DNA of 64,000 nucleotides from Zobellia alginiliquefaciens. GTDB taxonomy: Bacteria > Bacteroidota > Bacteroidia > Flavobacteriales > Flavobacteriaceae. This document shows positions 1-64,000 of the stretch, piece by piece. The notes beneath the pieces were generated by a model that saw only the letters and a list, made by a program, of their open reading frames with translations, was not told where the DNA came from and made no database searches. The stretch's first letter is position 1. Each line of letters begins with the position of its first letter. The position numbers and the translations under genes are program-made. The DNA lies in contig NZ_CP119758.1 in assembly GCF_029323795.1 (NCBI RefSeq), positions 3,038,001 to 3,102,000 of the forward strand, given 5' to 3'.

Positions 1-1
1 T

Positions 2-661
2 TGGTATACAGGTCCTACTTTATTGGAGCATTTTGAGGCTTTGGATCGTAAGGATATTTTTAATGTAGGTACACCGCGTTTTCCGGTTCAGTATGTTATC
101 CGTCCTAAGACAGATGAGCATCATGACTTTAGAGGTTTTGCCGGTAAGGTTTACGGTGGCGAGTTGAGTGTTGGAGATGAGGTTGTGGCTCTTCCATCGC
201 AAACAAGGTCTAAGATCAAGGATATTTATTTCTACGACAAGAAGTTCCAGACGGCTTCAAGAAGGTCTTCGGTAACGATTACTTTAGAAGATGAAATTAA
301 TATCAGTAGAGGGGATATGTTGGTGAAAGCTGAAGATTTACCTACTATCGATAAGCAGTTTACCGCTACTATTTCTTGGATGGATTCAAATCAATTGACA
401 GCAGGTAAGAAATATGTGGTACAACACGGTGTAAACAAAGTGTTGGCCAAGGTTGATAATATTCACCATAAAATCAATCCTGATTATTCTGGTATAGATA
501 CAGAAGTACAAGGGTTGGGTATGAATGATATCGCTCAGGTAACCTTCAAATTAAACAAGCCAATTTTTTACGACAAATTTGAAAATCACCGTACCAATGG
601 TTCGTTTATCTTAATCGATACTCAGACCAACAGTACTGTAGGGGCTGGTTTCATAAGTTAG
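2..661 (+). CDS. cysN: Sulfate adenylyltransferase subunit 1 (CysN), C-terminal part
   Basis: The reading frame is open from the first bases of the window, so the N-terminal GTPase domain lies outside. The visible 219 residues begin WYTGPTLLEHFE, the usual junction after the CysN G domain, and continue through the EF-Tu-like beta-barrel domains II and III. The protein ends soon after the barrel with no APS kinase (CysC) domain. CysN is the GTPase that drives CysD to make adenosine 5'-phosphosulfate from sulfate and ATP, the entry step of sulfate assimilation. The downstream sulfite reductase and siroheme methyltransferase on the same strand support this role. Family assignment is firm; cysD is expected just upstream but is not visible. 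Confidence 0.93.
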   Translation, partial: WYTGPTLLEHFEALDRKDIFNVGTPRFPVQYVIRPKTDEHHDFRGFAGKVYGGELSVGDEVVALPSQTRSKIKDIYFYDKKFQTASRRSSVTITLEDEINISRGDMLVKAEDLPTIDKQFTATISWMDSNQLTAGKKYVVQHGVNKVLAKVDNIHHKINPDYSGIDTEVQGLGMNDIAQVTFKLNKPIFYDKFENHRTNGSFILIDTQTNSTVGAGFIS

Positions 662-780
662 GAAACCAGAAGTTATCCAACGGATTAAAGGGGACATTTA
701 AATATCTCTATAAAATCCATAGGAAAAATAGATAAATAATAATCTACCGATAAAAAGGTAAGAAACTAGATATAAACAGC

Positions 781-2871
781 ATGCAAAGTTTCAGAACAGA
801 AATAGAAAATCCCGTAGTTGAAAAGGATATTTTGGCCTTAGAGGCTAAAATACGCCAGTTCAAAGAAGGTAATTTAGATGAAGAAAAGTTCCGCAGTTTG
901 CGTTTGGCTAGAGGTGTTTACGGTCAACGTCAGCCTGGCGTGCAGATGATTCGTATTAAATTGCCCTACGGTAAGGTTACCTCTAAGCAATTAAAGCGTA
1001 TCAGTGATGTTTCTGACGAATATTCTAGAGGTAGATTGCACATTACTACACGTCAAGATATTCAAATACATTATGTTGATCTTGACCGTACACCAGAACT
1101 TTGGTCGGAGCTAGAGAAAGATGACGTTACCATTCGTGAGGCTTGTGGTAATACGGTACGTAACGTAACGGCTAGTGAAACTGCCGGTATAGATGTAGAC
1201 GAACCGTTTGATGTTTCGCCATACGCCCATGCACTTTTTCAGTATTTCTTACGTAACCCGATCAGTCAAGAAATGGGCCGTAAGTTCAAAGTTTCTTTTT
1301 CTGCCAGCGATGCGGATACGGGTCTTTCGTATATGCACGATCTTGGTTTTATTGCCAAAATACAGGATGGCGTAAGAGGTTTTAAAGTGATGTTGGCCGG
1401 TGGGTTAGGTTCACAACCACGTCATGCCGAGCTACTTTTTGAATTTCTTGCAGCGGATAAAATTATTCCATTAATGGAAGGTGTGGTACGTGTGTTTGAC
1501 CGTTACGGAGAAAGAAAGAGCCGGGCAAAGGCTAGAATGAAGTTCTTGTTGAAAGATTTAGGTCTTGACGGGTTCAAAGCGCTATTGGAAGAAGAGCAAA
1601 AAGCGATTCCTTTTCAAACTTTTCATATTGATGCAGATGCATATCCTAAAGTTGAAGTAGCTAAGGTAGATGCGCCACAAGTGGAGATTGAAGATGCGGA
1701 AGCTTTTGAAATCTGGAAATCTACGAACCTTATACCTCAGAAGCAGGAAGGGTATTCGGCTATCGGTATTAAAGTACTTTTAGGTGATTTTTATACGGAT
1801 AAAGCAAGATTATTAGCTGATTTGGTAGAGCAATATGCTGCTGGCGAGTTGAGATTGAGCTTGCGTCAAAATATATTGATTCCTTACGTAGCCAATGATT
1901 TGGTTCCGTTTTTCTACAACAAACTTAAGAAACTAGGTTTTGTAGAAGCAGGGTATAACAAAGCCATAGATATTACGGCCTGTCCTGGTACGGATACTTG
2001 TAACTTGGGTATTGCCAGTAGTACGGGTATTGCTGAGGAATTGGAAAGAATCATGAAGGTGGAATATCCTCAGTACATCAGCAACTCTGATGTAGCAATC
2101 AAAATCAGTGGGTGTATGAATGCCTGTGGTCAGCACAACATGGCCAATATCGGTTTTCAGGGTATGAGTGTAAGAACCAAAGATAAGTTGGTGGCGCCGG
2201 CACTTCAAGTGTTGTTGGGCGGTGGTAACGATGGTGATGGAAGCGGAAGATTTGCAGATAAAGTAGTAAAAATTCCTTCTAAAAGAGGTCCTGAAGCATT
2301 ACGATTGATTTTGGACGATTACGACCAAAACGGAAACGGAAAATCGTATGCCGATTACTACGAGGAAAAAGGACAAATGTATTTCTATGATTTTCTTACG
2401 CCATTATCGGATGTTGAGAATCTTACTGCAGAAGATTTTATTGACTGGGGTAATTCGGAACGATACGAAAAAGCGATTGGTATTGGTGAATGTGCCGGTG
2501 TGGTAATTGACCTTATCGCTACATTACTTTTCGAAAGCGAAGAAAAAATACAGAATGCACAAGAGGCTTTTGAAGAAAATAAATGGGCGGCTAGTATCTA
2601 TCACTCCTATTCTTCAATGGTAAACTCTGCAAAAGCAATGTTGACTTCCGAAAAAGCGAAAGTGAACACGCATGCAAGAATAATCAAGGATTTTGATGAA
2701 AAATTCGTTGCCTCTGGTAGAATAGATTTAGGTCAAGGTTTTGAAGAACTTGCTTTACAATTGAACAAGAATGAGCCAACTGAAGCTTTTGCAAAAAGCT
2801 ATTTAGAAGATGCAAAAGCATTTTTAAAAGCAGTTGAAAAGTTTAGACAACAAGAATTAGCAGAAGCTTAA
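781..2871 (+). CDS. Siroheme sulfite/nitrite reductase with C-terminal HEPN-like extension
   Basis: 696 residues. The first ~540 form the two-repeat ferredoxin-type sulfite/nitrite reductase fold. The siroheme/4Fe-4S ligands are a C-x5-C pair at C401/C407 and a C-x3-C pair at C445/C449. It reduces sulfite to sulfide with six electrons. The setting after cysN and before siroheme methyltransferase favours sulfite over nitrite as substrate. Residues from about 545 to the end are an extra helical region resembling the HEPN superfamily; no R-x(4-6)-H RNase motif is visible in it, so nuclease activity is not implied. No CysJ flavoprotein is nearby, and a ferredoxin-NADP reductase is, so ferredoxin is the likely donor. 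ATG at 781 is the natural start; the cobA-like gene starts 3 bases after the stop. Confidence 0.9.
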   Translation: MQSFRTEIENPVVEKDILALEAKIRQFKEGNLDEEKFRSLRLARGVYGQRQPGVQMIRIKLPYGKVTSKQLKRISDVSDEYSRGRLHITTRQDIQIHYVDLDRTPELWSELEKDDVTIREACGNTVRNVTASETAGIDVDEPFDVSPYAHALFQYFLRNPISQEMGRKFKVSFSASDADTGLSYMHDLGFIAKIQDGVRGFKVMLAGGLGSQPRHAELLFEFLAADKIIPLMEGVVRVFDRYGERKSRAKARMKFLLKDLGLDGFKALLEEEQKAIPFQTFHIDADAYPKVEVAKVDAPQVEIEDAEAFEIWKSTNLIPQKQEGYSAIGIKVLLGDFYTDKARLLADLVEQYAAGELRLSLRQNILIPYVANDLVPFFYNKLKKLGFVEAGYNKAIDITACPGTDTCNLGIASSTGIAEELERIMKVEYPQYISNSDVAIKISGCMNACGQHNMANIGFQGMSVRTKDKLVAPALQVLLGGGNDGDGSGRFADKVVKIPSKRGPEALRLILDDYDQNGNGKSYADYYEEKGQMYFYDFLTPLSDVENLTAEDFIDWGNSERYEKAIGIGECAGVVIDLIATLLFESEEKIQNAQEAFEENKWAASIYHSYSSMVNSAKAMLTSEKAKVNTHARIIKDFDEKFVASGRIDLGQGFEELALQLNKNEPTEAFAKSYLEDAKAFLKAVEKFRQQELAEA

Positions 2872-2873
2872 GA

Positions 2874-3668
2874 ATGAAATATTCCAACGAAAATAACAAC
2901 ACTTTATCCCATGTAGGCGGTCGCTTTACGGTAATTGGTGCAGGTCCTGGTGATGTTGAGCTTATTACGCTCAAGGCCATCAAGGCGTTGGAAAGTGCCG
3001 ATGTGGTGTTGTACGATGCGTTGGTGTCCGTTGAGTTGTTGGACTATGCACCTAATGCCGAACAAATTTTTGTTGGCAAAAGAAAGGGGTGCTATGCCTA
3101 TCAGCAAGAACAGATAAACGAGTTGATCGTTAGCCGAGCAAAAACCAATGCCCATGTGGTACGTTTAAAAGGTGGAGATCCATTTGTATTTGGTCGTGGT
3201 GCGGAAGAAATGGAGTATGCTGCAGCCCACGGGTTGCAAGTAGCTATGGTGCCCGGTATATCATCATGTTTGTCGGTTCCGGCATATCAGAACATTCCGG
3301 TTACTAAAAGAGGTGCCGCCGAAAGTTTTTGGGTAATCACGGGTACAACAAAAGAGCATAAACTTTCTGCTGATGTTGCTTTGGCCGCTAAAAGCAATGC
3401 CACAGTGGTTATTCTTATGGGCATGAGCAAACTGTCGCAAATAGCGGAATTGTTCAAAGCCGAAGGCAAGGCTGAAACCCCAATTGCCATTGTGCAGAAC
3501 GGAACCAGAAAAGACGAAAAAATTGCGGTAGGTACTATTGCTTCCATCGAATATGAAGTGGAAAAGCAACAGATGGCCAATCCGGCAATTATTATTATAG
3601 GTGAAGTAGTTAGGCACAGAGAAAGTGTCGAAAGCCTTAAAGAAGAATTTTTAGAAGTAGTTAAATAA
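2874..3668 (+). CDS. cobA: Uroporphyrinogen-III C-methyltransferase (SUMT)
   Basis: 264 residues, standalone SUMT length. It transfers two methyls from SAM to uroporphyrinogen III to give precorrin-2, the precursor of siroheme and cobalamin. Family motifs are present: VIGAGPGD near residue 20, the GGDPFVFGRG SAM-binding loop near residue 100 and VPGISS near residue 130. It starts 3 bases after the sulfite reductase stop, so the two are very probably co-transcribed and this gene supplies siroheme for that enzyme. No CysG-type oxidase/ferrochelatase domain is fused, so that activity must come from elsewhere. Confidence 0.94.
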   Translation: MKYSNENNNTLSHVGGRFTVIGAGPGDVELITLKAIKALESADVVLYDALVSVELLDYAPNAEQIFVGKRKGCYAYQQEQINELIVSRAKTNAHVVRLKGGDPFVFGRGAEEMEYAAAHGLQVAMVPGISSCLSVPAYQNIPVTKRGAAESFWVITGTTKEHKLSADVALAAKSNATVVILMGMSKLSQIAELFKAEGKAETPIAIVQNGTRKDEKIAVGTIASIEYEVEKQQMANPAIIIIGEVVRHRESVESLKEEFLEVVK

Positions 3669-3738
3669 AGTAATTGATGTCAGGTAACGAGTTCAGCATG
3701 CTCAATACTCAATTCTAATTACTCAATACAAAGAAGTA

Positions 3739-4800
3739 ATGATAAAAACAGATATTCTCATCATTGGCGCAGGCCCTACAGGTCTTTTTACGGTATTTGA
3801 AGCAGGCTTATTGAAGTTAAAATGCCACTTGATAGATGCTTTGCCACAAACAGGTGGACAGTGTTCGGAAATTTATCCGAAGAAACCGATTTATGATATC
3901 CCGGCTTTCCCGGAAATTCTTGCAGGTGATTTGGTAACTAACCTAATGGAGCAAATCAAACCTTTTGAGGCTGGTTATACTTTGGGTGAGCGTGCTGAAA
4001 CTTTGGATAAACAAGAAGATGGTTCTTTTATCGTAACAACAAACAAAGGTACAAAACACCATGCGCCAGTAGTAGTTATTGCTGGTGGACTCGGTTCTTT
4101 TGAGCCTAGAAAACCGCCTATCGAAAACATTTCTGATTTTGAGGACAAGGGTGTGGCTTACATGGTAAAAGACCCTGAAGTATATAGAGATAAAAAGGTA
4201 GTGATAGCCGGTGGTGGTGATTCTGCTTTGGACTGGGCTATTTTCTTGGCAGATGTTGCCTCGGAAGTATCTTTGGTACACCGTAGAAACGAATTTAGAG
4301 GAGCTTTGGATTCTGTGGAAAAAGCATCTGAATTGGCAAAAGCGGGTAAAATAAAATTATTTACTGAGGCCGAAGTAAAAAAATTGTACGGTGATGACCA
4401 TTTGGAAGCGGTTGTTATCAAACATAATGACGCAGAAAAAGGGGAAAGCTATGTTGAGGTAGATAACTTTATTCCATTGTTCGGTCTTTCTCCAAAATTA
4501 GGACCAATAGGTGATTGGGGACTTGAAATAGAGCGTAATGCTATTAAAGTAAACAATGCCAAAGATTATCAGACCAACATACCTGGTGTTTTTGCTATTG
4601 GAGATGTGAACACCTACGAAGGGAAATTAAAACTGATTTTATCTGGTTTCCATGAGGCTGCCGTAATGTGTCAGTACGCTTATCAGTTGATTAACCCTGG
4701 TAAGAGATACGTTATGAAATATACCACCGTTGGTGGTGTAGAAGGATTTGACGGTACTAAAAAAGTGGCGAAAAAAGAAGTAGTAAAGAGTATAGTTTAA
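3739..4800 (+). CDS. Ferredoxin-NADP+ reductase, thioredoxin-reductase-like type
   Basis: 353 residues. The FAD-binding GAGPTG motif lies at residues 10-15, the NAD(P)-binding GGGDSA motif near residue 155, and the closing FAD contact is FAIGDVNTYEGK. The CxxC redox pair of thioredoxin reductase is absent, which places it with the TrxR-like ferredoxin-NADP reductases (YumC type). It moves electrons between NADPH and ferredoxin or flavodoxin in the cytoplasm. Its position 70 bases after cobA in the sulfite reductase cluster suggests it feeds reduced ferredoxin to that enzyme; this role is inferred. A hairpin terminator follows. Confidence 0.87.
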   Translation: MIKTDILIIGAGPTGLFTVFEAGLLKLKCHLIDALPQTGGQCSEIYPKKPIYDIPAFPEILAGDLVTNLMEQIKPFEAGYTLGERAETLDKQEDGSFIVTTNKGTKHHAPVVVIAGGLGSFEPRKPPIENISDFEDKGVAYMVKDPEVYRDKKVVIAGGGDSALDWAIFLADVASEVSLVHRRNEFRGALDSVEKASELAKAGKIKLFTEAEVKKLYGDDHLEAVVIKHNDAEKGESYVEVDNFIPLFGLSPKLGPIGDWGLEIERNAIKVNNAKDYQTNIPGVFAIGDVNTYEGKLKLILSGFHEAAVMCQYAYQLINPGKRYVMKYTTVGGVEGFDGTKKVAKKEVVKSIV

Positions 4801-4824
4801 TTTGTATTAGTGCATATAATTGGT

Positions 4825-4864
4825 AAAGCCTTCCGTTATCTCATTTTGATGGAAGGCTTTTATC
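4825..4864 (+). terminator. Rho-independent terminator after the sulfur-assimilation cluster
   Basis: A 10-bp perfect stem (4825-4834 with 4851-4860) closes a 16-base loop and runs into a short T-rich tail. It separates the cysN-FNR cluster from the methionine riboswitch. The 391-base gene-free stretch 4801-5191 holds this terminator, a promoter and the riboswitch. Confidence 0.7.
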
Positions 4865-4896
4865 TACTGTAAAGCGCCAAAAACAATTGGGTTTCT

Positions 4897-4927
4897 TTGG
4901 TTTTAATATCAATGTGGTGTTACTTTG
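4897..4927 (+). promoter_or_regulatory. Bacteroidota-type promoter for the methionine operon
   Basis: TTG at 4897-4899, a 20-base spacer, then TTACTTTG at 4920-4927, one mismatch from the TAnnTTTG -7 consensus of Bacteroidota. The start would fall around 4933-4935, just upstream of the first riboswitch stem, which is the expected geometry. Confidence 0.55.
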
Positions 4928-4949
4928 CAGACCGTTCATTAAAATACGT

Positions 4950-5062
4950 GACTGTTATCAAGAAAGGTGGAGGGAATAGACCCTTTGAAACCTTGGCAAC
5001 CCTTTTCTTATAAAGAAGGTGCTACATTCTATCCTATGTGTTCATGGGACAGATAACAAAGA
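4950..5062 (+). promoter_or_regulatory. SAM-I (S-box) riboswitch
   Basis: The S-box core is visible in order: TTATCAAGAAAGGTGGAGGGA, the CCCTTTGAAACC segment, TTGGCAACC and AAGGTGCTACATTC, closed by GATAACA. P1 pairs 4953-4959 with 5052-5058 perfectly. It binds S-adenosylmethionine and turns off downstream methionine synthesis genes. A hairpin at about 5065-5081 (GGCAAA with TTTGTCC, one bulge) followed by a T-rich run could be the expression platform terminator; that part is inferred. The aptamer sits about 130 bases before metH. Confidence 0.92.
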
Positions 5063-5191
5063 GAGGCAAATATGTTTGTCCTTATTCTTTTACTTGATAA
5101 TTGTCTGCAGATTGATTTTAGAATAATGTTTTTCGATAGGTTAAGTCGGATGATATTAAAGCAGAATACCTAATAAGAAGGGTAAAGGAAA

Positions 5192-6193
5192 ATGAAAAGT
5201 ATTCAAGAAATATTAAAAGAGCGCATATTGGTGTTAGATGGTGCCATGGGTACTATGCTGCAACGCTATAAATTTACCGAGGAGGATTTTCGCGGTGAGC
5301 GTTTTAAAGATTGGAAATCTCCGGTGCAAGGTAACAATGATTTGTTGTCTTTGACCCAACCCGAAGCCATTGCGGAAGTACATAGAAAATACTTTGCCGC
5401 AGGAGCGGATATTGTAGAAACCAATACGTTTTCCAGTACAACAATTGCCATGGCAGATTACGACATGGAAGAGTTAGTGTATGATTTGAATTTTGAATCC
5501 GCGCGAATTGCTAAAATGGTTGCAGATGAGTTTACGGCCAAAGAGCCAAATAAACCTCGCTTTGTAGTGGGTAGTTTAGGACCTACCAATAAAACGGCAA
5601 GCATGTCTCCCGATGTGAACGACCCTGGGTATAGAGCGGTTTCTTTTGATGAGTTACGAATAGCATACAAACAGCAGGTAGAAGCTTTGTTGGATGGAGG
5701 GGTGGATATGCTAATGGTTGAGACTATTTTTGATACGTTGAACGCCAAAGCGGCATTATTTGCAATAGAAGAAGTAAAGGAAGAGCGTAATATAGATGTC
5801 CCAATAATGGTAAGCGGCACGATTACCGATGCCTCGGGAAGAACTTTATCAGGGCAAACGGCTGAAGCATTTTTAATTTCAGTTTCGCATATTCCAATCT
5901 TTTCGGTTGGTTTTAATTGTGCTTTGGGCGCGGACCAGTTGGTACCTCACTTAGAAGTTTTGTCATCCAAATCAGAACATGCTATTTCTGCTCACCCTAA
6001 TGCCGGTTTGCCAAATGCTTTTGGGGAATACGATGAAACGCCAGAGCAAATGGCGGCACAGATAAAAGAATATGTAGAAAAAGGTCTAGTCAATATCGTT
6101 GGCGGTTGCTGTGGTACTACACCGGAACATATTAAGGCAATTGCAGACTTGGTAAACAAGTATGATCCAAGAGGAATAAACGTGGCATCTTGA
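5192..6193 (+). CDS. metH: Methionine synthase, homocysteine-binding (MetH N-terminal) subunit
   Basis: 333 residues covering only the first domain of cobalamin-dependent methionine synthase. It binds and activates homocysteine through zinc, for which C243, C306 and C307 (in GGCCGTTP) are visible. The N-terminus [10 protein letters not shown] and the [11 protein letters not shown] segment are typical of MetH. The remaining domains are encoded by the next gene, so MetH is split here; 333 plus 912 residues add up to about the length of one-piece MetH. It lies directly under the SAM riboswitch, giving feedback control by the end product. Confidence 0.93.
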
Positions 6194-6257
6194 TTGGAAA
6201 GATACAGTGAACAAATAAAGAACAATTATCAATTATCACAAAAGTGATTGAGATACT

Positions 6258-8996
6258 ATGAGTGACAACTCAAATATACTGACAACCAACGACCAACAAC
6301 CAGCAACTAGACATTTAAAACTATCCGGTCTAGAGCCTTTGGTCATCACCCCTGAAAGCAATTTCGTAAATGTGGGCGAACGTACCAATGTAGCTGGATC
6401 TAAACGATTTTTACGACTTATTAAAGAACGTAAGTTCGAAGAAGCCCTAGATGTTGCCAGAGATCAGGTGGAAGGTGGGGCCCAAATCATCGATATTAAT
6501 ATGGATGATGGTTTGATCGATGGTAAAGAAGCCATGGTTAAATTTTTGAACCTTGTTATTGCGGAGCCTGATATTGCCCGTGTGCCTATCATGATAGATA
6601 GTTCCAAATGGGATATTATTGAAGCAGGTCTACAAGTGGTTCAGGGCAAGTGTGTGGTAAACTCCATTAGTTTAAAAGAAGGTAAGGAAGAGTTCGTAAG
6701 ACACGCCAAGCTTATCAAGAGATACGGAGCAGCGGTAATCGTAATGGCTTTTGACGAAGTAGGTCAGGCCGATAATTATGACAGGCGGATAGAAATATCT
6801 AAACGGTCTTATGATATTTTGGTAGACGAAGTAGGTTTTGCGCCCGAGGATATCATTTTTGACCTGAATATATTTCCCGTTGCAACGGGGATGGACGAGC
6901 ACAAACTTAATGCGCTAGATTTTATAAGGGCAACGAAGTGGGTTCGTGAAAATTTACCTCATGCCAGTGTTAGTGGAGGGGTAAGTAATGTTTCTTTTTC
7001 CTTTAGGGGTAATAATCCTGTGCGTGAAGCTATGCATTCCGTCTTTTTGTACCACGCTATAAAAGCGGGTATGAACATGGGAATCGTCAATCCGACCATG
7101 TTGGAGATATATGATGATATTCCAAAGGATTTGTTGGAACATGTTGAGGATGTTATTCTAAACCGTAGAGATGATGCAACGGAACGATTGTTAGATTTTG
7201 CGGAATCCGTTGTGGGTACTGCCAAAGAAAGCAAAGTAGACCTTTCGTGGCGTGAAGAGCCTTTACAAAATAGAATTACGAGAGCTCTTGTAAAGGGAAT
7301 CGATCAATATATAATAGAAGATGTAGAGGAGGCACGTGTCGCGGCAGACAAACCAATTGAGGTCATTGAAGGAAACTTAATGGCCGGTATGAACGTGGTA
7401 GGCGACCTTTTCGGAAGCGGAAAAATGTTTTTGCCGCAGGTAGTGAAATCTGCTCGTGTAATGAAAAAAGCGGTGGCTTATTTACTACCGTACATTGAGG
7501 AAGAGAAGTTGAAAAACCCTCAGATTGGTGACGATAAGGGGAATGGAAAAATATTGATGGCCACCGTAAAAGGTGATGTTCATGATATTGGTAAAAACAT
7601 AGTTAGCGTTGTTCTGGCCTGTAATAATTATGAAATAGTGGACCTTGGGGTTATGGTGCCACCCGAGAAAATTATAGCAGCTGCTATTGAGCACAACGTA
7701 GATGTAATAGGCCTCAGCGGACTTATAACTCCCTCTCTTGATGAGATGGTGCATTTGGCCAAAGAAATGGAGCGTAAGAACTTTAAACTGCCGTTGCTCA
7801 TTGGTGGGGCAACTACTAGTAAAGCTCATACTGCGGTTAAAATTGACCCACAATATAGTGAGGCCGTAGTTCATGTAAATGATGCGTCAAGAGCAGTGAC
7901 AGTGGTTGGTGACTTGCTCCAGAAAGAAACATCGGCCGGGTATAAGAAAGCAATCAAAGAAGACTATGATGTCTTCAGGGATAAGTTCCTGAGCCGAACA
8001 AAAAAGAAGGAGTACAAAACTATAGAAGCTGCAAGAGAGAACCGATTTAAAATTGATTGGGATGCTTCGGAAATCGTAAAGCCTAAGGAGTTAGGTATTC
8101 AGGTTATTGAAGATATTGATTTAGAGAAGTTGGTTCCTTTTATAGATTGGACACCTTTTTTTAGAAGTTGGGAACTGCACGGAAAGTATCCTGATATTTT
8201 AACGGATGAGGTTGTGGGCGAACAAGCAACAGAGCTTTTTGCCGATGCTCAGAAAATGTTGAATGATATTCTAAAGGATAAAAAGTTAACGGGAAAAGGG
8301 GTGTTCGGTATCTTTCCTGCCAATACGCTGGAAAACTATGATGATATAGAGGTTGATGTAGAGGACGGTAATGAAACGAAGAAGTATACGTTTAGAACGT
8401 TACGTCAGCAATTGCAAAGAAGAGAGGGCGTGCCAGATTATGCTTTATCCGATTTTATTGCGCCAAAAGAATCCGGTAAACAGGATTATGTAGGCTGCTT
8501 CTGTGTAACTACAGGTTTCGGAACCGATGAATTGGCGGATACGTATCGTGAAAATTTGGATGATTACAATTCCATTTTGGTAAAAGCTTTAAGTGATCGT
8601 CTGGCCGAAGCTTTTGCAGAGTACCTGCATTTAGAGGTGCGAACAAAGCACTGGGGCTATGCTTCTGATGAGCATTTAGAAAATGATGAATTGATAGATG
8701 AAAAATACAAGGGTATTCGTCCTGCACCTGGGTATCCTGCTTGTCCGGATCATTTAGAAAAGTTAACCCTTTGGGATATGCTAAAGGTGGAGGAGCGTAT
8801 AGGTGTAAAATTAACGGATAGTTTGGCCATGTGGCCCGCCTCATCAGTCTCAGGGTATTACTTTGGTAATGCGGAATCTAGATATTTTGGATTAGGAAAA
8901 ATAAAAGAGGACCAAGTAGAAGACTTTGCTGAGCGCAGAGGCATCACGGTAGAGAAAGCTACAAAATGGTTAGCTCCTAATATTGCCGATGATTGA
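6258..8996 (+). CDS. metH: Methionine synthase, pterin/cobalamin/activation (MetH C-terminal) subunit
   Basis: 912 residues carrying the rest of MetH: the pterin (methyl-THF) binding domain (about 25-300), the helical cobalamin cap (about 330-420), the Rossmann B12 domain and the C-terminal SAM-dependent reactivation domain (about 590-900). The cobalamin motif D440-x-H442-x-x-G is present, H442 being the lower axial ligand. Methyl passes from methyl-THF through cobalamin to homocysteine held by the preceding subunit. The gap to the first subunit is 64 bases. The first ~20 residues after ATG 6258 are low in conservation-like features, so a slightly later start is possible. Confidence 0.93.
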
Positions 8997-9243
8997 TATG
9001 AAAAAATTTATAGAAGTGGGCATGGGCAGTTTTATGATAAGCCATGGATACGACCAAAAAAATAATGAAATTGAAGAAAGAGTAGTTGTTGATGGATTTT
9101 CTAAAAAATTGGTTGCGGTGAATCGTATTAAGTCGGTAAGTGAAAAATATATCCTGACCGATTATTTAGATGGCCGATGGATTTATTGGGAGTACGAAGA
9201 AAGTTATGAAGAGGTGAAACAGATGCTTTCAGACGCTTATTAG
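8989..9243 (+). CDS. Small unknown protein in the methionine operon
   Basis: 84 residues from ATG 8989, overlapping the metH stop by 8 bases; ATG 8998 and TTG 8983 are alternatives. No signal peptide, membrane segment or motif that I recognise. The sequence is acidic and rich in Tyr, Glu and Lys, with an aromatic patch ([16 protein letters not shown]) near the C-terminus. Tight coupling behind metH and ahead of metF, all under the SAM riboswitch, suggests a role tied to methionine or one-carbon metabolism or an accessory to MetH. No function is claimed. Confidence 0.7.
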
Positions 9244-9383
9244 ATTTAAGAGAAAAAATGCGTTAGGGATAGAAGCGGTATCTTTTTAAAGTCCGTTAGG
9301 ATTTGAAAAATTTAGCGAATAGCCCGCTCGAACGCCATAAAATAAAATACAAATTAAATTTTCCTGAAAACAGGGTAGCATAC

Positions 9384-10337
9384 ATGAAAATAACGGACCA
9401 CATAAAGAAAGCAAAAGGCAAAACTTTATTTTCTTTTGAAATTATACCACCGGTAAAAGGGCATCAGATTCAACAGCTTTACGATAATATTGATCCTTTA
9501 ATGGATTTTAAGCCTCCGTTTATTGATGTGACTACTTCTCGTGAGGAGTATGTGTATATTGATCGTGATGGTCTTTTGGATAAAAAACTGACTCGTATGC
9601 GTCCCGGTACCGTGGGGATCTGTGCTTCCATAAAACATAAATATGATGTAGATACCGTGCCACATGTGCTTTGTGGTGGTTTTACCAGAGAAGAGACCGA
9701 GTATCTTTTAGTAGATTGCCACTATTTAGGTATTGACAATATTATGGCCTTACGTGGAGATGCCATGAAAGATGAGAAATATTTTCAGCCCACAAAAGGG
9801 GGTCATACGTATGCTGTAGATTTGGTAAAACAAGTTCATGATTTGAATTGTGGTAACTATTTGCATGATACGGTGGACAGTGATAACTGTGCCGATTTTT
9901 GTATTGGGGTAGCGGGCTATCCTGAAAAACATTTAGAGGCACCTTCTTTAAAATCTGATTTAAAGAGATTGAAAGAAAAAGTAGATGCCGGTGCCGATTA
10001 TGTGGTAACGCAGATGTTTTTTGATAACCAGAAGTATTTTGAATTTGTAGAAGAGGCGAAGAAAATGGGCATTACCATCCCTATTATTCCGGGTATAAAG
10101 CCTATTGCTGTAAAGAAGCACTTGCAGTTGTTGCCACAGGTCTTTAGAATAGATTTGCCACAGGATTTGATTGATGCGGTAGACAATTGTGCCACGAACA
10201 AAGATGTGCGCCAGGTTGGTGTGGAGTGGGCCATTCAACAATCTAAAGAACTAAAAGAGGCTGGCGTACCTGTACTTCACTATTACTCAATGGGTAAGTC
10301 CGATAATATTAAGGCTATTGCCGAACAGATATTTTAG
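9384..10337 (+). CDS. metF: 5,10-methylenetetrahydrofolate reductase
   Basis: 317 residues from ATG 9384. The frame is open upstream to a TTG at 9303, but family members begin at the MKITDHIKKAK segment. It is a FAD TIM-barrel enzyme that makes 5-methyl-THF, the methyl donor of MetH. Visible family features are FSFEIIPP near the start (catalytic Glu), the ALRGDA flavin-binding loop, GVAGYPEKH and TQMFFDN. It closes the riboswitch-controlled operon, so homocysteine methylation and the supply of its methyl group are regulated together. Confidence 0.94.
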   Translation: MKITDHIKKAKGKTLFSFEIIPPVKGHQIQQLYDNIDPLMDFKPPFIDVTTSREEYVYIDRDGLLDKKLTRMRPGTVGICASIKHKYDVDTVPHVLCGGFTREETEYLLVDCHYLGIDNIMALRGDAMKDEKYFQPTKGGHTYAVDLVKQVHDLNCGNYLHDTVDSDNCADFCIGVAGYPEKHLEAPSLKSDLKRLKEKVDAGADYVVTQMFFDNQKYFEFVEEAKKMGITIPIIPGIKPIAVKKHLQLLPQVFRIDLPQDLIDAVDNCATNKDVRQVGVEWAIQQSKELKEAGVPVLHYYSMGKSDNIKAIAEQIF

Positions 10338-10371
10338 AAATTTTACCATTGTAGGAAAATATTAGCAATCC

Positions 10372-10404
10372 TTGGGTTTAAAATAACGAATAGTATTATT
10401 TTTG
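10372..10404 (+). promoter_or_regulatory. Bacteroidota-type promoter with almost no leader
   Basis: TTG at 10372-10374, 22 bases, then TATTTTTG at 10397-10404, an exact TAnnTTTG match. The ATG of the next gene is only 6 bases beyond, so the transcript would be leaderless or nearly so. Confidence 0.6.
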
Positions 10405-10410
10405 CGCTCC

Positions 10411-11505
10411 ATGAACCCAAGGGTGTTTTTATTTTTTCTGATGTGTGTCGGTTTTTGTTTTGCGCAAGAGCCCGAAAGAATCCACAGCTATACGTTTGAT
10501 GCGAACCAATTTTACGGTTCTATTATCCTTCATAATCCTGATATTTCGCATTTAATTACGGACCACCCTGCGGGTATTATACTAGCGTACAACAGAAAGA
10601 CCTATGGTCTTGAAGAGTGGCAGCAGTTATACAATTACCCAGATGTTGGGGCCTCCTTCATTTATCAGAACACCAATAGTTCTACCTTGGGTGAAGCCTA
10701 CGGAGTATATGCTCATTTCAATTTTTACTTTTTAAAGCGGAACCTGCAGTTTAGAGTGGGGCAGGGCGTGGCATATATGACCAACCCCTATGATAGGGAA
10801 ACCAATTTTAGGAACAATGCGTATGGTTCCAAGTTGTTGAGTTCAACCTACGCCATGATAAACTACCATAAAGAGAACATATACAAAGGCTTGGGTTTTA
10901 AAGCGGGTATTTCTATCATGCACTATTCAAATGCGAATGTAAAAGCACCCAACACGTCAACCAACACCTTTGCTTTTAACGCAGGTATAACTTACACTTT
11001 AGAAGGTAAGGATACTGAATATATTCATCGTGAGAAAGTGAAGGTTACTGAGCCTATTCGTTATAATTTGGCGTTTAGAACGGGAATAAACGAGAGTGAT
11101 AATATTGGTCATGGTCAGTATCCGTTTTATATTTTTTCGGGTTATGCCGATAAAAGATTAGGCCGCAAAAGCGCATTACAATTGGGAGCAGACGTGTTCT
11201 TTAGTAATTTCTTGAAAGAACTGATAGAATATCAATCCATTGCTTTTCCTGAAAATAATATAGATGCCGATACGGATTTTAAACGTGTTGGAGTCTTTGT
11301 AGGTCATGAACTGTTCATTAATAAACTATCCATTGAAACCCAATTGGGGTATTACGTGTATTATCCTTTTGATTTTGAGGGAAGGGTCTATAACCGTTTT
11401 AGTTTGAAACGTTATTTTGGAGATAAAATATTTGGGGCGGTTAGCTTAAAATCCCATGGGGCTGCCGCGGAAGCAGTAGAATTTGGTATAGGCATACGGT
11501 TGTAA
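10411..11505 (+). CDS. Acyloxyacyl hydrolase / PagL-like lipid A deacylase, outer membrane
   Basis: 364 residues from ATG 10411 (a TTG at 10402 would also be in frame but lies inside the promoter region). A signal peptide ending in CFAQ is clear. The body is rich in alternating aromatic and polar strands, as in an outer-membrane barrel. H171-Y-S173-N-A matches the H-x-S-N-A catalytic motif of PagL, which removes the 3-O acyl chain of lipid A. It is longer than Proteobacterial PagL because of an N-terminal region of about 150 residues. The lipid A substrate is inferred from family only. Confidence 0.75.
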
Positions 11506-11518
11506 AGAGGGGCGAAAG

Positions 11519-12337
11519 ATGATAAGAGAAACAAAAAATAGGGATAACAAAACTGTACTTTTAGCAATAGCAAAGTGGGTGCACGCATCTCGTTTTTTAA
11601 TAATTCTGTCCGGCATTGTTCTTTTTATTTCGTGTAATGGAGAAAATGCTTCGGATTGTTTTCAAAATACTGGTGATACGGTTCGGGAAGAAGTTACCGT
11701 TGAAAATTTCACCAAAATTACTGTTTATGAGAACGTGACCATGATCTTGAAACAGGGAGATGAACAAAAAGTAGAACTTGAAACAGGGAGCGTTTTGCGA
11801 AACGAGGTTACGGCTGAGGTTTTAGACGGACGATTGCTATTGAGAGACACGAACGACTGTAATTATTTTAGGGATTATGGAGTGACTAAAATTTACGTGA
11901 CTTCACCCAATATTACGGAAATACGGAGCAGTACGGGCTGGCCTATAACAAGTGATGGAGTTTTGGCTTATCCGCAGTTGTCACTTGTATCGGAAAGCTT
12001 TATTGATGCATCATCTGAAACTACAGATGGCGAGTTTGATCTAGAGGTAGATACTGAAACGTTGAGCGTTGTAGTAAACGGTATTGCTTATTTTAAACTG
12101 AAAGGGGCTGCCGTAGACTTGAACCTGACAATAGCAGCCGGTGATTCCCGTATTGAGGCGGAGAACCTTATTGCCCAAAATGTGAATCTAAATCACCGAG
12201 GCTCAAACGATATGTTTATCAATCCGCAACAATCTATAAAAGGTGTTATTCGTGGGGTTGGTGATGTGTTCTGTTCAAACCGACCAGCTGAAATTGATGT
12301 GGAAGAGCTGTACAAAGGGCGTTTGGTATTTGAGTAA
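11519..12337 (+). CDS. Head-GIN domain (DUF2807) lipoprotein
   Basis: 272 residues. A hydrophobic segment (about 25-40) ends in the lipobox FISC, so a lipoprotein anchored in the outer membrane is likely. The N-terminal extension before the signal is long, and a later start cannot be excluded. The rest is a regular beta-solenoid-like repeat pattern with the opening [20 protein letters not shown] and recurring [18 protein letters not shown] turns typical of the auto-transporter adhesin head GIN domain. The function of these proteins is unknown. It follows the PagL-like gene by 13 bases with a purine-rich stretch before ATG, so the two may be co-transcribed. Confidence 0.75.
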
Positions 12338-12369
12338 TTCCTTTTGAGCTAAAACTTCTATCTACATTA

Positions 12370-12401
12370 TTGATAAGGCATAAATGCAATCTGTAACTTT
12401 G
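12370..12401 (+). promoter_or_regulatory. Bacteroidota-type promoter before the serine hydrolase
   Basis: TTG at 12370-12372, 21 bases, then TAACTTTG at 12394-12401, exact matches to both boxes. The ATG lies 19 bases after the -7 box. Confidence 0.65.
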
Positions 12402-12419
12402 CATTGACCAAAACCGCAT

Positions 12420-13796
12420 ATGCATCCCATTAAAAAATATCTAACGAATCTGTTCGCTAAAAAACGTGTTTTAGGTGATAATCCGTCACTAAACGGGTTG
12501 GTGTCTGCAGATACGCTTCTTGCTAATTTGGTTGAAGAGAAAAAAGTCCCAGGTTTGGCAATCACAGTTCTAAAAAAAGGATCGGTTTTTTTTCAAAAAG
12601 GATATGGTTTTGCCAATAGGGAAGAGGGAACACGTGTAAATCCGGAAACCTCGGTTTTTAGAATTGCGAGTGTTTCAAAGCCTATTGCCGCCACTGCTTT
12701 GGCATATATGGTCAATGAAAAGTTGATTGATTTGGATGCTTTTTTTTATACCTATGTACCGTATTATCCCAAGAAAAAATATGATTTCACTATTCGGCAA
12801 TTGGCGAGCCATACCGCTGGAATCCGCGGATATCGTGGTATAGAATATGGCCTTAACAAACCATATTCCATAAAGGAAAGTATCGGTATTTTTAAAGACG
12901 ATGAGCTCCTTTTCGAGCCCGGAACGGATTATCTGTATAACAGTTTTGATTGGGTGCTGATTTCCCTTGCGATGCAAGAAGCAAGTGGAATTGCTTTTGA
13001 AGAATATGTGGAGCAGAAGGTATTGAGGCCTTTAAGAATGGACCATACGTTTTGGCCTGTCTTTAACTGCGCTCAGTCTGGCCTAACTGATGAGTTGGGG
13101 CAAACGCAAATGGCGTTTGAAGAGGAAAAGGAAACATCAGTTCGGGAACAGTCGAGTTCTGATGGAAATACAGGAGCATCAGTTCAAGCACAGTCGAGTT
13201 CTGATGGAAATACAGGAGCATCAGTTCAAGCACAGTCGAGTTCTGATGGATATTCAGGAGCGTCAGTTCGAGCACAGTCGAGTTCTGATGGATATTCAGG
13301 AGCGTCAGTTCGAGCACAGTCGAGTTCTGATGGATATTCAGGAGCGTCAGTTCGAGCGCAGTCGAGAACAAGCGATGTGGTCAAGTTTTACTCCAAGAAC
13401 AAAATAGGTTTTAGGGAAGCTATTCCTGTAGATAATTTTTATAAACTAGCAGGTGGAGGGTTTCTTTCTACAACCAAGGATATTGCTAAATTCGGACAAG
13501 CTTATCTAGAAGGTAAGGTATTGAACAAGGAACTTAGAAAGGAGTTTCTATCGGCGCAAAAGGTCAATGGAGCCTCAGTTTATTACGGTTTGGGCTGGCA
13601 AGTAAGTGAAGATGCAAAAGGAAGACCTTATTTTGGACATGTGGGCAATGGTGTGGGTGGATATTCCAACTTCTTTGTATATCCGGAGGAAAACATGGTT
13701 TTTTCAATATTAACCAATTGCACAGACCCAAAAATTCAGTCCCAACTGGATACAATTATTGATTTACTTATCTCTGCCGATAGTCCAATGGGCTAG
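12420..13796 (+). CDS. LACTB-like serine hydrolase (class C beta-lactamase fold) with minisatellite insert
   Basis: 458 residues of the serine beta-lactamase/PBP-like fold. Nucleophile motif S84-V-S-K87, then ASHTAGIRGY (about 129-138), Y173-N-S in the place of YxN, and H407-V-G in the place of KTG. The SHTAGIR segment and the late FLSTTKDIAKFGQAYL resemble LACTB-type peptidases more than true beta-lactamases. No signal peptide is evident. Residues about 239-317 consist of five 14-residue repeats (S-S-S-D-G-x-x-G-A-S-V-x-A-Q) lying between catalytic motifs, probably a surface loop. Substrate unknown; peptide or ester hydrolysis is the family expectation. Confidence 0.85.
   Translation: MHPIKKYLTNLFAKKRVLGDNPSLNGLVSADTLLANLVEEKKVPGLAITVLKKGSVFFQKGYGFANREEGTRVNPETSVFRIASVSKPIAATALAYMVNEKLIDLDAFFYTYVPYYPKKKYDFTIRQLASHTAGIRGYRGIEYGLNKPYSIKESIGIFKDDELLFEPGTDYLYNSFDWVLISLAMQEASGIAFEEYVEQKVLRPLRMDHTFWPVFNCAQSGLTDELGQTQMAFEEEKETSVREQSSSDGNTGASVQAQSSSDGNTGASVQAQSSSDGYSGASVRAQSSSDGYSGASVRAQSSSDGYSGASVRAQSRTSDVVKFYSKNKIGFREAIPVDNFYKLAGGGFLSTTKDIAKFGQAYLEGKVLNKELRKEFLSAQKVNGASVYYGLGWQVSEDAKGRPYFGHVGNGVGGYSNFFVYPEENMVFSILTNCTDPKIQSQLDTIIDLLISADSPMG
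13134..13370 (+). repeat. In-frame 42-bp tandem repeat inside the serine hydrolase gene
   Basis: Five full 42-bp units (13134, 13176, 13218, 13260, 13302) and a 27-base partial one. Units 2-3 share an AAATACAGGA variant, units 4-5 a TATTCAGGAGCG variant, showing stepwise duplication. Because 42 is divisible by 3, copy-number change keeps the hydrolase frame. Confidence 0.95.
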
Positions 13797-13906
13797 ATTT
13801 TACATTCAATTTTAACCCAAAAACTTAAAGGGTTGATGCATAAGGTTTTCATTCCCTTGGAACATTGTGTTGTGTATGTAAATCCATTAGCTTTATAAAA
13901 AAAGCG

Positions 13907-14374
13907 ATGAAAAATTTTAAATCAACTTTATTTGCCCTCGGATGCAGTTTTTTTGCATTGACCATGAGTGCACAGGAAATAACTTCTTTCTCGGGAATAT
14001 TCGGCCCGGAATTCTATCAGGACAAACAGAAATTGTCCTGGAAAGAAATTAATAAAATAATGTCCGAAAGCCAAGTTGCTCAGGTAAACTGGCAGAAATC
14101 AAAGAAACAAATGTTGGGAGGAATGGCCGCTGGAGTTGCTAATTTTGGTACTGCAATTTGGTTTTTGGTGAACGAAAATGATGATAAAAGTGTTACGGCA
14201 CCTGCAATTGCCTTTGCCGGAACTGGAATTATTGGTTCAATTTTCTTTCATCATGCTATGAAGAATAAAAAGGAAGCTATTCTGAATTATAATGAAAGCG
14301 TAGGTAACGGAACTTCTTTCCGTATGGTGCCTGCCGTAAATGAAAATGGAGTAGGACTTGCCTTAAAATTTTAG
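13907..14374 (+). CDS. Small exported or membrane protein, unknown
   Basis: 155 residues from ATG 13907; the frame is open further upstream but the MKNFKSTLFALG signal start is the natural one. A signal peptide ends near MSAQ. Two glycine-rich hydrophobic segments (about 80-100 and 110-130) could span the membrane and are separated by a polar NENDDKS turn. I recognise no family. It has a terminator behind it and stands apart from its neighbours. Confidence 0.7.
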   Translation: MKNFKSTLFALGCSFFALTMSAQEITSFSGIFGPEFYQDKQKLSWKEINKIMSESQVAQVNWQKSKKQMLGGMAAGVANFGTAIWFLVNENDDKSVTAPAIAFAGTGIIGSIFFHHAMKNKKEAILNYNESVGNGTSFRMVPAVNENGVGLALKF

Positions 14375-14394
14375 TTAAGCTGATTTTCTAAAGG

Positions 14395-14430
14395 TCCGGA
14401 ATTCAATTTTTTGACTTCCGGATTTTTTTT
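14395..14430 (+). terminator. Rho-independent terminator after the small exported protein
   Basis: A 7-bp perfect stem TCCGGAA (14395-14401) with TTCCGGA (14416-14422), followed by eight T. It ends the plus-strand transcript just before the convergent gldA. Confidence 0.75.
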
Positions 14431-14434
14431 TGGC

Positions 14435-15331
14435 TTAATTTGAAGTCAGCTCGGTAAACAAGCTTTCAAGATTTTTGTTCTTTCGGCTTAGTTGAAGCGT
14501 TTTTAGTTCGTTGTCATGCGCGAAGTCAAAAACCACGGGGCGCATATCCCTAGAGGTATTAAAAGTGATTTCATAAACGAAACCTCCAGTATTCTTTACA
14601 AGGGTAACATTTGGTAATTTGTTTAGAAAAGCTTCTTCAACTCGGTAATCAAATTCCACTTCAATAATCTGTTCGTCTGCATCCCTTAGCTCGCTCAATT
14701 TTTTATCGGCAACCAGAACCCCTTTGTTAATTACAAGTACGCGGTCACAAACAGCTTCTACTTCTTTCATGATATGAGTAGAAAGAAGAATCGTTTTTTC
14801 TTTTCCTATTTCTTTTATGAGTTTTCTTATTTCTAGAAGTTGGTTCGGGTCAAGGCCTGTAGTGGGCTCATCTAAAACCAGCACTTCTGGGTCGTGCAAA
14901 AGGGCTGCAGCCAAGCCCACCCGTTGTCGGTAGCCTTTTGAAAGTTGTCCTATTTTCTTATGGGCTTCCGGTGTTAGGCCAGTTTGCCCAATGACTTCAG
15001 GAATTCTTGATTTGTTGGTTTTATAAACATCGGCATTAAATGCCAAGTATTCTTTTACGTACATATCTAAGTATAGCGGATTGTGCTCCGGTAGGTAGCC
15101 AATACTTTTTTGAACACTTTTCTTTTCATTTTTTACATCAAAGGAATTGACCTTCGCATCACCTTCATCAGCAGTGTAATAGGTAGTCAATATTTTCATC
15201 ATGGTAGATTTTCCGGCTCCGTTTGGGCCTAGAAAACCTACTATTTCCCCTTTTTTCAGTTCAAAACTAACATTGTTCAAAGCTTTTTGAGTTCCGAAAT
15301 TTTTAGTGATATTGCTTACGGTTATTGACAT
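14435..15331 (-). CDS. gldA: Gliding motility ABC transporter ATP-binding protein GldA
   Basis: 298 residues. Walker A GPNGAGKST at 35-43, signature LSKGYRQ at 130-136 and Walker B LVLDEP at 151-156, followed by a C-terminal ~70-residue domain. The sequence matches GldA closely (KKGEIVGFLGPNGAGKST with KNLESLFTELT near the end). GldA pairs with GldF and GldG in the gliding ABC transporter of flavobacteria; neither partner is in this window. It is divergent from the aromatic operon, with 230 bases between its start and the pheA leader. Confidence 0.88.
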   Translation of the reverse strand: MSITVSNITKNFGTQKALNNVSFELKKGEIVGFLGPNGAGKSTMMKILTTYYTADEGDAKVNSFDVKNEKKSVQKSIGYLPEHNPLYLDMYVKEYLAFNADVYKTNKSRIPEVIGQTGLTPEAHKKIGQLSKGYRQRVGLAAALLHDPEVLVLDEPTTGLDPNQLLEIRKLIKEIGKEKTILLSTHIMKEVEAVCDRVLVINKGVLVADKKLSELRDADEQIIEVEFDYRVEEAFLNKLPNVTLVKNTGGFVYEITFNTSRDMRPVVFDFAHDNELKTLQLSRKNKNLESLFTELTSN

Positions 15332-15381
15332 GATACGTTGTTGAAATATGATTCTTTACAAAGAACTATTTGCAAAGCTTT

Positions 15382-15411
15382 TTTATTGCTTTCTCAAAAA
15401 TAAGCAATAAA
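15382..15411. repeat. Perfect 10-bp inverted repeat between gldA and the pheA leader
   Basis: TTTATTGCTT at 15382-15391 and AAGCAATAAA at 15402-15411 around a 10-base loop; outer AGCT sequences add weaker pairing. No T-run follows on either strand, so it is not an ordinary terminator. It may be an operator or an RNA hairpin of the divergent region. Confidence 0.5.
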
Positions 15412-15561
15412 GAGCTATTCACTATTTTAATTAAGACAGTAGGTTGTTGAATTCAAAAAATGATCAAGGTCTGATTGAGAGATACATATAAAACGGAAAA
15501 AAAAGTAATCTAAAGGTTTATTTTTAAATTTAATTATTACTTTAGCCGAAGTTTAAGTGTT

Positions 15562-15633
15562 ATGACAAAGCAATTCTTTTTTAACGGTTTTTATTTTTAC
15601 TTCTTTTTTAAGAGAGGTATGGGACTGTTGTAA
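15562..15633 (+). CDS. Phe/Tyr-rich leader peptide of the aromatic operon
   Basis: A 23-codon ORF reading MTKQFFFNGFYFYFFFKRGM then GLL and stop. Eight of its codons are Phe and two are Tyr, all between codons 5 and 16. It is followed by competing RNA hairpins and then pheA. The design is that of E. coli pheL: scarcity of charged tRNA-Phe (or tRNA-Tyr) stalls the ribosome on the run, and plenty lets it reach the stop at 15631. No homologue is claimed; the assignment rests on codon content, position and the hairpins. Confidence 0.88.
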   Translation: MTKQFFFNGFYFYFFFKRGMGLL

Positions 15634-15687
15634 AATATTGCATGATATAAACAAATTTAAGTCCCGTGAAAAACGGGACTTTTTTTG
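15618..15687 (+). promoter_or_regulatory. Transcription attenuator: antiterminator and terminator before pheA
   Basis: Terminator: GTCCCGT (15661-15667), loop GAAAA, ACGGGAC (15673-15679), then seven T. Antiterminator: GGGACT (15621-15626) is the exact complement of AGTCCC (15660-15665), extendable by A-U and G-U pairs to 15618-15626 with 15660-15668, and so takes the 5' arm of the terminator. A ribosome ending at the leader stop (15631-15633) would cover 15618-15626 and favour termination; one stalled on the Phe codons at 15574-15609 would leave it free and favour read-through. Confidence 0.85.
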
Positions 15688-15745
15688 TTCAATACCTATT
15701 GGGAATTTAATTAAGAAAAGCGTCAGCACGAGTAAGAAAGTAGTT

Positions 15746-16573
15746 ATGAAACTAAAAGTAGCCATTCAGGGAATCAAGGGTTCGAACCATCATCAAGTGG
15801 CTCGGGAATATTTTGACGATAATGTTGAAATGGTAGAGTGTATGTCTTTTGATTTTTTGGTAGATCAACTTTTGACAAAAAAGGCGGACGTTGGCGTAAT
15901 GGCTATTGAGAATTCCATAGCAGGTTCTATAATACCTAATTATGCATTGGTATATCATAAGGATTTACATGTGGTTGGTGAACATTATTTAAATATTCAT
16001 CATCATTTGATGGTGTTAAAAGGGCAGAAAATTTCTGATATTGAAGAAGTTCGCTCACACCCAATGGCACTGTTGCAGTGCAAAGAGTTTTTTGGTAAGT
16101 ATCCGCATATAAAATTGGTGGAAGATGTAGATACGGCGGAGACTGCAAAGCGTATTCAAGATCAACAATTAATGAACATTGCGGCAATAGCACCCGAGGT
16201 TGCGGCCAGTTTATATGATTTGGACATCGTAGCGGACAACATACAGACCATTCAAAATAATGCAACCCGTTTTATTATTGTAAAGACAAAAAATAAAGAG
16301 CTTCCAAAAGCGGAAATAAACAAGGCATCGGTACGGTTTGTAACGGACCATAAACGCGGAAGTCTTGCTGCTGTGCTTAATGTTATGAGTGATTGTAGAT
16401 TGAATTTAACCAAAATACAATCCTTGCCCATAATAGAGACCCCTTGGAAATATGCCTTTTTTGTGGATGTTACTTTTCCTGATTACATCAATTTTGATAA
16501 GGCAAAATCACTGTTGAACATCATGGCGGAGGATTTTAAGGTGTTGGGTGAATATAAAAATGCTAGAATATGA
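15746..16573 (+). CDS. pheA: Prephenate dehydratase
   Basis: 275 residues from ATG 15746; the frame runs upstream through the terminator but that part is the leader region. It converts prephenate to phenylpyruvate. The catalytic domain shows AIENSIAGSI near residue 55 and the TRF motif in NNATRFIIV near residue 175. A C-terminal ACT domain (SVRFVTDHKRGSLAAVL onward) is the usual Phe-binding feedback site. No chorismate mutase domain is attached; that activity is in the last gene of the operon. Its stop overlaps the next start by 4 bases. Confidence 0.93.
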   Translation: MKLKVAIQGIKGSNHHQVAREYFDDNVEMVECMSFDFLVDQLLTKKADVGVMAIENSIAGSIIPNYALVYHKDLHVVGEHYLNIHHHLMVLKGQKISDIEEVRSHPMALLQCKEFFGKYPHIKLVEDVDTAETAKRIQDQQLMNIAAIAPEVAASLYDLDIVADNIQTIQNNATRFIIVKTKNKELPKAEINKASVRFVTDHKRGSLAAVLNVMSDCRLNLTKIQSLPIIETPWKYAFFVDVTFPDYINFDKAKSLLNIMAEDFKVLGEYKNARI

Positions 16574-17715
16574 TACGAACGGCAAATCGTTTACATACAG
16601 TTGAAGAATATTACTTCTCAAAGAAGCTTAGGGAAGTACGTGGTTTGATGGCCGAAGGGAGACCAATTATCAATATGGGTATTGGTAGTCCGGATTTGGC
16701 ACCATCTGAAGCGATAATTAAAAGCATGCAAGAAGCAGTTTTGGAAGCCGGCGCGCACCAGTATCAAAGTTATCAGGGTTTGCCGGAATTGCGTGAGGCC
16801 GTAGCTGATTTTTACAGTCTAAAATTTGGGGTTGTACTAGATGCCTCAAGTGAGATTTTACCATTGATGGGGTCAAAAGAAGGTATCATGCATATAAGTA
16901 TGGCTTTTTTGAATGAGGGAGATGTAGCTTTGATTCCTAATCCAGGGTATCCCACGTATACTTCGGTTACGAAATTGGTAGGAGCGGAAGCTAAATATTA
17001 TAACCTAACGGCAGAAAGTGGATGGTTTCCGGATTTGGAAGAACTACAAGAGCATGATCTATCGAAAGTAAAAATCATGTGGACGAGTTATCCGCACATG
17101 CCAACAGGAGCAAAGGCTACCAAAGCCCAGTTTGAAAAGTTGATCGCTTTTGCCAAAAAGAATGATATTCTTTTGGTTAACGATAACCCGTACAGTTTTG
17201 TACTTAATAATTCTCCATCAAGCATTTTGTCCATAGATGGGGCAAAAGATGTTGCCTTAGAATTGAATTCATTGAGCAAGACCTTTAATATGGCAGGTTG
17301 GCGTGTAGGCATGGTCCTAGGTGGTACGGATCATATTAATGCTATCCTTAAAGTGAAGAGCAATATGGATTCAGGAATGTTCTACGGAATCCAAAAAGGA
17401 GCCATTGAAGCCCTAAAAAGCGGTCAGGAGTGGTTTGATAAGTTGAATGAGGTATATAGTACTAGAAGGGCATTGATGTATCAATTAGCGGACAAGTTGA
17501 ATTGTACGTATGATACAGATGCCGTAGGAATGTTCGTTTGGGCCAAACTGCCCGAAGGAAGTAAGTCCGCAGAAGAATTCATAGACGAGGTGTTGTACGA
17601 TAAGAATCTTTTCATAACACCGGGAACCATTTTTGGAAGTAATGGCGAAGGGTATATTAGATTTTCGCTATGCGTTACGGAGGATAAAATTAAGGAAGCA
17701 ATTAGTCGGTTTTAG
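16570..17715 (+). CDS. Class I/II PLP aminotransferase, probably aromatic amino acid
   Basis: 381 residues of aminotransferase fold type I. The Schiff-base lysine is K237 (NSLSKTFNMAGWRVG), the PLP-phosphate region GSKEGIMH near residue 101, and the substrate Arg is likely in YIRFSLC near the end. The usual NPNNPTG motif reads YPHMPTG, so the conserved Asn that touches the PLP ring oxygen is Met. By position between pheA and tyrA it probably transaminates phenylpyruvate and hydroxyphenylpyruvate; substrate is inferred from the operon. It overlaps pheA by 4 bases, a translationally coupled arrangement. Confidence 0.88.
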   Translation: MIRTANRLHTVEEYYFSKKLREVRGLMAEGRPIINMGIGSPDLAPSEAIIKSMQEAVLEAGAHQYQSYQGLPELREAVADFYSLKFGVVLDASSEILPLMGSKEGIMHISMAFLNEGDVALIPNPGYPTYTSVTKLVGAEAKYYNLTAESGWFPDLEELQEHDLSKVKIMWTSYPHMPTGAKATKAQFEKLIAFAKKNDILLVNDNPYSFVLNNSPSSILSIDGAKDVALELNSLSKTFNMAGWRVGMVLGGTDHINAILKVKSNMDSGMFYGIQKGAIEALKSGQEWFDKLNEVYSTRRALMYQLADKLNCTYDTDAVGMFVWAKLPEGSKSAEEFIDEVLYDKNLFITPGTIFGSNGEGYIRFSLCVTEDKIKEAISRF

Positions 17716-17738
17716 CAGGACCAAGAAGAGTTAATAGA

Positions 17739-18599
17739 ATGAATGTTTTTATAATTGGAGTAGGGTTAATAGGTGGTTCCTTTGCGAAGGACATTAAACG
17801 TCTACGTCCAGAATGCAAAATTTACGGAGTAGATACGAGCGATTCACATTTGAGCGAGGCCTTAAGTTTGGGTTTTATTGATGTCGCATCTAGTTACGCT
17901 GATCTGCCCATTGCCGATATGGTGATTGTGACTATTCCGGTGGGAGTGATGGTTACGGAGCTTCCAAAGATATTGGATGCCGTTAATGATGATTGCGTAG
18001 TTTTTGATGGTGGATCTACCAAGAGTTTAATTTGTAAAACCTTGGATGCCCATCCAAAGCGAAGAAATTATTTGGCAGCACACCCCATTGCAGGTACTGA
18101 ATTTTCAGGCCCGTCTGCAGCAATAGAAAATTTGTATGCAGGAAAGACCAATATTATCTGTGAAGTTGAGAAGACAGCTTTTAAGCTACAGGAAAGAGCA
18201 TTAGAGCTTTTTCAACAGATAGGAATGCGCATAAGGTACATGAACCCTGAAGCACATGACAAACACATTGCATACGTGTCGCATTTGTCACATATCAGCG
18301 CTTTTATGTTGGGAAAGACCGTAATCGATAAAGAGAAAAATGAACGTGATATTTTTGACATGGCGGGCAGTGGTTTTGAAAGTACGGTTAGGCTAGCAAA
18401 GAGTTCTCCGGCCATGTGGACACCCATTTTTGAACAGAATAAAGAGAATGTGGTCGAGACATTGACCGAATATATACAGAACCTTCAGGAGTTTAAACAA
18501 CTGTTGGAAAAAGGAGATTACACGGGAATTTTTAACGAAATGAACGACACAAATAAAATAAAGGAAATTTTAAACGGAATACCACTAAACAAGAAGTAA
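17739..18599 (+). CDS. tyrA: Prephenate dehydrogenase
   Basis: 286 residues. NAD(P)-binding GVGLIGGS at residues 7-14, then AAHPIAGTEFSGP (about 109-121) and the SHLSHISAFML substrate helix typical of TyrA. It oxidatively decarboxylates prephenate to 4-hydroxyphenylpyruvate for tyrosine. There is no ACT domain, so feedback control probably acts at transcription or at the DAHP synthase. The stop codon shares its last A with the ATG of the next gene. Confidence 0.93.
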   Translation: MNVFIIGVGLIGGSFAKDIKRLRPECKIYGVDTSDSHLSEALSLGFIDVASSYADLPIADMVIVTIPVGVMVTELPKILDAVNDDCVVFDGGSTKSLICKTLDAHPKRRNYLAAHPIAGTEFSGPSAAIENLYAGKTNIICEVEKTAFKLQERALELFQQIGMRIRYMNPEAHDKHIAYVSHLSHISAFMLGKTVIDKEKNERDIFDMAGSGFESTVRLAKSSPAMWTPIFEQNKENVVETLTEYIQNLQEFKQLLEKGDYTGIFNEMNDTNKIKEILNGIPLNKK

Positions 18600-19681
18600 T
18601 GGAGAATTCAAAAGAAATGAGAACATGGTTGGATGATATGGGTTTAGACCATCCACTAGTAATAGCAGGGCCATGTAGTGCTGAAACCGAAGAACAAGTG
18701 TTGCGTATTGCTCACGAGTTAAAAGATACCGACGTAAATTACTACCGTGCGGGTATCTGGAAACCAAGAACACGACCAGGAAACTTTGAAGGTGTTGGCG
18801 CACTTGGTTTAAAGTGGTTACAAAAGGTAAAGGCGGAAACCGGTTTAAAGACTGCTACAGAGGTAGCGAACCGTGCACACGTTGAGTTAGCGTTGGAACA
18901 TGATGTAGATTTATTGTGGATCGGTGCACGTTCAACGGTTAGTCCGTTTATCATGCAAGAACTGGCAGATGCCTTAGAAGGTACAGACAAAATTGTATTG
19001 GTGAAAAACCCGGTAAACCCGGATCTAGCTTTATGGTTAGGTGGTATTGAGCGTTTGCATACGGCCGGAATCAGAAAATTGGGAGCTATTCATAGAGGTT
19101 TCTCTACGTATGAGAAAACAAAGTACAGAAACATTCCAGAATGGCAGTTGGCTATTGAGTTCCAAAACAAGTTCCCAGATTTGCCATTGATCAACGATCC
19201 ATCTCACATTACAGGTAAGCGTGATATGATTTTTGATGTATCTCAAACGGCACTTGATCTAAACTTTGACGGTTTAATGATCGAGACTCATTATGATCCA
19301 GACAATGCATGGAGTGATGCTGCTCAGCAGGTTACACCAGAGAAATTGGTGCAAATCATGAGAGACTTAAAAATCAGGAAAGAATCTGATAGCGAAGCAG
19401 AATACAATGCCAAATTGAGCAACTTAAGAGCGCAGATAGATATTCTAGACAATCAGTTGATCGAGACTATGGGTAAGCGTATGAAAGTTTCCGATGGTAT
19501 TGGCGAGTTGAAAAAACAAAAGAACGTTGCCGTTCTTCAGTCCAACCGTTGGAACCAAATCCTTGGAGCTATGATTCTTGAAGGAGAATCAAAAGGTTTG
19601 AGTGAAGAATTTGTTCTTAAAATGTTCAAGGCTATTCACCAAGAGTCCATCAATCACCAAGAGAAGATTGTAAACGCATAA
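18599..19681 (+). CDS. Bifunctional DAHP synthase / chorismate mutase
   Basis: 360 residues. Residues ~1-265 are a type I-beta DAHP synthase (IAGPCSAETEEQ near 23, KPRTRPGNFEG near 56, NDPSHITGKRD near 200), the first step of the shikimate pathway. Residues ~280-360 form an AroQ-class chorismate mutase (LRAQIDILDNQLIETMGKRM onward). In this order, C-terminal mutase, the mutase domain often serves both catalysis and allosteric control. Having first-step and branch-point activities behind the leader means the attenuator controls entry and branch together. A strong terminator follows. Confidence 0.93.
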   Translation: MENSKEMRTWLDDMGLDHPLVIAGPCSAETEEQVLRIAHELKDTDVNYYRAGIWKPRTRPGNFEGVGALGLKWLQKVKAETGLKTATEVANRAHVELALEHDVDLLWIGARSTVSPFIMQELADALEGTDKIVLVKNPVNPDLALWLGGIERLHTAGIRKLGAIHRGFSTYEKTKYRNIPEWQLAIEFQNKFPDLPLINDPSHITGKRDMIFDVSQTALDLNFDGLMIETHYDPDNAWSDAAQQVTPEKLVQIMRDLKIRKESDSEAEYNAKLSNLRAQIDILDNQLIETMGKRMKVSDGIGELKKQKNVAVLQSNRWNQILGAMILEGESKGLSEEFVLKMFKAIHQESINHQEKIVNA

Positions 19682-19708
19682 TTGTACGTTAGTAGAATAA
19701 TAAATAAC

Positions 19709-19748
19709 AACACGGCTTGCCTTTTGGTAAGCCGTGTTTTTTTGTTTT
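19709..19748 (+). terminator. Strong rho-independent terminator of the aromatic operon
   Basis: A 13-bp stem (19709-19721 with 19726-19738, one G-U pair) with a TTTT loop and a T-run. It also lies at the 3' end of the convergent minus-strand gene and may serve both. Confidence 0.9.
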
Positions 19749-20193
19749 AGTCTCTTCGGAAAACGTAACGGGTAATGAAAATACCTTGAGAATCGCTGTC
19801 ACCGGCATCGGCTTCCACACCACTAGTTACAAAGATAAGTTCCCAACCTTCTTTGAGCATATCCGTAAGTTTTGATGAGATAACCGCATCGTTGGCTGCT
19901 ATGTTTTGAAAACGGATACCTGCAATATTATAAAAGTTGAGAAGCTTGGTTTCCTCAAAATTCTTTACTCTAATATTGCCTCTTTTTGATTTGTTTCTGC
20001 TGTTGTCTTCTTCTGTCTGTTCAGAAGTAAACTCCTCAAAATCTTTATCTTCCTGAGCGTCAATAATTCTAGATCTGCCTAATCCACTGGGTACTATAGA
20101 TTCTACGCTGGTGATTATTTTTATCTCTTGTGCCGTAACCTCAAAGGTTGTAGCTATTAAAACAACGGTTAGTAATAGTAATTTTTTCATCAT
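19747..20193 (-). CDS. Exported protein with DUF4177-like C-terminus
   Basis: 148 residues. A signal peptide (MMKKLLLLTVVLIATTFEVTAQ) is clear. The middle is acidic and charged (EDKDFEEFTSEQTEEDNSRNKS), probably disordered. The C-terminal ~50 residues (LTDMLKEGWELIFVTSG then GIFITRYVFRR) resemble the small DUF4177 fold with its WEL core. Function unknown. It is monocistronic and convergent with the aromatic operon. Confidence 0.7.
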   Translation of the reverse strand: MMKKLLLLTVVLIATTFEVTAQEIKIITSVESIVPSGLGRSRIIDAQEDKDFEEFTSEQTEEDNSRNKSKRGNIRVKNFEETKLLNFYNIAGIRFQNIAANDAVISSKLTDMLKEGWELIFVTSGVEADAGDSDSQGIFITRYVFRRD

Positions 20194-20365
20194 TTAATCT
20201 TTAGTTTTTTTGTTAAAGACAAGTAAGTGTCTCAAAAGGTTGCATTTATGAGCATAAATTAAGGAAAGAAACGGAATTGGTATTTTGAAAAGAACCTTTA
20301 AGACCGTCTGTTTTAAGGTGATAGTATAAAGTAAAGTTGTTTCTTTGTACTGAAATTGAAAATGA

Positions 20366-21319
20366 ATGAAAGGAACTGTATATAAATCTACTGGAAGTTG
20401 GTATACCGTGAAAGCGCAAGACGGCGAATTTTACGAATGCCGTATTAAAGGTAAATTTAGAATTCAGGGTATAAAGAGTACGAACCCCATTGCTGTAGGT
20501 GACGTAGTGTCTTTTAAAATAGAGCAGCTGGGTGATGATACAGTGGGTACCATACACAGTATTGAAGATCGTAAGAATTATATCATCAGAAAATCGGTCA
20601 ACCTTTCTAAACAAACGCATATTATTGCGGCCAATTTGGATCAGGTGTTTTTGCTGGTTACTTTAAACAACCCTACTACTTACACCATTTTTATAGATCG
20701 ATTTTTGGCTACCGCCGAAGCGTATGATATTCCTGCCATTTTATTGTTCAATAAAGTGGATACCTATACAATTGAAGAATTAGCGGAAATAAAATATCTG
20801 GCCGAGTTGTACAGAAACGTTGGGTATACCTGTATTGGTATTTCTGCGAAGTCCGGTAAAAATGTGGACAAAGTGAAAGAAATGATGGAGGATAAGACCA
20901 GCATGTTTGCAGGGCACTCCGGAGCTGGTAAATCTACGTTGGTCAATGCGCTAGAACCCAAATTAGAATTAAAGACCACCGAAATCTCTGAGCAACATCT
21001 TCAAGGGCAGCATACCACTACGTTTGCAGAAATGTTCGATTTAGACTTTGGTGCTCGTATTATTGATACGCCGGGTATTAAAGGCTTTGGAATTGTAGAC
21101 ATGGAAAAGGAGGAAATAGGGGACTATTTTCCTGAGTTCTTTGAATTGAAAGGAGAGTGTAAATTCAACAATTGTCTTCACCTAGACGAGCCTAAATGTG
21201 CCGTAAAAGAAGCATTGGAAAATGAAGAAGTAGCATGGAGCCGTTACCGAAGCTATGTACAGATGGTAACTGGAGAAGAAGAGAATTACAGAGTAGATAT
21301 TCACGACACAAAAAAGTAA
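20366..21319 (+). CDS. rsgA: Ribosome small subunit maturation GTPase RsgA
   Basis: 317 residues. N-terminal OB fold, then a circularly permuted GTPase with NKVD (G4) before the P-loop GHSGAGKST and DTPGIKGFG (G3). The C-terminal zinc knuckle C-x4-C-x-H-x5-C is intact (CKFNNCLHLDEPKC). It acts late in 30S assembly. The second of two closely spaced ATGs (20362, 20366) is the one in frame. dtd follows after 41 bases. Confidence 0.95.
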   Translation: MKGTVYKSTGSWYTVKAQDGEFYECRIKGKFRIQGIKSTNPIAVGDVVSFKIEQLGDDTVGTIHSIEDRKNYIIRKSVNLSKQTHIIAANLDQVFLLVTLNNPTTYTIFIDRFLATAEAYDIPAILLFNKVDTYTIEELAEIKYLAELYRNVGYTCIGISAKSGKNVDKVKEMMEDKTSMFAGHSGAGKSTLVNALEPKLELKTTEISEQHLQGQHTTTFAEMFDLDFGARIIDTPGIKGFGIVDMEKEEIGDYFPEFFELKGECKFNNCLHLDEPKCAVKEALENEEVAWSRYRSYVQMVTGEEENYRVDIHDTKK

Positions 21320-21360
21320 CCTGCCTACTAGAATAAAAATTAATTGCCAATTCAGCAACC

Positions 21361-21813
21361 ATGCGAGCCATTATTCAAAGAGTCTCTAGTGCCAGTGTAA
21401 CAGTAGAGAGCAAGACAATTTCAGAAATACAAAACGGACTTTTAATTTTATTGGGCATAGAAGATGCAGATGGCCCGGAAGATATAGAATGGTTATCAAG
21501 AAAAATCGTGAACCTTAGAATTTTTAATGATTCCGAAGGAGTCATGAACGAGTCTCTCAAAGCTGTGAACGGAGACGCTATTGTCGTTAGTCAGTTTACC
21601 TTGCATGCTGCTACAAAGAAAGGGAATCGACCTTCATATATTAAGGCTTCAAAGCCAGATGTAGCCATTCCTTTGTACGAAAAATTTATCACACAAATTG
21701 AACTCGATTTAGGGAAAAATGTAGGAACTGGAGTTTTTGGTGCTGATATGAAGGTGCAATTGTTAAATGATGGTCCGGTTACTATTGCAATAGATACCAA
21801 AAACAGGGAATAA
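21361..21813 (+). CDS. dtd: D-aminoacyl-tRNA deacylase
   Basis: 150 residues, full family length. It hydrolyses D-amino acids, for example D-Tyr, from tRNA. The two signature stretches are present: SQFTLHAATKKGNRPSY near residue 79 and NDGPVTIAID near residue 138, which holds the cross-subunit Gly-Pro motif. It is probably co-transcribed with rsgA. Confidence 0.95.
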   Translation: MRAIIQRVSSASVTVESKTISEIQNGLLILLGIEDADGPEDIEWLSRKIVNLRIFNDSEGVMNESLKAVNGDAIVVSQFTLHAATKKGNRPSYIKASKPDVAIPLYEKFITQIELDLGKNVGTGVFGADMKVQLLNDGPVTIAIDTKNRE

Positions 21814-21892
21814 GCTCTTCTTGACGATTATTTTCTTGAGTTTGTAAGAAAAATGGGTGTTTTGTTTGAAATTCTTTCAACCAAACACGGCA

Positions 21893-23803
21893 ATGCGATT
21901 TTCACTTTTACTCCCCTTGATTTTTATTGGCTTCTTATCATATGCCCAAGAATTAAGTTACACTACTCTTCTGCTCAACAAAACGCTAACCGAGAATGCA
22001 AACGCAGTTGTTCGTTTGGATCAGTTAGATGTTGAGATACTTTCTCAACGAGAAATGGTTGTGAAGACCAAACAAGTGGTGACGGTTTTAAACAGGGCGG
22101 GCAACCGGCATGCAAGAACCGGATTAGGTTATGATAACTCAAAGAAAATAAAAAGTCTTGATATCATAATTTATGATGCGATGGGTAACGAAATTGAAAA
22201 AATAAAAAGGAAGGAGTTTAAGGATGTAAACGCGGCCGATGGCTTTTCTCTTTACAACGATTATCGGCATCTTTATTATGACTACACGCCCATAAGTTAT
22301 CCTTACACTTTGGTGTTTGAGTATGAATATGAATCCCCGGATACGGGAAGTTTACCATCGTGGTATTTTTTGAGCGGATTTGGTTTGAGTGTAGAAAAGA
22401 GTCAATATAGGATAACTTACCCCAATGAATCTCTTAAACCAATCATTCACGAGAAAAATTTAGGGGAAATAGAGTTTGATAAAAAAGAAACTAACAATTC
22501 CGTTACCTACACAGCCCATAATATTAAGGCTATGAAGAGGGAAAGTATGAGTCCATCTTTTAAGAAAATATGCCCTCGGTTAATGACTCGGATAAAGAAT
22601 TTTCATTACAAAGGTTTTGATGCGTCAATAGATAACTGGAAGGACCTAGGGACTTGGGTAAATACAAACCTTTTATCCGGAAGGGATGAGCTATCTCCGG
22701 AGACCTCTAAGAAGGTTAAATCATTGGTGACCGGTGTTGAAGATGATCTTGAAAAAGCAAAAATAATTTATAAATATGTTCAGGACAATACCAGATATAT
22801 TAGTGTGCAAATTGGTATTGGCGGTCTACGGCCTATTGCAGCTATTGAGGTTGATAATGTAAAATATGGAGATTGTAAAGGACTGTCTAACTACACAAAA
22901 GCTCTTTTAAAAGAGGTGGGGGTAGATTCTTACTATGTGGTTGTGCAAGCGGGTGGTGATAAAGTTGACTTTGAAGATGATTTTGCAGATTTGGGGCAAG
23001 GCAATCATGCAATTTTGGCTATTCCATATAATGACACCTATTATTGGGTGGATGCTACATCGCAAATCATACCGTTTGGTTATACAAGTGGATTTACGGA
23101 CGATAGGAAAGTATTGGTCGTAAAGCCGGAAGGTGGCGAAATTGTTACTACAACAGCTTATTTAAATGAAGAAAATTATCAATCTATTTCGGCTACGTAC
23201 GAGTTAAAATCAGATGGGAGTATCTCGGGAACAACCGATATTGAGACTAGAGGAAGTCAATATAATAGGCATTTTCAGTTGAATCATGATACGGATGAGG
23301 AGATAGTAAAAGAGTTTAAACGTAGATGGAGCACAATAAATAATCTTACGGTAGCCAACTACAATTTTGACAATAATAAGAATGATGTGGTCTTTAATGA
23401 GACCATTGTTTTAAGTGCAACAAATTATGCCTCACTTAGCGGAGATAGAATACTCTTTACGGCAAACGCTTTTAACAATAAAAATGTGGTGCCGGACCGC
23501 TACAGGAATAGAAAATTGCCTTTTGAGATTCAACGTGGTTTTTTAGATGAAGACCGATCTATCATAAAACTACCTGAGGGGTACATTGTGGAGGCATTGC
23601 CCAAAGCGAAGAAAATTGAGAATGAATTCGGTATATACACCGTTAGTTTTGAGTACTTGCCCGAGGATAATTCCGTGGATTACCAGCGCAGTTTCCTTCT
23701 TAAAAAAGGATTATATCCAAAGGAGAAGTATAATGCATACCGTGATTTCAGAAAAGAAGTAGCGAGTATGGACAATGCACAGATTGTTCTCCTTAAAAAA
23801 TAA
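21893..23803 (+). CDS. DUF3857 and transglutaminase-like exported protein, catalytic residues intact
   Basis: 636 residues from ATG 21893 (a GTG at 21857 would add 12 residues before the signal peptide). Signal peptide MRFSLLLPLIFIGFLSYAQ. A DUF3857 domain (about 40-200) is followed by a transglutaminase/peptidase-like domain with the triad C328 (YGDCKG), H372 (GNHAI) and D387 (WVDATS), then a C-terminal beta domain. Such proteins are exported; their substrates are not known to me. The next gene encodes a paralogue with the same architecture but lacking the triad, starting 31 bases after this stop, so the two probably form a pair. Confidence 0.83.
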   Translation: MRFSLLLPLIFIGFLSYAQELSYTTLLLNKTLTENANAVVRLDQLDVEILSQREMVVKTKQVVTVLNRAGNRHARTGLGYDNSKKIKSLDIIIYDAMGNEIEKIKRKEFKDVNAADGFSLYNDYRHLYYDYTPISYPYTLVFEYEYESPDTGSLPSWYFLSGFGLSVEKSQYRITYPNESLKPIIHEKNLGEIEFDKKETNNSVTYTAHNIKAMKRESMSPSFKKICPRLMTRIKNFHYKGFDASIDNWKDLGTWVNTNLLSGRDELSPETSKKVKSLVTGVEDDLEKAKIIYKYVQDNTRYISVQIGIGGLRPIAAIEVDNVKYGDCKGLSNYTKALLKEVGVDSYYVVVQAGGDKVDFEDDFADLGQGNHAILAIPYNDTYYWVDATSQIIPFGYTSGFTDDRKVLVVKPEGGEIVTTTAYLNEENYQSISATYELKSDGSISGTTDIETRGSQYNRHFQLNHDTDEEIVKEFKRRWSTINNLTVANYNFDNNKNDVVFNETIVLSATNYASLSGDRILFTANAFNNKNVVPDRYRNRKLPFEIQRGFLDEDRSIIKLPEGYIVEALPKAKKIENEFGIYTVSFEYLPEDNSVDYQRSFLLKKGLYPKEKYNAYRDFRKEVASMDNAQIVLLKK

Positions 23804-23834
23804 CCGAACCGCCTTTTACATTAAAACCAATAAT

Positions 23835-25895
23835 ATGTTACAGATTCGAACCACTGTTTTTTTAGTACTGTTTGCGATGGCATTTTCTTTAAATGCTCAA
23901 AATTTTAAATTCGGGAAAGTCTCTGAAGAAGAGTTAAAAGAAACCCTTAACCCTAATGACTCTTCTGCTGCCGCTACTGTTTTGTATAGGAGCAAAAATG
24001 TTAGGTTTATTTATAACCAAGGTGCTGGGTTTAGTATATTGACCGATGTGTTTGAACGAATCAAAATTTATGATAAGTCCGGGTTTGATTATGCTACAAT
24101 TTCGCAATCCTTATATAAAAGTGATAACGATATTGAATCCATTTCCGGACTAAAAGCATATACCTATAACTTGAAGAACGGAAAAGTTGAAAAAAGCAAG
24201 ATGGATAAATCTGCTGTTTTTACTACCGAGTTGAGTAAGTACAGAAACCAAGAAAAATTCACACTTCCGAACATTAAAGAGGGCTGTGTCATAGAGTATC
24301 AATACAAAGTTACATCCCCGTTCTATTATTCTATAGATGAGATTGCCCTGCAATACGATATTCCTATAAAAAAACAGGAAATTAGTATTGCTACACCTGA
24401 ATATTTCAATTTTAAAGCAAATATGAAGGGGTATCTGTCTGTAAGCCCAAAGCGTAGTTCAAAATCAGGAAATATAAATTTCACGAATAAAAATAGAAGT
24501 GATGGAAATGGAGCTCTTGTTACCTCTACTACATATTCAAACCAAAATATAGATTATACTGTGCATACTGCAGAATATGATATGGTCAATGTGCCAGCCT
24601 TAAAAGAGGAGCCTTTTGTGAATGATATAAATAATTACAGAAGCTCGGTTAAATATGAGCTTCAATACATAAAGTTTCCGCAACAGCTGCAGGAAAATTA
24701 TACGACGACTTGGGAAGCTGTTATCAAAAAAATATACAAAAGTGATGGTTTTGGTCTACAGTTAAAATCCACTAGATATTTTAAAGATGATTTGGATGTC
24801 CTAATAGGTAAGACTTCGTCTCCGGCTGAATTGATGAGCGCTATATATTTTCATGTACAGAACCAAATGAATTGGAACAGTATTTACGGCTATTATGCAG
24901 ATAAGGGGGTGAAGACCGCTTATAAAGAACGCACCGGTAACATAGCGGATATAAACTTGATACTTACTGCTATGCTCCAAGAAGCAGGTCTTGAAGCTAG
25001 TCCGGTTTTGGTTAGTACCAGAAGCCATGGGGTGCCTATGTTTCCAACAAGAGAAGGTTTTAACTATGTAATTGCTTCTGTTGATTTAGATGGACAACAG
25101 GTATTGTTAGATGCTACAAATAAGTATGCCAGACCAAATCTTTTGCCTACAAGAGTGTTAAACTGGTTTGGTAAAAAAGTTAGGAAAGATGGGTCTTCGG
25201 TTTCAATAAATCTTTTGCCTAGCCAACTTTCAGAAGAGAGCGTTCAAATGAATGTTGATTTATATCAAGATGGAAGTTTAAATGGGAAGTTAAGGCATAC
25301 CAACCGATATTACAATGCCTATTTGTTCCGAAATAAATATGCCAATAGTGATGAAGAGGATTATCTGGAAAAGCTAGAAAATAGAAACAACGGCATGGAA
25401 ATATCTAACTACCAGATTAAAAATAAAGAGGGTGTAGGTAAGCCCGTGCAAGAAAGCTACGAATTTGTTTTAGATAAACAGGCAGATGTAATTGGTGACA
25501 AGATTTACTTTTCACCTTTATTTCATCTCTTGCAAACAGAGAATCCTTTTAAATTGGATGAAAGAAAATATCCTATAGATTTTACTTTTCCTAGAAGAGA
25601 TAAATATATGATCAACATCTCTATTCCGGATGCTTATAAGGTGATATCTAAACCGGAGGATATGAGCATTGCAATGGCAGATGGTATAGGAAGCTTTCAA
25701 TATAAAATGCTAGGTGAAGGGCAAAACCTGCAATTAGTTGTAGATCTTAAATTAAACCACGCAGTAATAGGTGCTGAACACTATTCTTATTTAAAAGAAT
25801 TTTTCAAGAATCTGGTTGAAAAACAAACAGAAAAAGTAGTTTTATCAAAAATTTCTTCCAATGGAACTACAGAAAGCACAGGAAAAGGTAGATAA
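23835..25895 (+). CDS. DUF3857 and transglutaminase-like exported protein, catalytic residues lost
   Basis: 686 residues from ATG 23835. Signal peptide MLQIRTTVFLVLFAMAFSLNAQ. Same DUF3857 plus transglutaminase-like layout as its upstream neighbour. At the catalytic sites the Cys position is I370 (TGNIAD against YGDCKG) and the His position is Y411 (FNYVIA against GNHAIL); only D426 (LLDAT) remains. It is therefore unlikely to be an active thiol enzyme and may be a binding or scaffold partner of the upstream protein. Its last 35 bases overlap the MazG-like gene. Confidence 0.82.
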   Translation: MLQIRTTVFLVLFAMAFSLNAQNFKFGKVSEEELKETLNPNDSSAAATVLYRSKNVRFIYNQGAGFSILTDVFERIKIYDKSGFDYATISQSLYKSDNDIESISGLKAYTYNLKNGKVEKSKMDKSAVFTTELSKYRNQEKFTLPNIKEGCVIEYQYKVTSPFYYSIDEIALQYDIPIKKQEISIATPEYFNFKANMKGYLSVSPKRSSKSGNINFTNKNRSDGNGALVTSTTYSNQNIDYTVHTAEYDMVNVPALKEEPFVNDINNYRSSVKYELQYIKFPQQLQENYTTTWEAVIKKIYKSDGFGLQLKSTRYFKDDLDVLIGKTSSPAELMSAIYFHVQNQMNWNSIYGYYADKGVKTAYKERTGNIADINLILTAMLQEAGLEASPVLVSTRSHGVPMFPTREGFNYVIASVDLDGQQVLLDATNKYARPNLLPTRVLNWFGKKVRKDGSSVSINLLPSQLSEESVQMNVDLYQDGSLNGKLRHTNRYYNAYLFRNKYANSDEEDYLEKLENRNNGMEISNYQIKNKEGVGKPVQESYEFVLDKQADVIGDKIYFSPLFHLLQTENPFKLDERKYPIDFTFPRRDKYMINISIPDAYKVISKPEDMSIAMADGIGSFQYKMLGEGQNLQLVVDLKLNHAVIGAEHYSYLKEFFKNLVEKQTEKVVLSKISSNGTTESTGKGR

Positions 25896-26187
25896 ATGGA
25901 TAAATGAGCACGGTGTTCGCTACTTTAATGAACTTACCAATATGGCCCAGCTTACTGAAGAAGTAGGTGAGGTGGCCCGTATTATAGCTCGTAGGTATGG
26001 TGAGCAAAGTGAAAAGGAGTCCGATAAAAATAAAGACCTTGGAGAAGAATTAGCAGATGTTCTTTTTGTTACCCTTTGCTTGGCGAACCAAACAGGTGTA
26101 GATCTGCAAGAAGCTTTTGATAAAAAACTCGATTTGAAAACAAAACGAGATCATGACCGTCATCACAACAATGAAAAGCTGAAATAG
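25861..26187 (+). CDS. MazG-like nucleotide pyrophosphohydrolase
   Basis: 108 residues, all alpha. The metal-binding E-E-x-x-E (TEEVGEV, about 32-38) and the E-x-x-D (GEELADVLF, about 61-69) pairs of the MazG superfamily are present. It probably hydrolyses (d)NTPs or related nucleotides to monophosphates; the exact substrate is unknown. It begins inside the 3' end of the preceding gene, an overlap of 35 bases, which suggests coupling. Confidence 0.87.
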   Translation: MELQKAQEKVDKWINEHGVRYFNELTNMAQLTEEVGEVARIIARRYGEQSEKESDKNKDLGEELADVLFVTLCLANQTGVDLQEAFDKKLDLKTKRDHDRHHNNEKLK

Positions 26188-26190
26188 TGT

Positions 26191-26198
26191 TATATTTG
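26191..26198 (+). promoter_or_regulatory. -7 promoter box before aroA
   Basis: TATATTTG is an exact TAnnTTTG match right after the mazG-like stop. No TTG box is visible at the usual distance. It would give aroA a leader of about 85 bases in which I see no clear structure. Confidence 0.45.
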
Positions 26199-26288
26199 GC
26201 AACTTAAATTATATCCTGCGAAGTAGGGTAGACGGATGGATTTGAAAGCAAATCTGTCTTATTTAAGAACCTATAAAGAGAACAGCTT

Positions 26289-27518
26289 TTGAAACTACAC
26301 CTATCCGCCCCGTCAAATACGCTATTGCAGAACAACATACAGATTACCGGCTCTAAAAGTGAGTCTAATCGGTCCCTTTTGTTGCAGGCATTGTACTCGA
26401 ATATAAGTATTGAAAATCTCTCTAATTCTGATGATGCAGAGGTGATGCAAAAAGGGCTTAAAATTGAAAACGGAGTAGTGGATATTCATCATGCGGGTAC
26501 TGCAATGCGTTTTTTAACTAGTTATTTTGCTTCTCAAGAGGGAAAAGAAGTAACTCTTACAGGTTCTCAACGTATGACGGAAAGACCGGTAAAAGTCTTG
26601 GTGGAAGCGCTTCAGGAGTTAGGTGCGGAAATAACCTATGAAAAAAATGAAGGGTATCCGCCCATTCGTATCAAGGGTAAAAAGTTAACTGAAAGCAAAG
26701 TAAGTCTTCCTGCCAATATCAGTAGTCAGTACATTTCATCACTTTTATTAACGGCTCCTAGTCTTAAGAACGGATTGGAACTGGAGCTTGTTGGGAAAAT
26801 CACTTCGGTGCCATACATAAAAATGACGCTGGCCCTGTTATCTCAAATAGGAGTTGAGAATTCTTTTGAGGGAAATACCATAAAAGTATCACCTAAGGCA
26901 AACGTAGCGAATATTAATTTAGTGGTAGAGTCAGATTGGAGTTCGGCATCCTATTATTACAGTATTGTAGCATTGAGCGATGTAGGTAGTGAAATTACTC
27001 TTTCCGCATATAAGAGTTCTAGCTTACAGGGAGATAGTGTGCTTCAGGAATTGTATACGGAGTTTGGGGTTGAAAGTCAATTTGTAGGAAATACAGTAGT
27101 TCTTCGTAAAGTTGAAATGCCAAAAAAACAAAAAGTTGAGTTTGATTTAAGTAATGCACCGGATATTGCCCAAACTATAGCGGTAACTTGCTTTGGACTA
27201 GGAATGGAGTGTCATTTAACGGGCTTGCATACCCTTAAAATAAAAGAAACCGATCGTTTGGAAGCGCTGCATACAGAACTATCAAAACTTGGAGCTAGTA
27301 TTTCTGTAACTGATAAAGATTTGACATTAAACGTCTCTAACACTTTGAATGTTGATGTGGCCATAGATACATATAATGACCATAGAATGGCTATGGCTTT
27401 TGCTCCTTTGGCTCTGAAAACACCTTTATTTGTGAACGATGCCGAGGTAGTTTCAAAATCCTACCCGGATTTTTGGAGAGACCTTGAGAAATTGGGGTTT
27501 ATTTCTAAATCAGTATAA
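26289..27518 (+). CDS. aroA: 3-phosphoshikimate 1-carboxyvinyltransferase (EPSP synthase)
   Basis: 409 residues with a TTG start that gives the expected N-terminus MKLHLSAPSNTL; no in-frame ATG fits. It joins shikimate-3-phosphate and PEP in the shikimate pathway. Visible family motifs are GSKSESNR (about 21-28), HAGTAMRF (phosphate/PEP region), KETDRLEAL and DHRMAMAFA near the C-terminus. Its unlinked position away from the pheA operon suggests separate control. Confidence 0.93.
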   Translation: MKLHLSAPSNTLLQNNIQITGSKSESNRSLLLQALYSNISIENLSNSDDAEVMQKGLKIENGVVDIHHAGTAMRFLTSYFASQEGKEVTLTGSQRMTERPVKVLVEALQELGAEITYEKNEGYPPIRIKGKKLTESKVSLPANISSQYISSLLLTAPSLKNGLELELVGKITSVPYIKMTLALLSQIGVENSFEGNTIKVSPKANVANINLVVESDWSSASYYYSIVALSDVGSEITLSAYKSSSLQGDSVLQELYTEFGVESQFVGNTVVLRKVEMPKKQKVEFDLSNAPDIAQTIAVTCFGLGMECHLTGLHTLKIKETDRLEALHTELSKLGASISVTDKDLTLNVSNTLNVDVAIDTYNDHRMAMAFAPLALKTPLFVNDAEVVSKSYPDFWRDLEKLGFISKSV

Positions 27519-27626
27519 CTCACTGTATTTTAGTTGTTTGAACTGATGTTTTTAATATTTTGTGTTTGTTAGATTGATTTATTGATAATTACAATAGGGT
27601 AAGAATCAATATAATCACCGTTTTAC

Positions 27627-27658
27627 TTGACAACCCCTATCTGCACATCGTATATTTG
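27627..27658 (+). promoter_or_regulatory. Bacteroidota-type promoter for queA
   Basis: TTG at 27627-27629, 21 bases, TATATTTG at 27651-27658: both boxes exact. The queA ATG lies 31 bases beyond. Confidence 0.7.
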
Positions 27659-27689
27659 CAACCGCAAAACTTTTAACAAAATTTCATAG

Positions 27690-28739
27690 ATGAAACTATC
27701 GCACTTCAATTTTGAATTACCTGATAATTTATTGGCCGAGTATCCTGCTGAAAATAGGGATGAGTCCAAGTTAATGGTTATTCACCGTGAAACCGGAAAA
27801 ATAGAACATAAAATGTTCAAAGACCTTATCAACTATTTTGATGAAGGCGATGTAATGGTTTTGAACAATACCAAAGTTTTTCCTGCGCGTTTATATGGTA
27901 ATAAGGAAAAAACAGGTGCAAGAATCGAGGTATTCTTATTAAGGGAATTAAATGAAGAACAACGCCTATGGGATGTTCTTGTTGATCCAGCCCGTAAAAT
28001 ACGTATCGGTAATAAATTATATTTCGGCGAAGATGAGACTTTAGTAGCGGAAGTTATTGATAACACTACATCTAGAGGTAGAACATTGCGTTTTCTTTAT
28101 GATGGTTCGTATATCGATTTCAGAAGAAAACTTCGTGATTTAGGTCAGACTCCATTGCCAAAGTACATAAAGAGGGATGTAGAGCCAGAAGATGAAGAGC
28201 GCTACCAGACTATTTATGCAAAACATGAAGGAGCTGTTGCTGCACCAACTGCAGGTCTTCACTTTTCAAAACACCTATTGAAGCGTCTTGAAATCAAAGG
28301 TGTTGATTTTGCTGAAGTTACCCTTCACGTAGGTTTAGGAACTTTTAATCCAGTTGAGGTTGAAGATTTGTCCAAGCACAAAATGGACAGCGAAGAGCTT
28401 GTCATTGATGAGCGAGCTACAGAGGTAGTAAACAATGCTAAACTGAATAAAAAACGTATTTGCGCTGTAGGTACTACAGTAATGCGCGGACTTGAAAGTG
28501 CTGTTTCCTCAGATCATACTTTGAACACTTTTGATGGATGGACAAATAAGTTTATCTTTCCTCCGTACGATTTTAGTATCGCCAACTGTATGGTGACGAA
28601 TTTTCACTTGCCAAAATCTACTTTGTTGATGATGGTATCTGCATTTATTGGTCATGATTTAATGAAAAAATCATACAAAGAAGCCATCTTAGAACAGTAC
28701 AAGTTCTACTCTTATGGTGATGCAATGTTAGTAATATAA
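27690..28739 (+). CDS. queA: tRNA preQ1(34) S-adenosylmethionine ribosyltransferase-isomerase
   Basis: 349 residues, full length. It moves the ribosyl part of SAM to 7-aminomethyl-7-deazaguanine at tRNA position 34, giving epoxyqueuosine. Typical stretches are [15 protein letters not shown] (about 53-67), [10 protein letters not shown] near residue 190, [10 protein letters not shown] near 213 and the C-terminal [16 protein letters not shown]. Monocistronic: own promoter before it and a terminator behind. Confidence 0.95.
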
Positions 28740-28774
28740 TTTTTGCCTAACTGGCAAAAGCATAATCTTTTAAG

Positions 28775-28814
28775 CCCTTCTTTCTATTATATAATACGTA
28801 AAGAAGGGTTTTTA
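28775..28814 (+). terminator. Rho-independent terminator after queA
   Basis: CCCTTCTTT (28775-28783) pairs with AAAGAAGGG (28801-28809), 9 bp with a 17-base loop, followed by five T. The rlmN start lies 12 bases beyond. Confidence 0.75.
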
Positions 28815-28825
28815 GCTTTTTAAAT

Positions 28826-29866
28826 GTGAAGACACAAAAAAAAGACATACGGGCACTTACCAAAGATCAATTGAGAGAATTCTTTGTTTCCAATGGAGAT
28901 AAAGCTTTTCGGGGCAATCAGGTGTATGAATGGCTTTGGCAGAAGGCGGCACATTCTTTTGAAGGAATGACCAATATCTCAAAGGAAACGAGAGATATGC
29001 TAGAAGCCAATTTTGTGATCAATCATATTAAGGTAGACCAAATGCAGCGTAGTAATGACGGTACCATTAAAAATGCCGTACGTCTGCATGATGATTTGGT
29101 GGTAGAATCTGTACTTATACCAACTAAAACCAGGACCACGGCTTGTGTGTCAAGTCAAGTGGGTTGTAGCTTGGATTGTCGTTTTTGTGCTACATCACGT
29201 TTAAAAAGAATGCGCAACTTAAATCCTGATGAAATTTATGATCAGGTGGTAGCTATTGACAACGAGAGTCGTTTGTACTTTGAAAAACCGTTGAGCAATA
29301 TTGTATTTATGGGTATGGGAGAGCCGCTCATGAACTATAACAACGTATTAAAAGCTATTGATAAAATCACCTCTCCAGAAGGTTTGGGGATGTCTCCTAA
29401 GCGTATTACGGTATCAACCTCTGGTGTGCCCAAGATGATACGTAAAATGGCAGATGATGAGGTGAAATTCAAGTTGGCGGTTTCCTTACATTCCGCAATT
29501 GATGAGATCCGTACTTCTATCATGCCGTTTAATGCCACTTTTACGCTTACTGATTTACGGGAAGCGCTAGAGTATTGGTATGCCAAAACCAAAAGTAGAA
29601 TTACCTATGAATATGTGGTTTGGCAGGGGATTAATGATTCTCAGAAAGATGTGGACGCTTTGGTGAATTTCTGCAAATTTGCACCTTCCAAAGTAAACCT
29701 AATCGAATACAACCCTATAGATGATGGGGAGTTTCAGCAGGCAGCAAATAGTGCTATAGACATGTACGTGAATACATTGGAAAGAAATGGCATTGTAGTT
29801 ACGGTAAGAAGGTCTAGAGGTAAGGATATAGATGCAGCTTGTGGCCAGTTGGCCAATAAACAATAG
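28826..29866 (+). CDS. rlmN: Dual-specificity 23S rRNA/tRNA adenine C2-methyltransferase RlmN
   Basis: 346 residues from a GTG start. Radical-SAM enzyme that methylates C2 of A2503 in 23S rRNA and A37 in tRNAs. The C-x3-C-x2-C cluster motif (GCSLDCRFC), GMGEP and the conserved C-terminal catalytic Cys in DAACGQLA are all present. It stands alone; the next gene is 179 bases away. Confidence 0.95.
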   Translation: MKTQKKDIRALTKDQLREFFVSNGDKAFRGNQVYEWLWQKAAHSFEGMTNISKETRDMLEANFVINHIKVDQMQRSNDGTIKNAVRLHDDLVVESVLIPTKTRTTACVSSQVGCSLDCRFCATSRLKRMRNLNPDEIYDQVVAIDNESRLYFEKPLSNIVFMGMGEPLMNYNNVLKAIDKITSPEGLGMSPKRITVSTSGVPKMIRKMADDEVKFKLAVSLHSAIDEIRTSIMPFNATFTLTDLREALEYWYAKTKSRITYEYVVWQGINDSQKDVDALVNFCKFAPSKVNLIEYNPIDDGEFQQAANSAIDMYVNTLERNGIVVTVRRSRGKDIDAACGQLANKQ

Positions 29867-30045
29867 GAAAGCCAAGGTTTTTTGGTTAATTGTATGTTGT
29901 AATTTGTCCGTATTTTCTACATGGAGATTCGGTTCTAGGTGTATCTTTTAGACTTTTTGTGATTACTGGTCCAACCATACGTTTTACTCGTTTCTTTTTC
30001 CCTAAATTTATACGCTAAAGCAAGTAGCAAGAAAAACTCGTTTTT

Positions 30046-31023
30046 TTGAAAATAGTAGCGCAAATAAAAGAGCCCGTAAACCACGAAATGGAACTTTTCG
30101 AAACGAAGTTTCGTGAGGCAATGTCTTCAAAAGTGGCGCTATTGAACCGTATAACCTATTATATTGTTAACCGTAAAGGGAAGCAAATGCGACCCATGTT
30201 CGTGTTTCTTACGGCTAAAATGCTTAACAATGGAGAGGTTAACGAGCGTACCTATAGAGGCGCATCGGTTATAGAGTTGATACATACGGCCACTTTGGTA
30301 CATGATGATGTTGTGGATGAAAGCAACAAGCGCAGAGGTTTTTTCTCCATCAATGCACTTTGGAAAAATAAGATTGCAGTTTTGGTAGGCGATTACCTTT
30401 TGTCAAAAGGTCTCTTGTTGTCCATAGATAATGAAGATTTTGACTTGTTGAAGATTATTTCGGTCGCCGTACGTGAAATGAGTGAAGGAGAGCTTTTGCA
30501 GATTGAAAAAGCAAGACGGTTAGATATCACCGAAGTGGTATACTATAATATTATCCGTCAAAAAACGGCAACACTAATTGCGGCATGTTGTAGTTTGGGG
30601 GCCTGTTCCGTGCAACCGGAATCAACAGATGTTGAAACGTTTCGTAAGTTCGGCGAGCTTTGTGGCATGGCTTTTCAAATAAAAGATGACCTGTTTGATT
30701 ATGGTGAGGATAAAATAGGAAAACCTACAGGAATTGATATTAAAGAGCAAAAAATGACCTTACCTTTAATTCATACCCTTAATACCTGTTCAAAAAAAGA
30801 TAAGAAGTGGCTCATCAATTCCGTAAAGAATCATAACAAGGATAAGAAGCGGGTTAAAGAGGTAATTGCTTTTGTGAGGGCTAATGGTGGATTGGATTAT
30901 GCCGTGGAAAAGATGTTACACTTTAAAGGGGAAGCACTGAAAATATTGTCCACATACCCTGAGTCCGAATACAGGGATTCTCTGGAATTGATGGTGAATT
31001 ATGTAGTGGATCGTAAAAAATAG
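30046..31023 (+). CDS. Polyprenyl diphosphate synthase (all-trans)
   Basis: 325 residues from a TTG start; the sequence reads as a full family N-terminus (MKIVAQIKEPVNHEMELFE) from there. Both Asp-rich motifs are present: DDVVDES near residue 89 and KDDLFDY near residue 213. The RGKQMRP-type substrate motif appears as RKGKQMRP. Flavobacteria need a long chain for menaquinone, so an octaprenyl or similar synthase is likely; chain length cannot be read from sequence. It has a terminator and is convergent with the SIMPL gene. Confidence 0.9.
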   Translation: MKIVAQIKEPVNHEMELFETKFREAMSSKVALLNRITYYIVNRKGKQMRPMFVFLTAKMLNNGEVNERTYRGASVIELIHTATLVHDDVVDESNKRRGFFSINALWKNKIAVLVGDYLLSKGLLLSIDNEDFDLLKIISVAVREMSEGELLQIEKARRLDITEVVYYNIIRQKTATLIAACCSLGACSVQPESTDVETFRKFGELCGMAFQIKDDLFDYGEDKIGKPTGIDIKEQKMTLPLIHTLNTCSKKDKKWLINSVKNHNKDKKRVKEVIAFVRANGGLDYAVEKMLHFKGEALKILSTYPESEYRDSLELMVNYVVDRKK

Positions 31024-31041
31024 CCTTTATCTAAATAAGAG

Positions 31042-31092
31042 AAAACCTCTGTAGTATTACCATGAAACTGGGAATCCTACAGAGGTTTTTAT
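31042..31092 (+). terminator. Terminator between the convergent polyprenyl synthase and SIMPL genes
   Basis: A 13-bp perfect stem (31042-31054 with 31077-31089) and T-run. The flanking A-run on the left makes it usable from the minus strand too. Confidence 0.85.
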
Positions 31093-31110
31093 TTGGAAAA
31101 AGATGCGTTC

Positions 31111-31719
31111 TTACAATAATTCAAAGGAAACGGAAACAAAATATGTTCTCTCTTTTTGAGTGTTCCCATAGTACATGGATTCTGTTATTTTCTCTGAATT
31201 GGTATCACTAATATAAATAGCCTTACCTATTTTGCGTCCAATTTTATCTGCTATAGCTTTTGCTTTGGCCTGGGCGTTATCAAAAGCAAGTTTTGCATAG
31301 TCGGCCATCTGTTTGTCGCTTAATTTCGCGTCAAGAGTAGTGTCTGAACGGGTAACGCCAATAGCTTTTACATTAAGGAATTTTTGCATCTCTTCAAGAG
31401 ATTTTGTTGTAAACTCAAACACAGTGCCTTCTTTTTCATACCCCAAAAGAGAATAGTATAACGGTCTTTCTTTAAGCAGGTCCATATCTATACCGGCTTT
31501 TTGCAATTTTTCGCGGTAACCAGATTTTATTTCGTCAAGGCTCATAGTTTGAGCATCATAGTATACATTGGTTAGACTCACGATCATTTTACTTGAATAC
31601 TCAGGTGTAATACTATATTCGTAAGAACCATTAACGTTAATGTTATTTTGAAAATTGTTTTGTGCAAAAGCCATAAATGAGAAGGCTATTAGGGTAATAC
31701 TTGTTATTAATTTTTTCAT
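31111..31719 (-). CDS. SIMPL domain (DUF541) exported protein
   Basis: 202 residues from the ATG that opens MKKLITSITLIAFSFMAFAQ, a clear signal peptide; a longer frame upstream is not needed. The body has the SIMPL/DUF541 pattern with the conserved helix YAKLAFDNAQAKAKAIADKIG near residue 150. The family is found in periplasm or outer membrane and its role is not well defined. The upstream minus-strand membrane protein may share its transcript (58-base gap). Confidence 0.8.
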   Translation of the reverse strand: MKKLITSITLIAFSFMAFAQNNFQNNINVNGSYEYSITPEYSSKMIVSLTNVYYDAQTMSLDEIKSGYREKLQKAGIDMDLLKERPLYYSLLGYEKEGTVFEFTTKSLEEMQKFLNVKAIGVTRSDTTLDAKLSDKQMADYAKLAFDNAQAKAKAIADKIGRKIGKAIYISDTNSEKITESMYYGNTQKERTYFVSVSFELL

Positions 31720-31777
31720 GATATTATATTTAAGGTGTAGATGTTTTGAAAGGATAACGACTTTTGTTTGTGAAAAC

Positions 31778-32203
31778 TTATACGACTGAGAATAAAAATG
31801 ATGCTGCAATCATCCAACTACCTATTACTATCCCCAAAATTCCCAGTTTACCCTGTTTAGGTGCGATTTTAGCCCGTAATTCTTCGGCTCTGACACGTGC
31901 TGCTTGGCTATTGGAAAGGAACAATTTGTTTATTAAGCCTGACCCTAACATAAAACCCAATCCTGCTGAAACTATATTTCCGGCCAAAAAGGTAACCCAC
32001 CAAATAGGGGAGGTGGTTAACCAGCCTAGATTTAGAATGGCCGTAATAATTCCCCACACGCCCCAGAAGCAGAATAGGATTCCGATCCAACCTTGGTAGG
32101 GTTCTATTTTTTCTAAAAGTTCTTCGGCATTTGGTTTTTTTGATAATAACAAAGACGGTACGGCTACAATGCTCAATAATACTAATGCAATTCCCCAGAT
32201 CAT
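31778..32203 (-). CDS. Small integral membrane protein with internal duplication
   Basis: 141 residues, about four transmembrane helices (about 1-18, 38-57, 66-90, 118-140). A motif K-I-x-P-x-Q-G-x-x-G-I-L occurs twice, at about 32-43 and 111-122, each followed by a hydrophobic helix, which points to an internal duplication. I recognise no family. Function unknown. Confidence 0.65.
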
Positions 32204-32435
32204 AATTTTGTTTTTTAGGTTTGTATAAGGGTTAAAAATCTATGAGGCAAAGTTGAGGTAATGTGCCATATTAGAATTCCCTTGTAGTAGCTAAAATAGT
32301 ATCCCTGAAAACAGGGTAAAGGTAAATCTCTTGGATTGTTCAGTTATTATTATTCGCTTTATAGAGCGTATATTACTACGGATAGAGCTATAAATAGCAG
32401 AGTGCAAATGTTATTTTCAGGAAAAATTTAAGAAT

Positions 32436-33707
32436 ATGAAAAAAACAGTACTACTCATATTAGTTGGTCTTACCTTTATGGCATGTAAGGAAACAAAAAA
32501 TGTTTCAAAAGAAGAAAAAGAAGAATTGGCCAATAGCGGTTCTACTACCGTTGAAACGGCCATAGGTCCTTTAGAACTTGTAGCGCCTTTTTCATCTAAA
32601 TCGGTTACCAAGGAAAGCAAAATAATAGATTGGCCCAAGGGTAAGACTCCAATAGCTCCAGATGGCTTTGACGTGTCTCGGTTTGCAGATGGACTAAAGC
32701 ATCCTAGATGGACGTACATTGCGCCTAATAAAGACATATTTGTGGCGGAATCGGATACGAAAAATAGTGCGAATCAAATTACACTACTTAGAGATTCCGA
32801 TCAAGATGGCACGGTTGACGAGCGCCATATTTTTAAGGAGGGATTAAACCAGAACTTTGGAATGTTGGTTATAGATGATTTTTTCTATGTAGCCAATACA
32901 GATGGATTATATCGTTACCCATACAAAGCAGGTCAGGAGAAATTAGAGGGTGATGGTGAAAAAATTGTAGAGCTATCGGCAAGTGGTTACAATAATCATT
33001 GGACACGAAATATTATCACGAACCGAGACCGCAATAAAATTTATATCTCCGTTGGCTCTGCAAGTAATGTGGGCGAACAAGGAATGGAAAAGGAAGAACG
33101 CCGTGCTAATATTCTGGAGGTAAATTTAGACGGAACAGGAGAAATTATATATGCAGCTGGCTTAAGAAACCCGGTTGGTATGGACTGGAACCCGGTTACG
33201 GGAGAGTTGTGGACTGCCGTAAACGAACGTGATAAAATTGGGAACAATCTAGTGCCCGATTATATTACAAGTGTAGAAAAGGGCGGTTGGTACGGTTGGC
33301 CATATAGCTATTATGGTAGTGTTAAAGACCCACGTTGGGAAGATGACCCGCACCAAAATATGGTAGATAAAGCTATTGTTCCAGATGTGCCGGTCGGGAA
33401 CCATACTGCTTCTTTAGGGCTGACTTTTTACGGAGCGGACCAATTCCCTTCAAAATATAAGAACGGAGCTTTTGTGGGTCAGCACGGTTCATGGAATAGG
33501 GCGGTTTTTTCTGGCTATAAAGTAATTTTTGTACCATTTGTAGATGGTAAACCACAACCACCAGAAGATTTTTTGAGTGGTTTTATAGCGGACGAAGAAG
33601 CGAGTGAGGTGTATGGAAGACCTGTATGCGTGGCAGTTGCAACAGATGGTTCGCTTCTGGTTAATGATGATGACGGTGGGATTATATGGCGAATTGCAGC
33701 CAAATAA
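32436..33707 (+). CDS. Sorbosone dehydrogenase-like / PQQ-type beta-propeller lipoprotein
   Basis: 423 residues. Lipobox LTFMAC at the end of a short signal, so a lipoprotein. The body is a six-bladed beta-propeller of the L-sorbosone/soluble glucose dehydrogenase family: GLRNPVGMDWNP near residue 245, EKGGWYGWPYSYYG near 283, GQHGSWNRAVFSGYKV near 348. Members oxidise sugars or aldoses with PQQ, but the substrate and cofactor here cannot be told. The C-terminus VNDDDGGIIWRI is typical of the family. Monocistronic, with a strong terminator. Confidence 0.85.
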   Translation: MKKTVLLILVGLTFMACKETKNVSKEEKEELANSGSTTVETAIGPLELVAPFSSKSVTKESKIIDWPKGKTPIAPDGFDVSRFADGLKHPRWTYIAPNKDIFVAESDTKNSANQITLLRDSDQDGTVDERHIFKEGLNQNFGMLVIDDFFYVANTDGLYRYPYKAGQEKLEGDGEKIVELSASGYNNHWTRNIITNRDRNKIYISVGSASNVGEQGMEKEERRANILEVNLDGTGEIIYAAGLRNPVGMDWNPVTGELWTAVNERDKIGNNLVPDYITSVEKGGWYGWPYSYYGSVKDPRWEDDPHQNMVDKAIVPDVPVGNHTASLGLTFYGADQFPSKYKNGAFVGQHGSWNRAVFSGYKVIFVPFVDGKPQPPEDFLSGFIADEEASEVYGRPVCVAVATDGSLLVNDDDGGIIWRIAAK

Positions 33708-33728
33708 ATAAATCCTAATTTTTAAATG

Positions 33729-33767
33729 AAAAATAGTGTCTTATCTTTAGACACTATTTTTATTTTT
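33729..33767 (+). terminator. Rho-independent terminator after the beta-propeller lipoprotein
   Basis: A 13-bp perfect stem AAAAATAGTGTCT / AGACACTATTTTT with a 7-base loop and T-rich tail, ending 9 bases before the dnaG start codon. Confidence 0.88.
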
Positions 33768-33775
33768 CTACTATT

Positions 33776-35755
33776 TTGATTTCAAAAACAACAATTGATA
33801 AAGTCTACGAAACTGCCCGTTTAGAGGAGGTTATCGGAGATTTTGTGCAACTCAAAAAATCAGGTTCTAACTTTAAGGGGCTTAGTCCGTTTTCAGATGA
33901 GCGTACACCTAGTTTTATGGTGTCTCCCGTAAAACAGATTTGGAAGGATTTTAGTAGTGGAAAAGGAGGTAACGTGGTCGCGTTTTTAATGGAACACGAA
34001 CACTTCACCTATCCTGAAGCCATAAAATACTTGGCTAAAAAATATAATATTGAAATAGAGGAGACCGAGCGTACCGATGAACAGAAGCAAGAAGCCAATG
34101 AGCGCGAAAGCATGTATTTGGTTTCGGAATTCGCTCAGAAACATTTTGCCCATATGTTATGGGATACCGAATTGGGTAAGGCCATTGGTCTCAGTTATTT
34201 TAAGGAAAGAGGTTTTACAGAAGAAACGATAAAGAAATTCAACCTAGGGTATTGTCTTGATCAGTGGGATGGATTTACAAAAGCTGCTTTTGAGGAAGGG
34301 TACAAGTTAAAGTACCTAGAACAAACAGGCCTAACCATAGTAAAAGAAGATGCGCAAAATCCTAACAGCCCTAAAACATTTGATCGGTTTAAAGGAAGGG
34401 TAATGTTTCCTATTCACTCTATGAGCGGTAGAGTGCTTGGTTTTGGAGGGCGTATTTTGGGTAATGACAAAAAAGCTGCTAAGTATCTGAACTCCCCGGA
34501 AAGTGATATTTATCATAAGAGTAAAGTGCTTTATGGCATTTATCATGCTAAACAAGCAATAGCTAAGGAGGATAATTGTTATTTGGTAGAAGGGTATACA
34601 GATGTTATTCAGTTTTATCAAAGAGGAATTCACAATGTAGTTTCGTCAAGTGGTACGGCACTAACACCGGAGCAAATTAGATTAATTAACCGGCTGACTA
34701 AAAATATCACCGTTCTTTTTGATGGTGATGCGGCAGGATTAAGAGCTTCTCTTCGTGGAATTGATTTGATCTTGGAACAGGGTATGAACGTGAAAGTCTG
34801 CACTTTCCCTGAAGGAGAGGACCCTGATAGTTTTTCAAAAAATAATGCGCTAGAAGATGTACAGGAGTATTTAGAAGAGAAATCACAGGATTTTATTCAG
34901 TTTAAAGCTGGTTTGTTGGCTCAAGAAGCGGCCAATGATCCAATAAAAAGAGCGGATACGGTTCGTGATATTGTACAGAGTATATCCAAGATACCTGATG
35001 CTATTAAGCGAGAAATCTACATTCAGGAGTGTGCTAACATCATGAAGGTCTCAGAAGGTGTATTGTTTACGACCTTGGCTCAAATGGGTAAAAAAGGGGC
35101 TACAGATGTTTTAAAAAAGCAACAACCGGAGCAGAAGGCGTTTGATGTTGTCAAGAATGAAGTACCGCAAGAAAAGGTAGATGTACAGTATTTGTTAGAG
35201 CGAAAAATTATTGAACTTTTGCTGTTGTACGGAAGTGAAAAAGAAGAGTTTGAAGATTTGGTACTCAAGGAAAGTGAAGCTGGTGATTTGGTTTTGGAGC
35301 CTGAATCTATTGAGGCCAAGGTTTATGAAAAGATTTTTTTAGACTTACAGGACGATGAGATTGAATTGGCAAATGAACAATTCCGCCAAATTTATTATAA
35401 GCTTATTGAAGCGTTGAACCAAGAAGAGGATTTTACAATTAGTACATTTTTGAGCACCTTGGATCAGCAGTTGGTTTCAGAAATATCTTCTATTCTAATG
35501 GAGGAAGAAAAATACGTTTTGCATAGTTGGGAAAGAAAGGATATCTATCCCAAAGAAAAGAAAGTTGGTGTAGCGCAATTGGTTAGTGAGACTATTTTAA
35601 CATTACGCTGTTTCTTAATAAAAAAGCGGATGACGGCTTTACAAGATAATACAAAAGAAAGTCAGCAAGACCACAGGGAGACTCTAGAGGAAATTATGAA
35701 TTATTTACAGCTCAACAAACTGCTCAACAAAAAGCTGAACCGTGTTTTTTCTTAA
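33776..35755 (+). CDS. dnaG: DNA primase DnaG, zinc ligands missing
   Basis: 659 residues from a TTG start, which gives the family N-terminus (MISKTTIDKVYETARLEEVI). It makes RNA primers at the replication fork. The N-terminal CHC2 domain is recognisable (KGLSPFSDERTPSF, then WKDFSSGKGGNVVAFLM), but the four zinc ligands are S37, S40, D58 and S61 instead of Cys, His, Cys, Cys. The TOPRIM core is intact (EGYTDV, VLFDGDAAG), and a C-terminal helicase-binding region follows. The transcript must start between the terminator 9 bases upstream and the TTG, read through, or be leaderless. Confidence 0.93.
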   Translation: MISKTTIDKVYETARLEEVIGDFVQLKKSGSNFKGLSPFSDERTPSFMVSPVKQIWKDFSSGKGGNVVAFLMEHEHFTYPEAIKYLAKKYNIEIEETERTDEQKQEANERESMYLVSEFAQKHFAHMLWDTELGKAIGLSYFKERGFTEETIKKFNLGYCLDQWDGFTKAAFEEGYKLKYLEQTGLTIVKEDAQNPNSPKTFDRFKGRVMFPIHSMSGRVLGFGGRILGNDKKAAKYLNSPESDIYHKSKVLYGIYHAKQAIAKEDNCYLVEGYTDVIQFYQRGIHNVVSSSGTALTPEQIRLINRLTKNITVLFDGDAAGLRASLRGIDLILEQGMNVKVCTFPEGEDPDSFSKNNALEDVQEYLEEKSQDFIQFKAGLLAQEAANDPIKRADTVRDIVQSISKIPDAIKREIYIQECANIMKVSEGVLFTTLAQMGKKGATDVLKKQQPEQKAFDVVKNEVPQEKVDVQYLLERKIIELLLLYGSEKEEFEDLVLKESEAGDLVLEPESIEAKVYEKIFLDLQDDEIELANEQFRQIYYKLIEALNQEEDFTISTFLSTLDQQLVSEISSILMEEEKYVLHSWERKDIYPKEKKVGVAQLVSETILTLRCFLIKKRMTALQDNTKESQQDHRETLEEIMNYLQLNKLLNKKLNRVFS

Positions 35756-35787
35756 CATCCGCTAGGTAAACCGTAAATTTTGGGCAT

Positions 35788-35816
35788 AAAAAAACCCTAA
35801 CGAAAACATCAGGGTC
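35788..35816 (-). terminator. Terminator of the minus-strand response regulator
   Basis: On the minus strand ACCCTGA pairs with TTAGGGT (one G-T) around an 8-base loop and is followed by seven T. It lies between the convergent ends of dnaG and the response regulator. Confidence 0.75.
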
Positions 35817-35841
35817 TGTACGTGTTACGAATGTAAACTTC

Positions 35842-36471
35842 TTAATAAAGTTCTAGTGCCTTTGCTTGTTGCAAAAGATCTACCATATTGTCTACGTTTA
35901 ATTTTTTCATCAAACGAGCCTTGTAGGTACTCACTGTTTTTTCGTTTAAGTTCAAACCGATGGCTACATCTTTGTTACGCTTTCCGCTAGCCAATAATTT
36001 AAGTACCTCAACCTCACGAGTAGAAAGTTTTCTAAAGAACCTTCTAGGTTTTTGGGTACCTTCATCAAAAGCTAAACGTTGAGCTAGTTCATTTGTAATG
36101 AACATGTTGCCTTCGCTTACTTTTTTCACTGCTGTTATGATGTAGTCTATGTCTGAGGCTTTTGAAAGATATCCAAAGGCACCTGCGCGAATAGTACTAA
36201 GTGCATATACGTCTTCAGATTGACCGCTATACATTAATACCTTCACACTTGGGTGTTCTTTTTTGATTTTTCGCAGCGTGGCAATTCCGTTAATTTCCGG
36301 AATGTCCATCTCCAGCATTACTACATCAGGACTAGAGGTCTCCAATTTGTCGAAGAGCTCAGAAGTAGTGGATACCGCTCCCACTATTTCAAATCCATTA
36401 GCAGATTCAAGAACATTAGTCACTCCCATTCTAATAATGGGATGGTTGTCTGCAATTAATACTTTAATCAT
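35842..36471 (-). CDS. NarL/FixJ-type response regulator with Glu at the phosphorylation site
   Basis: 209 residues: receiver domain (about 1-120) and LuxR-type HTH (about 148-200, LSTREVEVLKLLASGK onward with SGKRNKDVA and NEKTVSTYKARLMKKL). The acceptor position is E54 (VVMLEMDIP), Asp in most receivers, and the acidic pair after beta-1 reads D8-N9 instead of D-D. The conserved Ser (YSGQ) and Lys (LSKAS) are kept. It may act as a permanently active or phosphorylation-independent regulator. No histidine kinase is in the window, and it is monocistronic. Confidence 0.88.
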   Translation of the reverse strand: MIKVLIADNHPIIRMGVTNVLESANGFEIVGAVSTTSELFDKLETSSPDVVMLEMDIPEINGIATLRKIKKEHPSVKVLMYSGQSEDVYALSTIRAGAFGYLSKASDIDYIITAVKKVSEGNMFITNELAQRLAFDEGTQKPRRFFRKLSTREVEVLKLLASGKRNKDVAIGLNLNEKTVSTYKARLMKKLNVDNMVDLLQQAKALELY

Positions 36472-36640
36472 GTTGATAGTTTTAATCTAGATATTAAACG
36501 TTCCTAAGCTCGTCTAAAATACTGACATGCAATGTAAGGTTTAAATATCTAATTCCTTAAACAAAATTGGTGTTTTTTTCATAAAAATAGCTTGTTTTAT
36601 GAATTTATTCGATTAGATTACCTTATTTACGGGTAAATTA

Positions 36641-37429
36641 CTAAAAAAGAGCATCAGGTATTTCGCAAACGGGTATAGGGTTCATCTTGTGCTGGTTAGC
36701 TGAGTTGTATCTCGTATAAATTAGGAATACTTCCTTCTCCCTGCCCGTAAAATCGCTCAAGTTTTTTCCTTCATCTTGCATTTTCATGGCCCATTCCAGT
36801 TCCGGATAACTTGCTCCTATCTGATCTTCATCAGTCCTGTCGTCTCCCCATAGGCCATCAGTGGGGGCGGCTTTTTGAATGTCTGTATTGATATTCAGGT
36901 ACTTGGCAATTTCATACACCTGTGTTTTTAATAAATCGGCAATTGGGCTCAAATCAACCCCACCATCCCCATATTTGGTGTAAAATCCTACACCGAAGTC
37001 TTCTACCTTATTTCCGGTTCCAGCAACAAGATAACCTTCGAGTGCCGCAAAATAATAAAGCGTTGTCATGCGTAAACGTGCTCGGGTATTGGCCAAAGAC
37101 ATAAAACGGTCTTCTTCATTTTCTACCTTGGGCAACGCTTCTATAAGACTATCGAAAACCGGAGTAAGGTTAACAGGCTGTCTTTTTACCTTGTCAAAAT
37201 TATTCTGAAGACAATCAATATGGTCCGATGCACGGGTAACTTGATTTGCAGCTTGGTGAATTGGCATTTCCAAGCACATGAGCTCAAGGCCTGTTTTGGC
37301 ACAGAGGGTAGATGTAACGGCAGAGTCTATTCCTCCTGATATTCCTATGACAAAACCCTTCATTTTTGCATTTACTGCATATTCTTTTAACCAATTTACT
37401 ATGTAATCTACTACCTTTTCTGTGTGCAT
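36641..37429 (-). CDS. nadE: NAD synthetase, ammonia-dependent
   Basis: 262 residues. P-loop SGGIDS at 31-36 in the ATP pyrophosphatase fold; later LAGTGN-type motif as VAGTGNKVE and the TDGLWGD segment. No glutaminase domain, so it uses free ammonia to turn nicotinate adenine dinucleotide into NAD. Its start faces gldB across 71 bases holding the gldB promoter. Confidence 0.94.
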   Translation of the reverse strand: MHTEKVVDYIVNWLKEYAVNAKMKGFVIGISGGIDSAVTSTLCAKTGLELMCLEMPIHQAANQVTRASDHIDCLQNNFDKVKRQPVNLTPVFDSLIEALPKVENEEDRFMSLANTRARLRMTTLYYFAALEGYLVAGTGNKVEDFGVGFYTKYGDGGVDLSPIADLLKTQVYEIAKYLNINTDIQKAAPTDGLWGDDRTDEDQIGASYPELEWAMKMQDEGKNLSDFTGREKEVFLIYTRYNSANQHKMNPIPVCEIPDALF

Positions 37430-37455
37430 AGGATGTTCATTATGTCTAGATCGAC

Positions 37456-37463
37456 TAACTTTG
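37456..37463 (+). promoter_or_regulatory. -7 promoter box for gldBC
   Basis: TAACTTTG, an exact TAnnTTTG match, 37 bases before the gldB ATG. A clear TTG box is not seen. Confidence 0.5.
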
Positions 37464-37500
37464 TGAGCTTAAAAATAATGTCTTGCGGTTAAATATTAAA

Positions 37501-38484
37501 ATGTATCGGAAATTACTTTGCAAACATGTGGCTATTTTTGCCATTTTTACAATTTCATTCTTGTTTTTAGCATGTAATGAGGGTCCAAAGGTCTCCGAAG
37601 ATGTTCAGAAGATAAATGTAGAATTAAAGGTTGATAGGTTTGATGCGGAATTTGCGGGCGCTACATCGGAAAATCTATCGGTTTTAAAGAACAAGTACCC
37701 ATATCTATTTCCTGCTCAATATACAGATAGTGTTTGGGTGGCAAAAATGAAAGATACTATTCAGGTTGAATTGTTGTCTGAGGTACAAAATGCATTTTCT
37801 GATTTCTCACGGGAGGAACAGAGTTTAGAACTCCTGTTTAAGCATATTAAATATTACTTTCCAAAATTTGAAGTACCCAAAGTGGTTACCGTAACTTCTG
37901 ATGTGGATTACAGCAATCGTGTAATCCTAACGGATACGATGCTACTTATTGGGTTGGATAATTACCTTGGGCCCGATCACCGGTTTTATCGTGATATTCA
38001 GAAATATATTAGTGCAGATTTAGACGAACAATATATAGATGTTGATGTGGCCAGCGCTTTTGCAAAGAAAGTAGTCCCTAGACCACAAGAGAGGACCTTT
38101 CTTGCTCAGCTTATTTATTACGGAAAGGAATTGTACTTAAAGGAGAAACTGCTCCCTTTGGCGACTGATGCCCAAAAAATACATTATTCAGAGACGCAGT
38201 ATGCATGGTCAGAGGCAAACGAGCAGCCCATTTGGCGTAATTTTATTGAGAACGAATATTTGTATAGTACGGATAATACGTTGGCACGACGCTTCCTAGA
38301 TCCTGCTCCGTTTTCCAAATTTGGATTGGAGTTGGATAATGAATCGCCAGGACGCGTTGGGCGATATTTAGGTTGGCAGGTAGTGCGTGCTTTTATGGAT
38401 AGGAATGAGGTAACGTTACAGCAGATGCTGAGCTTACCGGCAGAGGAAATATTTAAAAAATCTAATTACAAACCGAAAAAATAA
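37501..38484 (+). CDS. gldB: Gliding motility lipoprotein GldB
   Basis: 327 residues from ATG 37501; a TTG six codons upstream is unlikely. Lipobox FLAC with C25 as lipidation site. The sequence fits GldB (KVDRFDAEFAG near residue 50, VEYSNR-like DVDYSNRVIL, GRVGRYLGWQVVRAFM near the end). GldB is required for gliding and for stability of the type IX secretion apparatus in flavobacteria. gldC starts 1 base after the stop, the classical gldBC pair. Confidence 0.9.
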   Translation: MYRKLLCKHVAIFAIFTISFLFLACNEGPKVSEDVQKINVELKVDRFDAEFAGATSENLSVLKNKYPYLFPAQYTDSVWVAKMKDTIQVELLSEVQNAFSDFSREEQSLELLFKHIKYYFPKFEVPKVVTVTSDVDYSNRVILTDTMLLIGLDNYLGPDHRFYRDIQKYISADLDEQYIDVDVASAFAKKVVPRPQERTFLAQLIYYGKELYLKEKLLPLATDAQKIHYSETQYAWSEANEQPIWRNFIENEYLYSTDNTLARRFLDPAPFSKFGLELDNESPGRVGRYLGWQVVRAFMDRNEVTLQQMLSLPAEEIFKKSNYKPKK

Positions 38485-38485
38485 T

Positions 38486-38818
38486 ATGGCAGATCTTCAT
38501 ACTTCAGAAATAACTTTAACAGTAGGGTTAGATGAAAATCGTGTTCCGGAAGAACTTACATGGTCGGCACAAGATGGTGGAATAAACAATGAAAAAGCTA
38601 AGGCTATGCTTTTATCCGTATGGGATAGCAAAAATCAAGAGTCACTTAAAATTGACCTTTGGACCAAAGATATGCCCGTAGATGAGATGAAAATATTCTT
38701 TCACCAGACTTTGGTTTCGTTGTCGGATACGTTTATGAAAGCCACTCAAGATGAAAAAATGACGGCTACCATGAAGGATTTCTGTGATTATTTTGCGGAA
38801 AAGCTAGAGCTGAAATAA
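38486..38818 (+). CDS. gldC: Gliding motility protein GldC
   Basis: 110 residues, cytosolic, no signal peptide. Sequence features match GldC (SEITLTVGLDENRVPEE, SAQDGGINNEKAKAM, TKDMPVDEMKIFFHQTL). GldC is an accessory gliding protein that enhances rather than enables motility. It follows gldB with a 1-base gap and ends two bases before the convergent pirin gene. Confidence 0.92.
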   Translation: MADLHTSEITLTVGLDENRVPEELTWSAQDGGINNEKAKAMLLSVWDSKNQESLKIDLWTKDMPVDEMKIFFHQTLVSLSDTFMKATQDEKMTATMKDFCDYFAEKLELK

Positions 38819-38819
38819 G

Positions 38820-39533
38820 CTAGTTTGCCATGGGTACTTCCATTAAGAGAATTTTTGAGTTTGCATTATAAGTGATGTCAATTATGGGAGTGTCTTCAAT
38901 GGCAAGGCCATCCCTTCTTTCTAATACCATATCCTTTACGGTGCATTTTCCTTCCAAGAGGAAAATGTAGATTCCGTTGTTTTGGTCTTTTAGGGTGTAG
39001 TTGCTTGTCTGTGTTTTATCAAATTCTCCCATATGAAACCAAGCGTTTTGGTGAATCCAAATGCTTTCATCATCAGCATTGGGAGATACAATTTGATGCA
39101 ATCGGTTTTTTAAACTGTTTTCAGATAGTGTAATCTGGTCATAACGGGGTGTAACATTTACCTTGTTGGGAATAATCCAGATCTGTAGGAACTTCACCAA
39201 TTCGTCCCGACTTTTGTTCTTTTCACTATGCTGAATTCCTGAGCCTGCGCTCATGGCCTGTATATCGCCTTGGCGAATGACCGTAGTGTTCCCCATGTCG
39301 TCTTTATGCTCTAAATCGCCTTCTAACGGAATGGAAATTATTTCCATATTGCTATGTCCGTGAGTTCCAAAACCCATGCCGGCGGCTACTTCATCATCAT
39401 TTAGCACCCTTAAAACACCAAAATTCATGCGGTCCGGATTGTGGTAATTGGCAAAACTAAAGCTATGGTAGCTATTGAGCCATCCATGGTTGGCATGGCC
39501 TCGAGTATTTGCTTTGTGAAGTGTACTTTTCAT
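38820..39533 (-). CDS. Pirin-family cupin protein
   Basis: 237 residues, YhhW-like bicupin. The metal site of the N-terminal cupin is visible as GTHGHSNMEI (about 56-65) and SGIQHSE (about 97-103). Members bind iron and some show quercetinase activity. It sits 27 bases behind the metallo-beta-lactamase on the same strand, so a shared transcript is likely. Physiological role unknown. Confidence 0.9.
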   Translation of the reverse strand: MKSTLHKANTRGHANHGWLNSYHSFSFANYHNPDRMNFGVLRVLNDDEVAAGMGFGTHGHSNMEIISIPLEGDLEHKDDMGNTTVIRQGDIQAMSAGSGIQHSEKNKSRDELVKFLQIWIIPNKVNVTPRYDQITLSENSLKNRLHQIVSPNADDESIWIHQNAWFHMGEFDKTQTSNYTLKDQNNGIYIFLLEGKCTVKDMVLERRDGLAIEDTPIIDITYNANSKILLMEVPMAN

Positions 39534-39560
39534 AATAAGGTTTAGGTTTGTTCAGAAATC

Positions 39561-40301
39561 TCACTCAGTTTTGAAAAGTGAAATAGTATAGTCCAATAGT
39601 TCAACATCTCCATAATCCCCATGCCCTGGAATAACAATTTTTAGGTCAGGGTATGCTATTTTTATATTGTTGACAGTATTGCTCCACTCGTTAATATTGG
39701 CATCACCAAGATAGCCCTTGGTGGCGTTTAAAGATTTTACGGGGCATCCGCCAAAAAGCAAATGTTCACTGGGTATATAACTAACAATATTGTCTTTGGT
39801 GTGTGCCTCCCCAAAATGTCTGTTTATTATTTTTTGCTTGCCTAGCATAAGCTCGTTTTTGCCATCAAAACCGATTTGTGGAATAGCGTTTCCTTCTCTT
39901 TTAGCAAGTTCAATTGTTTTATGGTTGGCGTAGGAGGGAATGTTCAATTGGTGAAAAGCCTCAACGCCGCCAAGGCAATCATCATGAAAGTGATTTATAA
40001 CCACAGCTTTTATGGATTGCTTTTTTGTTTTGGTAATCCAATCAATAAGTTCGTCAGAGGTTTCAATATCTACGGGTGTGTCAAAAACCACTGCTTCGCC
40101 CTCATTCATATAGATTAATCCGTTACAGGCCACTTTTCCAAAATCATCGGTTTGTAAATAAGAGACATGAATAAAACTCTTTTTGGAAATGGGGATGATT
40201 TTTAGGGTTTCGCTATTGTAAGTTATACCTGTGTTTTGTGACTTACATCCCAATAGAACAGCAAAAAAGAAAGCTAGTAATATAGTTGGTTTGGAATTCA
40301 T
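39561..40301 (-). CDS. Subclass B1 metallo-beta-lactamase, lipoprotein
   Basis: 246 residues. All six zinc ligands of subclass B1 are present: H104, H106, D108 (NHFHDDC), H167 (GEAH), C186 (FGGCPVKS) and H227 (PGHGDYG). K189 two residues after C186-P corresponds to the substrate-binding Lys of B1 enzymes. The signal ends in the lipobox LLGC19, so the enzyme is probably membrane-anchored. Such enzymes hydrolyse carbapenems and other beta-lactams; activity here is predicted, not shown. Chromosomal setting without mobile elements points to an intrinsic gene. Confidence 0.85.
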   Translation of the reverse strand: MNSKPTILLAFFFAVLLGCKSQNTGITYNSETLKIIPISKKSFIHVSYLQTDDFGKVACNGLIYMNEGEAVVFDTPVDIETSDELIDWITKTKKQSIKAVVINHFHDDCLGGVEAFHQLNIPSYANHKTIELAKREGNAIPQIGFDGKNELMLGKQKIINRHFGEAHTKDNIVSYIPSEHLLFGGCPVKSLNATKGYLGDANINEWSNTVNNIKIAYPDLKIVIPGHGDYGDVELLDYTISLFKTE

Positions 40302-40349
40302 GATGTTGTTCTTTTAGGTGTTATAAATATAGAATTTTACCTTGCAATA

Positions 40350-40730
40350 ATGAAAGATTCAGTTATTCAAAAACTTGTTTTTATCTATAATGCGAACTCG
40401 GGACTTAAGAGTTCGCTTTTGGATAGTGCACACAAAATATTGAGCCCAAGTACGTACGATTGTAATTTGTGCGATATTACGTTTGGAGTTTTTACGGAGA
40501 ATAAGGTCTGGAGGAAATTTAGAGAAGAAACTGATTTGGAAATGGAGTTTTTGCATAAAGATGAATACCAAAAACAGTATGCCTCTAAGTTTGGGAACAA
40601 GTTTACCTTTCCCATCATACTTGCGCAAACATCAGATGATTTACAAGTGTTTGTTGGTACTGAAGAAATGAATGCTATTGAAAGTTCAGAATCTCTAGTT
40701 AAAGTTATTCAGGAAAGGGTAGGGGCTTAA
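40350..40730 (+). CDS. Conserved-looking protein of unknown function with CxxC motif
   Basis: 126 residues, no signal peptide. A C-x-x-C (YDCNLCDITFG, about 36-46) follows a short N-terminal region (LVFIYNANSGLKSSLLDSAHK), and FPIILAQTSDDLQVFVG closes the core. The alternation suggests an alpha/beta fold, possibly thioredoxin-like, but I do not recognise the family. Its last four bases overlap the convergent engB end. Confidence 0.75.
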   Translation: MKDSVIQKLVFIYNANSGLKSSLLDSAHKILSPSTYDCNLCDITFGVFTENKVWRKFREETDLEMEFLHKDEYQKQYASKFGNKFTFPIILAQTSDDLQVFVGTEEMNAIESSESLVKVIQERVGA

Positions 40731-41344
40731 TTTTTAGTCGCCTTGAAAAAATCTGTATTTATGTTGTCTATAAAATCAAGAACGTCATCTCGGCCATAGC
40801 CTTTTGACGATGAGGTAATGAAATACTGTGGAGCTTCCTCCCAAATGCCGTTCAATAGTTCGGAGATGTAACTGTTTACATTTTTTTCTATGGCTTTTGG
40901 CTTCAGTTTATCTGCTTTGGTGAAGATAATACAGAACGGGATACTGTTTTCGCCCAGCCACTCCATAAATTCCATATCTATTTTTTGTGGCTCGTGTCGT
41001 ATGTCAACTAGAACAAAAGCACATACAAGCTGTTCTCGTTTTACAAAATAATCCGTTATATACTTTTGAAAGGTCTTTTTGCTCTTCTTGGAAACTCGGG
41101 CGTAACCATAACCTGGTAAATCTACCAGAAACCAATTTTCATTTATTTTAAAATGATTGATCAGCTGGGTCTTTCCCGGTCGTCCTGAGGTCTTTGCCAG
41201 ACTCTTTCTTTCCGTTAGTCTATTGATTAATGAAGATTTACCAACATTAGACCGGCCAATAAAGGCGTATTCTGGCAGTGGCTCTTTGGGGCATTTGGCT
41301 ACATCGGTATTACTGATTACAAAATTTGCCGATTTAATATTCAC
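40727..41344 (-). CDS. engB: Ribosome biogenesis GTPase EngB (YsxC/YihA)
   Basis: 205 residues. P-loop GRSNVGKSS at 30-38, the GKTQ switch I Thr, LVDLPGYGYA (G3), FTKADK (G4) and SSSKG (G5). It acts in 50S subunit assembly. The upstream alpha/beta hydrolase gene on the same strand is 36 bases away, so they may be co-transcribed. Confidence 0.94.
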   Translation of the reverse strand: MNIKSANFVISNTDVAKCPKEPLPEYAFIGRSNVGKSSLINRLTERKSLAKTSGRPGKTQLINHFKINENWFLVDLPGYGYARVSKKSKKTFQKYITDYFVKREQLVCAFVLVDIRHEPQKIDMEFMEWLGENSIPFCIIFTKADKLKPKAIEKNVNSYISELLNGIWEEAPQYFITSSSKGYGRDDVLDFIDNINTDFFKATKN

Positions 41345-41380
41345 CTTTTAAAACTATTTAATTTGAAGGTATGCTGAGGG

Positions 41381-42145
41381 TTAAAACTTACGCTTTGTGA
41401 GCCAAGTATCTAGCACTTCGTTGAATTTTTCCGGGTGCTCCATCATAGGGGCGTGACCACATTTTTCAATCCAATATAGGTCCGAATCTGGAAGTAATTC
41501 ATGAAAAAGGTCTGCTACATCTGGAGGGGTTACGCTGTCGTTCTCTCCCCAAATAATACATATTGGTGTATGCATTTTAGGAAGGTCATTTGCCATATTA
41601 TGACGAATGGCACTTTTAGCAATGGCTAGTGTTTTGATTATTTTTGACCTATCGTTTACGGTTGCAAAAACTTCGTCTACAATTTCTTTGGTGGCTATGG
41701 CCGGGTCATAAAAAACATCTTGTGCCTTTTTCTTGATAAATTCGTAATCACCTCGTCTTGGGTAACCATCTCCCATGGCACTTTCGTACAATCCTGAACT
41801 TCCTGTTATAATTAGGGCTTTAACTAGTTTGGGGTAGAGCTTGGTGTGTAGAAGACCAATATGTCCGCCAAGGGAGTTTCCTAATAAAATTACGTCGCTA
41901 AGCCCTTTAAATTCAATGAATTTTGCTAAAAACTTTGCAAATTGCTTCACATTTGTTTTAAGCATCGGCATGTCGTAAATGGGTAGTTCCGGTATGAGTA
42001 CCTTATATCCCTTTTTGGGAAAATATTCAGTAACACCGTGAAAATTGCTAAGCCCTCCCATAAGACCGTGTAAAATAATGATAGGGGTTCCTTCTCCTAT
42101 CTCTATATACCGGAATTTTCCTTCCTTAATTAAATTTTCTTCCAT
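41381..42145 (-). CDS. Alpha/beta hydrolase
   Basis: 254 residues. HGLMGGLSNF (oxyanion region, about 26-35), nucleophile elbow GNSLGGH near residue 89, acid region WGENDSVTPP near 200 and the catalytic His in CGHAPMMEHPE near 230. No signal peptide. Substrate cannot be told. Confidence 0.9.
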   Translation of the reverse strand: MEENLIKEGKFRYIEIGEGTPIIILHGLMGGLSNFHGVTEYFPKKGYKVLIPELPIYDMPMLKTNVKQFAKFLAKFIEFKGLSDVILLGNSLGGHIGLLHTKLYPKLVKALIITGSSGLYESAMGDGYPRRGDYEFIKKKAQDVFYDPAIATKEIVDEVFATVNDRSKIIKTLAIAKSAIRHNMANDLPKMHTPICIIWGENDSVTPPDVADLFHELLPDSDLYWIEKCGHAPMMEHPEKFNEVLDTWLTKRKF

Positions 42146-42170
42146 TCAAGATACTTCTTGGTCTGTTCGC

Positions 42171-42178
42171 CAAAGATA
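42171..42178 (-). promoter_or_regulatory. -7 promoter box for the alpha/beta hydrolase and engB
   Basis: On the minus strand TATCTTTG, an exact TAnnTTTG match, 26 bases before the ATG of the alpha/beta hydrolase. Confidence 0.5.
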
Positions 42179-42325
42179 GGCATTATCCTATTATGACTAT
42201 AGTACAAGTATAGGTCAATAAAGCGAGAATTGACTATAATTTTTCGATCACTCTGCAAAAACACCCTTTTTTCGAGCTAAAATTTGACCATAATTTATGC
42301 CCAAAAGCCACTAGTTATTAACAAA

Positions 42326-42353
42326 GTGGTAATTAGTGGTAAAATGTGGTAAT
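42326..42353 (+). promoter_or_regulatory. Candidate MraZ operator: three GTGGT direct repeats
   Basis: GTGGTAAT, GTGGTAAA and GTGGTAAT begin at 42326, 42336 and 42346, exactly 10 bases apart. In other bacteria MraZ binds direct repeats of a TGGGN-type box separated by 5 bases upstream of its own gene; the geometry here is the same with TGGT as core. The repeats lie about 10-36 bases upstream of the -7 box, where binding would block polymerase. Confidence 0.75.
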
Positions 42354-42361
42354 AAAATTTG

Positions 42362-42369
42362 TAGTTTTG
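42362..42369 (+). promoter_or_regulatory. -7 promoter box of the dcw cluster
   Basis: TAGTTTTG, an exact TAnnTTTG match, 30 bases before the mraZ GTG and just after the GTGGT repeats. No TTG box at usual distance, which may mean an activator or a weak promoter. Confidence 0.5.
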
Positions 42370-42399
42370 AGTTATAGTATTGTAAAACAGGTTTTTTAA

Positions 42400-42873
42400 G
42401 TGGTTAATTTCATTGGGACATACGATTGTAAGGCCGATGCCAAAGGTAGGGTAATGATACCAGTTGCCCTAAAAAATCAGATGTCTCCTATTTTGAGCCA
42501 AAGTTTTGTAATCAAAAGATCTGTTTTTCAGCCTTGTTTAGAATTATATCCAATGGAGGAGTGGAATCTTCTTATGACGAAAATGAACAAGAAAAACCGT
42601 TTCAAGAAAAAGAACAACGATTTTATCCGTCGTTTTTCTGCTGGTGTAAAGGTTATTGAAATTGATGCAACAGGTAGAATGTTGATTCCTAAAAACCTCG
42701 TGGAGATTGCGAATATCTCCAAAGAGGTGGTTTTAAGTTCGGCAATCAATATTATTGAAATTTGGGACAAGGATAGTTACGAGAAAGTATTGGAAGAAAC
42801 TGCAGAGGATTTTGCCGAGTTGGCAGAAGAGGTGATGGGAGATGACGGAGATGACGAAAGCTATGTATCATAA
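42400..42873 (+). CDS. mraZ: Transcriptional regulator MraZ
   Basis: 157 residues from a GTG start that gives the family N-terminus (MVNFIGTYDCKADAKGRVMIP). Two SpoVT/AbrB-like halves are visible: DAKGRVMIP near residue 13 and DATGRMLIPKNL near residue 88. MraZ binds DNA repeats ahead of the dcw cluster and regulates it; the repeats upstream fit. The C-terminus is acidic. Its 3' end overlaps rsmH by 32 bases. Confidence 0.93.
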   Translation: MVNFIGTYDCKADAKGRVMIPVALKNQMSPILSQSFVIKRSVFQPCLELYPMEEWNLLMTKMNKKNRFKKKNNDFIRRFSAGVKVIEIDATGRMLIPKNLVEIANISKEVVLSSAINIIEIWDKDSYEKVLEETAEDFAELAEEVMGDDGDDESYVS

Positions 42874-43756
42874 CCCGGTTTTATTGGAGGAGTCCGTAAA
42901 CGGACTCAATATAAAAGAAGACGGCGTGTACGTTGATGTCACTTTTGGTGGCGGCGGACACTCAAAACACATATTGAAGCAATTGGGGAGCGAAGGAAGA
43001 TTGTTCGCTTTTGACCAAGATGAAGATGCGCTTGCAAATACTTTGGGTGATCCACGGTTTACGTTGATCAATGAAAATTTTAGGTATATCAGGCAGTTCT
43101 TAAAATTTCATGGGGTTAGAAAGGTGGATGGGATTTTGGCGGATTACGGAGTGTCTTCGCATCAATTTGATAAAGCGGAACGTGGGTTTTCCACTCGTTT
43201 TGAAGCTGATTTGGATATGCGAATGAGTAAAAGAAATCTTTTGTCGGCATACGATGTGGTCAATACCTATGATTATGACGATTTAAGAAAAGTTCTTTTT
43301 CAATATGGCGATTTACGGAATGCAAATGCAATGGCTAAGACTATTCTTGCAAAACGTGAGGAAGAACCGATTAAGACCACGGAGCGGTTGAAAGAGGTTT
43401 TGAGGTCGTTTTTGCCAAATGCAAAAGAGCATAAAATATTGGCTCAGATTTATCAGGCCATCCGTATTGAGGTGAATCAAGAGATTGCTGTTATTGAGGA
43501 GTTTTTGTTGCAAACACCGGAATTGCTAGATGTAGGAGGAAGGTTGAGTATAATAAGTTATCACTCTTTAGAAGATCGTTTGGTGAAACGATTTATTAGG
43601 GAAGGACAATTTGAAGGTGAGGCGCCAAAGGATTTTTATGGAAATATAGACGTTCCGTTTAAAAAAGTGGGTCCGCTTATTGTTCCTGGAAGAGAAGAAA
43701 TAGCAAAGAATAATAGAGCGCGAAGTGCAAAATTGAGAATTGCGGAGCGCATATAA
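42842..43756 (+). CDS. rsmH: 16S rRNA (cytosine-1402-N4)-methyltransferase RsmH
   Basis: 304 residues from ATG 42842; ATG 42851 and 42863 are also possible, as the conserved part begins YHNPVLLEESV. SAM-binding motif DVTFGGGGHSKHIL (about 32-45), DYGVSS near residue 98, and the C-terminal SYHSLEDRLVKRF. It methylates C1402 of 16S rRNA. Second gene of the dcw cluster, overlapping mraZ. Confidence 0.94.
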   Translation: MTEMTKAMYHNPVLLEESVNGLNIKEDGVYVDVTFGGGGHSKHILKQLGSEGRLFAFDQDEDALANTLGDPRFTLINENFRYIRQFLKFHGVRKVDGILADYGVSSHQFDKAERGFSTRFEADLDMRMSKRNLLSAYDVVNTYDYDDLRKVLFQYGDLRNANAMAKTILAKREEEPIKTTERLKEVLRSFLPNAKEHKILAQIYQAIRIEVNQEIAVIEEFLLQTPELLDVGGRLSIISYHSLEDRLVKRFIREGQFEGEAPKDFYGNIDVPFKKVGPLIVPGREEIAKNNRARSAKLRIAERI

Positions 43757-43792
43757 AGTTGAATTTGAAAGTTGAAAAAGGAAAAGAAAAAT

Positions 43793-44119
43793 ATGAAAAA
43801 AGGATTGTTGAACATACTTAAAGGTAGGTTTTTGGTGAGCGATGATGCGCCTAAGAACTGGCTGTTCATCATTTTCACTTCTTTTCTTGCTACCGTAATG
43901 ATCGGTAGCTCACATAGTGCCGATAAAAAGGTGCATCAAATAGCGGCATTGAATGAAGAGGTGAAAGAACTTCGTAATGAATTTGTAGACGCACGTTCAG
44001 ATGTACAGCAGTTAAAGTTGGAATCTACGGTAATGCAAATTGTTGCCGAAAAAGGGTTGTTTCCTTCGCAGGTGCCGCCCAAACAGATCAAAGTAAAATC
44101 GAATAAGAAAGAGGAATAG
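43793..44119 (+). CDS. ftsL: FtsL-like cell division protein
   Basis: 108 residues from ATG 43793. One transmembrane helix (about 22-42, NWLFIIFTSFLATVMIGSS) followed by a periplasmic coiled coil (VHQIAALNEEVKELRNEF). Sequence similarity to FtsL is always weak; position between rsmH and the division transpeptidase is the main evidence. FtsL links FtsB/FtsQ to the septal peptidoglycan synthase. Its stop overlaps the next GTG start by one base. Confidence 0.85.
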   Translation: MKKGLLNILKGRFLVSDDAPKNWLFIIFTSFLATVMIGSSHSADKKVHQIAALNEEVKELRNEFVDARSDVQQLKLESTVMQIVAEKGLFPSQVPPKQIKVKSNKKEE

Positions 44120-46125
44120 TGGCTGTAACCGAAAAAAGCATATTGACCCGGTTGTACGTTGTAACGGCGTTCATGTTCTTGTTTGCCGTTGCGGTACTGT
44201 TCAAGTTGGTGAACATACAGTTCGTGCAAGGTGAAAAGTACAAGGCTTTGGCTATGGAGCGCACTGAAAAGATGTTCACTATAGCTCCAAATCGTGGTAA
44301 CCTGTATTCGGATGACGGTAGTTTGTTGGCTACTTCGGTATCGCGTTATACCATCCGTTTTGATGCGGTTACGGTCAGTGACGAAGATTTTAGAAAGAAC
44401 ATTGTTCCGTTGTCCAATTCGCTTTCAAAAATGCTGGGAAAACCATCTTCACATTATCAGAAGTTGTTGAGAAAGGCCAAAGTGAACAAGAACCGGTATG
44501 CGTTGATCGCTAGAAACTTGGATTATTCGGAATATATCACGGTAAAGGATTTTCCGCTTTTCAATAAAGGTCCGTATAAAGGCGGGTTGATCATTGAACA
44601 GAAAACGGTAAGGGAGCATCCGTTGGGTAAAATTGCGGAACGTAGCGTAGGGTATGAAAATGTAGATGAGAACGGATATTACTCTGGCGTAGGTTTGGAA
44701 AGGGCTTATGGAGAATATTTAAGAGGAGTTCAAGGAAAACGTTTAAAACAAAAAATTGCCAAAGGCCAGTGGAAGCCGATCGGGTGGGAGAATATCGTAG
44801 AGCCTAAAGATGGGTATGATTTGGTGTCTACCATCGATATTAATATTCAAGATATCGCCCACCACGCTTTGCTGGGGCAATTAGAACATTACAAGGCCGA
44901 TCATGGTACTGTTATAGTTATGGAAACTGAAACGGGCGAGGTAAAGGCTATTTCAAATTTGGGTAGAACGGAAGCGGGCAAGTATTATGAGCGGTTGAAT
45001 TACGCTGTTGGTGAGGCTAGTGAGCCCGGGTCTACATTTAAGTTAATGTCGCTGGTTGCTGCACTTGAGGATAAAGTAATTGATACAAGTACAGTAATTG
45101 ATACGGAAAAAGGACGATGGAAAATTTACGATAGAACCGTGAAAGATTCCAAATGGGGCGGTTACGGTAAAATTTCTGCGGGTCATGCTTTTGAGGTTTC
45201 CTCAAACACGGCCTTTGCTAAAATGATCCATAACAATTATAAGAATGATCCGGAAAAATTCGTCAACCGATTAATGAGTATGAACCTGAATAAAAAACTT
45301 GACCTTCCTATTAAAGGAGAGGGAGAGCCGGTTATCAGGTTTCCTGGGGATAAGGGTTGGTCCGGTATTTCATTAGCGTGGATGTCTCACGGATATGAGG
45401 TGGCTATGACTCCCTTGCAAGTATTGACTTTTTATAATGCTATCGCCAATGACGGGGAGATGGTAAAGCCAAGATTGATCAAAGAGGTTAAGGAGTGGGA
45501 CCGTACCATTGAGAAGTTTGAGAAAGAGGTAATTAATGAATCTGTTTGTTCAAAAGAAACGGCGGCAAAGGTTCAGCAATTATTGAAAAATGTGGTGGAG
45601 AAAAAATACGGAACCGGTCACGGTCTGTATTCTCCTAATTTTTCAATGGCAGGAAAAACGGGAACGGCACAAAAGAATTACGTGTCCAAGGATCCGGATA
45701 AGTTAAGGTACATATCGTCTTTTGCAGGTTATTTTCCTGCGGAAAACCCAAAGTACTCTTGTATAGTGGTAATTCATGAGCCAGATAAGAGTGTGGGGTA
45801 TTACGGAGCTGATGTTTCGGGGCCAGTGTTTAAATCGGTAGCCCAAAAAGTATACGCTACTTCACCTTTGGTGGATGAGATAGATATGGAAAAGGTAAAA
45901 GATCAACGATTGGATAAATCGTATCAAAGATATTATGCCGAAGCTCAAAAGAATTACAAGCAAGTGCCAAATGTTAAGGGTATGAGCGGTATGGATGCTA
46001 TTTCAATTCTTGAAAATTTAGGAATAGAAGTAGAGGTAAGGGGCAATGGAAAAGTAAAAAGACAGTCCGTTTCTCAAGGGACCAACTTAAAGGATGCTAA
46101 AAAAATTACGCTAGAATTATCGTGA
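44119..46125 (+). CDS. ftsI: Septal peptidoglycan transpeptidase FtsI (PBP3) with PASTA domain
   Basis: 668 residues from GTG 44119. One N-terminal membrane helix (about 14-33), a PBP dimerisation domain, then the transpeptidase with S-x-x-K (GSTFK), S-x-N (SSNTAFAK) and K-T-G (GKTGTAQ). A single C-terminal PASTA domain (VPNVKGMSGMDAISILE) is attached, as in other Bacteroidota and Gram-positive homologues but not in E. coli FtsI. It crosslinks septal peptidoglycan with FtsW. It overlaps both neighbours by a few bases. Confidence 0.93.
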   Translation: MAVTEKSILTRLYVVTAFMFLFAVAVLFKLVNIQFVQGEKYKALAMERTEKMFTIAPNRGNLYSDDGSLLATSVSRYTIRFDAVTVSDEDFRKNIVPLSNSLSKMLGKPSSHYQKLLRKAKVNKNRYALIARNLDYSEYITVKDFPLFNKGPYKGGLIIEQKTVREHPLGKIAERSVGYENVDENGYYSGVGLERAYGEYLRGVQGKRLKQKIAKGQWKPIGWENIVEPKDGYDLVSTIDINIQDIAHHALLGQLEHYKADHGTVIVMETETGEVKAISNLGRTEAGKYYERLNYAVGEASEPGSTFKLMSLVAALEDKVIDTSTVIDTEKGRWKIYDRTVKDSKWGGYGKISAGHAFEVSSNTAFAKMIHNNYKNDPEKFVNRLMSMNLNKKLDLPIKGEGEPVIRFPGDKGWSGISLAWMSHGYEVAMTPLQVLTFYNAIANDGEMVKPRLIKEVKEWDRTIEKFEKEVINESVCSKETAAKVQQLLKNVVEKKYGTGHGLYSPNFSMAGKTGTAQKNYVSKDPDKLRYISSFAGYFPAENPKYSCIVVIHEPDKSVGYYGADVSGPVFKSVAQKVYATSPLVDEIDMEKVKDQRLDKSYQRYYAEAQKNYKQVPNVKGMSGMDAISILENLGIEVEVRGNGKVKRQSVSQGTNLKDAKKITLELS

Positions 46126-47585
46126 AATTGTTAAAAGACATATTGTTCGGTGCAAGCCTGACCGATGTAATCGGTTCAACGAACGTGTTGGTGAATAACA
46201 TCTGTTTTGACTCTAGAAAAGTTGAGATGGACGATGTCTTTGTGGCTGTTAAAGGCACCGTTACAGATGGACATTTATACATTGCTAAAGCGATAGATCT
46301 TGGCGCAAAGGCAATAGTTTGTGAAACACTGCCGGAACAATTGATAGATGGGGTAACCTATGTTGAGGTAAAAGATGGTAATACGGCTTTGGCCGTAATG
46401 GCATCAAACTTCTATAGTAATCCTTCTAAAAATTTGAAATTGGTTGGTGTTACGGGAACCAATGGCAAGACCACTATTTCTAGCTTGTTGTATCAACTGT
46501 TCAAAAAGGCTGGGTATAAAGTAGGTCTTTTATCTACTATTAAGATTATGGTAGATGAAGAAGTTCATGCCACGAGCCATACTACGCCAGATGCATTGAC
46601 CATAAATAAACACCTATACCTTATGAACGAGGCTGGGGTTGAGTTTTGTTTTATGGAAGTGAGTTCGCATGGTATCCATCAAAAAAGAACCCAAGGCTTG
46701 GTCTTTGAAGGTGCCATTTTTACAAACCTTTCTCATGATCATTTGGATTACCATAAGACATTTGCTGAGTATAGGGATACTAAGAAAATTCTTTTTGATC
46801 AATTGCCGAAAAGCGCTTTTGCGATTTCAAATATTGACGATAAGAATGGGGCTGTAATGCTTCAGAATACAAAAGCCAAAAAATACAGTTATGCGCTCAG
46901 GACCTATGCAGATTACAGGGCACAGGTTTTGGAGAGTCAATTTGACGGTACGCTTTTAAAAATAAACGAACATGAATTGTGGTCCAGGTTGATCGGGCAT
47001 TTTAATGCCTATAACATGTTAGCCATTTTCGCTACAGCGGATTTGCTGGGAATGGAGACCTTGGAAACCTTACGATTGTTAAGTGAGCTGGAGAATGTAG
47101 ACGGTCGCTTCCAATATTATATATCTAGTAAAAAGATTACTGCCATAGTGGATTATGCCCATACGCCGGATGCGCTAAAAAATGTTCTGGAAACAATCAG
47201 CACATTGAGAACTGGAAATGAAAACGTCATCACCGTTGTGGGGTGTGGTGGCGATAGAGACAGATCTAAGCGTCCGGTAATGGGTCATATAGCTTCGGAA
47301 ATGAGCAACAAGGCAATTTTTACTTCGGATAATCCAAGAAGTGAATCGCCATCGACCATAATTACAGAGATGGAAGAAGGTGTGGAACCGCAGAACGTAA
47401 AGAAAATCCTATCCATAGAAAATAGGGAACAGGCTATAAAAACGGCATGTCAATTGGCGAATGCCGATGATATTATACTCATTGCGGGTAAAGGTCATGA
47501 GACCTATCAAGAGACCAACGGAAAGCGTATCCATTTTGATGATTTTGAGATGGTTCAAGACGTTTTAAAGAGTTTGGATAAATAA
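46122..47585 (+). CDS. murE: UDP-MurNAc-tripeptide synthetase MurE
   Basis: 487 residues from GTG 46122, overlapping ftsI by 4 bases. P-loop GTNGKTT near residue 112. The acceptor motif DNPRSESP near residue 405 indicates meso-diaminopimelate as the added amino acid. It acts in the cytoplasm on UDP-MurNAc-L-Ala-D-Glu. The peptidoglycan is thus expected to be of the A1-gamma type. Confidence 0.95.
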   Translation: MKLLKDILFGASLTDVIGSTNVLVNNICFDSRKVEMDDVFVAVKGTVTDGHLYIAKAIDLGAKAIVCETLPEQLIDGVTYVEVKDGNTALAVMASNFYSNPSKNLKLVGVTGTNGKTTISSLLYQLFKKAGYKVGLLSTIKIMVDEEVHATSHTTPDALTINKHLYLMNEAGVEFCFMEVSSHGIHQKRTQGLVFEGAIFTNLSHDHLDYHKTFAEYRDTKKILFDQLPKSAFAISNIDDKNGAVMLQNTKAKKYSYALRTYADYRAQVLESQFDGTLLKINEHELWSRLIGHFNAYNMLAIFATADLLGMETLETLRLLSELENVDGRFQYYISSKKITAIVDYAHTPDALKNVLETISTLRTGNENVITVVGCGGDRDRSKRPVMGHIASEMSNKAIFTSDNPRSESPSTIITEMEEGVEPQNVKKILSIENREQAIKTACQLANADDIILIAGKGHETYQETNGKRIHFDDFEMVQDVLKSLDK

Positions 47586-47622
47586 CAACAAAGACCAACA
47601 AATAAAGACTAGAAGCTAAAAG

Positions 47623-48843
47623 ATGCTATACTACCTATTCGAATATTTAGAACAACAGTACCAGTTGCCAGGGGCGAGCTTATTTCAGTTCACCACCTTT
47701 AGGGCGGCTATGGCTATTCTATTTTCGTTAATGATCGCTACGGTGTATGGTAAACGTGTTATTCTTTTTCTTCAGAAGAAACAAATAGGGGAAAGCGTTC
47801 GGGACCTTGGGCTAGAAGGACAGAAGCAAAAAGCGGGCACGCCTACTATGGGTGGTCTTATCATTATCATGGCTACTTTAATTCCGGTGTTGTTATTGGC
47901 CAAGTTGGATAATATTTACATCATCTTATTGATTGTTACCACACTTTGGATGGGCTTTATCGGTTTTACAGATGATTATATTAAAGTATTCAAAAAGGAT
48001 AAAGAAGGGCTTAAGGGAAGGTTTAAAGTATTGGGTCAGGTCGTATTGGGTCTTGGTGTGGGTGCTACGTTGTACTTCCATCCAGGGGTGACCATGAGAG
48101 AGGATTCCAGTACAATTATAACGGAGCAACTTCAGGTTCGGGATGTTCAAGGGCAGGAGATTAAATCGGTACGTACTACTGTTCCGTTTTTTAAGAATAA
48201 CGAGTTGGATTATAGTGATTTCATCGGCTGGGCCGGCGAAAGCGCAAGAGATTATGCTTGGTTGATATTCATTCCTATTGTAATTCTAATTGTAACTGCC
48301 GTTTCTAACGGAGCTAACCTTACGGATGGTATTGATGGTCTGGCGGCGGGTACATCGGCAATAATCGTATTTACACTCGGTATTTTTGCATGGGTTTCGG
48401 GTAACGTTATTTTTTCGGATTACCTGGATATTATGTTCATACCCAATTCGGGTGAACTCGTAGTTTTTATAACGGCATTCGTAGGGGCTTTAGTAGGTTT
48501 TCTTTGGTACAACGCTTTCCCAGCGCAGGTTTTTATGGGAGATACGGGGAGTTTGACTATAGGGGGAATTATCGCGGTAATCGCCATTATAATTAGAAAA
48601 GAACTATTGATTCCCGTGTTATGCGGAATCTTCTTTGCCGAGTCATTATCGGTAATGATACAGGTGGGCTATTTCAAGTACACCAAAAAGAAATTTGGCG
48701 AGGGTAAACGTGTTTTTCTCATGTCGCCTGTCCACCACCACTACCAGGTTAAAGGCTACCACGAAAGCAAGATCGTAACCCGATTTTGGATTGTGGGTAT
48801 CCTGTTGGCGGTCATTACCATTGTTACCCTCAAAGTGAGATAA
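47623..48843 (+). CDS. mraY: Phospho-MurNAc-pentapeptide transferase MraY
   Basis: 406 residues, about ten transmembrane helices. Catalytic motifs are present: DDYIKV near residue 119, [12 protein letters not shown] near 230 and MSPVHHHYQ near 368. It moves phospho-MurNAc-pentapeptide to undecaprenyl phosphate, giving lipid I at the inner membrane. About 40 residues longer than E. coli MraY because of a loop near 160-200 ([18 protein letters not shown]). Confidence 0.95.
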
Positions 48844-48844
48844 G

Positions 48845-50179
48845 ATGAAGAGGTTGGTGATTTTAGGCGGAGGCGAAAGTGGGGTAGGAACAGCTATTTT
48901 AGGAAAGCAAAAAGGATACGAAGTTTTTGTATCCGATAGAGGAAAGATAAAAGAGAAGTATAGAAACGTTCTTGAACATTTTGATATTGATTGGGAAGCT
49001 GAAAAGCATACGGAAGCAAAGATTCTAAATGCCGATTTGGTAATGAAGAGCCCGGGAATACCGGATACGGTTCCCTTGGTAAAAGCATTACATGAAAAAG
49101 GAATTCCTGTTATTTCTGAAATTGAGTTTGCGTCAAAATATACTGATGCTACTATAATCGGAATTACCGGAAGTAACGGAAAAACTACTACCACCATGAT
49201 TGCAAATCACCTTTTAAAAGAGGGTGGTGTTAATGTGGGTATGGCGGGCAATATTGGTGATAGTTATGCCAAGATGGTAGCAGAGAACAATTTTGATTTC
49301 TACGTTTTGGAAATCAGCAGTTTTCAGTTAGATGGTATTGTAGATTTTAAACCGCACATAGCTATTCTAACGAACATTACGCCGGATCATTTAGATCGGT
49401 ACGATTACAAATTTGAAAATTACGTCGCTTCAAAATTCCGCATTGCGCAGAACCAGACCGAAGATGACTTTTTTATATATGACGCAGATGATCCGGTGAT
49501 TGTCGCGTGGCTTAAAAAGCACCCCATTAAATCAAAATTGCTGCCTTTTTCTATAGAGCGAGAACTGGAAGAAGGGGCTTATTTACAGAACAACAAAATA
49601 ATATTGAACTTAACTAACGAGACACTGGAAATGACAAAAGAGACACTAGCATTAGAAGGAAAACACAATTTAAAAAATAGCATGGCGGCAATGACTGCGG
49701 CAAAATTAGTAGGCATTCGTAAAGCTTCGATACGTGATAGTATCGCTAATTTTCAGGGCGCACCCCATAGACTTGAAAACGTACTGAAGATACACCACGT
49801 ACAATACATAAACGATTCTAAGGCAACCAACGTAAACTCTGTGTTTTATGCATTGGACAGCGTTAAAACGCCTATAGTGTGGATTGTTGGTGGGCAGGAC
49901 AAAGGCAATGATTACAAAGAATTGATGCCGTTGGTACGCGAGAAAGTAAAGGCCATAGTTTGTTTAGGCTTGGATAACGAAAAAATAAAGGATGCTTTTG
50001 GCAATGTAGTGGATCTTATGGTGGAAACTTTCGCTATGGAAGAGGCTGTAAAAGTAGCTTACAAAATAGCGGAGCGTGGTGATACGGTTTTATTATCGCC
50101 TGCATGTGCAAGTTTCGATTTATTTCAAAACTATGAAGACCGTGGCGATCAGTTTAAAGCAGCAGTAAAAACATTATAA
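48845..50179 (+). CDS. murD: UDP-MurNAc-L-alanine:D-glutamate ligase MurD
   Basis: 444 residues, one base after mraY. Rossmann N-terminus with GGGESGVGTAIL, P-loop GITGSNGKTTTT near residue 107, and INDSKATNVNS near 323. It adds D-Glu to UDP-MurNAc-L-Ala in the cytoplasm. Confidence 0.95.
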   Translation: MKRLVILGGGESGVGTAILGKQKGYEVFVSDRGKIKEKYRNVLEHFDIDWEAEKHTEAKILNADLVMKSPGIPDTVPLVKALHEKGIPVISEIEFASKYTDATIIGITGSNGKTTTTMIANHLLKEGGVNVGMAGNIGDSYAKMVAENNFDFYVLEISSFQLDGIVDFKPHIAILTNITPDHLDRYDYKFENYVASKFRIAQNQTEDDFFIYDADDPVIVAWLKKHPIKSKLLPFSIERELEEGAYLQNNKIILNLTNETLEMTKETLALEGKHNLKNSMAAMTAAKLVGIRKASIRDSIANFQGAPHRLENVLKIHHVQYINDSKATNVNSVFYALDSVKTPIVWIVGGQDKGNDYKELMPLVREKVKAIVCLGLDNEKIKDAFGNVVDLMVETFAMEEAVKVAYKIAERGDTVLLSPACASFDLFQNYEDRGDQFKAAVKTL

Positions 50180-50191
50180 GAAAGGTAGAAG

Positions 50192-51391
50192 GTGAACGGA
50201 TTTTTTGAAAAGATCAAAGGAGATAAAGCTATTTGGGCCATTGCGGCCCTCTTGGGCTTATTTTCGTTCTTGCCGGTATATAGTGCCAGTAGTAATCTGG
50301 TGTATGTAGTTGGTAACGGAACTACCTTTGGGTATTTGGTAAAACATGCGTTGCTATTGTCATTGGGTTTTGGGATTATTTTCGGTATTCACCGTATTCC
50401 CGCCCATTTCTTTAAAGGCTTGTCGCTTATAGCAATGCCAATAGTTTTGGTTTTGTTGGTGTTTACCTTGGCGCAGGGAACAACGATAGATGGTGCGAAT
50501 GCCAGCAGGTGGATCAGTGTCCCACTGGTAGGTATTTCGTTTCAGACATCGAACTTGGCTGCGGTGGTGTTAATGATTTATGTGGCACGTTACTTAAGTA
50601 AGGTGCGCCACAAGGATATCACTTTTAAAGAGAGTGTTTTGCCATTATGGCTTCCGGTATTTCTGACCGTGGCACTTATTTTACCAGCTAACTTTTCAAC
50701 GGCGGCTATCATTTTTTCAATGGTACTTTTGCTTTGTTTTTTAGGTGGATATCCTTTAAAATATTTAATGGGAATTATAGGGGCGAGTATACTCATTTTG
50801 GCCTTTTTTATATTAACGGCCAAGGCTATACCTGGCTTATTCCCTAACCGTGTTGATACCTGGATCAGTAGGGTGGAGAATTTTGCAGATGCCGAAGATA
50901 CCGAAGCTGATTACCAAATAGAACGCGCCAAGATTGCTATTGCAACGGGTGGTATTGTGGGTAAAGGAGCGGGAAAAAGTATTCAGAAAAACTTTTTGCC
51001 TCAGAGTTCATCAGATTTTATTTACGCCATAATTGTAGAGGAATATGGACTGGTAGGTGGTTTTGCCTTGATGTTCTTTTATATGTTTCTACTATTTAGA
51101 ATTGTGGTCGTTGCCAATGGTAGCGGAACTATTTTTGGGAAATTGGTGGCACTTGGTGTTGGGCTTCCAATAGTTTTTCAGGCATTGATAAACATGGCGG
51201 TGGCGGTAGAGCTTTTTCCGGTAACGGGTCAAACCCTGCCTTTAATCAGTAGTGGTGGTACCAGTAGTTGGATGACCTGTTTGGCCATCGGTATTATTTT
51301 AAGCGTGAGCAATAAAAATACAAGTACGGAAAAATCATCCGCAGATATAGATGAAACTAACCCTTTAGAAGTACTGAGTGGGCAATTATAA
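50192..51391 (+). CDS. ftsW: Septal peptidoglycan glycosyltransferase FtsW
   Basis: 399 residues from GTG 50192, SEDS family with about ten membrane helices. Typical conserved stretches are [11 protein letters not shown] near residue 90, [19 protein letters not shown] near 275 and PLISSGGTS near 350. It polymerises glycan at the septum with FtsI. Its 3' end overlaps murG by 14 bases. Confidence 0.93.
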
Positions 51392-52481
51392 ATTCATATT
51401 ATCCGGAGGAGGAACAGGTGGGCATATTTACCCAGCGGTTGCTATTGCGAACGAATTGAAAAGAAGGCATCCTGATGCTCAATTTTTATTCGTTGGTGCC
51501 CAAGACAGAATGGAGATGGAAAAAGTGCCGCAGGCGGGTTATGATATCGAAGGATTATGGATCAGTGGGTTGCAACGGAAACTGACACTTAAAAATTTAA
51601 TGTTTCCTTTTAAAGTAATTAGTAGTTTAATGAAAGCTGGTAAAATAGTACGAAAGTTTAAACCTGATGCCGTAATAGGTACGGGTGGCTTTGCCAGTGG
51701 TCCCATGTTACGTGTTGCCTCTGGTAAGGGTGTGCCTTGTGTATTACAAGAGCAGAATTCGTATGCAGGTATTACCAATAAATTATTGAAGGATAGAGTG
51801 GCTAAAATTTGTGTGGCCTATGATGAAATGGATCGCTTTTTTCCAAAGGATAAAATTGTAAAAACGGGTAATCCCGTTCGTGGAGATTTGGTTGAAATGA
51901 AGGCGGATAAAAATGAGGCTTTAGATTTCTTCGGATTGAAAAGCGGAGTGCCAACACTTTTAATATTAGGAGGAAGCCTTGGGGCTAGAAGAATAAATCA
52001 GTTGGTTGCTAGTAATCTTGAGCTTTTTGAAAAATTAGGGGTTCAGTTAATATGGCAGTGTGGAAAACTGTATATAGATGAGTATACAAAATTCAATTCA
52101 GACACGGTTAAAGTGCTGGACTTTATGAATAGGATGGATTATGCCTATGCGGCTTCTGATATGATTATATCACGTGCAGGTGCAGGTTCGGTTTCCGAGC
52201 TTTGTATTGTGGGAAAGCCGGTAATATTTGTGCCATCGCCTAATGTGGCAGAGGATCATCAAACAAAAAATGCAAGGGCATTGGCAAATGAGAATGCAGC
52301 AATACTGTTGAAAGAAAGTGAGTTGGATGCAAAATTTCAAGAAGTCTTTACCGCCCTTTTTGAAGATGATAGTAAAAGACAAAGCTTGGCTGAGAATATT
52401 AAACAATTGGCTTTGCCAAACGCTACAAAAGACATTGTGGACGAAATAGAAAAATTAATTGGGAATGCCACCAGTAAATAA
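51378..52481 (+). CDS. murG: UDP-GlcNAc:lipid I GlcNAc transferase MurG
   Basis: 367 residues from GTG 51378. GT-B fold with the [11 protein letters not shown] loop near the start, GTGGFASGP near 95, QEQNSYAG near 124 and a C-terminal [11 protein letters not shown] near 262. It makes lipid II on the inner face of the cytoplasmic membrane. Confidence 0.95.
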
Positions 52482-52501
52482 GGGCATGAGAATTGGTAGA
52501 A

Positions 52502-53854
52502 ATGGACTTAAAACGCATACATAACGTATATTTTATTGGCATTGGAGGCATTGGTATGTCTGCTTTGGCGCGTTATTTTAAGTTCGAAGGAAAGAATGTT
52601 GCCGGTTACGATAAAACTCAAACGCCACTTACGGAAGAACTGTCTGGTTTAGGAATTGATATTCATTACGAGGACGATATAAATGTGGTTGCTGATGGAT
52701 TTAAGAACAAAGAAAATACGCTAATAGTATATACTCCGGCAGTTTCGGTGGAGCATGAAGAGTATCAATACTTTTTAATTAATGGCTTCGAGATTAAGAA
52801 GCGCTCAGAGGTTTTAGGGTTGATTACCAAAGGTAGTTTCTGTTTGGCCGTTGCGGGTACCCATGGTAAAACTACCACGACCAGTATTTTGGCGCATCTT
52901 TTAAAAGAAACAGGGGTAAGTTTTACCGGATTTTTAGGTGGAATTTCAGAGGATTTCAATAGTAATTTTGTTTTTGAGGGAACTGATTTTTCCGTGGTAG
53001 AAGCAGATGAGTTTGATCGATCGTTTTTAAGATTGTTTCCTAATGTTGCCTGTATTACTTCTATGGATGCGGACCACCTTGATATTTATGGTAATCCGGA
53101 AGAATTACAGAAGTCGTTTTTAGAGTTTGCTGATAAAGTGGCGCCAGAGGGAGCTATTTTCGTTCGTAAAGGTTTGCCTTTGGAGGGAATTACATATGGT
53201 ATAGATGATGGTGCGGATTACTGCATCACTAATCTTAAAATAGAAAACGGGAGTTACATTTTTGATTTGGTCATGCCAGATGCAACGTTGGTAGATATAA
53301 GATTCAATAAACCCGGAAGACATAATTTATTGAATGGTCTTGTGGCTTTTGCCATGGCATTACATACCGGAGTTTCTGCGGAGAAATTGGCAAATGCATT
53401 GGCTACCTTTAAAGGCGTGCAGAGACGATTTTCATATAAAATAAAGACGAAAGATTTTGTTTTTATAGATGATTATGCGCATCATCCTACAGAGATAAAT
53501 GCGGTATATGATGCGGTAACGGAAATGCATCCGAATAAAAAAACAGTAGCCATTTTTCAACCTCATTTATTTTCGAGAACTCGGGATTTTGGGGATGAAT
53601 TTGCGAAAAGTCTTTCCCAATTTGACAGTGTGCTGTTGTTGGATATATACCCTGCAAGAGAAAAACCAATTGAAGGTATAACTTCGGAATGGTTGTTGGG
53701 TAAAATGGAGAATACCTTGGTAAAAACAATTCAGAAATCCAAATTAATAAACGAGATAAAAGAACAAAATCCGCAAGTGCTTATTACCATGGGTGCTGGC
53801 GATATAGGTTTAGAGGTAACTAAGATTACAAAAGAATTGCAAGATGCGTATTAA
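52502..53854 (+). CDS. murC: UDP-MurNAc:L-alanine ligase MurC
   Basis: 450 residues from ATG 52502; TTG 52493 is also in frame but homologues begin near DLKRIHNVYFIG. GIGGIGMSALA near residue 14 and the P-loop AGTHGKTTTTS near 118. It adds the first amino acid of the stem peptide. Its last bases overlap ftsQ by 11. Confidence 0.94.
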   Translation: MDLKRIHNVYFIGIGGIGMSALARYFKFEGKNVAGYDKTQTPLTEELSGLGIDIHYEDDINVVADGFKNKENTLIVYTPAVSVEHEEYQYFLINGFEIKKRSEVLGLITKGSFCLAVAGTHGKTTTTSILAHLLKETGVSFTGFLGGISEDFNSNFVFEGTDFSVVEADEFDRSFLRLFPNVACITSMDADHLDIYGNPEELQKSFLEFADKVAPEGAIFVRKGLPLEGITYGIDDGADYCITNLKIENGSYIFDLVMPDATLVDIRFNKPGRHNLLNGLVAFAMALHTGVSAEKLANALATFKGVQRRFSYKIKTKDFVFIDDYAHHPTEINAVYDAVTEMHPNKKTVAIFQPHLFSRTRDFGDEFAKSLSQFDSVLLLDIYPAREKPIEGITSEWLLGKMENTLVKTIQKSKLINEIKEQNPQVLITMGAGDIGLEVTKITKELQDAY

Positions 53855-54563
53855 TTATAACTACATAAAGCTATTGGCTCTAATCGTTGTAATAACAGGG
53901 CTTTTTGCATTTTCTAATCAAAGAAGAGCTCAGAAAAATGTTAAGGGCATTGCTATAGAATTTGTAGAAAATCAGAATTTATTCATTACGGAAGGCGCGG
54001 TTAATAAATTGTTAATACAAAAATTCGGCAGCCTTGAAAACGTGCCCAAAGAAAAATTAGCTTTGAATAACATGGAGAAGGTCATTGAGGCCAACAAAAT
54101 GGTAAAAAGTGCCCAAGTTTTTCTTACTGTAAACGGTAAATTAGCGTCGAAAGTTGTTCAGCGCACTCCAATCGGACGTATAGAAGGGGATTCAAAATTT
54201 TATCTTGACGAGGACGGAAAACAGATGCCTTTGTCAAATAGTTATTCAGCACGCGTACCTATAATTACGGGTCAAATAACGGACAATGGTCTAGCGGATG
54301 TCTATGAAATTTTGAATTATATCAATACGGACGAGTTTTTAAAGAAAAACATCATAGGGTTACATATCGAAAATGAAGAGAAGTACCAGCTTCGTTTTCG
54401 AACCGAAGAGTTTGTTGTCAATTTGGGAGATGTAGAGCAATTGAAAGAAAAGTTTAGCAATTTCAAGGCATTTTACGCCAAAGCAAATAAAGACAAAACT
54501 CTGCAACACTATGATGTTGTTAGTTTAGAGTTTGACAATCAAGTAGTGTGCACCAAAATTTAA
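53844..54563 (+). CDS. ftsQ: Cell division protein FtsQ
   Basis: 239 residues. One transmembrane helix (about 8-24), then a POTRA-like region (VKGIAIEFVENQNLFITEGAV) and a beta domain. FtsQ is poorly conserved; position between murC and ftsA and topology are the support. It recruits FtsL/FtsB to the divisome. Confidence 0.88.
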   Translation: MRINYNYIKLLALIVVITGLFAFSNQRRAQKNVKGIAIEFVENQNLFITEGAVNKLLIQKFGSLENVPKEKLALNNMEKVIEANKMVKSAQVFLTVNGKLASKVVQRTPIGRIEGDSKFYLDEDGKQMPLSNSYSARVPIITGQITDNGLADVYEILNYINTDEFLKKNIIGLHIENEEKYQLRFRTEEFVVNLGDVEQLKEKFSNFKAFYAKANKDKTLQHYDVVSLEFDNQVVCTKI

Positions 54564-54566
54564 GTT

Positions 54567-55910
54567 ATGGAAGTAGGTAATTATTCGGTAGGATTGGACA
54601 TTGGAACAACCAAAATCGTAGCCATAATCGGTAAGAAAAACGAGTACGGTAAGATTGAGGTTTTAGGCATCGGTAAATCTAAAAGTTTAGGGGTGCACCG
54701 TGGTGTTGTAAATAACATTACGCAAACCATACAGTCCATACAACAAGCGGTAGAAGAAGCTGAACTTAATTCAGGTTTGAAAATCGGTTCTGTCGTTGTG
54801 GGTATTGCTGGGCAGCACATAAGAAGTCTGCACCATAGCGATTATATCACCAGAGCGGATTCTGAAGAAGTTATCAATGATGACGATTTGGATAAGCTGT
54901 GTAATCAAGTGTACAAATTGGTGATGCTTCCAGGTGAAGAGATCATTCACGTACTTCCACAGGAATACAAAGTAGATGGGCAAGCCGAAATTAAGGAGCC
55001 GATCGGTATGTACGGTGGTCGTTTGGAAGCTAATTTTCATGTGGTTGTTGGGCAGGTCTCTTCAATCAAAAATGTAGGTAGGTGTATTAAAAGCGCCGGT
55101 CTGGATTTAGGTAATATAACATTGGAACCTTTGGCTTCTTCTGATGCGGTTTTGAGCAAGGAAGAAAAAGAGGCAGGTGTGGCATTGATAGACATAGGCG
55201 GTGGTACGACCGATTTGGCCATTTTTAAAGATGGTATCATAAGGCACACGGCAGTAATTCCTTTTGGTGGTGGAGTTATTACCGAAGACATTAAGGAAGG
55301 ATGTTCTATTATTGAAAAGCAGGCAGAACTTTTAAAGGTAAGGTTCGGTTCTGCTTGGCCAGGAGAAAATAAGGATAATGAAATAGTTTCTATACCCGGT
55401 TTACGAGGTAGGGAGCCAAAAGAGATTACCCTTAAAAACCTATCAAAAATAATTCATGCACGTGTGGTTGAAATCGTAGAGCAAGTCTATACGGAAATCA
55501 AGAATTACGGACATGATGAACAAAAAAAGAAACTGATTGCAGGTATTGTACTTACAGGTGGTGGAAGCCAGTTGAAGCACTTAAAGCAATTAGTGGAATA
55601 CATTACGGGTATGGATACACGTATTGGGTACCCTAATGAACATTTGGCGGGCGATTCAGATGCCGAAATCGCCAGTCCTTTATATGCTACGGCAGTGGGT
55701 CTATTGATGAATGCGGTAGCAAATGAAAAGAAAGGTAAAGTTGTTGAAGTTAAAGAAGAGCCTGTAGACGAGGGAGAACTTGTTATGGCAGGGCATGAAG
55801 AAGAGGAACATCAGCAACAACAGGCCACGGCAAAAGTTCAAAAAGAACGCAAAACGGTGTTTGACAAATGGTCCGAAAAGTTGAAAGACTTTTTAGATAA
55901 TGCCGAGTAA
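54567..55910 (+). CDS. ftsA: Cell division protein FtsA
   Basis: 447 residues, actin-like ATPase. VGLDIGTTKI near residue 9, the DIGGGTTD phosphate loop near 210 and a C-terminal membrane-targeting helix (FDKWSEKLKDFLDN). Between core and helix lies an acidic, Gln-rich linker (EEEEHQQQQ, about 410-420). It tethers FtsZ to the membrane. ftsZ starts 35 bases downstream. Confidence 0.95.
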   Translation: MEVGNYSVGLDIGTTKIVAIIGKKNEYGKIEVLGIGKSKSLGVHRGVVNNITQTIQSIQQAVEEAELNSGLKIGSVVVGIAGQHIRSLHHSDYITRADSEEVINDDDLDKLCNQVYKLVMLPGEEIIHVLPQEYKVDGQAEIKEPIGMYGGRLEANFHVVVGQVSSIKNVGRCIKSAGLDLGNITLEPLASSDAVLSKEEKEAGVALIDIGGGTTDLAIFKDGIIRHTAVIPFGGGVITEDIKEGCSIIEKQAELLKVRFGSAWPGENKDNEIVSIPGLRGREPKEITLKNLSKIIHARVVEIVEQVYTEIKNYGHDEQKKKLIAGIVLTGGGSQLKHLKQLVEYITGMDTRIGYPNEHLAGDSDAEIASPLYATAVGLLMNAVANEKKGKVVEVKEEPVDEGELVMAGHEEEEHQQQQATAKVQKERKTVFDKWSEKLKDFLDNAE

Positions 55911-55945
55911 AGTATGACACACATTAACCAGTAATAAAATACACT

Positions 55946-57913
55946 ATGAACAACAACACGGAATTTGATGGAATATCCTTTGATCTTCCAAAGAATCAAA
56001 GCAATGTAATTAAAGTAATCGGCGTAGGAGGCGGTGGTAGCAACGCAATCAACCACATGTTTCAATCCGGAATCAACGGAGTGGATTTTGTAATATGTAA
56101 TACAGATTCACAAGCATTGAACAATAGTTCTGTGCCTACAAAAATACAATTAGGGGTTTCATTAACAGAAGGATTGGGTGCTGGTGCCAACCCTGAGGTA
56201 GGTGAACAGGCCGCTTTGGAGAGTATGGAGGAGATCAAACAGATGTTGGCCACTACTACCAAAATGATATTTATTACCGCTGGTATGGGTGGTGGTACCG
56301 GTACTGGTGCTGCTCCTGTTATCGCAAAACAAGCAAAAGAATTGGACGTGCTTACCGTGGGCATTGTTACCATGCCTTTTGAGTTTGAAGGTAAAATGCG
56401 TTGCGAGCAAGCGCGTATAGGTATTGAAAAATTACGTGCTAATGTAGATTCATTAATTGTTATAAATAACAACAAGCTTCGTGAAGTATATGGTAACCTA
56501 GGCTTTAAAGCAGGTTTCTCTAAAGCGGATGAAGTTTTATCTACCGCAGCTAGAGGTATTGCGGAAGTAATTACACACCACTATACTCAGAATATTGACC
56601 TTAGAGATGCTAAAACAGTACTTTCTAATAGCGGTACGGCCATAATGGGTTCTGCGCAGGCAACAGGTTCGGCAAGAGCACATGAAGCTATTACAAAGGC
56701 ATTGGATTCTCCATTGTTGAACGATAATAAGATTAGTGGAGCTAAGAACGTTCTATTACTTATCGTTTCCGGTTCTCAAGAAATTACTATTGATGAGATA
56801 GGTGAGATCAATGATTATATTCAAGTGGAAGCAGGTCATGGAGCCAACATCATTATGGGTGTAGGTGAAGACGAGGATTTAGGCGAAGCTATTGCCGTAA
56901 CAATTATTGCTACGGGTTTTGATGTTGACCAACAAGATGAGATCGTAAATACCGAGACAAAAAAAATCATACATACGTTGGAAGATGAGCAACGCGCTCA
57001 GCATGATTTAATGGCAAGGAAAAATGTAGTTCATCAATTGCCAATTGAAAAAGTAAAGGAAGAACCACCGGTAATTAAACACACCCTTGAGGAAGATGTG
57101 CAAGAAGAGCCGGGTATGGATTTAATCGAGACCACCAGCTATATCAAAAACTTCAATGTATTTTACGAAGAAGTAATAGAAGAAGTAGCTAAGGTGAGTA
57201 CCTCAGAAGACGATTTTGTAATCGTAAATGCACAAGATGCCATTAATGATATAGAGGTTGTTGATCCTATGACCGTGTCCTATGACGCGTTAAAAGAGGA
57301 GCAAATTACCATGAGTTTTGATATGCCTTTTGCTAAGAAGGAAGAAGTTGAAGAAGAGCAAGACAACGTAATTACTTTTAGTCTGGACGAGGACGTTAAG
57401 GATATTGATGTTACGAATCCCGTTGAGGTTGTTCCCGTTATGGAATATAATGAAGAAGGTGAGAAACGGTATAGCCTTGATGATTATATGGAAGTTGAGG
57501 ATGAGCTGACAAATGCTAAGCCTGCTCCAAAACCGAATCCGGCTCCAAAACCACAACCGAAACCACAGCCTATGGCTAGGGAAGAACCTAAAATGGAAGT
57601 GAAGCGTGTTGAAGTTCCACAAAATGATGCACCTACGGAGATAGACCCTATGAACAGTCCTATAGACGAACTGTTAAAGGAAAGAGCGGACGAGAGAAGA
57701 AGAAAATTAAAAGACTTTAACTATAAATTTCAGAATAGCGTAAGCAGCATTGACGAAATTGAAAAGGAACCCGCTTACAAGCGTCAAGGTATTGATTTAA
57801 GTGATGCCAGAAGAGAAGAAAGCAAGGTTTCAAGAACTACGTTAGGAGAGGATAGTAACGACGAAATCAGGTTGCGTTCCAACAATTCTTTTCTACACGA
57901 TAATGTAGATTAA
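55946..57913 (+). CDS. ftsZ: Cell division protein FtsZ with long C-terminal linker
   Basis: 655 residues. GTPase core at about 1-320 with GVGGGGSNAI near 27 and the tubulin signature GGGTGTGAAP near 115. The remainder is an unusually long acidic linker (about 330-600) with a Pro-Lys stretch (PAPKPNPAPKPQPKPQP, about 527-545) and a conserved-looking C-terminal end. FtsZ forms the division ring. Flavobacterial FtsZ proteins are known to have long linkers; this one is almost twice the E. coli length. A strong terminator follows and ends the dcw cluster. Confidence 0.96.
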   Translation: MNNNTEFDGISFDLPKNQSNVIKVIGVGGGGSNAINHMFQSGINGVDFVICNTDSQALNNSSVPTKIQLGVSLTEGLGAGANPEVGEQAALESMEEIKQMLATTTKMIFITAGMGGGTGTGAAPVIAKQAKELDVLTVGIVTMPFEFEGKMRCEQARIGIEKLRANVDSLIVINNNKLREVYGNLGFKAGFSKADEVLSTAARGIAEVITHHYTQNIDLRDAKTVLSNSGTAIMGSAQATGSARAHEAITKALDSPLLNDNKISGAKNVLLLIVSGSQEITIDEIGEINDYIQVEAGHGANIIMGVGEDEDLGEAIAVTIIATGFDVDQQDEIVNTETKKIIHTLEDEQRAQHDLMARKNVVHQLPIEKVKEEPPVIKHTLEEDVQEEPGMDLIETTSYIKNFNVFYEEVIEEVAKVSTSEDDFVIVNAQDAINDIEVVDPMTVSYDALKEEQITMSFDMPFAKKEEVEEEQDNVITFSLDEDVKDIDVTNPVEVVPVMEYNEEGEKRYSLDDYMEVEDELTNAKPAPKPNPAPKPQPKPQPMAREEPKMEVKRVEVPQNDAPTEIDPMNSPIDELLKERADERRRKLKDFNYKFQNSVSSIDEIEKEPAYKRQGIDLSDARREESKVSRTTLGEDSNDEIRLRSNNSFLHDNVD

Positions 57914-57946
57914 AGATTTTAAAGTAAACTTAACTAACTCAAGTTT

Positions 57947-57985
57947 AAACCCGAAAAAATTAATTTTTTTTCGGGTTTATTTTTT
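57947..57985 (+). terminator. Strong terminator at the end of the dcw cluster
   Basis: A 13-bp perfect stem (57947-57959 with 57966-57978) carrying ACCCG/CGGGT and an A/T part, then a run of six T. A near-consensus -7 box for the next gene (TATCTTCG, 57985-57992) begins right at its end. Confidence 0.9.
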
Positions 57986-58012
57986 ATCTTCGCAGTCCTA
58001 AATAAAAAAGGC

Positions 58013-58459
58013 ATGGGCTTACAACAAAAGGTAATGGAGCAGATGAAAGCGGCAATGAAAGCAAAGGATACGGTTGCTTTGGAATCGCTTCGCGCCATTA
58101 AATCTGCCCTGCTTATGGCACAGACTAGTGGAACGGATGAAGAATTGACCGAAGATGATGAGATTCAACTGGTTCAGAAGCTTGTAAAGCAACGTAAAGA
58201 CAGTGCTACCATATTTAAAGATCAAGGTAGAGAAGATCTTGCGGAGCCAGAATTGGCTCAGATAGCAGTTCTTGAACAGTTTTTACCGGAACAGCTTACA
58301 GAAGAAGAAATAGAAAAAGTAGTCGTACAGACTATAGATGCTACTGGAGCATCAGGAATGAAAGATATGGGCAAGGTTATGGGTGTGGTATCCAAAGAAT
58401 TGGCCGGACAAGCAGATGGGAAAACCATTTCTGCCATAGTAAAGAAAAAGTTAGCATAA
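58013..58459 (+). CDS. GatB/YqeY domain protein
   Basis: 148 residues, the full YqeY length. Two helical parts: N-terminal (LQQKVMEQMKAAMKAKD onward) and the C-terminal YqeY/GatB tail-like domain (MKDMGKVMGVVSKELAGQADGKTISAIVKKKL). The domain matches the tRNA-contacting end of GatB amidotransferase, but standalone YqeY has no settled function. A tRNA gene follows directly. Confidence 0.93.
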   Translation: MGLQQKVMEQMKAAMKAKDTVALESLRAIKSALLMAQTSGTDEELTEDDEIQLVQKLVKQRKDSATIFKDQGREDLAEPELAQIAVLEQFLPEQLTEEEIEKVVVQTIDATGASGMKDMGKVMGVVSKELAGQADGKTISAIVKKKLA

Positions 58460-58463
58460 AATT

Positions 58464-58537
58464 GGCCTCGTGGCGCAACTGAATAGCGCATCAGATTTCG
58501 GCTCTGAGGGTTGCAGGTTTGAATCCTGCCGGGGTCA
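58464..58537 (+). tRNA. tRNA-Arg (anticodon TCG)
   Basis: 74 bases with full cloverleaf: acceptor GGCCTCG / CGGGGTC (two G-T pairs), D stem GCGC/GCGC, anticodon stem TCAGA/TCTGA around loop TTTCGGC (anticodon TCG, reads CGA and likely other CGN), variable GGGTT, T stem GCAGG/CCTGC. Discriminator A; CCA is not encoded. Confidence 0.93.
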
Positions 58538-58548
58538 CAATTTTATCC

Positions 58549-58590
58549 AAAGCTCTTTAAACATTAGGTTTAGAGAGCTTTTTCTTTTTT
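58549..58590 (+). terminator. Terminator after tRNA-Arg
   Basis: A 14-bp stem (58549-58562 with 58568-58581, one G-T) around ATTAG, followed by T-rich TTCTTTTTT. Confidence 0.85.
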
Positions 58591-58651
58591 AAGGAGTGTG
58601 CCGGTTTAGAATAGGGTAAGTTGGCACTTAAATAAAATACTTGAATGTACT

Positions 58652-59614
58652 TTATCTAGTAACATTGCGTTTCTGAGCCGCCATAATTTCACCAACAGCT
58701 TGACGGTATTTCATTGGGTTCCCTGCTTTCTTAATGGCTTTGTATACTTTCTGGGGGTTATGTGTAGACTGGGAGAAAAACTCCCAAAACCCGAGCATCT
58801 TCATTTTTATTGGTGTGGGGCCAGAGAGTACGGCATCATACTGCTGATATATCGTATCGTGAAACTCCCTAAAAATATCCCATCGTTTCACAGGGTATTC
58901 TGTGGTATCGGCTTTTATCATACTCGGTAAAAATGGGTCGGCTATAAGACCACGGCCAATCATAAAGTGCTCAATGGAAGGAAAACGTTCGCGCATAGCT
59001 TTAAACTGCGCTACTGTAGTTATATCGCCGTTATAGTATAAGGTATGTTTGGCCACATCTATACACTTCTGAAAAGCCTCTAGATCAACACCTCCTTTGT
59101 ATAATTGCTTTCCCAAACGTGCATGAATGGCAATATTTTTAAGCGGGTACTTGTCAAGTATGGCAAAAGCATCTAATATTTCCGAGCTATTCTCATACCC
59201 CAAACGCATTTTCATAGAAATGGTAACATTGGTTTCGCTATGGGCGCGGTCTAAAATGTGGTCTATTTTTTCGGCGTTGCATATAAGCCCAGAGCCCATT
59301 CCGCTATTGGTGACCATCGGGTAGGGGCAGCCTAAGTTCCAGTTCAGTTCTTTATACCCTAAAGACTGAATGTACTTAATGACAAATAAAAAATGCTCAA
59401 CGTCCGCTGTCATTACCTGTGGTATAAGCTCTAAGTTGGTATTCACCTCAGGATTCAGATCACGTTGGTAGGAGCCCTTTATGATCATCTTTCTATTAAA
59501 CCGGATATATGGTGCATAATAGGTGTCTATCCCTCCAAAGAATTTTTGTTGGGCATTACGAAAAGTGGCATCTGTAAAGCCTTGTAAAGGAGAGGATAAT
59601 AGGGTATAGGACAT
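58652..59614 (-). CDS. dus: tRNA-dihydrouridine synthase
   Basis: 320 residues, FMN TIM-barrel plus helical C-terminal part. N-terminal SPLQGFTDATFR, the NWNLGCPYPMVTNSGMGSGL stretch with the catalytic Cys region (GCP near 95), KMRLGYE near 135 and MIGRGLIADPF near 220. It reduces uridines in tRNA D-loops. Monocistronic, convergent with the tRNA gene. Which Dus subgroup is not clear from sequence alone. Confidence 0.9.
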   Translation of the reverse strand: MSYTLLSSPLQGFTDATFRNAQQKFFGGIDTYYAPYIRFNRKMIIKGSYQRDLNPEVNTNLELIPQVMTADVEHFLFVIKYIQSLGYKELNWNLGCPYPMVTNSGMGSGLICNAEKIDHILDRAHSETNVTISMKMRLGYENSSEILDAFAILDKYPLKNIAIHARLGKQLYKGGVDLEAFQKCIDVAKHTLYYNGDITTVAQFKAMRERFPSIEHFMIGRGLIADPFLPSMIKADTTEYPVKRWDIFREFHDTIYQQYDAVLSGPTPIKMKMLGFWEFFSQSTHNPQKVYKAIKKAGNPMKYRQAVGEIMAAQKRNVTR

Positions 59615-59731
59615 GAATAGGTTTTAAAGCGATAAAGATAATGCAATATCACCTTAGTCTAGTCGTCTAAATGGTCCCCGATGATGACTTAATATCAATT
59701 TTAAAAAGCATTGCTTAGCTAAGGCTGGCCA

Positions 59732-60358
59732 CTACTTCCTAGTAATTAAAACTACTTTACCTTGGTATTTATTTTGAAACTGATAGTGACTGTCTTTGCT
59801 GATCTCTTTTAAAAAATCCTGGGATTCCGCCATGTCTGCATTATCCACATAAATTAAGGTTTTGCTGTGGAAGTTAGGTTCTAGCATCTGGAACAAGGGG
59901 AGGTATAAATTTTTCCAGCCATCTAAAAATAGTAAGTCTATCTTTTGGTTGTGGTTTTCTAAGGTTTCTAGGGCATTACCAACTCTAACTTCAATTAGGT
60001 TATCTACACCTGCATTTCTGAAATTTTCAATTGCTCTTTGTGCTTTCGATTCAATCAGTTCAGTGGTAATTATTTTACCCTCATTTTCTATGACACCATG
60101 TGCCAAAAACAATGTAGATATACCAAAAGAAGTTCCAAACTCTATTACGTTCTTTATCCTATTCTCTTTTATGATTTCAATTAACTCTTCTCCTTGTCGT
60201 TTAGTTATTGAGAGGTAGACATCTTTAAAATCTACGGGCTGCATAGGTCTGAAAATGTTCTTCGCAAAACTTTTCATTAATCTCCTCTGGTCGTTCTTGG
60301 CGTCTGTATAAAGTTCATCTAAAGTGATTTTTATTTGTTTCTGTTGTGCTGTAATCAT
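59732..60358 (-). CDS. Class I SAM-dependent methyltransferase (O-methyltransferase-like)
   Basis: 208 residues. SAM-binding motif I as VIEFGTSFGISTLFLA (about 70-85), the acidic strand IITTELIE (about 96-103) and LLFLDGWKNLYLPLF near 147. The pattern resembles COG4122-type O-methyltransferases. Substrate unknown. Located upstream of dus on the same strand with 117 bases between. Confidence 0.82.
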   Translation of the reverse strand: MITAQQKQIKITLDELYTDAKNDQRRLMKSFAKNIFRPMQPVDFKDVYLSITKRQGEELIEIIKENRIKNVIEFGTSFGISTLFLAHGVIENEGKIITTELIESKAQRAIENFRNAGVDNLIEVRVGNALETLENHNQKIDLLFLDGWKNLYLPLFQMLEPNFHSKTLIYVDNADMAESQDFLKEISKDSHYQFQNKYQGKVVLITRK

Positions 60359-60432
60359 ATTACGTAGGTATTAAAAAAAGGAACAGCAATAGTATTGCTA
60401 TTCCTTTTTGGGTTAATCAATAGTATCTTTTA

Positions 60433-61887
60433 TTAAAATTTACCATTATCATTTTTCCATTCAGCTGCTGGTGGAATGGGGGCGATAACATCCCAATGTT
60501 CCACAATAAGTCCGTTTTCTAGTCTGAATAAATCATAATATGCTGTAGGATCTCCTTTGCCAAATTTACCTTCGCTAACGCTTAGCACAAAGTTTCCTTG
60601 GCCCAATACCATATGTAAAGTATCGTACTCCATAACCCATCCATTTTCAGCAAATGATTTCATTGCAGCTCCAAAACCATCCAAACCATCCGCTACAGCG
60701 GGATTGTGCTGAATATATTCTTTAGGGTTAATATAGGTAGCTACTTGATCCATCTGATGATCGAGTAATACGTTCTGAATGAACCCTCTTACCACAGCTT
60801 TGTTGGCTTCCGTTTTATCTAAATCCGAGAGTGCTGTAGCTCCATCAAATTGAGTTCTACCGCTAGGATTGAGTTTTTGTACTGGTAATAAATTATCCCA
60901 ATGTTCTACAATTAGGTCATCTTCAAAACGAAAAATATCGAACCCTGCTTTTGGGCCGAAAAAGTCATACTTGGTCTGTGTAAAAACGTAATTATCATCT
61001 TGAAAAGCACGTTTAATATCCGCTTTAAAACCACCTTTAGGTGCATTTTGCATTAGAGCGCCAAACCCTTGCAAACCATCTGCAACCCCTAAGTTATGCT
61101 GAATGTATTTATTTGGGTTTATATAGGATATAGGTGTTTGGTCTCCCGTATTAAAGCTGTTCAGCAAGGCAACTACTTTATCTTTCTTGGTTAATTCTAC
61201 GTTTTTTAAAGATTGTAATGACTGGTATCGGATCATATCTATACTGGATTGATCCATCATTCCCATAAAACTTTTGGCTATAGGGGCATTCATGAAATCA
61301 ACTAGTACGGCATCAGAGTTTTTCTTTGAATCCCAGTATACTACCACTACTTGCTCTCCAACCTCGTTGGAGCCCGTAATACGTTGTAAAAAACCTTTTT
61401 GCTTGTTGGTAAACCCTGTTTCTACTTTTTTGTTTATTTTGTTGAAAGCGGTTATGTCGGTTTCTTTATTTGTGTTAAAAGTCATAACTTCTGTAAACGT
61501 GCTGTTATGGGCCGTAAACTCATCCGAAATTGTAAAACGAGACATTTTCATTGTAGAACCTTCTATCATTCCTGCATATGTGGCAACAGAGGGGTCTTTC
61601 ATAAATTTATCCATAGAAGCTTTGGCATCTGTAAGCGATTTCCAGTATACGATTACTACATATTTACCATTCTCGTCAACACCACTTTGGCGTCTAATAA
61701 ATCCTGGTTGTTCACTGGTGAAATTGTTTTGAACTTCAGCATCTAACTTGTTGAATTCTTGTTCGCTTGCCGTAGTTTTTAGGTTAAAACTGGTGACCTC
61801 TAACACGGTGTCCATTCTTTTTTGTTCACTTTTGAAACTAGAAAAGAGGAAACCTATAAATGCGAGTACTACTAACTTAATTTTCAT
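60433..61887 (-). CDS. Exported protein with two ABM and two SnoaL-like domains
   Basis: 484 residues. N-terminal hydrophobic signal (MKIKLVVLAFIGFLFSSF). Residues about 25-119 and 129-224 are two copies of an antibiotic-biosynthesis-monooxygenase-like ferredoxin fold (each with EVxxFN, QxGFxxR, VVVxYWxS). Residues about 229-345 and 356-484 are two copies of a SnoaL-like domain, sharing Y-I-N-P-x-x-Y-I-Q-H-N and FR.E..LIVEHWD. All four units appear to result from two separate duplications. An enzyme or ligand-binding role in the periplasm is possible; no substrate is suggested. Confidence 0.78.
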   Translation of the reverse strand: MKIKLVVLAFIGFLFSSFKSEQKRMDTVLEVTSFNLKTTASEQEFNKLDAEVQNNFTSEQPGFIRRQSGVDENGKYVVIVYWKSLTDAKASMDKFMKDPSVATYAGMIEGSTMKMSRFTISDEFTAHNSTFTEVMTFNTNKETDITAFNKINKKVETGFTNKQKGFLQRITGSNEVGEQVVVVYWDSKKNSDAVLVDFMNAPIAKSFMGMMDQSSIDMIRYQSLQSLKNVELTKKDKVVALLNSFNTGDQTPISYINPNKYIQHNLGVADGLQGFGALMQNAPKGGFKADIKRAFQDDNYVFTQTKYDFFGPKAGFDIFRFEDDLIVEHWDNLLPVQKLNPSGRTQFDGATALSDLDKTEANKAVVRGFIQNVLLDHQMDQVATYINPKEYIQHNPAVADGLDGFGAAMKSFAENGWVMEYDTLHMVLGQGNFVLSVSEGKFGKGDPTAYYDLFRLENGLIVEHWDVIAPIPPAAEWKNDNGKF

Positions 61888-61939
61888 AATTATTGTGTTT
61901 AGTTATTCATTATTAAAATGGGGGAACTTTAATAAAAAA

Positions 61940-62899
61940 TTAAAACCAATCTGCGCCTGGGTCTCCGGGAAAGAATGCATCTGGAAGAGATAGAAGAAGA
62001 CCTCCTTCTTTATAGGTAGGGTAAAGGACCTGAAGCTCATCAATAACCTGCTGATGTGTGGTAGCAGTTTCTCCTCCGGTTATTGTTTGGGTGCCTTTAA
62101 TGATGGCTTGGGCATTCTCTAAGTACTCTATATTCTCATCAATTGCAGAAGCTATATCCGAGCGCGAACCGTTATGGCCAACAAATACATGATTGTAGTC
62201 TGAAAAGTTGGTTTTCAATACATTTAATCCTGCGATCCAGTTGTCTACTTCATCCTCACCTTCATTAGGAGTGTACTCTCTTAGGTAAATATGGGCTAGG
62301 TTATATATGAGGTCTCCAGAAAATAGAACCTTGTGTTCTTCATTGTAGATGTATCCATTTTCTCCGGTTTCGGCATTGGAAACTTTGTCAAAGGAGAAGT
62401 CTAAATCACCAATAGTTTGGCTACCGCTAACACCGGTTACAGCGTTTGGGTATAAGGCAGTAAAGTCATCCGTATTATTTAACTGATCGGCAACAGTGCT
62501 TTCGGCGTAAAAGTCTAAGTCCGTAAAGTTACCTGCTCCGCCATAGTGATCACCATGATTATGGGTAATGATTACCGCACCGGGTTTGTTAATTGCGTTC
62601 ACATACGCTTCCAGTTCCACTGCAAAATCGGGAGCGGGACCTAAATCTACAATAACAATATTGTTTTCTGTTTCTACTACTGTTACGGTATACGGGGCAT
62701 CTGTAAAATTAATAGTATGGTACCGCACTGTGTTTTCTGTAATTACGTCTACTGTTCCAGTCGTAATTAAGGAACTAGAAGGTGCAGCAGCGAATTCTAT
62801 AGTATCAGGCTCAGCGCTGGCATCATCATCATTACACGAAATAAATAGCGCCGTAAATAACGCAAGAATCCAAAAGTTTAATTTTAAGTGTTTCATCAT
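61940..62899 (-). CDS. MBL-fold metallo-hydrolase lipoprotein
   Basis: 319 residues. Lipobox FISC after a short signal, followed by an acidic NDDDASAEP tether. Metal-binding HNHGDHYGG near residue 113, SGDLIY near 197 and VGHNGS near 244 define an MBL-fold hydrolase. It is not of the B1 beta-lactamase type: the Cys ligand is missing and the pattern is that of general hydrolases. 52 bases separate it from the ABM/SnoaL gene on the same strand, so a shared transcript is likely. Confidence 0.83.
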   Translation of the reverse strand: MMKHLKLNFWILALFTALFISCNDDDASAEPDTIEFAAAPSSSLITTGTVDVITENTVRYHTINFTDAPYTVTVVETENNIVIVDLGPAPDFAVELEAYVNAINKPGAVIITHNHGDHYGGAGNFTDLDFYAESTVADQLNNTDDFTALYPNAVTGVSGSQTIGDLDFSFDKVSNAETGENGYIYNEEHKVLFSGDLIYNLAHIYLREYTPNEGEDEVDNWIAGLNVLKTNFSDYNHVFVGHNGSRSDIASAIDENIEYLENAQAIIKGTQTITGGETATTHQQVIDELQVLYPTYKEGGLLLSLPDAFFPGDPGADWF

Positions 62900-63169
62900 T
62901 TTAGTTTTAAATTATTTATTGCTGCAAAGGTCACGTATGTCCGAAGCTATAATTTTATCAAAATGATGGTAAAAATGGTAAATGTGGAACCAGTAGGTGA
63001 TTTTACGGTCTAAAATCTGAGAAGATTGATTTTTTATTTCGCTTTAAAAATAACCGGTCTTGCCCCATTGTTATTTTAAATAGAAGCCAGAAAAGTACGG
63101 TTCAGTAAGTATTGTACTTTTAAAAAAAAAAGGATTACTAATGTGTTGTTTCGCAGTTGCTTGTGTATT

Positions 63170-63472
63170 TTACTTGCTCCTGTTCATTTTGTGTTTCAGT
63201 TTTGAAATTAAAATAATGGCAAGGCTTCCGCCTAAAAACGAAACAACAAGATTTATAATAAACAGGGTAGGATGGAATTCCCCAAATTCCATGATAGATT
63301 GTGGGTTAAAGCCTAACCGGCCAAAAGATTTTATGAACAGAATGCTGCCAAATACCCCAGCAATGGTATTTCCTATAATGCCAAAGGAGTATTTTTTAAA
63401 AATCCTTGCCGTACTATATGCCCCAATTATACCGATCAATATACTTAGGAGTGAAATTAAGGTATCTGTCAT
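63170..63472 (-). CDS. Small membrane protein next to cydB (YeaQ/GlsB-like)
   Basis: 100 residues, three hydrophobic helices (about 5-20, 31-50, 70-90) with glycine-rich faces (GIIGNTIAGVFGS). The pattern recalls the GlsB/YeaQ small membrane proteins but the match is loose. It starts 11 bases after the cydB stop, so it is in the cyd operon and may be related to the oxidase. Confidence 0.6.
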   Translation of the reverse strand: MTDTLISLLSILIGIIGAYSTARIFKKYSFGIIGNTIAGVFGSILFIKSFGRLGFNPQSIMEFGEFHPTLFIINLVVSFLGGSLAIILISKLKHKMNRSK

Positions 63473-63483
63473 ATGAATGGATG

Positions 63484-64000
63484 TTAATGGCCGTAATCCA
63501 TATGATCAATTTTTCCGGCCATCAATCTTTTTTGAACAATGGCATAAACTACCAGAAGTATGAAGCCAATAAAAGCCCAGTTCATGGCTACCGTAAGGCC
63601 ATATTCAGATGCAGAAGTATTATATATGGTTAAGGGTTCATGGATAGTGTTCACCGAAGGAAGAACTACCGGAAACAGGGAAGCTAATGATGATGTAATC
63701 CCGCCAACTATCAAAAGGGTGGATAATGTAAAAGCGTGAATGTCCTTTTTTAATTTCTTAATAAAGAAAAGTCCGATTAATCCTGCCAAATAAATACACG
63801 GGAATATTAGCAAATAGGGCTTGTGGCCAAAGTTGTTGAATGAGTTGGGGTTGACCGAATTCCATACCGCTAAGGAAATTATGGTAAGTACGGCAAGGCT
63901 AATATTCAACTTAAAAATGATGTTCTTTAAATAGGAATTTATAGAGGAGTTTGTTTTTAGGATAATCCAATTAGCGCCATGAATGGCTAAGGTGACTACC
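63484..64000 (-). CDS. cydB: Cytochrome bd oxidase subunit II (CydB), C-terminal part
   Basis: The frame stays open from 63484 to the window edge, giving 172 residues of the C-terminal part. Visible features are LAIHGANWIILKT near the truncated start, then LASLFPVVLPSVNTIHEPLT and four membrane helices, ending MDYGH. CydB with CydA forms the quinol oxidase that reduces oxygen at low tension. The N-terminus and cydA are outside the window. Confidence 0.9.
   Translation of the reverse strand, partial: VVTLAIHGANWIILKTNSSINSYLKNIIFKLNISLAVLTIISLAVWNSVNPNSFNNFGHKPYLLIFPCIYLAGLIGLFFIKKLKKDIHAFTLSTLLIVGGITSSLASLFPVVLPSVNTIHEPLTIYNTSASEYGLTVAMNWAFIGFILLVVYAIVQKRLMAGKIDHMDYGH

Follow-up and report, generated by a model that had tools for sequence, protein, structure and literature searches.

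The window analysed here is the whole stretch of 64,000 nucleotides from the Zobellia alginiliquefaciens genome (one contig, 5.07 Mb). Its plus strand carries a four-gene operon of aromatic amino acid synthesis, preceded by a short open reading frame (ORF) and a hairpin with a T-run (Table 1). A first-pass annotation made from the sequence alone had named the four genes as pheA, aminotransferase, tyrA, and DAHP synthase/chorismate mutase, and profile searches matched all of them. The curated cut-off was passed by tyrA alone, the other three genes being strong matches below the equivalog cut-offs. The product of the second gene is probably an aromatic aminotransferase, a role suggested by the operon context. 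As for the DAHP synthase of the operon, it is the only one found in the genome: the other PF00793 match is a KDO-8-P synthase, and a profile search of the window genome gave no match to PF01474.

Table 1. Coordinates of the leader elements and operon genes in the window
Feature	Coordinates	Strand	Evidence
Probable -7 box TACTTTAG	15538..15545	+	conserved alignment columns across 80 loci
Leader peptide ORF, 23 codons, MTKQFFFNGFYFYFFFKRGMGLL	15562..15633	+	sequence and ORF list
Region 1, predicted to pair with 15621-15630 and so hold region 2 if the leader is untranslated	15582..15591	+	minimum-energy fold
Region 2, antiterminator 5' half TATGGGACT, within the last leader codons	15618..15626	+	
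Intrinsic terminator hairpin (regions 3:4), perfect 9 bp, loop GAAAA	15659..15681	+	AAGTCCCGT/ACGGGACTT
Region 3, antiterminator 3' half, overlaps terminator 5' arm	15660..15668	+	
Terminator T-run	15680..15686	+	sequence
pheA, prephenate dehydratase	15746..16573	+	NCBIfam PRK11898 2.2e-56, below cut-off
Class I aminotransferase	16570..17715	+	best match LL-diaminopimelate aminotransferase subfamily
tyrA, prephenate dehydrogenase	17739..18599	+	NCBIfam PRK08507 8.8e-115, above cut-off
DAHP synthase fused to chorismate mutase	18599..19681	+	profile match

The leader ORF had been described as having 23 codons with eight Phe and two Tyr among them, and both the sequence and the ORF list bear this out; its translation contains no Trp, and the aromatic codons occupy positions 15574-15609. 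The same annotation had placed a perfect 7-bp hairpin with a T-run 27 bases behind the ORF. The hairpin and the T-run were recovered, but the stem has nine base pairs, and 25 nt separate it from the stop codon. The hexamers GGGACT (15621-15626) and AGTCCC (15660-15665) are exact reverse complements, as had been reported, and the antiterminator extends further than was claimed, to nine contiguous pairs including two G-U (15618-15626 with 15660-15668). An intrinsic terminator is present between the leader ORF and the first structural gene, together with an alternative antiterminator that uses the same 5' arm and would exclude it.

According to the folding analysis, a 139-nt stretch covering this region has a minimum energy of -38.3 kcal/mol (z = -4.81), and none of 200 shuffled sequences folded as well. 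In isolation, the terminator and antiterminator have energies of -14.6 and -12.6 kcal/mol, respectively, and the leader folded on region 2 (15562-15640 alone) reaches -15.2 kcal/mol. Across the 124 family genomes with a complete leader, the computed stability of the terminator exceeds that of the antiterminator segment in only 52. Pairing between regions 1 and 2 was 0.89 in the window and averaged 0.73 in the family, versus 0.49 when the upstream part was shuffled, and it exceeded all 10 shuffles in only 33 of the 124 genomes. A protector hairpin formed by regions 1 and 2, which would lead to termination when the leader is untranslated, is plausible, with moderate family-wide support.

Upstream of the leader start, within at most 60 nt, the motif TA[CGT]NTT[AT]G occurs in 111 of 124 family genomes versus 162 of 2480 shuffled windows; in these 111 genomes, the median distance from the beginning of the TACTTTAG-like -7 box to the leader start is 25 nt. 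Since the flavobacterial sigma-A box given in the main text of PMC9723704, TAnnTTTG, sits at -12 to -5, transcription would start near 15550.

Conservation of the leader and of its two helices

The family sample comprised 149 Flavobacteriaceae genomes from 148 genera, of which 130 have a pheA match at E <= 1e-20; the counts rest on these 130, the other 19 having no match at that threshold. Their pheA upstream regions were scanned for a Phe/Tyr/Trp-rich ORF near a terminator, and a leader with a terminator precedes pheA in 125 of the 130. This number is the result of one exchange: the scan had also named 125, among which G080 was spurious and was dropped, and G048, clipped by a contig end, was added by eye. 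G130, where the wrong ORF had been taken, and G122, which has a short arm, were kept as the region was correct. The element is absent from five of the 130 upstream regions (G080, G013, G023, G035, and G128). Strict criteria were passed by 122 of the 130 real regions and by none of 650 dinucleotide shuffles, loose criteria by 125 and nine, respectively.

In a separate scan of named relatives, the leader and the terminator were each present in 80 of 80 loci, so that the conserved short ORF that the first-pass annotation had proposed to look for is found in both sets. All four operon genes stand in the same order in 76 of the 80 named loci, with fewer seen in the other four, and five of the 80 have less than 4 kb of sequence beyond the pheA start. 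The gap between stop codon and terminator has a median of 24 nt. The PheA protein of the window shares 90-96% identity with its counterparts in five Zobellia genomes. Judged from these scans, the attenuator element appears to be the rule before pheA in Flavobacteriaceae and nearly universal there.

The 72 of the 80 named leaders that have exactly 23 aa were compared codon by codon. The entropy summed over codons 2-16 was 3.38, 7.58, and 11.05 bits for the first, second, and third codon positions, respectively. Leader positions 6, 12, 14, and 15 are Phe in all 72 leaders and position 10 in 71; at the all-Phe positions both TTT and TTC are used, with the exception of position 14, which is TTC throughout. 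In the 124 complete leaders of the family, Phe is encoded by TTT 451 times and by TTC 211 times. The leader ORF thus resembles a genuine coding sequence, whose relatives show synonymous change while the aromatic codons are kept, and the codon signature of these 72 aligned leaders is that of a short ORF, predicted to be translated, rich in codons for the end products of the operon. In codons 20-22, the site of region 2, the third positions are constrained too, as expected if RNA pairing holds that stretch.

Changes on both sides of the helices, proposed as a further check by the first-pass annotation, were found in both stems, modestly for the antiterminator when a single clade is considered. 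In an alignment of 124 sequences, all eight terminator pairs analysed show both-side changes, with 82 both-side cells versus 18.3 in shuffles (none of 500 as high), although the hairpins of this set come from a scan that required a stem and their pairing is therefore partly due to selection; the eighth pair fails in 84 of the 124 sequences. A nearer-clade set of 77 distinct sequences was chosen by the leader ORF and not by the hairpin. There, the terminator is 97.5% paired and has 34 both-side cells versus 5.1 in shuffles, again with none of 500 as high.

The antiterminator in the same 77 sequences is 90.7% paired, versus at most 51.0% when one strand is slid along the other, and has 15 both-side cells versus 8.0 in shuffles (0 of 500). 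Other measures were weaker: shuffles did as well in 41 of 500 cases for the percentage paired, 61 for further pair types, 15 for the covariation score, and 10 for the number of pairs with a both-side change. Sliding by one column gave more both-side cells (19), yet only 46.4% pairing. The outermost pair fails in 39 of the 77 sequences, and the nearer clade varies little at region 2.

For the antiterminator, an 81-sequence alignment (A2) and a register-free swap test took the place of the 124-sequence alignment (A1), in which MAFFT had misplaced region 2 by one column between two clades. The register error arose because region 2 stands in different codon phases in the two large clades, ACG-GGA-CTG in one and AAC-GAG-ACG in the other. 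In columns 38-45 of A1, region 2 differs in codon phase between the clades and still pairs with the terminator arm in both. The alignment implies that an insertion or deletion within the leader displaced the RNA element relative to the reading frame, and the difference in phase points to the RNA, not the peptide, as the conserved entity at this place.

In the swap test, the end of each leader in the whole family was scored against the terminator arm of its own genome and against those of the other genomes. Own arms scored 17.1 versus a mean of 13.6 for foreign arms and 14.1 for the highest of 60 permutations, figures that, like those for covariation, are not probabilities, related genomes not being independent. 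The aromatic-codon stretch of the leader scored 9.5 against the arm. The own arm exceeded the median foreign arm in 107 of 124 genomes, with 14 ties. Matching sets of region 2 and arm include CGGGACT/AGTCCCG, CGAGACT/AGTCTCG, CCGGGTT/AACCCGG, CCGGGAT/ATCCCGG, and GCGAGGCTTT/AAAGCCTCGT. The best contiguous antiterminator has at least 6 bp in 107 of the 124 genomes and at least 5 bp in 123, with 17 below 6 bp.

Proposed attenuation and the amino acids that may be read

The position of the ribosome relative to the antiterminator was assessed with assumed footprint sizes, the leading edge being placed 12 nt beyond the first base of the codon in the A site. The entire leader and spacer were searched for the best partner of the terminator 5' arm. 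Stalling at the last aromatic codon would leave 5 nt or more of this partner free, and a ribosome at the stop codon would cover its start, in 116 of 124 genomes; the same geometry occurred in 696 of 2480 shuffled leaders. When the search was confined to the vicinity of the stop codon, the counts were 120 and 121 of 124, partly so by construction. With the assumed footprint edges, region 2 is thus placed so that it would be free on stalling and covered at the stop.

The conservation of the element, the synonymous codon change, the compensatory changes in the helices, and the fitting geometry together make it very probable that a classical ribosome-mediated transcription attenuator precedes the pheA operon, which agrees with what the first-pass annotation had proposed. 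From the observed anatomy, conservation, coding signature, compensatory changes, and geometry, the following course of events may be inferred. RNA polymerase would start near 15550 and a ribosome would follow on the leader ORF. With plentiful charged Phe-tRNA and Tyr-tRNA, the ribosome would reach the stop codon and cover region 2, the terminator would form, and transcription would end before pheA. If charged tRNA is short, the ribosome would stall in the aromatic codons and disrupt region 1; region 2, thereby freed, would pair with region 3 and the terminator would be prevented, so that pheA, the aminotransferase gene, tyrA, and the DAHP synthase/chorismate mutase gene would be transcribed.

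Two other origins of the structure were weighed against attenuation. The terminator might be controlled by an RNA element that binds a metabolite or a protein, in which case the ORF would be incidental; such elements do exist in this genome, for example, the SAM riboswitch at 4952-5059. At gathering score, however, only SAM and tRNA families were matched in the window and none of them covers the leader element, and in 20 scanned loci, 18 of them with the leader, no family reaches its gathering score at the leader. The closest candidate, Phe_leader (RF01859), gave 28.4 bits in a permissive scan of 311 bases (E 0.0066), below its gathering score of 55. Bacteroid-trp (RF01692, gathering score 49 bits) had no match in the window, and a T-box leader was rejected as no Rfam T-box matched at gathering score in the window scan. 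Moreover, conservation follows the codons, the third positions varying most in codons 2-16 and being constrained at region 2, so that this explanation is very improbable. The Rfam copy tested contains no family for the leader element, which is thus a candidate for a new one.

It might also be supposed that AT-rich intergenic DNA yields Phe/Tyr-rich ORFs by chance and that the hairpin is an ordinary terminator. The region is indeed AT-rich, and a few shuffles passed the loose criteria (9 of 650). The strict criteria nevertheless separate 122 of 130 real regions from zero of 650 shuffles. Also against this view, the neighbouring gldA lies on the minus strand and is transcribed away from the leader, and the nearest upstream ORF of at least 80 aa on the plus strand stops at 14374. 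A chance origin is refuted by the conservation, and its probability is negligible.

As for the amino acids to which the putative attenuator would respond, the mixture of Phe and Tyr codons noted at first is more pronounced than was claimed: both occur in all 124 complete leaders, and Trp is present too in 84 of them, with totals of 662 Phe, 440 Tyr, and 85 Trp codons. The leader was taken as the ATG ORF with the most Phe, Tyr, and Trp, and more than one ORF competed in only five of the 124 cases. Among the 72 aligned leaders, Tyr is the majority residue at positions 5, 11, and 13 (64, 57, and 63 leaders, respectively), and position 7 is mixed (36 Trp, 19 Tyr, and 17 Phe). This mixed aromatic composition is the most interesting and unusual feature of the pheA attenuator and raises the question of whether one leader can report several amino acids. 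The leader may do so; as no DAHP synthase other than that of the operon was found in the genome, it would make sense for more than one aromatic amino acid to be reported.

A tentative reading, which we rate slightly below an even chance, is that the leader is an integrating sensor, ancient and widespread in Bacteroidota, that acts on a branched pathway like an OR gate and opens the operon whenever any one of the aromatic amino acids is scarce; it would read Phe and Tyr, joined by Trp in roughly two thirds of the genomes of the family sample. Were this so, the operon opened would be the one that holds the only entry enzyme of the pathway, Trp would be sensed twice, here and at the trp leader, with the Zobellia window lacking the Trp input, and the RNA element would have been kept while codon phase and bases changed.

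Alternatively, the leader might report phenylalanine only, the Tyr and Trp codons being by-products of easy mutation from TTT/TTC to TAT/TAC in a U-rich stretch. Phe is the commonest residue in the 124 leaders, the positions that are fixed or almost fixed in the 72 aligned leaders (6, 12, 14, 15, and 10) are all Phe while position 7 varies, and in these leaders it is Phe codons that lie closest to region 2, the place at which a stall would be expected to have the greatest effect. This explanation accounts poorly for Tyr in every leader, for its majority at three positions, and for Trp in 84 of 124 leaders, which needs TGG; Tyr is, besides, a product of the operon, to which the one DAHP synthase found in the genome belongs, and E. 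coli pheL has neither Tyr nor Trp. A Phe-only leader is therefore regarded as rather unlikely, less so by far than the two origins discussed above.

Related systems and other elements of the genome

The pheL leader of E. coli, with its established choice between antiterminator and terminator, is one of the closest known counterparts. Like E. coli pheL-pheA (RF01859), the leader described here is a short Phe-rich ORF before pheA, for which the same choice of structures is predicted. It differs in that pheL, as read from strain K-12, contains Phe only, whereas Phe and Tyr are present in all the complete leaders studied here and Trp in most; the operon, in addition to pheA, includes the aminotransferase, tyrA, and DAHP synthase/chorismate mutase genes; and the RF01859 model scores the window leader well below its gathering threshold. 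Vitreschak et al. (2004, FEMS Microbiol Lett) are said to have predicted some attenuators in Bacteroidetes/Chlorobi.

Attenuators in Bacteroidota, including one before a pheA operon, are already in print, and the kind is known from E. coli pheL. Table 7 of PMC1173090 (2005) lists, with an entry taken from Merino's database, a putative attenuator upstream of the Bacteroides thetaiotaomicron genes pheA > hisHb > aroAIbeta-aroQ > tyrA. The phylum is the same and the operon nearly so; the table entry gives neither leader peptide nor codons. Strong clues for leader-peptide attenuation before amino acid operons were reported for Flavobacterium psychrophilum, of the same family as Zobellia, in PMC9723704 (2021), whose passages on this subject leave the operons unnamed and whose main text lacks the word phenylalanine; the pheA operon may be among those of its Table S7. 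PMC2864571 lists the Bacteroid-trp RNA (RF01692), a cis-regulatory RNA of Bacteroidetes, which PMC6414381, for F. psychrophilum, compares with the trp leader of E. coli; it belongs to another operon and another amino acid, and the pheA leader gave no match to it. PMC7366714 mentions short ORFs resembling leader peptides in B. thetaiotaomicron. Fig. 6b of PMC6429828 presents two candidate upstream ORFs with Phe and Tyr codons, similar to the leader described here in being short mixed Phe/Tyr ORFs associated with shikimate metabolism genes; they come from the five genomes of that study and are not placed in Bacteroidota in the figure. Among the literature matches listed, none describes this pheA leader, supplements and most subscription journals lying outside the reach of the search.

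Beyond the family, a pheA match was present in 99 of 196 genomes of the order, 52 of 198 of the class, and 128 of 148 of the phylum, of which only a part was examined. An ORF with at least five aromatic residues near a called terminator was found in 23 of 38 upstream regions, 37 of these regions being from other families and one more from Flavobacteriaceae. With a cut-off of six aromatic residues, 13 of 33 further regions of the same class passed, some weakly, and in three more of the 33 (G591, G533, and G497) a leader is obvious and no terminator was called. In other classes of the phylum, one of 21 regions passed, to which G456 and G397, already counted in the 23 mentioned above, may be added. 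The element was absent from all seven regions of a family whose PheA is mostly divergent (f5). In a family with 600-kb genomes (f16), the pheA match is kept and neither of two upstream regions has the leader and terminator; to guess from their reduced size, these genomes may be those of endosymbionts, in which such an absence would not be surprising. The scans thus indicate that the element is widespread in the class and not universal.

In Flavobacteriaceae, the aromatic operon is probably controlled, as a rule, by classical coupled attenuation, a mechanism known above all from Proteobacteria, and attenuation of the pheA type appears to occur in other Bacteroidia, a large and under-studied group of sea, soil, and gut. 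Such an attenuator would serve as a natural reporter with which the coupling of transcription to translation could be tested in Bacteroidota.

In the window genome, leaders of the same build were recognized by eye before trpE (MNRNNTNTWWWNNSRQIS, with WWW), hisG (MKNRNTHHHIYTGSQAR, with HHH), and ilvD (MKTNTRINMVVKVILERE, with VVKVIL), each followed by a hairpin before the gene. The trpE leader is the Bacteroid-trp RNA of Rfam (51 bits, the one match listed in the genome), and the hisG and ilvD leader loci gave no Rfam match at gathering score. Given these similar leaders, attenuation looks like a general habit of the genome.

Two further elements were observed in the window. A SAM-I riboswitch (RF00162, 81.4 bits; 4952-5059, plus strand) lies upstream of ORFs 5192-6193 and 6258-8996, which encode, respectively, a protein with a homocysteine S-methyltransferase domain and one with pterin-binding, B12-binding, and activation domains; by its domain content, this pair appears to be a methionine synthase split into two genes. 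In addition, a 42-bp repeat (13135-13366, plus strand; 5.5 copies, 95% matches) is located inside ORF 12420-13796, which encodes a beta-lactamase-fold protein (PF00144). The repeat is read in frame as 14 residues, and a change in copy number keeps the frame since 42 is a multiple of 3.
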